Under the pieces are notes generated by a model. It did not search any database. It saw only the letters and a list, made by a program, of their open reading frames with translations, and was not told where the DNA came from. A program made the position numbers and the translations under genes. Shown here in pieces: positions 1 through 31,063 of a stretch of 31,063 nucleotides of DNA. The DNA is from a virus: positions 1-31,063 of IMG/VR virus record IMGVR_UViG_3300045020_000108, one strand, 5' to 3'. Positions within the stretch are counted from its first letter, which is position 1, and each line of letters starts with the position of its first letter.

Positions 1-2625
1 TCGAGCCGCGACCTGATTCTGAGTACGATCAGCCAGAAGGTTGCAGGCGCTTTCGTGATGGAGACCGGCGTCGCCAACGCCGTGATCGATAACACCGCCA
101 TTGATAATTACTTCGGCGCAGGCTGGATGGCGGGCGATTCATTCCATCACCAGGCGGGCAGTTACTACAATCTGTGGGAAGGCAATATCGGCACAATCCA
201 TATCGAAGACGATATCCATGGCACGGCCTTCGCCAACACAACGTATCGCGATTACTACTCCGGCGCCGATCCAGCCGCGATCGCGCGCAACGGGAACACT
301 TTGTCCAGTCTGGGCCAGGTCACGGCGCTGGTCGAAGCAGCGTATGCGCGCTACGCCAATGTGGTCGGAAATGTGCTGGGGAACACGACAACTTATGGCG
401 GCGTCCAGCCGGAGACCATATACCAGTCGTCGGCCTCCTCGACGACCAGTTGCGGAGCGGGCAGCAGCGGGTACATTTACACGCTGGGATTCTCTGACCA
501 GAATGGGACAGCCTATTCTCCCGCTTGCCTGAGCACCTCCAACATCGTTTACAACGATCTGAACGTCGCGACGAGCCTCATGCGCTGGGGCAACTGGGAT
601 GCAGTGAATGGGTCGGTGCAGGAAAATTCCAGCGAGACGGGGTCAAGCGCTGCGGTCTACCCTGGGTTGTCTTCGCCGACGACCACGTTTCCGGCCAGTC
701 TGTTCTTCTCCTCGCAGCCGAGCTGGTGGAGCTGCTATGGGGCCGGGTCGTGTCCGTGGCCTGGGATCGGGCCTGATGTGACAGGGGGGAATATATCGGG
801 CACAGGAGGACACGCCAATCTCAATCCGGCGCAAGCCTGCTACCTGAATCAGATGGGCGGCTCACTGAACGGATCGAGCGCTCTGCTGACGTTCGCTCCG
901 CCATCCTGTTACGCAGGAGGCTCGACTCCGACTTTGCCCGCATCGACCCTCAGCCCATCAAGCGGCACTTACGCCACAACCCAGACGGTGACGACCTCGA
1001 ATTCGGTATCAGGAGCCGTGCAATGCGTGACGACGGACGGATCTACGCCCACGGAAGTGGGCAATGCGTGCTCGGGCGGCACAACCTTCACGTACACGAC
1101 GCCCCTCACGGTCGCATCGACCACCACGATTCGCGTACTGCCCACCAAGAGCGGCTACTTCGATGGGCCGATTGCCGGCGGCGTCTGGACTATCTCTACT
1201 CCCACCTTGACCGCGCCCACATACTCGCCCGATGGCAATCTGACCGGCGACGGATACTTCTTGTCGAATCCAACCGTCACGATGTCGGGGACCAATAGCC
1301 CCGTCTTTTGCTACACCACGGATGGCAGCACGCCCGCTGCAGCGACTCCGGGGACATGCTCTCACGGATCTACATATAGCGCGCCTTTCGCTCTGGCCAT
1401 CACTACAGGCGGCGTGCAACTACAAGCGCTCGCCACCAAATCGGGGTACCTGAACAGCCCCGTGACCAGCTCGACGTACTCGCAGCGCAATATCATCGTC
1501 CACAGCCATAGCTCATATAACGGCGGCGTGACAGTGCAAAGCTCGATGGCGACGACCGTTACGGCCAGCGCAGGCGACGGCATCGAATGCGGCGTGGTGT
1601 TCGGTAATTCCACTTCGACCGTCGTTGTCACGGACAACTTGAATACCGGCAACTACGCGGTATCCGTGCCGGTGCACTATAGCTCCGGGACGTCGGCCAG
1701 CGTGGGCAAATTCTATATGACGAACGCCGCGGCCGGATCTACGACCGTGACAGCCACCTTCAGCTCGCCGGCGCAGTATGTCGGCATGGCTTGCAGGACG
1801 CTGACGCCCATCTCGGCGGGAACCTTCAGTTCTGACCCGTCCGCCGGTCCTACGCCGCCATCGGTCGACCAGACGACCGCTAACCCGTCGACAGGCGGGG
1901 CGACCCCTTCAGGGTCCAACCGATTCATCTCCTGCGATCTGGTGACAGCCTCCGGGTCCGCTACGGCCGGAGCCGGCTATTTCTTGGGTGACGCCATACC
2001 CGGCGGTCCCAACCTGTTCCGCGAATACCAGATTCAAAGCGCGGCCGCATCCGCCAACTGCCCATATACGGCGTCGGCCGGCGCAACCACGGATCAGCAG
2101 ATCGGGTACTACTTCAACACGTCTTCGAACTTCTCGCTCAGCGTATCGACCTCCGGCACGGGCGCAGGGACGATCACCGGATGCGCGGGCTCTTACGCTT
2201 CGGGCGCTCCATACTCCTGCACGGTGACGCCGGCGGCGGGATCCGTGGTGGCTTCCGTGACCGGGTGCAACGGCCAGAGCGGCACGATGCCGAGCAATAA
2301 CTGCACCGTGGTCGCCAGCTTCACTTTGGACACGTTCACGCTGACGGCAACCACCAATACCGGCACGGGCGCGGGATCGCTATCGCCATCGATCTGCTCG
2401 AACGGAACGTACAACTACGGTTCTGCCGTGACCTGCATCCCATTGGCGAGCAGCGGCTCCTACTTCGCGGGCTGGACGGGCGGAAGCTGCTCGGGAACCA
2501 CCTCGCCCTGCAATTTCACTCTCACGGGCAACGCGACTGTCAACGCGGTATTCAATCTGCTGCCGCTCGCGCCGCTGAACCTCAACGGGCTTATCACGCA
2601 ATCGGGCAGTATCCAGAACCAATGA
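1..2625 (+). CDS. Large beta-rich adhesin / tail-spike-like protein, 5' end cut by window
   Basis: The frame is open from base 1, so the true start lies upstream; the first ATG in the window is at 55. The first ~100 residues have short repeating turns like a right-handed beta-helix. Two chitobiase-C-terminal-like (CHB_HEX_C) modules follow, each with a 'TDGSTP' core and a 'TKSGY' end, at about residues 296-377 and 383-475 counted from the ATG at 55. A beta-sandwich-like middle comes next, then two InlB-B-like repeats (about 695-845, second one with 'FAGWTGGSC'). Such modules occur in secreted adhesins and host-recognition fibres. A paired secreted fn3-like gene lies 10 nt downstream. Role as a receptor-binding fibre is inferred; a carbohydrate-active function is possible but no catalytic motif was seen. 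Confidence 0.85.
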   Translation, partial: SSRDLILSTISQKVAGAFVMETGVANAVIDNTAIDNYFGAGWMAGDSFHHQAGSYYNLWEGNIGTIHIEDDIHGTAFANTTYRDYYSGADPAAIARNGNTLSSLGQVTALVEAAYARYANVVGNVLGNTTTYGGVQPETIYQSSASSTTSCGAGSSGYIYTLGFSDQNGTAYSPACLSTSNIVYNDLNVATSLMRWGNWDAVNGSVQENSSETGSSAAVYPGLSSPTTTFPASLFFSSQPSWWSCYGAGSCPWPGIGPDVTGGNISGTGGHANLNPAQACYLNQMGGSLNGSSALLTFAPPSCYAGGSTPTLPASTLSPSSGTYATTQTVTTSNSVSGAVQCVTTDGSTPTEVGNACSGGTTFTYTTPLTVASTTTIRVLPTKSGYFDGPIAGGVWTISTPTLTAPTYSPDGNLTGDGYFLSNPTVTMSGTNSPVFCYTTDGSTPAAATPGTCSHGSTYSAPFALAITTGGVQLQALATKSGYLNSPVTSSTYSQRNIIVHSHSSYNGGVTVQSSMATTVTASAGDGIECGVVFGNSTSTVVVTDNLNTGNYAVSVPVHYSSGTSASVGKFYMTNAAAGSTTVTATFSSPAQYVGMACRTLTPISAGTFSSDPSAGPTPPSVDQTTANPSTGGATPSGSNRFISCDLVTASGSATAGAGYFLGDAIPGGPNLFREYQIQSAAASANCPYTASAGATTDQQIGYYFNTSSNFSLSVSTSGTGAGTITGCAGSYASGAPYSCTVTPAAGSVVASVTGCNGQSGTMPSNNCTVVASFTLDTFTLTATTNTGTGAGSLSPSICSNGTYNYGSAVTCIPLASSGSYFAGWTGGSCSGTTSPCNFTLTGNATVNAVFNLLPLAPLNLNGLITQSGSIQNQ

Positions 2626-2635
2626 AAGGCCGGCC

Positions 2636-3076
2636 ATGAAGTATCTACTCCTGTTTCTCGCCTTGGCTCCCGCTGTACTGGCGCAGACGACGCCGGTTCC
2701 AGTATTGGGCCCGGCCAACACCATCACCGTAAAGTGGACCCCGCCTCCGGCGCAGAGCGGCTTGACCCTTAATGGGTACACCGTCACCCTCACGCCGCCC
2801 CTTGGAGCGACTACCGGCCCCGTCACGCTCGCGCAGTGCTTGGCAGGATCGACGGCCAACTGCATCGCTACGGGAGCCTCCACGGTGGTCTGGACGGCCA
2901 GCGGTGGGCTCTATGAGGGATCATGGGGGATAAGCGTCGTCGCCAATTACACCAATTCGCTCGGCAACGCCGTAGCCAGCCCGCCTGCCACAGACACAGT
3001 GCTGTACGCGCCTGCGGTGACCGTGGGGATCGCTCCCGGCGGCGTGACAGCGCAGTTCTCATCGACTACGCAGTAA
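2636..3076 (+). CDS. Small secreted fibronectin-III-like protein
   Basis: 146 residues. A classic signal peptide (MKYLLLFLALAPAVLA, cut before QTTP) is followed by one Ig/fn3-like beta domain with 'VKWTPP', 'LNGYTVTLTPP' and 'GISVVANYTNSLGNAVAS' strands. It starts 10 nt after the adhesin stop, with 'AAAGGCCGGCC' in front. It is probably co-transcribed and may be an accessory fibre or tail-surface protein. A Sec signal on a phage particle protein is unusual (see findings). The fold is inferred from strand pattern; function is unknown. Confidence 0.8.
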   Translation: MKYLLLFLALAPAVLAQTTPVPVLGPANTITVKWTPPPAQSGLTLNGYTVTLTPPLGATTGPVTLAQCLAGSTANCIATGASTVVWTASGGLYEGSWGISVVANYTNSLGNAVASPPATDTVLYAPAVTVGIAPGGVTAQFSSTTQ

Positions 3077-3125
3077 GCGGAAAATAAGCAGTGGGGAAGT
3101 GAGTTCGCAGGGCCCAGGAGGGACA

Positions 3126-3569
3126 GTGACCGATGACTGGGGGCGGGAGATTGCGGAAGTAAGAGGCGAAGTGAGAGCCCTCACCGGCCGCGTCAGCAAA
3201 GTCGAAAAGTGGGTTGAGAAAGATTCGCCGGAGTTCCACAGGAAGATGGAGAGCTTTGTTAATCGCTACGAAGGCGCTGAAGAGATGCGCGAGAAGCTGG
3301 CCAAGCAGCGGCACCTGGAAAACAGTGACCGATTGAATCGGATCGAAGTGGAAGCGGCCAGAGGGACGTCGCGCTCGACATTCTGGGGCGTAATTGTGGC
3401 GTTTCTGATGCTCCTGACAACGATCTTCATGGCCTTCGTTGCTTACAAGGCGGCCACGCACGCCGAAGTCAGCCCGGCCAATTATTTCCATACATCCTCG
3501 CCGAATCCCGTTTATGCTGATACCAACAAACAGGACACTGGCCTGCCGCCTAGTTATCAGATGAAATGA
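3126..3569 (+). CDS. Coiled-coil plus single-TM protein, XhlA-like lysis candidate
   Basis: The start chosen is GTG at 3126, preceded by AGGAGG at 3116-3121; an in-frame GTG at 3099 without a good ribosome site would add nine residues. The protein has 147 residues: a charged helical/coiled-coil region (about 5-80, heptads such as REIAEVRGEVRALTGRVSKVEKW), one strong TM helix (about 86-107) and a 40-residue polar tail. Amphipathic helix followed by TM is the layout of XhlA-type holin accessory proteins, and a two-TM holin candidate follows. Assignment to lysis rests on this layout and the neighbours. Confidence 0.75.
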   Translation: MTDDWGREIAEVRGEVRALTGRVSKVEKWVEKDSPEFHRKMESFVNRYEGAEEMREKLAKQRHLENSDRLNRIEVEAARGTSRSTFWGVIVAFLMLLTTIFMAFVAYKAATHAEVSPANYFHTSSPNPVYADTNKQDTGLPPSYQMK

Positions 3570-3578
3570 GGTTGAATT

Positions 3579-3719
3579 ATGGGCAACAACCCCGCACCGC
3601 CTAATCCGAATCTGCCTGATCCAACAGGATCACCTTACCCGCCAGGAACGCCAGGAGGACCGCCTGAGCCACCGCAGCCTGCGGTCGAGCGCCCTGGTCA
3701 GCCCAAGAAGAAGTCATGA
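3579..3719 (+). CDS. 46-residue proline-rich peptide
   Basis: ATG at 3579 is preceded by GAGG at 3568-3571 with 7-nt spacing. The product is 46 residues, roughly one third proline, with a basic 'PKKKS' end, no TM and no cysteine. Its TGA overlaps the ATG of the next gene (ATGA at 3716-3719), which suggests translational coupling to the holin candidate. Good ribosome site, overlap and lack of any competing frame support it as real. Function unknown. Confidence 0.65.
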   Translation: MGNNPAPPNPNLPDPTGSPYPPGTPGGPPEPPQPAVERPGQPKKKS

Positions 3720-4003
3720 AGACTCCCAACATTAATGCGATCGCGCTGATTACGCTTCTGATGTCCGTCGTCCTGATGGTCTATCTATTCGCTGGGTCAC
3801 GCAATGATCCGAGCCTCAGAATTGCGGCTCTGGTAGCGGGCACCGGCCTTGTGTCGGCTCTGGCTGCGATCGCGTCCACCATTCTTACCGGCAAGGATTT
3901 GACGAAGGGGCGCGATCCTGCCGACATGCCGCCCAACACTGTCACAACCGATACGTCTACCGTGAAGGTGGGGCCAGTACCCCCGGACCCGAACCCGAAG
4001 TAG
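3716..4003 (+). CDS. Two-TM membrane protein, holin candidate
   Basis: 95 residues with two hydrophobic helices (about 8-27 and 35-57) separated by a short polar turn (GSRNDPS), then a basic stretch and a flexible C-terminal tail ending 'PVPPDPNPK'. Small two-TM proteins with a charged tail, next to a peptidoglycan-acting gene, are typical holin or antiholin candidates. It starts in an ATGA overlap with the proline-rich peptide and ends 7 nt before the next gene. No family signature fixes the role. Confidence 0.75.
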   Translation: MKTPNINAIALITLLMSVVLMVYLFAGSRNDPSLRIAALVAGTGLVSALAAIASTILTGKDLTKGRDPADMPPNTVTTDTSTVKVGPVPPDPNPK

Positions 4004-4010
4004 GAGCGCC

Positions 4011-4211
4011 ATGCAACCCGAACGAAAAGGGAAATTCGCGTTGGTCGGTCCGGTTCCTGGCGGCGCGGACTGGTGGCAGATCAACGATCTAGAAAAGATG
4101 TACGCGATCGTCAGCGTGCAAGCATCGTTTCCCCACGCGGAAGAAGTGATCCGATTCGCGTGGGCGCAGATTCCAGAAACAGGAAAAGGAGAAATTCATG
4201 TGCAAGATTAA
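4011..4211 (+). CDS. Small unknown protein in lysis region
   Basis: 66 residues. ATG at 4011 has GGAG in front ('AGGAGCGCC'). The sequence 'LVGPVPGGADWWQINDLEKMYAIVSVQ...HAEEVIRFAWAQIP' predicts a small mixed alpha/beta domain without TM or cysteine. Its last 14 nt overlap the following gene. I do not recognise a family; the packing with both neighbours is the main evidence for it being real. Confidence 0.65.
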   Translation: MQPERKGKFALVGPVPGGADWWQINDLEKMYAIVSVQASFPHAEEVIRFAWAQIPETGKGEIHVQD

Positions 4212-4701
4212 CGCCGCAACTATCGCCGCTGACGGCCAGGACGTGGGTAACGCGCTCGAACAACTCGCCACACAACCCGGCATCAGTTCGGCCATCGCCG
4301 CTGACCTGACCTCTGCCGCCAAAGGCATCATCTCGGCAACCTCTAACTGGCAGGAAGGCAGCCCGACAGCCGTACTGGAAGACGCTGAGAACGTCGCGCT
4401 GACCGCGCTTAACCTGATTCCGCTCACCGCTCCATTCGCCGGAGCCGTCGCAATCGCGTTTGCAGGGCTCAACCTGCTCTTGGCGAACACGAAGACACAG
4501 ACACAGCAGGCCACCGCCCCCACGGGTATCCAACGCGCCCTGATCGTCGCGCATGCGGCTCAGGAGAATCCGACCAACAGTCCGTGGTACGGAAAAGCGG
4601 ACATCGCTCATCATGGCGACTTCCGCAAGGGTCTTAGAGAAGCATGGGCGAAGGAAGCTGAAGCGCATCCCGAGCTTGGCCTGAAGCCTCTGCCGGCGTA
4701 A
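4198..4701 (+). CDS. Unknown alanine-rich helical protein
   Basis: 167 residues, strong ribosome site (AAGGAGAAATTC before ATG). It is mostly helical and Ala-rich, with a hydrophobic segment at about 77-103 (ALNLIPLTAPFAGAVAIAFA...) that could insert in or lie on a membrane, then a polar C-terminal half (HAAQENPTNSPWYGKADIAHHGDFRKGLREAWAKEAEAHPELG). It precedes a hairpin terminator, so it likely ends this transcription unit. No family recognised; a membrane or lysis role is only suggested by position. Confidence 0.75.
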   Translation: MCKINAATIAADGQDVGNALEQLATQPGISSAIAADLTSAAKGIISATSNWQEGSPTAVLEDAENVALTALNLIPLTAPFAGAVAIAFAGLNLLLANTKTQTQQATAPTGIQRALIVAHAAQENPTNSPWYGKADIAHHGDFRKGLREAWAKEAEAHPELGLKPLPA

Positions 4702-4721
4702 TCTTTTGGTTGACCAATTTA

Positions 4722-4755
4722 GGGCTCGCTCGGCAATGACGCGGAGGGCGAGCCC
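4722..4755 (+). terminator. Hairpin, probable intrinsic terminator
   Basis: GGGCTCGC (4722-4729) pairs exactly with GCGAGCCC (4748-4755), extendable by a G-U and a G-C pair, with a loop of about 14-18 nt and a short 'GCTTT' after it. It lies between the end of the 4198 gene and the ribosome site of the next gene. The U-tract is weak, so it may attenuate rather than stop transcription. Confidence 0.5.
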
Positions 4756-4775
4756 GCTTTGTGTGAGGAGAGAAT

Positions 4776-5141
4776 ATGTGGCAGTACATGCAGAGCACCG
4801 GCCATCTCATCGACCCTACCGGCGCCACGATCGGCACAGGCTATAGCGGCCGCGGCTCCGGGCTTAATTCGCCTGATGCGGAAGACCTGACCGACGTAGG
4901 CCCATGCCCGCGCGGATTGTGGACCATCGGCGCATTCTTTGACGATCCAGGCGGGAAGGGTCCGCTCGTATGCCATCTGACGCCACAGGCCGAGACGGAG
5001 ACGTTCGGGCGCTCAGGATTCATGATCCACGGAGATAATGCGCAGGCTAATCACACGGCTAGTGAGGGCTGTATCGTGCTCGCGCACGATCTACGCGCCG
5101 CTCTCGACGCGAGCGCGGACAGGCTGCTTGAGGTGATCTGA
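4776..5141 (+). CDS. L,D-transpeptidase-fold (Tlde1/DUF2778-like) cell-wall protein
   Basis: 121 residues, ribosome site GAGGAG at 4765-4770. The core shows 'GPCPRGLWTIG', then 'GFMIHGDN' and 'SEGCIVL'. This is the H-G-x-x ... S-x-G-C arrangement of L,D-transpeptidase-fold enzymes, with H85 and C99 as likely catalytic residues. The compact length and the 'GPxPxGxWTI' strand fit the Tlde1/DUF2778 branch. It would act on peptidoglycan in the periplasm, although no signal peptide is visible, as is usual for holin-dependent lysis proteins. Next to the holin candidate, it is the only visible wall-active gene here. Whether it cleaves or exchanges peptide cross-links cannot be told. Confidence 0.8.
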   Translation: MWQYMQSTGHLIDPTGATIGTGYSGRGSGLNSPDAEDLTDVGPCPRGLWTIGAFFDDPGGKGPLVCHLTPQAETETFGRSGFMIHGDNAQANHTASEGCIVLAHDLRAALDASADRLLEVI

Positions 5142-5146
5142 TCACT
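5134..5146. other. Palindrome across converging stop codons
   Basis: GTGATC-T-GATCAC is a perfect inverted repeat covering the TGA of the plus-strand wall enzyme (5139-5141) and the TGA of the minus-strand gene (5142-5144), which abut with no gap. It lacks a T-tract, so it is not a standard terminator. It marks the collision point of the two transcription units. Confidence 0.4.
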
Positions 5147-5453
5147 GCGGGCCGATATAGCCTTCGGTGTTGGTGTAGGGGTCGGGTGCGGGCTCCCTGG
5201 TAGATAGAGTGGCGCGCCAACGGTCCACTTCCGCCGAGCCTATCTGTGGCTGGTAGCCCGTGCTGTTCCCGTAGTAGCACAAAGGCCCATTGGTCACTCT
5301 CTCAGCGATGCCCGCTAGAATTCCCTCTAGCTCTGCGATTCTGGCTTCTAGTGCGGAGAGGGCCTGCTGGTGATCCTTGAAGCGCACCCACTCGCCTTTA
5401 TCGTAAGAAGAGATGGAATCGCTGCCGTAAATTGAGTATCTCTGTATCGTCAT
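5142..5453 (-). CDS. Small phage protein with central coiled coil
   Basis: 103 residues. 'MTIQRYSIYG...KGEWVRFKDHQQALSALEARIAELEGILAGIAERV' resembles the common layout of small early phage proteins: a short beta N-terminus naming a parameter or locus, then a leucine-rich coil (about 27-54). It is the last gene of the leftward operon. ATG at 5453 overlaps the stop of the upstream gene (ATGA at 5450-5453). Function unknown. Confidence 0.75.
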   Translation of the reverse strand: MTIQRYSIYGSDSISSYDKGEWVRFKDHQQALSALEARIAELEGILAGIAERVTNGPLCYYGNSTGYQPQIGSAEVDRWRATLSTREPAPDPYTNTEGYIGPQ

Positions 5454-5908
5454 TTCGACTCCAGTTTGAATGCTGGGTTGGTAAGGGTAGGTTCCAGGTT
5501 GCCGATGCGCTCCAGGTAGCCGTCATGCTCATCCACCACGTGCATCGCCTGTGCTCGGCAATCCTCGAATCCCAGCCGATATTTGTCCGCGACGGCCTGC
5601 TCTGCCTTGGCTATGCGGTCGGCCACTGCATCCAGCGTCGAAGAAAATACGCTCCAGTGCATCACGTCTGTTTCCCAATGATTTTCGCGAAACAGCCGCG
5701 CGTAAAATCGCAGGTTTGATACATCGATTCTGTTCTGCTCAGTTTCCGGTATATTCATGGTTCTGTTGCCCACCTTTGGTGGGGCGAGCGGCACAAACTT
5801 CTTGCAATTACACGCTCCACCCAGGCACCCGTCATGGGCCGAATGCAGACCTTCGCTGTGGCCACAAGTCGCACACCACTTCCGAGTCTCATCCATTCCG
5901 TTGCTCAT
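5450..5908 (-). CDS. Zinc-binding N-terminus plus helical domain, unknown
   Basis: 152 residues. The N-terminus carries 'CATCGH......H..HDGCLGGACNCKKF' (C12, C15, H17, H25, C28, C33, C35), a recognisable small zinc-knuckle pattern of phage proteins. The rest is helical (about 58-140). An internal ATG at 5896 would give 'MDETRKWCATC', which resembles the start of the gene at 7852-8040; 15 nt around this point are identical in both. The ATGA overlap with the upstream 35-residue ORF favours 5908. Function unknown. Confidence 0.75.
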   Translation of the reverse strand: MSNGMDETRKWCATCGHSEGLHSAHDGCLGGACNCKKFVPLAPPKVGNRTMNIPETEQNRIDVSNLRFYARLFRENHWETDVMHWSVFSSTLDAVADRIAKAEQAVADKYRLGFEDCRAQAMHVVDEHDGYLERIGNLEPTLTNPAFKLESK

Positions 5909-6012
5909 GGTTCCCGCTTTCTGCGTTCATACAACTTGGGGATTACCCAGTTTTCATAGATCGCACCAGCCAGAAACAGGCCGATCAAGAAACACGCGAA
6001 AGGCTCGCTCAT
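5905..6012 (-). CDS. 35-residue single-TM micro-protein
   Basis: ATG at 6012, with GAGAG just before it, 5 nt after the stop of the upstream gene. The product has a TM-like stretch (FACFLIGLFLAGAIY), then 'ENWVIPKLYERRKREP', a basic cytoplasmic-type tail. Its TGA overlaps the next ATG (ATGA). Spacing on both sides and the plausible membrane peptide support it. It could be a small anchor or a superinfection/lysis modulator; this is speculative. Confidence 0.6.
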   Translation of the reverse strand: MSEPFACFLIGLFLAGAIYENWVIPKLYERRKREP

Positions 6013-6017
6013 CTCTC

Positions 6018-6239
6018 TTATTTCTCCATAGTTGGCACGCGCGGATCACCAATCGGAAATTCGAGCTTGTTCCAGTAGTAGACATAGCGGGCGCACTCTA
6101 TTCTGCCACCGTATTGGTCGTAGGAGGTCTCACCTGTCTTCTCTTTAAAGTGATCTAGGCGATAGATTTGACCATCTTCACCAAGCGCCCAAAGCTGCTT
6201 GCCTGCATCAGCTACAATTTGCGTGAATTTCACTTGCAT
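6018..6239 (-). CDS. Small unknown protein
   Basis: 73 residues, ribosome site GAGGAG before ATG ('TGAGGAGAAATG'). 'FTQIVADAGKQLWALGEDGQIYRLDHFKEK' has the look of a short beta repeat with alternating W/Y and 'GEDGQIYRL', like a single propeller-type blade. No cysteines, no TM. It sits 6 nt after the upstream stop. I do not recognise a family. Confidence 0.7.
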   Translation of the reverse strand: MQVKFTQIVADAGKQLWALGEDGQIYRLDHFKEKTGETSYDQYGGRIECARYVYYWNKLEFPIGDPRVPTMEK

Positions 6240-6245
6240 TTCTCC

Positions 6246-6431
6246 TCAGTTGCGATGGGAGGCCGCACGCAGTATCTCGTCGGCTTCTGTATCTTCCCTT
6301 TCTCGTTCTTCAGGCGCCATCTTTTCGCGAGCCTCCTCGATGGCATCGAAGGCGGCATTCACCTCACTTTTCGGCGCCGGTTGCGCGTTGAATCGCCGGG
6401 TGCGGGGGCTACGCCGGATCAATGAGCGCAA
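6246..6431 (-). CDS. Small charged unknown protein, start uncertain
   Basis: Up to 61 residues from a TTG at 6431 (another TTG at 6422). It overlaps the end of the upstream 49-residue ORF by 23 nt. The C-terminal 40 residues are acidic and helical (EVNAAFDAIEEAREKMAPEEREREDTEADEILRAA); the N-terminus is basic. An ATG at 6320 would leave only 24 residues but has GGAGG about 12 nt upstream. The frame is the only open one filling this slot in the operon. Function unknown. Confidence 0.45.
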   Translation of the reverse strand: MRSLIRRSPRTRRFNAQPAPKSEVNAAFDAIEEAREKMAPEEREREDTEADEILRAASHRN

Positions 6432-6558
6432 TCAGTTTCTTGATCATGTTGCGCACTGCGGGACTCTTGACTTCGCGAATCATCTTGGCGATCTTCATCG
6501 CTACCTCGAAGCCGTGCATAACTTCTTCGTGCGGTGCTGCGCCGTAATCCTTTGCCAT
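6409..6558 (-). CDS. 49-residue helical micro-protein
   Basis: ATG at 6558 follows a purine-rich tract (GGGGGAAGGGGGAAAAGAGAG). The product begins MAKDYGAAPHEEVMHGFE and continues as an amphipathic helix with 'MKIAKMIREVKSPAVRNMIKKLIALIDPA'. The ORF is short but has a clean start, coding-like composition and a neighbour on each side. Another frame at 6419-6628 is arginine-rich and was set aside. Function unknown. Confidence 0.6.
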   Translation of the reverse strand: MAKDYGAAPHEEVMHGFEVAMKIAKMIREVKSPAVRNMIKKLIALIDPA

Positions 6559-6566
6559 CTCTCTTT

Positions 6567-6583
6567 TCCCCCTTCCCCCTAGC
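6567..6583 (-). repeat. 17-nt repeat used as ribosome site, copy 1
   Basis: TCCCCCTTCCCCCTAGC on the plus strand; on the transcribed strand it reads GCTAGGGGGAAGGGGGA. The TAG is the stop of the 6579-6767 gene and the G-rich part is the ribosome site of the gene starting at 6558. An identical copy lies at 6772-6788 in front of the gene starting at 6767. Confidence 0.7.
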
Positions 6584-6767
6584 CTCTTGCTCCCATATCC
6601 GAGTCGTGCACGTAATCGTCATTCTCATCGGTGTCTTCGGGAGTTATCTCTTCGGCCCGCGCCTCGCTCATAAAACTGAAGGCCATATCTGCATCAATCA
6701 GAGCTTGTCCCTCATCCTCTGCCTCGACCTCGGTCTCCCATGAAACCGAAATTATCCACTTCCGCAT
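6579..6767 (-). CDS. Small acidic protein
   Basis: The start is ATG at 6767, preceded by GGGGGAAGGGGGACGAA; a longer frame to 6872 would overlap queD and has no ribosome site. The product has 62 residues: an N-terminal beta strand pair 'MRKWIISVSWETEVEAEDEGQALIDADMAF', like a small alpha/beta 'response' domain, and a very acidic tail (EEITPEDTDENDDYVHDSD). Function unknown; an acidic DNA-mimic or scaffolding role is possible but not shown. Confidence 0.7.
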   Translation of the reverse strand: MRKWIISVSWETEVEAEDEGQALIDADMAFSFMSEARAEEITPEDTDENDDYVHDSDMGARG

Positions 6768-6771
6768 TTCG

Positions 6772-6788
6772 TCCCCCTTCCCCCTAGC
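6772..6788 (-). repeat. 17-nt repeat used as ribosome site, copy 2
   Basis: Identical to the element at 6567-6583. It forms the G-rich ribosome site 5 nt before the ATG at 6767 and lies just after the queD stop (6794). Two exact copies 205 nt apart bracket the 62-residue gene and suggest duplication of a translation-initiation cassette. Confidence 0.7.
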
Positions 6789-6793
6789 AGGCG

Positions 6794-7159
6794 CTAGGAT
6801 GTTGTGCTGGATTGGAGTTTCCATCCTGAACCGGCACGGTCCGTCTCCCGTACCTCGATTGCCAATAGCCATAGTTCGCTAAGATTCTGTCGAATGTACT
6901 CGACGATGTTTTCGCAAGTCGGGTTTTCTAGGCCCGGAACGTCGTTGAGTGTCCGATGGTCCAGGCCCATGATTACCGGATCGGCGATGTCTTTGATTTC
7001 CGCATAATCAATAATCCAGCCAACCTCATTGACTTCGCCGGTTATTTCAAGGCGAATCTGGTAGCGGTGACCGTGCATGTTATGGCACTTATGATCTTTG
7101 GGAACCCGCGGTAGCCAGTGAGCGCAGTCGATTGAATACTCAAGGAACACGTACTGCAT
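6794..7159 (-). CDS. queD: 6-carboxy-5,6,7,8-tetrahydropterin synthase
   Basis: 121 residues, the usual QueD length. ATG at 7159 has GGAGG with 5-nt spacing; a TTG at 7171 is in frame but less likely. QueD converts 7,8-dihydroneopterin triphosphate to 6-carboxytetrahydropterin, an early step to preQ0. Visible residues: zinc ligands H14, H29, H31 ('HNMHGHRY'), catalytic C25, the D67-H68 pair ('GLDHRT') and E105 ('VRETDRAGSGW'), plus 'DYAEIKDI' and 'PTCENIVEYI'. All key residues are present, so it should be active. It overlaps the end of dpdA by 20 nt and is probably co-translated, pointing to DNA modification rather than tRNA queuosine. FolE, QueE and QueC are not in this window. Confidence 0.93.
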   Translation of the reverse strand: MQYVFLEYSIDCAHWLPRVPKDHKCHNMHGHRYQIRLEITGEVNEVGWIIDYAEIKDIADPVIMGLDHRTLNDVPGLENPTCENIVEYIRQNLSELWLLAIEVRETDRAGSGWKLQSSTTS

Positions 7160-7784
7160 GAATGCCTCCAAACATCTCGCTTTGTACGACCCGCTTACGC
7201 TGGCCGGTAGATTCCTCCAAATAGGCCCGAAGTCCGCGATATTGCACCTGATCTCCTCGCATCCATCCTGTGCCGTCTACGCTTTCAGCTCCGGCGTCAT
7301 GGCACTCCCAAAGACGCCTATAAGTGTTGACTCTGCCCACGTGAACACGCTTAAACTCCCGACACCATATGGGAACCGTCTTCCACTTCCACTCCGTGGA
7401 GCCTCCGACAAAAACCACACTCGCATCGTTCGGCACGTCTTTTGTGGTCATGCCGTCCTGGACTGCGAATGCAAGAGGCCACCCATACTTAGCGGCGCGT
7501 GAGGCGTACATTTCCCAACGGCGAAGCGTCCTAATCCGGTCCCCAACCACGTCAGGGATTAGACACCAAAGGGGATTCTGCCCACTCAGGTGAGCCCAAT
7601 ACAGCAACTCAAACCATCCCGACTCTTGCCAGTCGTCATCATGGCCGTATGCCCCATTGTCCAGTCCGTAGGGAAGAAACTCTTCTGGGCCACGCTGCGC
7701 TCCGGGGGAATAGAGATGCCCTATCTTCCCCTCAAATTTGCCTGCCAAGTAGCCGACCTTGACCCCGGTATTATTGGCAACCAT
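7140..7784 (-). CDS. dpdA: 7-deazaguanine DNA transglycosylase (DpdA family)
   Basis: 214 residues from ATG at 7784 (GTG 7787 and TTG 7793 are alternatives). DpdA is a TGT-like enzyme that swaps guanine in DNA for a 7-deazaguanine base. Diagnostic stretches in order: 'LDNGAY' (D42), 'LIPDVVGD' (78-82), 'AVQDG' (110), 'VFVGGSTEWK' (125-133), 'VHVGRVNTYRR' (147-157) and 'AESVDGT' (D170). D42 and D170 are candidate nucleophile/base-recognition aspartates by analogy with TGT. The short length and these blocks match phage DpdA rather than ~370-residue bacterial Tgt; the tRNA-binding zinc site of Tgt is missing. It is followed by queD and preceded by a coupled 10-codon ORF. The exact base inserted (preQ0, preQ1, dADG, dG+) cannot be read from sequence. 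Confidence 0.9.
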   Translation of the reverse strand: MVANNTGVKVGYLAGKFEGKIGHLYSPGAQRGPEEFLPYGLDNGAYGHDDDWQESGWFELLYWAHLSGQNPLWCLIPDVVGDRIRTLRRWEMYASRAAKYGWPLAFAVQDGMTTKDVPNDASVVFVGGSTEWKWKTVPIWCREFKRVHVGRVNTYRRLWECHDAGAESVDGTGWMRGDQVQYRGLRAYLEESTGQRKRVVQSEMFGGIHAVRVP

Positions 7785-7816
7785 CACGAGCAAATTGCAC
7801 CATTTTCGTCTGCCAC
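7784..7816 (-). CDS. 10-codon mini-ORF coupled to dpdA
   Basis: A textbook AGGAGG (plus-strand 7821-7826) sits 4 nt before GTG at 7816. The frame reads MADENGAICS and stops at TGA sharing one base with the dpdA ATG (TGATG at 7782-7786). The dpdA start itself has no good ribosome site. It could be a leader peptide setting dpdA translation by reinitiation, or the remnant of a longer N-terminus displaced by a frameshift. Coding status is inferred. Confidence 0.45.
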   Translation of the reverse strand: MADENGAICS

Positions 7817-7851
7817 GCTTCCTCCTGTTCCTCAGTGGGGCCGATTAGGGG

Positions 7852-8040
7852 CTACCGCGATTCCCCAGCACAAAGCGTTATCTCTTGAGCGGGTGTGGCA
7901 ATTTCTGTCATGCCTGGAAGGCGGCAACCGAAATCGCCATCCGTGTGTACGAACTTATGGTTGAAGAGGAGTTTCTCTTCTAGAGAAGCTAGACGCACCA
8001 CGCCGCTGCACCACTCGCATATCCATGTAGGCTCATCCAT
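7852..8040 (-). CDS. Small zinc-ribbon-like protein
   Basis: 62 residues, ribosome site AGGAGG (plus-strand 8051-8056). 'MDEPTWICEWCSGVVRLASLEEKLLFNHKFVHTDGDFGCRLPG' has a CxxC, two histidines (H28, H33) and a later cysteine, consistent with one small zinc site. The start region shares 15 identical nucleotides with the 5450-5908 gene. It lies 36 nt before the dpdA leader ORF. Function unknown. Confidence 0.7.
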   Translation of the reverse strand: MDEPTWICEWCSGVVRLASLEEKLLFNHKFVHTDGDFGCRLPGMTEIATPAQEITLCAGESR

Positions 8041-8076
8041 TCCGTTCTGTCCTCCTTGTGGTTCCCTCAGTGCGCA

Positions 8077-8283
8077 TCATGCGCCCACCTTGCTCGAAAC
8101 CGAATCGCGATACACGCGCATGACGGCCAAAACCTCATCGTGCACCGTATGCGGCCGGCGATTGAGCACCCCCGCCAGAGCCATTACCGACCCGCTGGCG
8201 CATCGCGGGCACGAGGTGAGCGAATTCCCTATCGCATCGCAATCGACGCAGAGAGCAGCCGTTTCCAGCGAAAAGAAGGTCAT
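8077..8283 (-). CDS. Small protein with CxxC pair
   Basis: The start is ATG at 8283, in an ATGA overlap with the upstream nuclease gene; a longer frame to 8331 is not needed. 68 residues: 'ALCVDCDAIGNSLTSCPRCASGSVMALAGVLNRR' shows C12/C15 and C26/C29, a rubredoxin-like zinc knuckle, followed by a helical tail. No catalytic motif. Translational coupling to VRR-NUC suggests a linked role, possibly nucleic-acid binding. Confidence 0.72.
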   Translation of the reverse strand: MTFFSLETAALCVDCDAIGNSLTSCPRCASGSVMALAGVLNRRPHTVHDEVLAVMRVYRDSVSSKVGA

Positions 8284-8624
8284 CCTAGCAGCGCCTGCAC
8301 ATCTTCGGTCGAGCGGGCCACGATGTACCAATGGCCATCGTCCTCAACCTGCTTCTGAAACGAATTCTGAAGCGGTGACTGCTTGCCCTTTTCGGCCTTG
8401 CATTCGATCCAGCACGGAATTGCAGTCCAACGTCCTGCCTGTTCGACGTGAGGAAACGCCAACACGTCTGCCATCCCAGGCGTTCCGAATCGCATGAACC
8501 GCTTCTTCCCGTTGTGCTCTGCCGACATTGCACCGGTGTTCATGCGGAAGGCGAGGATATGCCTGACGGCGAGCCAATCGAGTATCGCCGCTTGTACCGC
8601 TGCTTCGCCAGTCTTCTTCATCAT
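8280..8624 (-). CDS. VRR-NUC domain nuclease
   Basis: 114 residues, the single-domain size typical of phage VRR-NUC proteins. The PD-(D/E)XK core is clear: E7 and Q11 in helix 1 ('GEAAVQAAILDWL'), 'FRMNTGA', 'FGTPGMADVLA' (D53), 'WIECKAEKGKQSP' (E74, K76) and 'LQNSFQKQVEDDGHWYIVARSTEDV' (Q86 or Q90). Family members cut branched DNA such as Holliday junctions or flaps. With the ERF and exonuclease genes 2-3 kb upstream in the same operon, a resolvase role in phage recombination is likely. AGAGGGA before the ATG pair at 8624/8621 serves as ribosome site. Confidence 0.85.
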   Translation of the reverse strand: MMKKTGEAAVQAAILDWLAVRHILAFRMNTGAMSAEHNGKKRFMRFGTPGMADVLAFPHVEQAGRWTAIPCWIECKAEKGKQSPLQNSFQKQVEDDGHWYIVARSTEDVQALLG

Positions 8625-8630
8625 TCCCTC

Positions 8631-8966
8631 TCACGCCCGCCGGCGGGTGGCAATTTGCATCATATTGTCGATGCGCTCGGATGTAGCATCGAACTTCGGC
8701 GGCGGCATATTCACTGCTTTATTTCTACGGACCGCACGCTTCTGCCGCGGCCAGCCCACAGGCAAGTGCGTGTATCGTTTGCCGGACTCTGCCCGCAGCA
8801 AGAGAACTCTCCGCGCTTCATCGGACCGGCACAGGCACAACTGGCGCGTCCCTATGAGCCGGACAACCTTCTCGCTCACTCCGAATCGTTCTGCGAATGC
8901 GGGCGCTATACATGTCCATTGATCCGGCTTGGGGCCTGCCTTGTTCTGCGTGCGCTCGGCGGTCAT
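8631..8966 (-). CDS. Unknown basic protein
   Basis: 111 residues, rich in arginine. The first half ('DQWTCIAPAFAERFGVSEKVVRLIGTRQLCLCRSDEARR') suggests a helical, possibly HTH-like, segment; the C-terminus is basic and ends RRRA. ATG at 8966 is in an ATGA overlap with the upstream gene. A 205-residue frame on the opposite strand (8448-9065) is an antisense shadow. Nucleic-acid binding is plausible but not shown. Confidence 0.65.
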   Translation of the reverse strand: MTAERTQNKAGPKPDQWTCIAPAFAERFGVSEKVVRLIGTRQLCLCRSDEARRVLLLRAESGKRYTHLPVGWPRQKRAVRRNKAVNMPPPKFDATSERIDNMMQIATRRRA

Positions 8967-9193
8967 GCCATCTTCTTTCTGCGGTCAATGAGCGTCATTG
9001 TCATTCCCTGCCGTTCATACATCGCTTTGTGGTTTTTGCATACATCAGAGGCGCCGAGATCATAACCATTCTTTTCGCAGGCATAGCGCCGAGCTGGGCG
9101 ATCACAGAGACAAATCAGCTTATTCTTGCCAAACGATAAGGCGACTCGACAGCGCAATCCCTTTCCATTTGGTTTCGGCCTCTTACCCCACAT
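8963..9193 (-). CDS. Cysteine-rich small protein
   Basis: 76 residues from ATG at 9193 (AAGGA 5 nt upstream); ATG at 9199 and TTG at 9208 are in frame too. 'LRCRVALSFGKNKLICLCDRPARRYACEKNGYDLGASDVCKNHKAMYERQG' contains six cysteines and an 'CKNH' ending, consistent with a structural zinc site. The Met/Lys-rich tail is basic. Function unknown; one of several zinc-binding small proteins in this operon. Confidence 0.68.
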   Translation of the reverse strand: MWGKRPKPNGKGLRCRVALSFGKNKLICLCDRPARRYACEKNGYDLGASDVCKNHKAMYERQGMTMTLIDRRKKMA

Positions 9194-9232
9194 AATCATC
9201 CTTTCCAAACATCTCGCGCCTGCGAGTGGAGA

Positions 9233-9481
9233 TCAGGCACGTTTTTCTTTCTCTGCTACGTGAATACGATATGAACGACAATCTTGCAGCCATGCCTTGA
9301 GCGGATAATTAGCCACATTCTGATCGTGATATTCAATCAGCATTAGAGCCGTGTCTATTTCCCGAACGCCTGACGTGTGATCCGCGTATTCCGATGCCGC
9401 ATTCTGCAATATCGGCATCCAAGTGGGACAAGCGCCGAATTCTCGAGATGCGGCTCGGATTAGCTTGTCGATCGCATCCAT
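9233..9481 (-). CDS. Small helical unknown protein
   Basis: ATG at 9481 has GGAGG with 5-nt spacing; the longer frame to 9514 runs through the leader and is unlikely. 82 residues, helical: 'DAIDKLIRAASREFGACPTWMPILQNAASEYADHTSGVREIDTALMLIEYHDQN'. It is the first gene after the operator-like element at 9528-9554. The ribosome site can pair with CTCC just upstream (CTCC-TTTT-GGAG), a small hairpin that could lower translation. No family recognised. Confidence 0.7.
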   Translation of the reverse strand: MDAIDKLIRAASREFGACPTWMPILQNAASEYADHTSGVREIDTALMLIEYHDQNVANYPLKAWLQDCRSYRIHVAEKEKRA

Positions 9482-9527
9482 GTAAACCTCCAAAAGGAGC
9501 CCGAAAAGACACACTGCGCCCTATTTT

Positions 9528-9554
9528 CTAAGTACTTAACCGCTGTGTACTTAG
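9528..9554. promoter_or_regulatory. Operator-like paired sites TAAGTACTTA
   Basis: CTAAGTAC (9528-9535) and GTACTTAG (9547-9554) form an exact 8-bp inverted repeat with an 11-nt spacer. The left part is also a perfect 10-bp palindrome, TAAGTACTTA (9529-9538), and the right part (9544-9553) matches it at 8 of 10 positions, 15 bp away. This is typical of two repressor sites in front of a leftward promoter for the 9481 gene. A weak TTGTAA / TTAAGT pair (18-nt spacing) reads leftward across it. The binding protein is unknown. Confidence 0.5.
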
Positions 9555-9985
9555 GTATTACAATGCTTGATTCCTGAGGGCTTGAGCACACGAAAAGCAA
9601 GGGCAACATGCTCCTCGTGCGAGCGAATGCGGTATGCCGTCATCCGTCGGGTCTCGCGTTTCGACCTACTAAGCTCCACGTTTGCGCTGACTCTTTCAAG
9701 CCAGTGCCCTATCGACACAGGAGCGGGTATAGGCACCCACAGGGCTGCCGGATCATCTCCGAGGTTCAATCCTCGTTGATCGGATACACGAGCGGCGGAT
9801 AATACTGCGAGAGGAAAAGCAGTGCCGATTTGTCGGGAGTGCGTTTCATTCTCAAGAATCGTCGCAACCGCAGTATTGCAAAACGCATCAGAGAATGCAA
9901 GAATCATTTTGCGGGGGTGATATTCCCTCCGTGGTTCCATTCTCGATTCGTCGCGGTTTCGATTTGGCACCCCCGCACTCCTCAT
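9551..9985 (-). CDS. Uncertain ORF, unknown
   Basis: Up to 144 residues from ATG at 9985 (AGGGGG 5 nt upstream); ATGs at 9940 and 9907 are alternatives. The first ~26 residues are arginine-rich and may not be coding. The later part ('VSANVELSRSKRETRRMTAYRIRSHEEHVALAFRVLKPSGIK') looks protein-like. Its TAA lies inside the operator-like repeat, which is odd for a gene. If it is not real, about 540 nt (9486-10023) would be non-coding apart from that operator. No family recognised. Confidence 0.4.
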   Translation of the reverse strand: MRSAGVPNRNRDESRMEPRREYHPRKMILAFSDAFCNTAVATILENETHSRQIGTAFPLAVLSAARVSDQRGLNLGDDPAALWVPIPAPVSIGHWLERVSANVELSRSKRETRRMTAYRIRSHEEHVALAFRVLKPSGIKHCNT

Positions 9986-10023
9986 CCCAACCCCCTACAC
10001 ACACCACCCAAGCTGTCCGAGAA

Positions 10024-10425
10024 TCACTGATTCGGCGGCTCATCGGCATGTTTGCACTTCATGTGGCGAGCCAGTTGCGAAAATGTGCGGTTGCAATGTG
10101 GACACATGCCGGCATTGACGCGCTTCTTCACTCTCTTCAATTCTTTGTCAGCGCGAGCCCTGGCGTTCTCGGCGTCGATTCGCATGGACCGTTCCATCTG
10201 CACACGCTGTTGCTCGGCTTCCAACTCTTTCTGCTTGTGGGCCAGTTGTTTCCTGACCTTGTCGGCCTCCGATTCACTCCAGCCGATAGAATGCCCATTC
10301 GGGCAGTGGATATTTCCTGCGTGGAAGCGGCGATTAGCCATGATTGTTTCGTCAACCGCGAACACGGTCGCACACACGCAGCAAGTGGTTTCTTCGAGTA
10401 CGATCTTCTTTAATGCGTATCCCAT
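10024..10425 (-). CDS. C2H2 zinc-finger coiled-coil phage protein
   Basis: 133 residues in three parts. The N-terminal zinc knuckle has 'CCVC......HAGNIHCPNGHSIGW' (C15-C18, C41, H45). A long charged coiled coil follows (about 50-103, 'EADKVRKQLAHKQKELEAEQQRV'). The C-terminal finger 'CPHCNRTFSQLARHMKCKH' fits C-x2-C-x9-H-x4-H. The architecture recurs in phage early proteins with a presumed DNA-binding role. The ribosome site is AGGAG/GAGGGT before ATG at 10425. DNA target unknown. Confidence 0.8.
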   Translation of the reverse strand: MGYALKKIVLEETTCCVCATVFAVDETIMANRRFHAGNIHCPNGHSIGWSESEADKVRKQLAHKQKELEAEQQRVQMERSMRIDAENARARADKELKRVKKRVNAGMCPHCNRTFSQLARHMKCKHADEPPNQ

Positions 10426-10461
10426 ACCCTCATTCTCCTCTGCGCGAATTGACCCGCGCGG

Positions 10462-10785
10462 CTACTTGATCGTGAGCTCATCCAGGTACTCGTGATATGC
10501 GCGATCGGCGTCCAGCATGCGATCTTCTGCTTTGGAATTGGCTTCTACAGCCTGAAACCAGTTCTCGCGCAGTTTCTCAAGATGCGCAACTTGCTCAATC
10601 GTGAGAAAGCCGGCAGATCGCGCCGCCGTCTTCTCAACCTCAGGCTTAGACCGCTTCGTCCCCGCATCCGATCGCGTGCGGCGCGGTTTCGTGATTTCTG
10701 CCGGCACACCTGCCAGCACCGCGTTCCCCATAATCTCCGCGACGCGATCCTTGCTCCGCTCCAGAATGGCTTGCTCCTCGGTCAT
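10462..10785 (-). CDS. Unknown basic/helical protein
   Basis: 107 residues. ATG at 10785 with GAGG in front, 7 nt after the exonuclease stop. The centre is basic ('KPRRTRSDAGTKRSKPEVEK') and the C-terminus a helical coil ('TIEQVAHLEKLRENWFQAVEANSKAEDRMLDADRAYHEYLDEL'). It directly follows the exonuclease/ERF pair, so a link to recombination is possible. No motif identifies it. Confidence 0.7.
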   Translation of the reverse strand: MTEEQAILERSKDRVAEIMGNAVLAGVPAEITKPRRTRSDAGTKRSKPEVEKTAARSAGFLTIEQVAHLEKLRENWFQAVEANSKAEDRMLDADRAYHEYLDELTIK

Positions 10786-10792
10786 ATCGTCC

Positions 10793-11542
10793 TCATTTCA
10801 GTCCTGCAAAATCTTCGTCCGTCAACCACGCTTCTGGCGGCGTGTCGTCTTCTTTCTCTTCTTCAGGCGCGCTGGCTGCCGGCAGATCGAAATCGCCTAC
10901 CGTATCGCGCAGTTTCTGAATCGCGAGATCGATCTGGAAGTTGAATCCTTCGACCGCGCCCTCAAGCGCCAGAACGTCGGCCTGCGACCATTCGAACCGG
11001 ATCACCATCAACTGAAGCGGCTTCGGAACGAACGGGCAGAACGAGCAGAAGTCAACCCACTTGCGCCTTGTCACAGCGAGAAAGGCGCGAAGCTGCGGCA
11101 AGTGCTCCTGCGGGATGCAGCCGCCCAGAATCCAGTCCAGATGCGTTCCCGGCTTCGGGCATTTGAGTTCCAAGCCACCATCGTCGCCTACTAAGCCGTC
11201 CGGGCTCACGATGAAGTTCTCGATCTCGTCGTGCTCGGCGTACCCGATCTGCTCAACCATGACGCCTTCCTGGGACTCGTAGGCGGCGCGGCCCAGAGGC
11301 TCTCGCTCGATTCCCTCCGTCATTTCCCGGCTTACGTAGCGGTCGGACGTGATGATGCCCGTCAACCGCTCGGCCAATTTCTCCCGGGAGTAAGTGCGGC
11401 GCTTGGCTCCCTGCACGCCGTTTTTGGTGAAATCGAGCACAGCGGCCATTGCCGAGCCTGATACGCGCCCCACATGGGCCTGAAGCCACTCGGCGCCCGG
11501 CGTGCCATCTGCGTGGTGCTGTAGGCAGTGATGGATCTTCAT
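10793..11542 (-). CDS. YqaJ/lambda-type recombination exonuclease
   Basis: 249 residues. The YqaJ viral recombinase core is visible: 'VGRVSGSAMAAVLDF' (25-38), 'GIEREPLGRAAYE' (77-89, family glutamates), 'FIVSPDGLVGDDGGLELKCPKP' (D115, E125, K127: the PD-(D/E)XK site), and 'EHLPQLRAFLAVTRRKWVDFCSFCP' (Q150). The enzyme degrades one strand of double-stranded ends to leave single strands for annealing. Its ATG overlaps the ERF stop by 4 nt (ATGA at 11539-11542), the standard coupling of a two-component recombinase. The acidic C-terminal ~30 residues are a linker-like tail. Confidence 0.9.
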   Translation of the reverse strand: MKIHHCLQHHADGTPGAEWLQAHVGRVSGSAMAAVLDFTKNGVQGAKRRTYSREKLAERLTGIITSDRYVSREMTEGIEREPLGRAAYESQEGVMVEQIGYAEHDEIENFIVSPDGLVGDDGGLELKCPKPGTHLDWILGGCIPQEHLPQLRAFLAVTRRKWVDFCSFCPFVPKPLQLMVIRFEWSQADVLALEGAVEGFNFQIDLAIQKLRDTVGDFDLPAASAPEEEKEDDTPPEAWLTDEDFAGLK

Positions 11543-12300
11543 AGCGAGGCCAGCCTCTTGTCTTTCTCGGCGATAAAGGCGCGGATCGCCGCCGCATCGC
11601 CGATCTTCTCAGCCGCCCCGATCGCAGCAAGATAGCACTTCTGCAGTTCGCCTTTGTTCGCTGCGCCGCGGATGTTGTCAATGTGCGCGACGTGCTCCTG
11701 CTCGGCCAAGGATGCCAACTTAGCGTTTCCGCCAGCCGCGTTGCCGTCATCGTCCTTCTCTTTGAAGCGCAGGTTAAAGATCATGTTTTTCAGATACCGC
11801 TTCCCGTGAGTGATGGCGCTTCCTGTGGCGTGAGTACGGGTCATGACGCCTCCGCCCTTGGGCCCTTGGCCGTCCGCCGGCATATCGAGAGGATAGCGGC
11901 GCGAGTAGGCCCCTAGGCTCAAGACGCCCACGATACGAACCATCTGAGGCTGCGCGCTGGGCTCGGGCTCAAACGTAAGAGACATGCGCTCCTCTTGGAG
12001 GAGGGACTCAATGGCGTCATCGATAGACTCCGAGGTCGCGAACTTGCTTCTGGTCGTTTCGTTCCAACCCTTTTTGGCGATCGGCTTGAGTTTGTCCTGA
12101 ATCCGCCTGAGAGCCGCGTTGAACGCTTCGCGGTCCTCATAGTCGCGCTGCTTCTGCATCTGCTCAAGGATGCGATCGGCCACGGCCAGAGCTTCAGGGC
12201 CACCGCCCTCGATAGCCTTCTGGAATGCGATCTGAATCATCTCCATGGGCTGCATCGCGGTCTGGGTATGAGCACGATCGAGCGTCAATTGCTGATTCAT
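11539..12300 (-). CDS. ERF-family single-strand annealing protein
   Basis: 253 residues from ATG at 12300, which lies in an ATGA overlap with the upstream gene; the longer frame to 12489 has no support. The ERF domain spans about 35-170: 'MEMIQIAFQKAIEGGG' lead, 'FNAALRRIQDKLKPIAKKGWN', 'RSKFATSESIDDAI', then 'MTRTHATGSAITHGKRYLKNMIFNL', the hallmark end of the family. It coats single strands and anneals complementary ones. A C-terminal helical region (about 185-253) probably contacts partners such as the exonuclease or host SSB. Together with the downstream YqaJ gene it forms a Red-like module. Confidence 0.9.
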   Translation of the reverse strand: MNQQLTLDRAHTQTAMQPMEMIQIAFQKAIEGGGPEALAVADRILEQMQKQRDYEDREAFNAALRRIQDKLKPIAKKGWNETTRSKFATSESIDDAIESLLQEERMSLTFEPEPSAQPQMVRIVGVLSLGAYSRRYPLDMPADGQGPKGGGVMTRTHATGSAITHGKRYLKNMIFNLRFKEKDDDGNAAGGNAKLASLAEQEHVAHIDNIRGAANKGELQKCYLAAIGAAEKIGDAAAIRAFIAEKDKRLASL

Positions 12301-12722
12301 CTCCCCGCCGTCAATACTGGATGGCAGCGCCATTCCACCTCGTCCACCAGAGACTCTGTGGTTGCAGGAATCACTTGTTCCGCCCGCGCCGGGATAAGCT
12401 TCTTGCCTACCACAACACGCTCGCACACAGTCTCGCGAAGAGAAGTGATATCGAACCGAACTAACGGGCCAAATTGCAGTCTGATCCACGCGAAACTTTC
12501 GTTATAGTTTTTCTCGACCTTCTTCACGCGGGCCATGCGGCGGGTGAGATCGGCAATGGCCATTCTTCGCGCGTCATCTCCGCCGTCATGCAGGTAGAAC
12601 GAACGAAAGTCGGCAGCCACGATATTTGTGTCGCCGCCGGGCACAAAATCGAAGTCATCGTTTGCTTCCACGAACGCGAGCAAGTCGCGCAGACCTTGAA
12701 TCAACTCCTGATTCTTTGACAT
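12297..12722 (-). CDS. Unknown early protein upstream of ERF
   Basis: ATG at 12722 has a strong AAGGAGAAGG site; longer starts at 12761 or 12782 would overlap the upstream gene. 141 residues: helical N-terminus ('KNQELIQGLRDLLAFVEANDDFDF'), a middle with 'DTNIVAADFRSFYLHDGGDDARRMAIADLTRRMARV', and a beta-rich C-terminal half ('SFAWIRLQFGPLVRFDITSLRETVCERVVVGKK'). It is coupled to ERF by ATGA. I do not recognise a family. Confidence 0.75.
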   Translation of the reverse strand: MSKNQELIQGLRDLLAFVEANDDFDFVPGGDTNIVAADFRSFYLHDGGDDARRMAIADLTRRMARVKKVEKNYNESFAWIRLQFGPLVRFDITSLRETVCERVVVGKKLIPARAEQVIPATTESLVDEVEWRCHPVLTAGR

Positions 12723-12750
12723 AACCTTCTCCTTGACATTCTGTTGCAGG

Positions 12751-13032
12751 TCACTTGCCATACAACCACATCCCCAACTCAAACATGATCACGATCCCCA
12801 GCGCCACAGCCGCATAGTTCCAGCTCCACAACGACGGGCGCTTGCTCACATACGCAGGCTCGCCCATCACTTCCTGCGCCCAGTACATTTTGATCTTGTT
12901 CGCCTCATGAGTAGCCTCGGCGCGGTAACAGCAGCACAGTTCGTCCGGCATCTTGCAGATCACGCAGCAGGGAACGTGCTTGGCTGGCGGTCCGACGCGG
13001 AGGATGACTTGGCAATCTACTGGCTTTCTCAC
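12751..13032 (-). CDS. Cys-rich cytoplasmic head with C-terminal TM helix
   Basis: 93 residues from GTG at 13032, inside a GTGA overlap with the upstream stop. The N-terminal half holds 'CCVICKMPDELCCCYRAEATH' (six cysteines, likely zinc-bound); the C-terminus has one TM helix (about 71-90, 'NYAAVALGIVIMFELGMWLYG'). A tail-anchored zinc protein in an early operon could act at the membrane, for example in host takeover or superinfection exclusion. That is inference. Confidence 0.7.
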   Translation of the reverse strand: MRKPVDCQVILRVGPPAKHVPCCVICKMPDELCCCYRAEATHEANKIKMYWAQEVMGEPAYVSKRPSLWSWNYAAVALGIVIMFELGMWLYGK

Positions 13033-13271
13033 TTACTGGCCTTCTTTCGAATAGCGGATTTCTTCGGGGCTGGTTTCTGATTGGGTGCTTCCATGCTGCT
13101 CTTCTTCGCAGCCTCTATCGCTCTTCGCTCATCCAACACGCCTAGTCTGTACTTCAATGCCACATCTTCTATCGCGTGCTTTAGAAGACCGAAAGCGATC
13201 GGATAAGTCATGCCCTCTTCAAAATCCATCTTAATACCGAGATTGTCAGTTAATTCCAGAACGATTTTCAT
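13029..13271 (-). CDS. Small unknown protein with Lys-rich tail
   Basis: ATG at 13271 has GGAG at 5 nt; ATG at 13298 lies in an ATGA overlap with the upstream gene and would add nine residues. 80 residues: short beta N-terminus 'MKIVLELTDNLGIKMDFEEGMTYPIAFGLLKHAIEDVALKY', then a basic tail 'PAPKKSAIRKKASK' typical of nucleic-acid contact. Function unknown. Confidence 0.68.
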   Translation of the reverse strand: MKIVLELTDNLGIKMDFEEGMTYPIAFGLLKHAIEDVALKYRLGVLDERRAIEAAKKSSMEAPNQKPAPKKSAIRKKASK

Positions 13272-13294
13272 CTCATCTCCGTCGTTTTCCAGGA

Positions 13295-13522
13295 TCATTC
13301 GGGCGCGGTCGAGGAGTGCGCGTTGTCCTTCGCGTCTCTGTCGGTTTTAGCTTGCATCCGCGCCCGAAGTTCGACAGCTTCTCGAATAGCGTCGTTGATG
13401 TTATCCAAGGCGGACAGTAGAGTTCTACCCTTCGCCACACATCCCGGTAATTCGACGCACTCAGCTACTGTCCAACCGTCGTCGCAACCAATTAGGTTGA
13501 TTGTGAATTCCGTCTCGCTCAT
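13295..13522 (-). CDS. HicB-like protein, no HicA nearby
   Basis: 75 residues. 'FTINLIGCDDGWTVAECVELPGCVAKGRTLLSALDNINDAIREAVE' is the HicB fold signature: 'D-GW..A...ELPGC.A.G.T...AL.NI..AI'. HicB antitoxins bind the HicA mRNase and often carry a C-terminal DNA-binding domain; here the C-terminus is only a short polar tail. No HicA-like ORF (about 60 residues, one catalytic His) is next to it. It may be an orphan anti-toxin that neutralises a host HicA, or a degraded pair. Ribosome site GGAGATGAG. Confidence 0.75.
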   Translation of the reverse strand: MSETEFTINLIGCDDGWTVAECVELPGCVAKGRTLLSALDNINDAIREAVELRARMQAKTDRDAKDNAHSSTAPE

Positions 13523-13581
13523 CTCATCTCCCTAATCGCATTCAGAATCCTCTGCCGCGCTTCCATCAAATCCGCCCGCAC
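13519..13581 (-). CDS. Micro-ORF behind an amber codon, coupled to HicB-like gene
   Basis: From GTG at 13581 this reads 20 residues (MRADLMEARQRILNAIREMR) and ends in TGA overlapping the hicB-like ATG. The open frame reaches back to 13623, directly after the TAG of the upstream lipoprotein gene and in the same frame. So it could be an independent micro-protein, a read-through extension, or the tail of a gene cut by a nonsense mutation. It is clearly helical and coding-like. Confidence 0.4.
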   Translation of the reverse strand: MRADLMEARQRILNAIREMR

Positions 13582-13623
13582 CGGATCGCCTTCGTGTAAC
13601 TGCGCTATCTGGGCGTCTACAAC

Positions 13624-14208
13624 CTACCTAACCGCAGGAACGTACTTCGAATGAAGCTCCTGTTTTGTCAGCGCGTCGTTGTCGTTCCCCGGCAATGCGT
13701 AGTCATCGATAGCGTTCAACCGGAATGGGCTGACGATCACGCGCGGCTCGATATACATCGGCGTAAACTCTCCCTTGGTCGACGCGCATATTACCCACGT
13801 ACCTTCGGCGCTTGGCGGCATAAATAGACCGTTCGGCTCCGACTGCGGGATGTTTGGCCCAGCCGAATTCATCGGATTTACCTTTTCGGGGTTGGAAAAC
13901 TGCACTCCATACGGCAATCCATACCCCATAGAATCGCAGACGTGGTGCAACCGACCTTGCATATCGACCATGTACGTGAACGTCGCGATATTCCGGTCGC
14001 GCATCTCATACAACCGGCGCATCACCTTTTTCTCAGTGAAGTTGGCGATTCCTGGCATCCCAACCTGAGCGTTACCTTCGTTCGATAACTGCTCCTGAGC
14101 AATACGCTGATCGTGGTCCGACTTGCTCTCGTTGTTGCAGCCATCCGTGTCAAAAGCACAGCATCCCAAGACCACAATGGCCAGAGCCCCCACCAAAGTA
14201 GCCCTCAT
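13624..14208 (-). CDS. Predicted lipoprotein, unknown
   Basis: 194 residues from ATG at 14208, in an ATGA overlap with the upstream gene. 'MRATLVGALAIVVLGCCAFD' is a lipoprotein signal with cysteine after VLG. The mature part is beta-rich, with 'RRLYEMRDRNIATFTYMVDMQGRLHHVCDSMGYGLPYGVQFSNPEK' and 'EGTWVICASTKGEFTPMYIEPRVIVSPF'. It would sit in the envelope of the infected cell. A lipoprotein next to a signal-anchored partner suggests envelope remodelling or superinfection exclusion. The TAG stop is followed by 34 more open codons in frame (see findings). Confidence 0.8.
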   Translation of the reverse strand: MRATLVGALAIVVLGCCAFDTDGCNNESKSDHDQRIAQEQLSNEGNAQVGMPGIANFTEKKVMRRLYEMRDRNIATFTYMVDMQGRLHHVCDSMGYGLPYGVQFSNPEKVNPMNSAGPNIPQSEPNGLFMPPSAEGTWVICASTKGEFTPMYIEPRVIVSPFRLNAIDDYALPGNDNDALTKQELHSKYVPAVR

Positions 14209-14525
14209 TGCGCCCTCGCTTCCGCGACACAAGACTGCTCATCCGTGGGCAGCTTCCCAACGTCGATTGTCGATGCTTCGTTGCGGATCTCACCAGCTAA
14301 GGCAGTCTTCTGCGCTCCATCCGCTGAGTGGTACGCGAAGCACTGCTGCTCAAGGTTCTGAATCTTCCCCTGAACGTAGCTCTGCGTGTTCTCGAATACC
14401 TGCCTCCGAACGCTCTCCTGCTTTGGAGCAAAGAACTTGTACAGGAAAAAATCGTTGCCCTCAAATATCCACGACAAGCCGAGGATCAATATGAGGACGC
14501 CTACAAATCCAGCGATATACTTCAT
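14205..14525 (-). CDS. Signal-anchored small protein
   Basis: 106 residues. One N-terminal TM helix (about 3-20, 'YIAGFVGVLILILGLSWIF') followed by 'DFFLYKFFAPKQESVRRQVFENTQSYVQGKIQNLEQQCFAYHSADGAQKTALAGEI', a periplasmic helical domain with two cysteines (C62, C99) that could pair. This 'FFAPKQE..RR.VFENTQSYV' stretch is one I associate with phage/prophage proteins of unknown role. It is coupled to the lipoprotein gene by ATGA, so the two may act together at the envelope. Confidence 0.8.
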   Translation of the reverse strand: MKYIAGFVGVLILILGLSWIFEGNDFFLYKFFAPKQESVRRQVFENTQSYVQGKIQNLEQQCFAYHSADGAQKTALAGEIRNEASTIDVGKLPTDEQSCVAEARAQ

Positions 14526-14569
14526 GCTCTATTCCTTTCCCATCCAGGCGTAAACGTCGTTTCGGTCAT
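14522..14569 (-). CDS. 15-codon micro-ORF with ATGA overlaps at both ends
   Basis: Reads MTETTFTPGWERNRA. Its ATG overlaps the TGA of the upstream gene (14566-14569) and its TGA overlaps the ATG of the downstream gene (14522-14525). It contains the AAAGGA ribosome site for that gene. Exact overlaps on both sides suggest it is translated, at least as a relay for ribosomes. A functional peptide is not established. Confidence 0.4.
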   Translation of the reverse strand: MTETTFTPGWERNRA

Positions 14570-14757
14570 AACCGCGTCTCCCTCTCCACCACCATTGCCG
14601 CCGTCTCCGGCCTCAGCCCCTCTTCTTCATAACGCGCGGCCAGGTCAAGCAACTCATGCTCGCGCTCATTCCCATCCAGCGTCACAGGCAATAACTGCGC
14701 ATAGAACAACTCCCACCACTTCGCCTGCGAGCGCTCTATCGATTGGAAGTCGGTCAT
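14566..14757 (-). CDS. Small helical protein
   Basis: 63 residues, all helical and charged: 'DFQSIERSQAKWWELFYAQLLPVTLDGNEREHELLDLAARYEEEGLRPETAAMVVERETRL'. ATG at 14757 overlaps the upstream stop (ATGA at 14754-14757). No TM or cysteine. It resembles small subunit or adaptor proteins of phage early regions, but no family is recognised. Confidence 0.7.
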   Translation of the reverse strand: MTDFQSIERSQAKWWELFYAQLLPVTLDGNEREHELLDLAARYEEEGLRPETAAMVVERETRL

Positions 14758-15182
14758 GGCTGCTCACGGATACTGCCGTCGTCATTGGCGCGGGTGCGAA
14801 GCATCTGGATATAAACGGTGATCTTCTCTTGTGCATTCGGAGCCGCATTGTAGGCCTCGAGGATGTCCTCCGGCCAATACTTTGGGCTATCAAACACCTC
14901 TAGTAAATCGGAATGCTCGTCTATCTCCGCATCAATGCCCAGCAATTCCGCGCCGTCCCTCTCACACGCTACCGCGAACGAAATATCAAAACATGCTGAA
15001 TGCGCTTTGACTTCTGCATTCAGTTTTATCGCTCCGACTTTCAGGAGCCGCGCAAAACCCGCCGCACACAGCGTCGTGCCGCACTCGCCAGCCACGCCGA
15101 ACTCCTGTTGATCATAGAAATACTTTCCATTCGCGCGCATGATCTTCTCAAGCTTGTCGATTCCATCTTTGCTCAGAGCCAT
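14754..15182 (-). CDS. Unknown protein with conserved-looking Cys pocket
   Basis: 142 residues with a strong AAGGAG site. 'FDQQEFGVAGECGTTLCAAGFARLL' with C34 and C39, then C64 and C73 and 'SPKYWPEDILEAYNAA', resembles a family of bacterial/phage proteins with a 'C-G-T-x2-C-x-A-G' motif and a later 'WP'. Their role is unknown to me. The start at 15182 is clear. Confidence 0.75.
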   Translation of the reverse strand: MALSKDGIDKLEKIMRANGKYFYDQQEFGVAGECGTTLCAAGFARLLKVGAIKLNAEVKAHSACFDISFAVACERDGAELLGIDAEIDEHSDLLEVFDSPKYWPEDILEAYNAAPNAQEKITVYIQMLRTRANDDGSIREQP

Positions 15183-15199
15183 CTACTTCTCCTTATCTT

Positions 15200-15227
15200 C
15201 CGTCCGCCGTTGCTGATTCGGCGACGG
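15200..15227 (-). other. Intercistronic hairpin
   Basis: CCGTCCGCCG (15200-15209) can pair with CGGCGACGG (15219-15227) with one bulge and a 9-nt loop. It lies in the 61-nt gap between the 15723 gene and the 15182 gene, the widest gap between genes of this part of the operon. There is no U-tract, so attenuation or mRNA processing is more likely than termination. Confidence 0.35.
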
Positions 15228-15243
15228 TGTTGTTACTGGCTTA

Positions 15244-15723
15244 CTATTTTGGAGCGATTATTTTATGATCACTCAAGACTTTCTGCTGGCGCTCATTGTT
15301 CGCGTTGTACTCGTCCATCTCTCTCCTGGTGCCCTTGTTTTTCAATTCCTCATAAGCACTATCCAGTGAGTTCTGGTAGTAATCCATCCACGCCAAATAC
15401 GCTTGGCGAAGAGGGGACTCGGGGAGCGAGGTCATGGACCACTTACGGATACGATCAATGCCTCTTTGTTCTTCTTCGAGGCGACCACGCCACCTGTTTA
15501 GGCAGTAATCTCCGCTCATCCATACGGAAAGGTAGTTGTAGTCTGGAAATTGCCGACCATTGCACACTTTGTCGCACACGGCCATTGATAGATCATCTTC
15601 ACTCATGCCGTATCCAAGAGAGGCTGGATGGGTTTTATCGACGGGGTGGGCAGATTCAACAGCAGCAGATATGTCGTGGAATCCTGCTATCCCAATGATC
15701 ACCAACAGCAATAGACCCTTCAC
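15244..15723 (-). CDS. Secreted protein with N-terminal signal peptide
   Basis: GTG at 15723 has AAGGAG at 6 nt; GTG at 15738 is an alternative. 159 residues: signal peptide 'MKGLLLLVIIGIAGFHDISA', then a mature helical domain with three cysteines ('MAVCDKVCNGRQFPDYNYLSVWMSGDYCLNRW') that may be partly bridged in the periplasm, and 'SMTSLPESPLRQAYLAWMDYYQNSLDSAYEEL', which resembles the lysozyme-inhibitor LprI-like pattern but without certainty. Exported product; function unknown. Confidence 0.72.
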   Translation of the reverse strand: MKGLLLLVIIGIAGFHDISAAVESAHPVDKTHPASLGYGMSEDDLSMAVCDKVCNGRQFPDYNYLSVWMSGDYCLNRWRGRLEEEQRGIDRIRKWSMTSLPESPLRQAYLAWMDYYQNSLDSAYEELKNKGTRREMDEYNANNERQQKVLSDHKIIAPK

Positions 15724-15756
15724 GCTTATCTCCTTCACTTCGCCAGCCGGGGCGAG

Positions 15757-15966
15757 TTACCTGGCGGCCTTCTTCTCGTAGCGCTTCTCAACAGGTTCAT
15801 AGCCCATTGCCCGCGCAAGGTTATCGGTCATATTGCGGCGTCCGCTCAGCACGTCGTTGATGAAGCTCGGAGGCATCGCTAGGCATACAGCGACGTCCTT
15901 CTGAGTAGTCGCGCAGCAGCGAGCGCGCAGGTCGTTCATCAAATCGGCTTGGGTGTAGTGCTTCAT
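15757..15966 (-). CDS. Small XRE-type HTH regulator
   Basis: 69 residues. 'TQADLMNDLRARCCATTQKDVAVCLAMPPSFINDVLSGRRNMTDNLARAMGYE' is a Cro/CI-type helix-turn-helix: 'TQKDVAVCLAMPPSFINDVLSGRR' covers helices 2-3, followed by the 'LARAMGYE' helix. It ends in a basic tail. It is a candidate for the protein that binds one of the palindromic operators seen here (16939-16971 or 9528-9554). It is coupled to the upstream gene by ATGA. Confidence 0.8.
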   Translation of the reverse strand: MKHYTQADLMNDLRARCCATTQKDVAVCLAMPPSFINDVLSGRRNMTDNLARAMGYEPVEKRYEKKAAR

Positions 15967-16247
15967 GCTCCCTCGAGGTCGAACTTTAGCGCAGGGAAGA
16001 GGTCGGCTGCACGGCGGAAACAGATTCGAGCATAATAAGACGCCCGTTCAGCGTTGTCGTAATTCATCACGAAAGAAGTAGGGTGTCCAGCAAAATCGCG
16101 GTTGATATGCTTGCGACACACGTGAGCCGCGTGATCGATCTGCTCTCTTAGTATCTCTTCTTTGGTGCGATAGTCGATGTACATGATGCTCTCTCCAGTG
16201 CGAGAATACTCGCATATCCGCGAATCCGCGTCAACAACTATTTTCAT
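15963..16247 (-). CDS. Unknown small protein
   Basis: 94 residues from ATG at 16247; an internal ATG at 16184 has a better site (GGAGAG at 7 nt) and would give 73 residues beginning MYIDYRTKEE. Helical, with 'ILREQIDHAAHVCRKHINRDFAGHPTSFVMNYDNAERASYYARICFRRAADLFPALKF'. Located between the methyltransferase and the HTH gene, near the operon start. No family recognised. Confidence 0.7.
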   Translation of the reverse strand: MKIVVDADSRICEYSRTGESIMYIDYRTKEEILREQIDHAAHVCRKHINRDFAGHPTSFVMNYDNAERASYYARICFRRAADLFPALKFDLEGA

Positions 16248-16260
16248 ATTTATTTCCGGC

Positions 16261-16926
16261 TCATGGGCGAGAGAGGATTGACTCGGCGTAATCGGCTACG
16301 CAATCGGCCAGTTCGCGCGGGATGGTGGCGACTCGCGCTGTCGCCAGCTTGCGAGCTTTACTTACGCTGGATGCCGAGAGCATCGGATCAGTCTTTCTTA
16401 TCGCCTTTTTCTGTTCTGCGGTCATATCGCGAAATCGCGTGCCGTTGGGAACGCCGCATCCCTCTGTGCCGCCGGTAGCCAGCCTCATACCCTTTTTCAG
16501 ACCTTTTGGCAGGGAGGGCGGTACGCTGTTGCCCCATAAGTAGAAGCTGCCAGCGTGTCCCTGTGCGGGGCCGATGAACATCTGAGCCGCCCGCACGTTC
16601 TCCATGACAAAGGGAGCGCCAGCGAGGATGCAGAGAGATTTAGTGAAGTTGAATAGTTCGATCCCTTCGACGGGCCACTTGGGATTAGGGAAGAAGTGGC
16701 GCATGCCCCACACGGAGAATTTCTCGCAGGGGCTCGAGGCGCAAACGAAATCGAAATCGCTTACGATCGCGGGCGTGAGATTGAATACATTGCCCCTGAC
16801 GAACGTGCAGCCGCGCGGAACCTCTTCAGGGGGCGTTAGGTCTATGCCTATCACTTCCCAGCCGCGGGTAGCGAAAGCGCTTCCCCATCCGAAGCGGCCG
16901 CAGAACAGATCGAGCATTCTAAACAT
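16261..16926 (-). CDS. C5-cytosine DNA methyltransferase, short phage type
   Basis: 221 residues; typical restriction-associated C5 enzymes exceed 300. Motif I 'LDLFCGRFGWGSAF' (5-18), motif II 'VIGIDL' (25-30), motif IV 'SSPCEKFS' with catalytic C67, and motif VI 'ENV' (109-111) are all present. Downstream of 110 the sequence is divergent ('GSFYLWGNSVPPSLPKG'), and a large target-recognition domain is missing. It transfers a methyl group to cytosine in DNA; the target site cannot be read. It is the first gene of the leftward operon and is probably made early, so it may protect newly replicated phage DNA. Confidence 0.88.
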   Translation of the reverse strand: MFRMLDLFCGRFGWGSAFATRGWEVIGIDLTPPEEVPRGCTFVRGNVFNLTPAIVSDFDFVCASSPCEKFSVWGMRHFFPNPKWPVEGIELFNFTKSLCILAGAPFVMENVRAAQMFIGPAQGHAGSFYLWGNSVPPSLPKGLKKGMRLATGGTEGCGVPNGTRFRDMTAEQKKAIRKTDPMLSASSVSKARKLATARVATIPRELADCVADYAESILSRP

Positions 16927-16934
16927 GGTTCCTG

Positions 16935-16975
16935 TTTATATCACGCTCGTCACGTCGCTACAAGCGTGATACACT
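16935..16975. promoter_or_regulatory. Divergent promoters sharing one inverted-repeat operator
   Basis: TATCACGCT (16939-16947) and AGCGTGATA (16963-16971) form a perfect 9-bp inverted repeat with a 15-nt spacer. Leftward: -35 TTGTAG (plus-strand 16958-16963), 17-nt spacer, extended -10 TGATATAAA (plus-strand 16935-16943), 8 nt before the methyltransferase ATG. Rightward: -35 TCGTCA (16947-16952), 17-nt spacer, extended -10 TGATACACT (16967-16975), 7 nt before the initiator ATG. So each repeat arm supplies the TGnTA of one promoter. A dimer bound here would block both. Confidence 0.65.
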
Positions 16976-16982
16976 CCTGCGT

Positions 16983-17858
16983 ATGCCGTTTGTGAAACTG
17001 GACACCGGAATCCTCGATTCGACCCTTTGGATCGAGAAAGAGCAACGAGACGTGTTTATCACCGCTCTCCTAATGGCGGAGCCTCGCGAGTTCCTTGATC
17101 CAATTCCCCAGATCAGGATCGGCGATCTCGAGCTTACCGGATTCGAGGCTCCGCCAGGCTGGTATGGATTCGTTCCCGCGGCAAGCACAGGAATCATAAA
17201 CAGGGCCGGGGTAGATAAAGAGTCTGGAATGGAAGCTTTGCGCCGACTTGGGGAGCCTGAGGCCGAGAGCCGTTCCAAGGAGTTCGAGGGTCGGCGCATG
17301 ATCCGCATGAATGGCGGATTCATCATCTTGAACTATATGAAATACAGGGACAAGGACCACACCGCAGCCGAGAGGCAGAGACGTCTCAGGGAACGCCGCA
17401 AATCGGTCACCGTCACGCGTTATGACGCAGGTGTCACGCGTGACGTAACGCAACAGTCACGTGACGTCACACAAGCAGAGAGCAGAGAGCAGATGCAGAG
17501 AGCAGATGCAGAGGGGGAGAAGCAAGAGCCTCCCCCTGACAGCGGCTCCGAGCTTGCCTTGGCCTCCTGGGTCTTCGAGGAAGCCAACGTGCCGTGCGAC
17601 AACTCCATGGTCCGGTATGGCGGCGAGTGTATTCGCAAGCTGGCGCGGGAGGCCGGCGTATCGTACCGCGACGCAGCGCAGGTGATTCTTGAGGCCATGA
17701 AGCTTGCGATCCGGGATGGGACGCGCATCACCCGCTTCTGGCTTGCCGATCAGGAGTACAAACCTGGGCAGCCGAAGAAGACCAGCAAGCGCGCCGAGCT
17801 GGAGCAGGAGCGTGCTGAGATGGCGCGCAGGGTGGAAGAGTCGTTGAATGCAGAGTAA
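16983..17858 (+). CDS. Phage replication initiator / replisome organizer
   Basis: 291 residues. The N-terminus 'MPFVKLDTGILDSTLWIEKEQRDVFITALLMAEP' and 'MIRMNGGFIILNYMKYRDKDHTAAERQRRLRERRK' are typical of phage replisome-organizer proteins with a winged-helix start (about 1-125). A low-complexity linker (about 140-190) coincides with an iteron-like DNA cluster, as in lambda O. A C-terminal helical domain (about 195-260, 'LASWVFEEANVPCDN...YRDAAQVILEAMKLAIRDG') may bind the loader or helicase. There is no ribosome site before ATG at 16983; with the predicted transcript start within 1-2 nt, the mRNA may be leaderless. Confidence 0.75.
   Translation: MPFVKLDTGILDSTLWIEKEQRDVFITALLMAEPREFLDPIPQIRIGDLELTGFEAPPGWYGFVPAASTGIINRAGVDKESGMEALRRLGEPEAESRSKEFEGRRMIRMNGGFIILNYMKYRDKDHTAAERQRRLRERRKSVTVTRYDAGVTRDVTQQSRDVTQAESREQMQRADAEGEKQEPPPDSGSELALASWVFEEANVPCDNSMVRYGGECIRKLAREAGVSYRDAAQVILEAMKLAIRDGTRITRFWLADQEYKPGQPKKTSKRAELEQERAEMARRVEESLNAE
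17406..17513 (+). repeat. Iteron cluster and purine tandem repeats, candidate replication origin
   Basis: Between 17406 and 17470 there are seven GTCAC/GTGAC words, including the palindromes GTCACGCGTGAC (17433-17444), GTCACGTGAC (17456-17465) and GTGACGTCAC (17461-17470). Directly after comes a purine-rich tract with a perfect 13-bp tandem repeat GCAGAGAGCAGAT at 17482-17494 and 17495-17507. The cluster lies inside the initiator gene, as the lambda origin lies in O. One GTCAC word also lies in the promoter region (16949-16953), whose repeat arms contain the related TCACG. An origin role is inferred. Confidence 0.55.
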
Positions 17859-17879
17859 ATGGTGCGTAGGGAGGCTAGG

Positions 17880-18164
17880 GTGAAAATTGAATTCGCGAGT
17901 ATCGGGGACGGCACAAACGTTCAAGTCTCGCTTATGGAGATATTGGGCGACAGTGAGGTAATCAGGGATCGCTTCTACACCGCGCAGCGTAAATTCCCTT
18001 TCTGTATGGTCAAGACTATGAATGCGGAAGAGTATGTTCAAACCTTCTACGATCTAGAGGAGGTGATGAGAAAGCCGGTCATAGGCGGTCGTTGGGCTCA
18101 CCTGCATCCCTACTGGGCAGAACGCCAGGATATACGGAAGCGGCGGAGTGAGGAGAAACGATGA
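17880..18164 (+). CDS. Unknown small replication-region protein
   Basis: GTG at 17880 has GGGAGG at 5 nt; ATG at 17859, right after the initiator stop, would add seven residues without a site. 94 residues, alpha/beta: 'KIEFASIGDGTNVQVSLMEILGDSEVIRDRFYTAQRKFPFCMVKTMNAEEYVQTFYDLEEVM', basic C-terminus 'ERQDIRKRRSEEKR'. It ends in an ATGA overlap with the next gene. No family recognised. Confidence 0.7.
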   Translation: MKIEFASIGDGTNVQVSLMEILGDSEVIRDRFYTAQRKFPFCMVKTMNAEEYVQTFYDLEEVMRKPVIGGRWAHLHPYWAERQDIRKRRSEEKR

Positions 18165-18421
18165 GGACGGATGCTAATCGCTTGAAGTGGTGTGAAGGTA
18201 TGTTTGATGCGCGTGATGAAAAGGTGCGTGCGCGTACTACTATTTTCGTCACGACACGCGCCCCACATCTTTGTTTCTCTCCGTTGACAGGCAAGACGCA
18301 CGACATTCCTGCGGGAACACGGGTGATGCGCGAACACGCAATAGTAGACGGACTGTGGTGCACAAGCTATTCATGTGTTGGGTGTATCGATGCTTATCTA
18401 GAACGGGAGAAACTGGATTAA
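18161..18421 (+). CDS. Unknown small protein with CxxC
   Basis: 86 residues, ribosome site GAGGAG, ATGA overlap with the upstream gene. 'APHLCFSPLTGKTHDIPAGTRVMREHAIVDGLWCTSYSCVGCIDAYL' includes C38 and a C67/C72/C75 group that could bind a metal. It lies 4 nt before the candidate helicase loader. Function unknown. Confidence 0.68.
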   Translation: MRTDANRLKWCEGMFDARDEKVRARTTIFVTTRAPHLCFSPLTGKTHDIPAGTRVMREHAIVDGLWCTSYSCVGCIDAYLEREKLD

Positions 18422-18425
18422 CCCC

Positions 18426-18851
18426 ATGCCCATTAAGCCAGCCGAAATGAGCGCGATTTACTACGCCTGCTGCGACGCCAAGGGATACAAGGGCAGCGAC
18501 GAGCAACTGAAGCTGTGGAACAAGACCCTGGGTTATGCGGAGAAGGTCGACCTTCAGGCGGCGCTGATTCTCCACTGGAGCGACAACACGGAGTTTCCCA
18601 TGCCGGCCGACCTGCGCCACCTGGTCGAACGCGCCAAGAGAGAGCGGTTAATGGAGTCGGAAGGCCCCAAGGAGCTCGTCGAGTACGAGTGCCCGCAGTG
18701 TCATGCCCCATTTAGCACCGTCGTCGCTGTGGGCGACTGCAGACCGAGAATATGCCTTGTAGTGGACTATCGCAATCAACTGACGGGCTGCCGCGTGCGA
18801 TTACGCGAAGTTGGGCGCGGATACCGGATCGGCAACCAGAAACGCGCATAA
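18426..18851 (+). CDS. Candidate helicase loader with C-terminal zinc ribbon
   Basis: 141 residues. 'EMSAIYYACCDAKGYKGSDEQLKLWNKTLGYAEKVDLQAALILHWSDNTEFPMPADLRHLVERAKRERL' resembles phage replication-P/loader N-terminal domains, which carry a 'W...L......L..A...........FP.PADL' pattern. The C-terminus has 'ECPQCHAPFSTVVAVGDCRPRICLVVDY', a CxxC...C...C zinc ribbon. Located two genes after the initiator, it would bring the host DnaB helicase to the origin. The identification is by pattern and context; a primase-like zinc protein is an alternative. Confidence 0.6.
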   Translation: MPIKPAEMSAIYYACCDAKGYKGSDEQLKLWNKTLGYAEKVDLQAALILHWSDNTEFPMPADLRHLVERAKRERLMESEGPKELVEYECPQCHAPFSTVVAVGDCRPRICLVVDYRNQLTGCRVRLREVGRGYRIGNQKRA

Positions 18852-18858
18852 TGGGCGA

Positions 18859-19008
18859 ATGGGAATCAGCCCAAAAGCTAAGGGAATGGTCAGACGAGAA
18901 CGCGTCACTCAAAATATCCGCAAATTGCTTAAAAATCAAGAGCTTGTTCGCCTCGCCGAGAGCAGAAATAAACGGTTGGGATTTGACGCGGGCAAGACAA
19001 AATGCTAG
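18859..19008 (+). CDS. Short ORF in an ambiguous two-frame stretch
   Basis: 49 residues from ATG at 18859 (start MGISPKAKGMVRRERVTQN), basic and helical. A competing frame begins at 18851 in a TAATG overlap with the loader stop and runs to 19042 (63 residues, beginning MGEWESAQKLREWSDENAS). Neither has a strong ribosome site and only one is likely real. The stretch 18852-19057 also holds a promoter (18983-19011), which lies inside either frame. Confidence 0.35.
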   Translation: MGISPKAKGMVRRERVTQNIRKLLKNQELVRLAESRNKRLGFDAGKTKC

Positions 19009-19011
19009 TTT
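18983..19011 (+). promoter_or_regulatory. Rightward promoter before packaging genes
   Basis: -35 TTGACG (18983-18988), 17-nt spacer, extended -10 TGCTAGTTT (TG at 19003-19004, TAGTTT at 19006-19011). It reads toward the gene at 19058 and the terminase small subunit. A GTGACGCG word (19016-19023), like those in the candidate origin, covers the expected transcript start, so the same protein could control it. It is a good candidate for the late or head-gene promoter. Confidence 0.55.
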
Positions 19012-19057
19012 TTCCGTGACGCGCGTACACAACTTTTGGTAAAGTCAGAGGCATCGT

Positions 19058-19252
19058 ATGGCAAAGCAATGCAATCCCGAGACACAATCCGCATCCGGCT
19101 CATCGTCCATGTCGTCACCAACGGACTCAAGTCGGAACGCGTCTACATCAAACCTGAGCTCACTGGTGGAAATGGCAAGGATTGCACTCGAGTTATCCGC
19201 GCAAAGTAATCGGCCTTATGGATTCAACGTCAGCGTTCCCGAGGTTCGCTGA
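19058..19252 (+). CDS. Small Ser-rich protein before terS
   Basis: 64 residues. ATG at 19058 with GAGG at 19047-19050. The first half is serine/asparagine-rich and disordered ('SASGSSSMSSPTDSSRNASTSN'), the second helical ('LSSLVEMARIALELSAQSN') with 'YGFNVSVPEVR' at the end. It ends in TGATG overlap with terS. Function unknown; a terminase cofactor is possible from position only. Confidence 0.55.
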   Translation: MAKQCNPETQSASGSSSMSSPTDSSRNASTSNLSSLVEMARIALELSAQSNRPYGFNVSVPEVR

Positions 19253-19674
19253 TGCCCCCTGGTCGTCCTACAGACTTCAAAGAAGAATTCATCGAGCAAG
19301 CGCAAAAACTGGCTTATCTCGGCGCAACTGACATGGAAGTTGCTGATTTCTTTGATGTTGACGTGCGAACGATTTATCGTTGGAAAGCGACAATTCCAAG
19401 ATTTTGTCAGTCCTTAAAGGCCGGCAAGCAAGAAGCCGATGATCGAGTGGAACGCTCGTTATTCCAACGCGCAGTTGGATTTGAGCACGATTCGGTGAAG
19501 ATCTTCTGCCAGGAAGGTCAAGTCATCGAAGCGCCTTTTCGTGAATATATCCCTCCTGACACCACGGCAGGCATCTTCTGGTTGAAGAATCGTAAACCGG
19601 CCGAATGGCGCGACAAGATCGATCACGAGATGTCCGGCGAAGTCGCGATCAAGCGTGTGGTCAGCGACATTTAG
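19252..19674 (+). CDS. terS: Terminase small subunit
   Basis: 140 residues. 'GRPTDFKEEFIEQAQKLAYLGATDMEVADFFDVDVRTIYRWKATIPRFCQSLKAGKQEADDRVERSLFQRAVGF' is the familiar small-terminase opening: an HTH (about 22-45) that recognises packaging-site DNA, then the oligomerisation helices. The C-terminal part ('REYIPPDTTAGIFWLKNRKPAEWRDKIDHEMSGE') is the usual large-subunit contact tail. It starts in TGATG with the preceding gene. Unusually, terL is not next to it: a 112-residue gene and a 2.5-kb fibre gene intervene. Confidence 0.88.
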   Translation: MPPGRPTDFKEEFIEQAQKLAYLGATDMEVADFFDVDVRTIYRWKATIPRFCQSLKAGKQEADDRVERSLFQRAVGFEHDSVKIFCQEGQVIEAPFREYIPPDTTAGIFWLKNRKPAEWRDKIDHEMSGEVAIKRVVSDI

Positions 19675-19705
19675 CTTCGATGATACGATTCAAGCGAGGT
19701 GAGCG

Positions 19706-20044
19706 ATGCCTTCCTACCCCGCTTCACAGCCCGCGGCTTTGTACCAGGGCGCGCAAATCACGCTGGTCAATAACGCAGCCACCGATTCAGGAATCACCAC
19801 GACAGCACAGTTTGCGATCGCGCCGCCTCCCAATGGGGCTGGGCTGACCATCATGATCGTGAACACGACCAACCAGGCGGCGACGGGGCAGTTTTCCTGG
19901 CTCGATGTTGCTGGCGATTATCAGCCTCTGGTGGGATGCGCTGTGCCGGCAGGCGGGTCTCTTGCCTTCAATCTGTCGACGGGCTGGATGCGCTTTACAT
20001 TCACTGTGGCGCCGACGTCAGGCTCTCTGGCGGTGTCGCGATGA
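19706..20044 (+). CDS. Small beta-rich structural-type protein
   Basis: 112 residues, ribosome site GAGGTGAGCG. Almost entirely beta: 'YQGAQITLVNNAATDSGITTTAQFAIAPPPNGAGLTIMIVNTTNQAATGQFSWLDVAGDYQPLVGCAVPAGGSLAFNLSTGWMRFTFTVAPTSG'. It looks like a single beta-sandwich as found in head decoration or fibre-associated proteins. It is coupled by ATGA to the fibre gene, so a fibre partner is likely. No family recognised. Confidence 0.72.
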   Translation: MPSYPASQPAALYQGAQITLVNNAATDSGITTTAQFAIAPPPNGAGLTIMIVNTTNQAATGQFSWLDVAGDYQPLVGCAVPAGGSLAFNLSTGWMRFTFTVAPTSGSLAVSR

Positions 20045-22503
20045 AGTGGCTATGGATTCTATTGTTTCCGCTCGCCGCTCTGGGGCAGGCTTCCAATCCA
20101 CAATACGTTTACACGCCGACCAATCCTAACGGCCTGGCGTGCACGTATCTGTCGGTCGCGTATCAGTATCTTGGCAATATTTACACATGCTCGAATGGGA
20201 GCACGTACACGCAATCGAGCGCTGCGGGAGGCCCATTCGTCCCCCTGGCAGGCGGCGCGTCCAATCTGATGACGGGTCCACTCTACACGCCAGGAATAGG
20301 AACCATCTATTACGTAGATGGCTTTCCCTCGTCCTGCACAGTGAACGCGGTCGCTTATACAACTCAGTATGATTGCGCGAAAGCGACTGCCATACAGAAT
20401 TCTTCCTGCAACTGGAGCTTGATGATGGGAGTTGGGACTTATCTCACCAATACCAGCACCCTACTCGCTCCCGTTGGTTCTACTAATACATGCGGCGGTA
20501 ACCTCTTCGGAGCCGGAAAGACCGCGACAGTGCTTTTGCAGAATGCGTCCATTTCTACCGGGACTGTTTACCTCCCTATTCCTGGCAGTTCGGCTGGCTT
20601 GAAGACTTCGCAGATCGAGAATCTGACAATCGATGCGAACAACCTCGCTCCCTATGCTCTGCAATATTCAGGACAGAGCTACAACAGCAATTTTTCCAAC
20701 CTGGTCCTCCAAAACGGAACCACCGGAAATGCAATCTGGGGCGTAGACGGAAACTCGCTTGCTCAGAACGACAACATGACCGTTCAGGGCGTCTTTGGAA
20801 CCGCGACGGGGTCCTGCACAATCTCTCGCCCCTGCGCCAGAAACGGGGCTCTTGCCGTCTCCCTTTCTGGTGGAGCGCCGGTCATTACGGTTACCAACGG
20901 CGGCACTGGCTACGACTCGAACACCCAGGGCTGGCTGGTTGGCTATCAGAGCGGCACGTCGTTGAATCCATGCACTAACATGCAGCCCATCGTCTTCACT
21001 ATTTCGGTTGGGGGGGCGATCACCGGAGCGACGAGCGCCTCGACCGGATGCACTGGCGCTGTTTACGCTGATATCGATGATGAGTCACAGCAGTTCGGCC
21101 TGGATTTCGACTACGTGACCGACTCACAGATTTCTCTGCCCATCAGCACGACCGGATATGAGGCGGGAATCCTTGTTCGGCACGGCAATAACCATTTCGT
21201 TGGCGCGCACTCTTACCTATCGACTAACTTTACCAACAATGGGAAGTTTGGCGTCGAGAATTACAACACCAATTCGTTCTACGGAACCGACATGGGGGAA
21301 GTAGCTCTAGCTGAATTCGACAACCACGGGACAATCGCGGTCGAAGGCGCTCACTACTTTTCCGGTATTCAAGTGAGTGGCAGTTCCATGTTCCGCAACG
21401 AGATCGCGGGCGCTCATATCTATGCTCAGGACGTCGATTGCGGAGACACGCAATCTGCGGAATACCACACGCTGGCCGACTACACCGGCGCCTTTGATTT
21501 CAACTCTGCCGCCCTAATAGGAACGGGGCACAGTCTGCATAATATCGCTTACTGCGGCAGCGGCTCGGGGTTCACGATTTGGAGTTCGCCCAGCGTTAAC
21601 AACTTCAACGGTCTGACTTCTCCTTATCTCGAAGCTCTTTCAACGACAGCGTCGGAGACCGTACAAGGTGGGCAAGACGCTTCAGCCAACGCCGCCCTAG
21701 GCAGTATTACGGTGCGAGGCGCAGACCAGACTGGCGCTGGCGGAGGTTTTTCTGCCGCTGGCGGATTGTTGCTGCGTGGGGGAAATAACGCAGCAACTAA
21801 CGCAAATTCTCTGTCGGGAGGGGCGGAATTAATAACCGGAGCATCGACGGGAGCAAGTACTCCTGGGATCAATGAGCCCATAATCGTGGGACGGGTATTC
21901 AAGTTTACGGGTACTTTTACGCAATGGGCTTTGGTGTGCGCTACGAGCACTTTGGATACCGTTCAAACTTGCAGCGGAAGTCAGACAGTAGGCTATATAG
22001 GAGTAGCCTTCAGCCAACCTTCCTCGACGACTGCGCTGGTGGCATTGCCTGGGAGCATCGTACCTGTTAGCGCACATTCGCAGGCATTAGGTAACGCCGC
22101 CTGTCTCGGCGGATTCGCCGGACAGATTAGTACGAATGCAAATGGGTGTGGGATTTCTCTCCTGTCGATTGGAACCATTGTAGCCAATTCGGGGACTTAC
22201 ACTTATCCCGATGGAACTTCCGCCACGCTCTCGTCCTCGCTCGTTCTTGTAGCTCTATCGTCGTCCAACCAGGGCGTGGTTGCGTCGGCGCGGAAGGGTA
22301 TTTTTGTATGCACCAATGCGGGCACCATCACAATTTCCAACACACTCGAATCGGCCACTTCCGATGTGGTGATCAGCATGAACGCGCAGGGCGGAACAAT
22401 TACCACTCCGCCAGCAATGAAGACGGTGACGGCTGGCACGGGATTTACAGTGCTCTGCGGAGTCACAGATACGAGCACCTACAACTACGACATTCTTAAT
22501 TGA
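20041..22503 (+). CDS. Tail-spike/fibre protein with signal peptide
   Basis: 820 residues from ATG at 20041, in an ATGA overlap; a longer frame back to 19936 is spurious. A signal peptide 'MKWLWILLFPLAALG' is followed by about 470 residues of beta-helix-like repeats ('SQIENLTIDANN', 'LVLQNGTTGN', 'YVTDSQISLPISTTG'). At about 560-610 is a glycine-rich stretch ('GADQTGAGGGFSAAGGLLLRGGNNAATN') typical of fibre stalks. A C-terminal beta-sandwich with 'AGTGFTVLCGV' ends it. Probably host-recognition; no glycan-hydrolase residues could be assigned. It lies between terS and terL, an unusual site. Confidence 0.8.
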   Translation: MKWLWILLFPLAALGQASNPQYVYTPTNPNGLACTYLSVAYQYLGNIYTCSNGSTYTQSSAAGGPFVPLAGGASNLMTGPLYTPGIGTIYYVDGFPSSCTVNAVAYTTQYDCAKATAIQNSSCNWSLMMGVGTYLTNTSTLLAPVGSTNTCGGNLFGAGKTATVLLQNASISTGTVYLPIPGSSAGLKTSQIENLTIDANNLAPYALQYSGQSYNSNFSNLVLQNGTTGNAIWGVDGNSLAQNDNMTVQGVFGTATGSCTISRPCARNGALAVSLSGGAPVITVTNGGTGYDSNTQGWLVGYQSGTSLNPCTNMQPIVFTISVGGAITGATSASTGCTGAVYADIDDESQQFGLDFDYVTDSQISLPISTTGYEAGILVRHGNNHFVGAHSYLSTNFTNNGKFGVENYNTNSFYGTDMGEVALAEFDNHGTIAVEGAHYFSGIQVSGSSMFRNEIAGAHIYAQDVDCGDTQSAEYHTLADYTGAFDFNSAALIGTGHSLHNIAYCGSGSGFTIWSSPSVNNFNGLTSPYLEALSTTASETVQGGQDASANAALGSITVRGADQTGAGGGFSAAGGLLLRGGNNAATNANSLSGGAELITGASTGASTPGINEPIIVGRVFKFTGTFTQWALVCATSTLDTVQTCSGSQTVGYIGVAFSQPSSTTALVALPGSIVPVSAHSQALGNAACLGGFAGQISTNANGCGISLLSIGTIVANSGTYTYPDGTSATLSSSLVLVALSSSNQGVVASARKGIFVCTNAGTITISNTLESATSDVVISMNAQGGTITTPPAMKTVTAGTGFTVLCGVTDTSTYNYDILN

Positions 22504-22511
22504 GGAACCGC

Positions 22512-22535
22512 ATGAAACATCTCGCATGGCACTGA
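22512..22535 (+). CDS. 7-codon mini-ORF overlapping the terL start
   Basis: Reads MKHLAWH. GAGGAA (22503-22507 region) lies at proper distance from ATG 22512, while the terL ATG at 22526 has no clear ribosome site. The mini-ORF stops at 22533-22535, just inside terL in another frame. It may feed ribosomes to terL by reinitiation or dampen it. Coding of a functional peptide is unlikely. Confidence 0.3.
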   Translation: MKHLAWH

Positions 22536-24034
22536 CCGAAGACATTCGCCTCTCTTCGCTGATCTCGCCTACACCCAAGCAGCGCGAGTGCATCGAGGCG
22601 ACGGATCAGTACCGCTTCGTGCTCTATGGCGGGGCCGCGGGGGGCGGCAAATCGTATCTCCTGCGTTGGTGGTGTCTTCGGCAGCTGCTCAAGCGATTCG
22701 CTGCGACCGGGATCAAAGGATTGGTCGTCGGCCTGTTCTCGGTCGATTACCCCACGCTTCAGGATCGGCAGATCGGCAAGATCGAGCACGAGTTTCCTAA
22801 GTGGCTGGGAGAAGTCAAGCGCACGGAAAAAGAGGGCCTATGTTTCTTCGTCAAGGATGAGTTCGGCGGCGGTCGAATCGCGCTGAGGAATCTGCAAGAC
22901 CCCAATTCCTATAAGTCGGCTGAGTTTTGCGACATCGCCGTAGAAGAGTTGACCGAGAACAAGCGCGACGTCTTCGAGGATCTAGTGTTGTTCCGGCTGC
23001 GCACGCCTGGCATAGAACGGCCATGCTTCCTGGGCGCCACAAACCCGACTGGCATTGGCCTCCAATGGGTCAGAGCGCTCTGGCCGGATCACAAATTCCC
23101 TAAAGAGTTGCAGCACATCAAGCATGAATTCAAGTACGTGCCGGCGCTGCTCTCGGACAATCCCCATCTGGGCTCCGATTACAGGCATTCTCTCGAGGGA
23201 TTGCCGGAGAAGAAGCGCAAGGCATTGCTCGATGGCGATTGGACGATTCCGGAAGGACAATACTTCATCAACTTCGAAGAGTCGGAACGTAAGGTCCCGC
23301 ACGCGATCGTGATGCAGATCGTGCAGCCATGGTGGAATCACTGGATCGGACAGGACTGGGGATTCAAGCACGCCAGCCCCGTCTACTGGCACACAGTCGG
23401 ATTCGTGAGCCCGGAGCAGGCAAAGCTGTTGGGGCGCGCGTGGGATGCGCCGCGTCGCTGCGTGTTTACTTATAGGGAACACATCGCAAATTTAGCGGAT
23501 ACAGACGAGTCCGAGATTGAACTCGGCCGTCAGTTGCAAGCCAAAAGCGCGGGCGAAAAGATCAAGACATGGATTCTGTCGAGCGATGCTTTCGGCAAGA
23601 AAACCAGCCAGAACACAGCGGCTCAATTGCTCAAACAGGGAGCCGACAAGCTTCCCGAGCCGCAGCCGGCGAATATGGACCCGGGATCGCGCGTGGTGGG
23701 CTGGAGGTTTGTCTACTCGCTGATTCAGGCTGACACATGGTTCATCTCCGACATGTGCCCGGAGGCGATCGCGGGTATTCCGTCGCTCGAGTACGACTCC
23801 GATAAGGGCGGCGAAGATATCCTGAAGACGGATCATCTGTATGATGATGTCGGCGATTGCCTTCGCTATGGGCTTGTGGACATGCTGGGCACGACCAAGG
23901 TTCCGATGGAAGTGCGGCGCGCCGAGATTGCGCTGCCGATTACCGACCCGACAGAGAAGGCGATGGCGATGCGCAAGTTTGAGTCCGAAGAGCGGCACAA
24001 AGGAAAGCGGAGGACGCGATGGTCGGTACGATAA
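22526..24034 (+). CDS. terL: Terminase large subunit (ATPase-nuclease)
   Basis: 502 residues. The ATPase domain has Walker A 'YGGAAGGGKS' (34-43, K42) and Walker B 'CDIAVEE' (D136, E140), then the coupling motif region 'FLGATNP' (168-174). The RNase-H-like nuclease has D277 ('GQDWGF'), D354 ('LSSDAFG') and D440/D441/D444 ('LYDDVGDCLRYG'). It pumps DNA into the prohead and cuts the concatemer. The last ~50 residues are basic. The end overlaps the next gene by 16 nt. Confidence 0.93.
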   Translation: MALTEDIRLSSLISPTPKQRECIEATDQYRFVLYGGAAGGGKSYLLRWWCLRQLLKRFAATGIKGLVVGLFSVDYPTLQDRQIGKIEHEFPKWLGEVKRTEKEGLCFFVKDEFGGGRIALRNLQDPNSYKSAEFCDIAVEELTENKRDVFEDLVLFRLRTPGIERPCFLGATNPTGIGLQWVRALWPDHKFPKELQHIKHEFKYVPALLSDNPHLGSDYRHSLEGLPEKKRKALLDGDWTIPEGQYFINFEESERKVPHAIVMQIVQPWWNHWIGQDWGFKHASPVYWHTVGFVSPEQAKLLGRAWDAPRRCVFTYREHIANLADTDESEIELGRQLQAKSAGEKIKTWILSSDAFGKKTSQNTAAQLLKQGADKLPEPQPANMDPGSRVVGWRFVYSLIQADTWFISDMCPEAIAGIPSLEYDSDKGGEDILKTDHLYDDVGDCLRYGLVDMLGTTKVPMEVRRAEIALPITDPTEKAMAMRKFESEERHKGKRRTRWSVR

Positions 24035-24297
24035 AGAAGTGGCTCGGCATCGATGTGTTGGAGCGCGAGAATAGGGCGCGAGCAGATGAAATTCTTATCC
24101 TCACTGACCGACTCAAGCGTATCGACAACTCAGTCGCTGAAGCGCTCGCTTCAGCCTCCGATATGTTGTCCCGCGTAAATAGTTTGACACCGGAACCAGC
24201 AAAGCCGAAGATTGTAGCCGTACCGCAACGAGTCAACTGGAAGCAATTCAGGACTGCGGCTGAAAGAGCCAGCGAACCGGAGCGCGAGGAAGCGTGA
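24019..24297 (+). CDS. Small coiled-coil protein
   Basis: 92 residues, strong ribosome site GGAGG inside the terL end. Charged helix 'RENRARADEILILTDRLKRIDNSVAEALASASDMLSRVNSL' (about 16-56) suggests a coiled coil, then a basic C-terminal part. It overlaps both neighbours. Located between terL and head genes; possibly a head-assembly factor. No family recognised. Confidence 0.7.
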   Translation: MVGTIKKWLGIDVLERENRARADEILILTDRLKRIDNSVAEALASASDMLSRVNSLTPEPAKPKIVAVPQRVNWKQFRTAAERASEPEREEA

Positions 24298-24836
24298 TCT
24301 CTGAGGCGAAGAAAGCGGAGCTGGATGTGATCGCAGCCGAGCGCGCCGGCCAGATTTCGGGCCAGGTGATACGGCCAGTCCTCGAAAGACATTTCGAGCA
24401 TGAAATCCTGCGGCGTCTCGACAAAATCGAGCGGCTGCTAGAATTACCGCACGGAACCGCGTTTCAAACAGGAGTCTTTATGGCAATCGGCAGCATTGCA
24501 CCGGGCACAACCGGACAGTTCGCAGGCTTGGTGAGCTTCCCTGCAGGAGCCACCGTGCCCGCGGGATACAACCCGCTTATGACCTGGAGCTCATCGGACA
24601 GCTCGATCACATTCGCGCCAGCAACCACCGACGCGACCAACGGCGCGATCCCGCTTGCCAATCAGGTTGTGGCGTCGGTCCCGACGGGCGACACGAATAC
24701 GACCGCAACCGTGAGCTTCACCTTTGCGGCGCCTGATGGCACAACCATCACATCGAACGCGGTTTCATTCTCGATTCCCCAGGCTCCGCCTCCGCCTCCC
24801 GCCGAGCCGACTGGGATTGCGACGCAGGTGGCCTGA
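24294..24836 (+). CDS. Helical N-terminus fused to Ig-like domain (long form)
   Basis: 180 residues from GTG at 24294 in a GTGA overlap. Residues 1-60 are helical ('ISEAKKAELDVIAAERAGQISGQVIRPVLERHFEHEILRRLDKIERLLELP'). Residues 63-175 form an Ig-like (Big2-type) domain with 'FPAGATVPAGYNPLMTWSSSDSSITFAPATTDATNGAIPLANQVV', then a Pro-rich stretch. An internal start with a strong ribosome site lies at the domain boundary (24480), so two products are likely. Ig-like domains of this kind decorate phage heads and tails. Exact role unknown. Confidence 0.75.
   Translation: MISEAKKAELDVIAAERAGQISGQVIRPVLERHFEHEILRRLDKIERLLELPHGTAFQTGVFMAIGSIAPGTTGQFAGLVSFPAGATVPAGYNPLMTWSSSDSSITFAPATTDATNGAIPLANQVVASVPTGDTNTTATVSFTFAAPDGTTITSNAVSFSIPQAPPPPPAEPTGIATQVA
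24480..24836 (+). CDS. Short form: Ig-like domain only, internal start
   Basis: ATG at 24480 is preceded by AGGAG (24470-24474) with a 5-nt spacer, better than the site of the long form. It would give 118 residues starting MAIGSIAPGTTGQ, the complete Ig-like domain in the same frame. This is the arrangement of nested head genes that share a C-terminus. A misassembly merging two genes is a less likely reading. Confidence 0.5.
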   Translation: MAIGSIAPGTTGQFAGLVSFPAGATVPAGYNPLMTWSSSDSSITFAPATTDATNGAIPLANQVVASVPTGDTNTTATVSFTFAAPDGTTITSNAVSFSIPQAPPPPPAEPTGIATQVA

Positions 24837-25198
24837 TGACGGCCGAAGCAATGTCCCGCCTGCAGAATCCGCGCCGCCCCTCTCCCGCGCCCATGGCTGC
24901 TCCCGTGAAAGTCGATGCAGGGGAGCAGCCTGAGGGCGATCATATGCACGCCGCCGCAGAATCCCTCCACGCCGCCGAGCCCGGCTCAAAGCACATGATT
25001 GTCTCCCATGACGGCCTGGGTATGAAATCCCATGGCATCCATGAGGATGGGACGCATGAGCCGGAGCAGGGCGCGCACGATCACGAGAATATCGAAGAAC
25101 TGAAGTCGCATCTGGGCAAGTTCTTCAACGAAGAGGAAGACGAGCCCAAAGAGGACGATGACGGCGAAGAGCCGGAAGAAAATCAGAGCTTGTACTAA
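24836..25198 (+). CDS. His- and acid-rich small protein
   Basis: 120 residues starting in a TGATG overlap. The middle is rich in His, Met and Gly ('MHAAAESLHAAEPGSKHMIVSHDGLGMKSHGIHEDGTHEPEQGAHDHENIEEL'), the end is strongly acidic ('NEEEDEPKEDDDGEEPEENQ'). It is likely disordered apart from one helix ('IEELKSHLGKFF'). Such proteins can bind metal or act as assembly chaperones. No family recognised. Confidence 0.68.
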   Translation: MTAEAMSRLQNPRRPSPAPMAAPVKVDAGEQPEGDHMHAAAESLHAAEPGSKHMIVSHDGLGMKSHGIHEDGTHEPEQGAHDHENIEELKSHLGKFFNEEEDEPKEDDDGEEPEENQSLY

Positions 25199-25207
25199 GG
25201 AGATGAA

Positions 25208-26122
25208 ATGCCAAAGAATCCGACTTTCTTCGCGGGTCAGTATCGCGCTGTTGCTTATGCTTACGGGATCGTTCCTGAAATCGCTGGGTTGATCGTTGAT
25301 AATCCAAGCGGGTCCACTTCCGGCGGGACACAGACGCTTAATGTAGCGTTCGGAAACGTGACGCTTCAGGACGGCACGGTCATTGCTCCCTTAGCGACTA
25401 ACTCCCCGGTGACCGTCGGCACGGGAGCCAACGCCGACACCGTGACGCCATCAGCGGTGAGCAATTCGACGCCGCAGGTCTACCAGTCGTCCAGCTTCAC
25501 TGCAACGACTTTCTCTCATGCCCACGGAACAGGCGACAAGGTCGCCAGCGGCACGGTCGGACTACAGGAGGCCATCAATGCGGCTTCCGGCGCTGGCGGG
25601 GGCGTCGTCATCGTTGACGCGGCATGGGTACAGGCAGGCGGCACTGACGCCATTATCGAAGCCGCTACTGTTAGCGCTGGCGTGTCGATTTTGGATAACC
25701 GCACTGGCGGCGAAGAAGGGGACGCCACAGTAACTCTTACCGCAGCTCAGGTCAATACGATGTTTACTACTCCGGTCGAACTGATCCCAGCGCCAGCCGC
25801 TGGCTCGTTTATCGTCGTGGATCAGGCGATTCTGGTTAATGAGAACGGCGGCACCGCATGGACTGGCGGCGGGGCGCTCACCATTGGCTATTCGAACGCG
25901 AATCCAGGTTCGCCCAATGCATTGACCGGCACGATTGCGGCAACCTTTCTGACATCGCCAACTGTCAAGCAAATTATCACGTTGGCCGGCGCGCAGATCG
26001 CATCGGCTGCTGAATCGACCGTCGATGCGCTGGGCATCTTTATCTCGAATGCCGGCGCCGTCTTTGCCACGGGGACTGGCTCACTCAAGATTCGACTTCT
26101 GTATTCGGTGGTGAAGAGCTAA
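25208..26122 (+). CDS. Beta-rich virion protein, possible decoration or major structural protein
   Basis: 304 residues, ribosome site AAGGAG. An N-terminal ~60-residue part, then a long beta-rich body with 'LNVAFGNVTLQDGTVIAPLATNSPVTVGTGANADTVTPSAVSNSTPQVYQSSSFTATTFSHAHGTGDKVASGTVGLQEAINAASGAGGGVVIVDAAWVQAGG', ending in 'LKIRLLYSVVKS'. It has no catalytic motifs. Upstream of the portal gene in a head-gene block, it is probably a head or head-fibre component; I cannot place it in a family. Confidence 0.75.
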   Translation: MPKNPTFFAGQYRAVAYAYGIVPEIAGLIVDNPSGSTSGGTQTLNVAFGNVTLQDGTVIAPLATNSPVTVGTGANADTVTPSAVSNSTPQVYQSSSFTATTFSHAHGTGDKVASGTVGLQEAINAASGAGGGVVIVDAAWVQAGGTDAIIEAATVSAGVSILDNRTGGEEGDATVTLTAAQVNTMFTTPVELIPAPAAGSFIVVDQAILVNENGGTAWTGGGALTIGYSNANPGSPNALTGTIAATFLTSPTVKQIITLAGAQIASAAESTVDALGIFISNAGAVFATGTGSLKIRLLYSVVKS

Positions 26123-26133
26123 GGAATATTTGC

Positions 26134-26328
26134 ATGAGCATGCTGGGCGCGCGCAAGCCGAAGAAGTGGATCGCCGGGGCGGTGAAGCACCCCGGCGCGC
26201 TCACTGCTGAAGCGCAGGCGTCAGGGCGTTCGAAGCTCGAACAGGCTGAAGTGGATTCGCATTCATCTGATCCATCGAAGCGGGGGCGAGGTCTTCTAGG
26301 GATGCGCTTCATAAAGCATAAAATATGA
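26134..26328 (+). CDS. Small basic head-region protein (WI.GAVKHPGAL type)
   Basis: 64 residues. 'KPKKWIAGAVKHPGALTAEAQASGRSKLEQAEVD...KRGRGLLGMRF' matches the pattern of small phage proteins with 'KWI..A.K.PGAL...A...G' and a basic end found in capsid-gene clusters. AAGGA lies 9 nt before ATG 26134. Its stop overlaps the next start (ATGA). Likely virion-associated DNA contact; unproven. Confidence 0.7.
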   Translation: MSMLGARKPKKWIAGAVKHPGALTAEAQASGRSKLEQAEVDSHSSDPSKRGRGLLGMRFIKHKI

Positions 26329-26549
26329 CTGGCGAGCAAAAGATCGCACTCATTCAGCAGCAAATCTGCGAAATCCGCGCTGGCTTGCTTTCGTTCATAA
26401 CCTGCCCCTATTGCGGCGCCGAAAACACGCCGGCAGACGAGAAATTATGTTGCGCACTGTTCGGCGAAGCGAGCGCGGCAGTGCTGGACCGCATGGAGAA
26501 GCAGGAAGCGATTGATTTCCTGAACACCGTAAACGATAAGGTACATTAG
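26325..26549 (+). CDS. Zinc-ribbon small protein
   Basis: 74 residues, ATGA overlap. 'LIQQQICEIRAGLLSFITCPYCGAENTPADEKLCCALFGEASAAVLDRMEKQEAIDFLN' has a CPYC knuckle (C27-C30) and a 'CC' pair (C42-C43), a clear zinc ribbon between helices. It sits right before the portal gene. Role unknown. Confidence 0.7.
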   Translation: MTGEQKIALIQQQICEIRAGLLSFITCPYCGAENTPADEKLCCALFGEASAAVLDRMEKQEAIDFLNTVNDKVH

Positions 26550-26554
26550 AGCGA

Positions 26555-29020
26555 ATGGCAACGGCTACTCTACCCGTCGATGATCCAGCCACTCCCAACG
26601 ATGGCGATCAGGCTATCGAGGATCATCCTGAAGAAATCGAGGAGCCAAACGAGCCGCCAACTTACGGCGAGCGAAACTGCTATCTTCCCGAGCAACTGAA
26701 GAATGCGCTCAAGGTGGCTCTCGAGTCTCTGGCCACAAAAGAACTTTACGACCGTCGCCGGCACGTCATGCGGGTCCGCAGAAACAAATACTACCGGCAT
26801 GGATTCCAGCACATCTATGAGAACCGGCAGACCGGAATGTACACGCTTGGCGTGGCCGGAGAAGCCGTGGCCGTTGGAAGCGGATTCGTTGAATGCCCGC
26901 AATATATCGGCGACTACAACATCGTTCGGCCCACAGAACTGGTTATCGAATCCGTCCTCACGCAAAACCCGCCGGGAATCGACTTCCGACCCAACACGCA
27001 ATCGACCGAAGACCTAGAAGCCGCCAACACTGCGGAGATTTATCGTGAATTCTTCGATCGTTCCAATGACTCAAAGGGTATTCAACTTAAGCTCGTGCAG
27101 GCGTTCTGTGAATCGGGCCTCACCATCGTCTCGGTCAACACCGAGGCCAACGCGCAACTCTGGGGCCTGAATGACAACGGCGAGGCCAAGCAGAACGAGA
27201 CAGCGCAGGTGTGGGACGCGCTGAGTAGTCGCGTGTGGCCCCTGACAGCAAAGACGCAGAATGAGCTCGATGCGGTTGTCCTCTACAACGATCCCACCAT
27301 CAATTCGGCCAAAATGCAGTATCCGCACATCGCCAAAAAGATCAAGGGAGATTCTTCGGGAATTTGCGAGAACGCCTACGAGCGCATCGCTCGGCTTGGC
27401 GTATTGCAGGGGACCAGGCGATACTCTCAGGTCGGAGACTCGCTGACGCATCTCTGTGTGCGCGCCAATTGCTATTTGCGGCCGTGCAACTTCCTCGACG
27501 ACAAGTTTGATGATCCTTACGAACTGTTCGCGGGCGACGAAGAGAACAACGTTCCGCCCGATAAGCCCGAAGATAACGAAAAGGACGATGGGACGCCGTT
27601 CTCGGTGCGCGACAAGTTGAATCAGCTTTTTCCCGATGGCGTCCAGTGCGTGTTTCTCGGTAAGACCTATGCCGAATCGTGGGCCGAATCGATGGACGAC
27701 ACGCTCATAGTCGGTTTCCCCTATGAAGGCGACGGCATGAATCGGGAAGCGATCATCGACGACGCGATCGTGATTCAGGACTTCACGAACGATCTGATGA
27801 ATTCGCTTAGGGAAGCGCAGGATCTAGGATGGCCCCGGACCTACATCTCTGCCGAAGACGAAGAATTCGACGCGATCCAGGACCAGCGATCGGAGCCATA
27901 CGCGTTCGCGCTGAAAAAGGCGCGCACCGGGCAGCCTCTCGAGGCGGATTTCTTCCGTGAACCCGATCTGGTGCTTCCGCCGACTCTGGTGCAGTTGATG
28001 GAGTATCTATCGGGTCCGTTTCTGCAATTCGTGCTGGGAACGCCGCCAGCCCTATTCGGCGCCAGCATGGAAGACCAAAAAACGGCAGCCGGCTATGCTC
28101 AGGCGAAGAATCAGGCTATGGGCGTTAAGGGTATTCCCTGGCAGAGCGTGCAATGGATCATGGCGAAGATGTATTATCTCGCCGCGCTCAAGGCCAGCAA
28201 AAATCCAGATCACGCCGCGCAGATTCTGGTCCCCGTGAAGGGCCAAACACAGGTTTTGAAGCTCGAAAGGCTCACAAAAGGCAAATTCGGGGCGTTTCCG
28301 GACGAAGATTCCAGTTTCCCTGAATCCACATCCGCAAAACGGGTGCTTCTGCAGCAGCTTTTGACTGTGGCGCTCCAAAACCCAGAGATTTCAGCGCAGC
28401 TTTTGGGCGATGTTTACAACTGGGAGATCATTTGCCAGATTTTCGGCTTCAAGGAGCTGCAATTGATGGAAGCCGAGGCTGGAAAGAAGCAAATGCGCGA
28501 AATCGAGGAGCTTTTGAACGCTTCTCCTATTCCGCCCAGCCCGGAAGAGGTTCAAGCATACGCTTTGCAGCAGCAAGAGGCTCTGAAGCAACACGCCGCG
28601 GCTACATTGATGGCCCAGCAACAGGGATTGCCGGAACCTCCCGCGCCCCAGCCGCCCAAGATGATCGCTTTCCCGTCGGAGGACCCCAACGGCCAGCCCA
28701 CGCAATACCCAGAAGACTTGCTGAAGCCGTCTATTGAGGTCGATGATCTCGATTTCCACCAGTGGGAGGGCCCATGCGGTCAGGATTGGCTTTCAACCGA
28801 AGCCTGCTGGCGCGAAATCAATGTTGGCCGCCCCGGGTCCGATGGCACGCCGATGCCGAATGTGCTGGGCGTCGAGAATGTTAAGCTTCACACCAAGGAA
28901 CATCTGGCCCGCGCTGCTGCGATGATTCAGGCGCAACAGCAAGCAATGAGTGCGATCACACCGCCGAAACAGGGACCGCCTGCGCCTCCACAAGCGCCCG
29001 CAGCCCCGCCGACGATGTAA
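26555..29020 (+). CDS. Portal protein (large, P22-like type)
   Basis: 821 residues. Acidic, disordered first ~35 residues, then a helical clip/stem region with 'LKVALESLATKELYDRRRHVMRVRRNKYYRHGFQHIYENRQTG' and 'YNIVRPTELVIESVLTQNPPGIDFRPNTQSTEDLEAANTAEIYREFFDRSNDSKGIQLKLVQAFCESG', typical of the large portal family of short-tailed phages. 'LSGPFLQFVLGTPPALFGASMEDQKTAAGYAQAKNQAMG' near 490-530 is the family's stem/crown region. The C-terminus is Gln/Pro-rich. It forms the ring through which terL packages DNA. P22 gp1 is 725 residues, so this one is somewhat long. Confidence 0.82.
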   Translation: MATATLPVDDPATPNDGDQAIEDHPEEIEEPNEPPTYGERNCYLPEQLKNALKVALESLATKELYDRRRHVMRVRRNKYYRHGFQHIYENRQTGMYTLGVAGEAVAVGSGFVECPQYIGDYNIVRPTELVIESVLTQNPPGIDFRPNTQSTEDLEAANTAEIYREFFDRSNDSKGIQLKLVQAFCESGLTIVSVNTEANAQLWGLNDNGEAKQNETAQVWDALSSRVWPLTAKTQNELDAVVLYNDPTINSAKMQYPHIAKKIKGDSSGICENAYERIARLGVLQGTRRYSQVGDSLTHLCVRANCYLRPCNFLDDKFDDPYELFAGDEENNVPPDKPEDNEKDDGTPFSVRDKLNQLFPDGVQCVFLGKTYAESWAESMDDTLIVGFPYEGDGMNREAIIDDAIVIQDFTNDLMNSLREAQDLGWPRTYISAEDEEFDAIQDQRSEPYAFALKKARTGQPLEADFFREPDLVLPPTLVQLMEYLSGPFLQFVLGTPPALFGASMEDQKTAAGYAQAKNQAMGVKGIPWQSVQWIMAKMYYLAALKASKNPDHAAQILVPVKGQTQVLKLERLTKGKFGAFPDEDSSFPESTSAKRVLLQQLLTVALQNPEISAQLLGDVYNWEIICQIFGFKELQLMEAEAGKKQMREIEELLNASPIPPSPEEVQAYALQQQEALKQHAAATLMAQQQGLPEPPAPQPPKMIAFPSEDPNGQPTQYPEDLLKPSIEVDDLDFHQWEGPCGQDWLSTEACWREINVGRPGSDGTPMPNVLGVENVKLHTKEHLARAAAMIQAQQQAMSAITPPKQGPPAPPQAPAAPPTM

Positions 29021-29031
29021 GGAACTGCTGA

Positions 29032-29370
29032 ATGATAATGCTTGACGCAAAAGGCGCAATTGTTACTCCACCTCTAGCAAGACAAATATGCGCTCAAATT
29101 GCGCTCAAATTTGGTTATATAGACGGCTTGGACATATGGGCCGAGATGCACCCGTCTCAATATGCCGAATGGGAGAACTGCGCAGTCATGGTTCAGAGGA
29201 TAGACGTTAAGGAACCCGACGCTAACTGGATGCCGCGCCGAACTTTCGCTAGTTTTCCCGTGGAGTTCAATGCACAGTTGTCTCCAAGCGTAATCCTGCT
29301 AAGGAAAAACCACGAAGTCATAGCAGAAATCGCGCGCCTTGGACTCACAGAATGGAAAGACTTACAGTAA
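29032..29370 (+). CDS. Unknown small protein
   Basis: 112 residues, ATG at 29032 (or 29038) after AAGGAACTG. Alpha/beta: 'LARQICAQIALKFGYIDGLDIWAEMHPSQYAEWENCAVMVQRIDVKEPDANWMPRRTFASFPVEFNAQLSPSVILLRKNHEVIAEIARLGL'. Located between portal and scaffold; not a recognised head protein. Codon choice is slightly A/T-richer than that of the portal, which may mean a later insertion. Confidence 0.68.
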   Translation: MIMLDAKGAIVTPPLARQICAQIALKFGYIDGLDIWAEMHPSQYAEWENCAVMVQRIDVKEPDANWMPRRTFASFPVEFNAQLSPSVILLRKNHEVIAEIARLGLTEWKDLQ

Positions 29371-29380
29371 GGAGAACGAA

Positions 29381-29575
29381 ATGTCGAACACCGACAAAGT
29401 GTTGAATAAGCCTACCGTCCAGCAAGTTATCGATCTGCTTGCGACTTACCCGCCCGACGCCAAATTCATCCTCGAAGACGCCGACACGAATTGGACCATT
29501 AGGACGGTTCATGTCAGAGAAGGCGATGGCGAGGTCTGTTTCTATGGTGCTTACAGCGAAATGGAGAGAACGTAA
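29381..29575 (+). CDS. Small unknown protein
   Basis: 64 residues; ATG at 29381 has AAGGAG, so a longer frame from 29339 is not needed. 'TVQQVIDLLATYPPDAKFILEDADTNWTIRTVHVREGDGEVCFYGAY' is like small phage proteins with 'LL..YP.DA.....D' and a beta sheet. It ends in TAATG overlap with the scaffold gene. Function unknown. Confidence 0.7.
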   Translation: MSNTDKVLNKPTVQQVIDLLATYPPDAKFILEDADTNWTIRTVHVREGDGEVCFYGAYSEMERT

Positions 29576-30843
29576 TGGCAGATCAAGCCCTTTTGGACGT
29601 CCCCGTAGATGAGGTAGTCGACACGGGCGTCGACGAGTCGGCTGATTCCGGCGCTGATTCCAATGCAACCGACGATTCCTCGCACGCCGACGCTGCTGCC
29701 GGCTCGCAACAGGATACTGCGCCGGTAATCACCGATGCGAACGGCCAACTCAAGCTTTCCGAGAAGGCGCGCGCAGAGCTTGATCGCATCAAGGCCGACA
29801 ATCCTAAACTCGCGCGCGAAATGCGGGCTGCGCTGTTTGACCGTCAGACGTTGCTTGCCAAAGTTCCCGGCGGCGTGAAGGAAGCGCTTGCGACCATCGA
29901 GGCGTATGAAGCCGAGGGCGGCTCGGAAGCTGTCCAGCAGGTCAAGGCAGAGTTGGGTCAGTGGAAGGATCTGGACGCGGATTTTCAGGCCGCGAAACCG
30001 GAATTCGTCAAAGATATTGCGACCGGCAATCCCGAGGCATTCGTCAAGCTTGCTCCAACGGTCATGACCGAGTTCGCCCAGCGCGCGCCGGAGCACTTCG
30101 CCCATGAAGTCTCCAAAGTCTTCGCGCAGGACATGGCCGCGAATGATGTTGTGATGAATATGCGGCTGCTCCAGCGCGAGATCGCCATGCTACCCGAAGC
30201 GAATCGCGGGGAAGTGCAGAAGCTCTGGATCGCGCTGGCGGCGTATGTGGATCGCGTCAATAGCCTGGCCAAGACCGCGCCGAAGGCGGAAGCGAAGCCG
30301 AATGTCGCGGCGTCCACAGAATCGACCCCGGACAACTCTCTGACTATCGAGCAATTCGCCTGGGAGCGCACCAAAGTCAAGGATTCGATCACCAAGACGG
30401 AGTTCGAGAAGAACGCCAGCGGGCGTAAGCTCTCCGAAGAGAAGATTTCGACCATTCAGGAGCTTTACGAGAACGCGCTCGACAGGATGGTCAACTCGAT
30501 CCCCGGCCACACTGCAAAAGTAGATCGTTTCCTGGCCGCAAAGGACAAGGCCGGCTACCGCAAGCACATGGAAGCGGCGATCAGGTCCAAAGCGCCCGAA
30601 GCAATGGCGGCGGCGTTCCGTAAGGCTGGCGTCGGGGCGAAGCCCGGTCCAGCAGCCAAACCGGCAGCTAAGCCAGCAGCGGGAGCGGCCAAAGTAGCGC
30701 CGACGACGGGATTTACGCGAGTGGCCACGAAGCCGAATCACAATGAGGTGAATTGGACCCTCACTGCACGTATTCCCGGCAAAAAGGGCGGCGACGGCAA
30801 ATTCATCATGCGCGATGGGTCGAAAGTGCTGTTTCAGCGATAG
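29575..30843 (+). CDS. Scaffold-like protein
   Basis: 422 residues starting in a TAATG overlap. Acidic, disordered N-terminus (about 1-55), then helical body with 'LSEKARAELDRIKADNPKLAREMRAALFDRQTLLAKVPGGVKEALATIEAYEAEGGSEAVQQVKAELGQWKDLDADFQAAKPEFVKDIATGNPEAFVKLAPTVM', a pattern of capsid-assembly scaffold proteins of P22-like and other phages. A Lys/Ala/Pro-rich hinge (about 352-375) and a basic C-terminus ('TLTARIPGKKGGDGKFIMRDGSKVLFQR') would bind the capsid shell. It follows the portal as expected; the capsid gene is probably just beyond the window. Confidence 0.75.
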   Translation: MADQALLDVPVDEVVDTGVDESADSGADSNATDDSSHADAAAGSQQDTAPVITDANGQLKLSEKARAELDRIKADNPKLAREMRAALFDRQTLLAKVPGGVKEALATIEAYEAEGGSEAVQQVKAELGQWKDLDADFQAAKPEFVKDIATGNPEAFVKLAPTVMTEFAQRAPEHFAHEVSKVFAQDMAANDVVMNMRLLQREIAMLPEANRGEVQKLWIALAAYVDRVNSLAKTAPKAEAKPNVAASTESTPDNSLTIEQFAWERTKVKDSITKTEFEKNASGRKLSEEKISTIQELYENALDRMVNSIPGHTAKVDRFLAAKDKAGYRKHMEAAIRSKAPEAMAAAFRKAGVGAKPGPAAKPAAKPAAGAAKVAPTTGFTRVATKPNHNEVNWTLTARIPGKKGGDGKFIMRDGSKVLFQR

Positions 30844-30852
30844 GAGCAGAAC

Positions 30853-31063
30853 GTGGAAGCGCGAATTCAAGGCACAGTGAAGTGGTTTTCAGGGCAGAAG
30901 GGCTACGGGTTTATCGCTCCGGACAGCGGCGGTAAAGATTGCTTCGTTCATCACACCGCGATTCAGATGGACGGCTACAAGACTCTCGAAGAAGGCCAGC
31001 GCGTCACGTTCGCCATCGTGCGAGGAGCCAAAGGGCCTCAGGCCGATGCGGTGACCGTGATAT
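30853..31063 (+). CDS. Cold-shock domain protein (CspA-like), 3' cut by window
   Basis: GTG at 30853 has AGGAG (30842-30846) with a 6-nt spacer. The 70 visible residues are a complete-looking cold-shock domain: '[31 protein letters not shown]', with the RNP1 'KGYGFI' and RNP2-type 'CFVHH' motifs, then '[25 protein letters not shown]'. It binds single-stranded RNA or DNA. No stop is seen before the window ends. A Csp gene inside a head-gene block is unusual. Confidence 0.88.

Follow-up and report, generated by a model that had tools for sequence, protein, structure and literature searches.

The locus raises the question of what use a virus has for two overlapping genes, one of which putatively encodes a short transglycosylase and the other a single enzyme of preQ0 synthesis, and by which route it obtained them. 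The window analysed here is the complete virus record IMGVR_UViG_3300045020_000108 (31,063 bp), which is linear and possibly incomplete; its other genes, according to Pfam and PHROG matches, include those for a terminase, a YqaJ exonuclease and an Erf-like annealing protein. On the minus strand a gene for a DpdA-like protein with the predicted fold of the tRNA-guanine transglycosylases (TGT) (7140..7784; 214 aa from ATG; a TTG start at 7793 would give 217 aa) precedes queD, predicted to encode a 6-carboxytetrahydropterin synthase (6794..7159, minus strand; 121 aa from ATG). The ORF coordinates give an overlap of 20 nt (7140..7159, minus strand) that is identical in the related viral records G001, G002 and G007, and the queD ribosome-binding site GGAGG (7165..7169, minus strand), which lies within the DpdA-like gene, is unchanged across four copies of the pair. 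The adjacency, overlap, coordinates and shared operon described in the initial annotation are borne out by these minus-strand ORFs. Both genes are under strong purifying selection (dN/dS 0.03–0.07 between copies), which indicates that both stay functional while moving, and since homologues of the short protein were furthermore detected in at least 263 viral contigs (IMG/VR profile scan) the pair is not a chance arrangement.

The identity of the 7159–6794 product as QueD is hardly in doubt. The protein matches the Pfam PTPS family (1.2e-24) and the structures of E. coli QueD (5.9e-29), scores 90.5 bits on the NCBIfam equivalog model TIGR03367 and thereby passes its cut-off of 89.25, and keeps the equivalents of the E. 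coli zinc ligands H16, H31 and H33 as well as of the catalytic residues C27, D70, H71 and E110, in agreement with the earlier statement that all zinc and catalytic residues are present. The catalytic set is likewise intact in all full-length QueDs that are linked to members of this DpdA-like family. In the phage collection a bacterial QueD (a Salmonella record) reaches 44% and the QueDs of Arthrobacter phages ~31–36%. As the window QueD is closer to bacterial than to cultured-phage QueDs, it was probably acquired from a bacterium.

None of the Pfam, NCBIfam and PADLOC models matches the 214-aa partner, which speaks against reading it as a DNA-modifying enzyme, and its match to PHROG 15826 (6e-31) leads to a family without known function. 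A search of the PDB with a profile of the family alignment returned a lone match, a methyltransferase, that was dismissed as chance. The AlphaFold model of the protein, based on an alignment of 43 relatives (pLDDT 89, pTM 0.86), had a single Foldseek match in the PDB below 1e-3, namely 7ui4, the DNA preQ0 insertase DpdA. Among the 1000 best Foldseek chains aligned with VIA-align the top 50 rows were all TGT (Z 13.2–13.7), and the best superposition covered 199 of the 214 residues (Z 13.7, rmsd 3.4). Judging from the model, the protein almost certainly adopts the TGT/DpdA transglycosylase fold. Alignments of 43 (A2) and 14 (A4) sequences show no variation across the short family at seven residues, D42, D78, Q109, G128, H148, R151 and D170, and the statement of the initial annotation on diagnostic residue blocks is correct. 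The invariant residues appear in the order of TGT D102/D156/Q203/G230/D280, a correspondence of motif order and not of superposed coordinates. By this order D170 (codon 7275..7277, minus strand), at the D280 position, would be the catalytic nucleophile, and D42 (codon 7659..7661, minus strand), within the LDNGA motif, would take the place of D102.

The name DpdA given in the initial annotation holds for a partner with the transglycosylase fold, as the predicted structure and its best PDB match indicate, but not in the sense of the canonical phage enzyme. With 214 aa the protein does not reach the canonical length of ~300 aa including a C-terminal region, and in the phages Sonali, phiG7 and R29Z a short relative occurs together with a separate DpdA of 296–316 aa that is encoded among folE, queC, queD and in part queE genes. 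The tblastn matches of the short protein do not include the phages 9g, CAjan, Rosebush, nt-1 and 7-11. Due to its length, the separate coexistence and the missing sequence matches, canonical DpdA was rejected as the identity of the 214-aa protein. An hhalign comparison of the short family with the DpdA of the three phages pairs LDNGAY with LDSGAF, PDVVGD with LDGIGD and VGG with IGG, and its borderline score (E 2.9e-4, probability 40%) counts against the reading that we prefer. The short family is treated as a separate branch of the TGT superfamily, set apart from canonical DpdA, and may coincide with one of the further DpdA subfamilies (DpdA3, DpdA4) reported in the 2023 literature. Short relatives are labelled "DpdA-like tRNA-guanine transglycosylase" by SEA-PHAGES. 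StevieRay gp54, Sonali gp81, Aoka gp40 and ReqiPine5 gp03 belong to the same family (~31-34% identity) and share its invariant residues but, unlike the window pair, have no adjacent queD.

In Sonali, phiG7 and R29Z the short protein may not be the inserting enzyme, which argues against the preferred reading there. Their gene content would suit a short protein that serves as an accessory or alternative partner of full DpdA, comparable to the inactive QTRT2 of the eukaryotic TGT, and that represents a remnant or has another role elsewhere. However, the active-site aspartates are invariant, selection is strong, and no canonical DpdA was detected in the flanks (up to 8 kb per side) of about 80 IMG/VR loci with the short one, and such a partner role seems unlikely.

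The substrate of the short transglycosylase is probably DNA. Its fold agrees with that of tRNA-guanine transglycosylases no less well than with that of DpdA, and a boost of Q has been suggested for phages that carry preQ0 genes without DpdA (PMC6884629), as would be expected if the enzyme acted on host or phage tRNA, or removed the base, and QueD raised the queuosine content of host tRNA for the benefit of translation. Such a role in translation is nevertheless rather unlikely, given that the protein of ~214 aa lacks the additional regions found in TGT chains of ~360-380 aa, that the transposon cargo of the same lineage places relatives beside DNA methyltransferases, that several relatives have a clamp-like C-terminal motif and that the SEA-PHAGES phages carry the short protein among genes of DNA metabolism. 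An attachment of deazaguanine to protein, as by Cap9/Cap10 of type IV CBASS, would be consistent with the appearance of Cap10 (9ntn) among the Foldseek matches (E 0.012) and with the queC-like genes that adjoin some relatives. Yet the Cap10 match is no better than those of many unrelated TIM barrels, a PADLOC scan of the two genes of the pair gave no match, and the usual neighbour is QueD instead of a QueC-like ligase, all of which makes a protein target highly improbable.

The genomic context of the family was analysed in the best 80 of the at least 263 IMG/VR relatives and in 7 loci from bacterial assemblies. At 97% identity the short family forms 53 clusters, and a dedicated preQ0 gene is adjacent or close in 34 of them (queD in 22, queC in 10, queE in 6, folE in none). 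The remaining 19 have none of these genes nearby, which is a point against the preferred reading. Of 37 whole records with a member of the family, 22 encode QueD, five a radical SAM protein, two QueC and none FolE; no further pathway gene is present in 20 of the 22 QueD records, among them contigs of 50, 59 and 61 kb. Genes for folE, queC and radical-SAM proteins (queE) were not detected in the 31,063-bp window, a possibly incomplete contig, nor were folE, queC and queE in G001 (43 kb) or G002 (48 kb). The claim that queD alone accompanies the partner in the window is supported, and the combination of a short DpdA with QueD only is a recurrent arrangement, found in about 20 viral records, and not an oddity.

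Distant relatives of the short protein occur on plasmids, namely pSE5369-VIM of Pseudomonas aeruginosa (L239 4321-5184) and 176 others, mostly Pseudomonas megaplasmids, where they are annotated as hypothetical; the one locus examined (L239) has no adjoining preQ0 gene, and this branch, too, speaks against the main reading. Genes resembling PAPS reductases (PP-loop) lie beside or near the short DpdA in ReqiPine5 (L034 5941-7572), in R6L (L037 5881-8386) and at L064 2047-2940. These phages have no nearby preQ0 genes, and the PP-loop neighbours possibly reflect a different modification chemistry.

Since the window record is linear and may be a fragment, queE and queC may lie elsewhere in the phage, and full gene sets are known from many characterised phages (PMC6884629). 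A complete preQ0 pathway whose missing genes fall outside the contig is, however, very unlikely in view of the records of 43, 48, 50, 59 and 61 kb that contain the pair and have no folE, queC or queE. The reliance on the host for the remaining steps that had been suggested initially is probable, because relatives of 43–61 kb carry only QueD. Bacteria require FolE for folate regardless, and the observation that phages re-add dedicated steps of the pathway but not FolE would fit a borrowing from the host.

According to the scheme that we favour, FolE of the host would provide dihydroneopterin triphosphate, a precursor derived from GTP, which the phage QueD would convert to CPH4 in the step committing the precursor to the deazaguanine branch, and QueE and QueC of the host would complete preQ0. 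The short DpdA-like protein would then swap guanine in the phage DNA for the predicted deazaguanine base, perhaps at the clamp, and the modified DNA would presumably block restriction enzymes. A precedent for host supply is provided by DpdA of phage 9g, which alone in E. coli put dPreQ0 into plasmid DNA from the precursor made by the host (PMC6884629). The mycobacteriophage Orion, which has DpdA only and infects a host without the pathway, forms a contrary precedent, as no modification was found (PMC6884629), and a supply of preQ0 by the host of the window phage is an assumption.

The canonical systems of the Escherichia phages 9g and CAjan and of the Mycobacterium phage Rosebush (Hutinet et al. 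2019, PMC6884629) likewise encode a transglycosylase of the TGT fold together with QueD, with an expected anti-restriction insertion of 7-deazaguanine, but combine a DpdA of ~300 aa with folE, queD, queE and queC, whereas the window has a protein of ~214 aa and queD alone. Hutinet et al. distinguished phages with full sets, with preQ0 sets, with dpdA only and with synthesis genes only (PMC6884629), and a group with dpdA plus queD only is absent from these classes. Their Group 3 phages depend on a precursor made by the host, as proposed for the window pair, but differ in that the window phage itself provides the committing enzyme QueD. No description of the dpdA–queD pair alone was found in the literature searched.

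The pair is a cassette that moves horizontally among unrelated phages. When the window was compared by blastn with G001 and G002, its closest long records, the only stretch of similar DNA was 6820–7796 (77%; minus strand), which is taken as the extent of the mobile cassette, and at the protein level the matches to G001 outside the cassette were weak or few. G001 and G007 have 1,081 bp in common at 99.6% and nothing else. The best terminase PHROGs differ as well, being PHROG 2 in the window, PHROG 979 in G001 and PHROG 38 in G007. The descent of the window copy from the same cassette is deduced from the 77% identity across just the two genes.

Several further features were noted around these cassettes. 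In G007 (L004) the cassette is located between head-morphogenesis and head-protease genes of the opposite strand and is flanked by a perfect 31-bp direct repeat (3864-3894 and 4998-5028), which is too long compared with the 8-bp target duplication of the transposon family described below. The near-identical phages (>99%) G008 (L003 6788) and G001 (L025 12678) have the cassette and its dpdA-side flank in common and part ways a few bases past the queD-side inverted repeat. An 18-bp tandem repeat array lies near the cassette of G001 (L025 14008-14367). On the minus strand of the window (16261-16926) a DNA methyltransferase-like gene (PHROG 363/757), homologous to a gene of G001, represents a second likely DNA-modification gene of the phage.

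The cassette lineage very probably originated as a passenger of an IS1595-family transposon; this context is the most surprising part of the analysis and was absent from the initial annotation. The cassette of G002 is enclosed by 23-bp inverted repeats, GGGAATTATATACTTGACTTCCG and CGTAAGTCAAGTATATAATTCCC, that are 96% complementary (L028:4026-4048/5162-5184). The queD-side repeat is retained in G001, G007 and G008, and similarity among the four sequences breaks off no more than a few bases from the end of this repeat, as expected for a transposon end. An exact 18-mer of the repeat was detected in at least 120 IMG/VR stretches; in 65 of 118 loci a facing repeat pair is present 0.28–3.5 kb apart, with an exact 8-bp target duplication at 48 of the 65 paired elements. 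An operator or stoperator role of the repeats was also considered and rejected: in G001, G002 and G007 the motif is confined to the ends of the cassette, and elsewhere it forms paired transposon ends with target duplications.

The transposase of this lineage is of the IS1595 type (DDE_Tnp_IS1595, 5.7e-47) and is followed in many elements by a small ORF (…LDAITDVVLAYRPKPKTKPAKKRKRR…), which G002 and G007 likewise have ahead of their DpdA-like gene. The full transposase is gone from G002, where only its last codons (TYERLTA-stop) are left, fused to the repeat, and 135 bp of G002 share 81.5% identity with the transposase-deleted element L130 (E 3.7e-32). Taken together, the repeats, the ORF and the leftover codons suggest that the cassette was the passenger of an IS1595-family element from which the transposase was deleted. 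G002 thereby resembles IS1595-family transposons and mobile insertion cassettes without transposase in having the pair enclosed by the inverted repeats typical of the lineage, with the small accessory ORF and the last transposase codons, but differs from them in the lack of a transposase and of a target duplication, and in passengers that are predicted to make a hypermodified base.

An 8-bp duplication was looked for at the G002 cassette and is absent, the flanks being different, and in the window neither the small accessory ORF of the lineage nor, at up to 5 mismatches, the inverted-repeat motif was detected. The missing repeats of the window and the missing duplication of G002 count against the proposed origin of the cassette; the window copy has lost its transposon ends. 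As no transposase or inverted repeats were found near other short-DpdA loci, the transposon origin covers this cassette lineage and not the whole short family. The motif is also absent from 396 Acidobacteriota genomes, among which the terminase gave one weak match.

Other elements of the lineage carry DNA-modification genes as well. A DNA methyltransferase (N6/N4, C5, D12 or PHROG) is encoded by 17 of 54 distinct elements, and an 18th, L130, was judged alike by eye; this count of 17–18 is not to be read as an enrichment over phage genes in general. Some of these elements add a restriction enzyme of the MvaI/BcnI or Eco29kI type, or Vsr. Further passengers are one NADAR-domain gene, located on an IS1595-type element of a viral contig (L125:10979-11599), and one PAPS reductase-like gene. 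The modification and restriction-modification elements in viral contigs comprise L128, L150, L161, L167, L168, L217, L227, L129, L230, L137, L164, L200, L206, L207, L149, L194 and L159; they have ends GGGAATTATATACTTGAC and 8-bp target duplications, and some are without transposase. In the literature searched no description of IS1595 elements with modification genes in phages was found.

The C-terminus of the short protein offers a possible link to replication. The tails of the family often end in Q..[LMI]F, with QSEMF in the window (residues 201-205; codons 7170..7184, minus strand) and QADLF, QPQLF, QISLF or QMTLF in others, which resembles the consensus QL[SD]LF of bacterial sliding-clamp peptides. 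The pattern is present in 11 of 42 non-redundant tails, shuffles gave 0.44 (highest value 5 among 2000), and none of the protein bodies contains it; it was picked post hoc after 14 sequences, beyond which it occurs in 4 of ~29. The QSEMF codons overlap conserved sequence that surrounds the queD ribosome-binding site, from which part of the conservation of the window motif may stem. Clamp-binding transposases have been reported (PMC4549789). A tethering of the short transglycosylase to the replication clamp is, from the motif count, no more than tentatively suggested. It is equally doubtful, if conceivable, that the IS1595-type lineage resides in phage genomes and, together with derivatives that lack a transposase, shuttles modification and restriction genes from one unrelated phage to another, with dpdA–queD as a minimal passenger system of one precursor enzyme whose clamp-tethered transglycosylase would modify the DNA behind the fork.

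With moderate confidence we regard the pair as a compact, host-assisted module for the insertion of 7-deazaguanine into phage DNA, which would have entered the phage as a mobile cassette of a lineage that was once an IS1595-family passenger, the copy in the window having lost the transposon ends. The kind of system, 7-deazaguanine DNA modification, is already known; the cassette form is new. Phage 7-deazaguanine systems known before consist of clusters of at least five genes or of a lone dpdA. If the reading is true, a two-gene, host-borrowing unit of ~1 kb that moves between phages would explain the spread of this DNA camouflage, and a transglycosylase of about two-thirds of the usual size would offer a particularly compact means of producing deazaguanine DNA for tests in E. 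coli. The carrier transposon family, with methyltransferase or restriction passengers in about a third of its distinct elements, would then deserve attention as a general vehicle.
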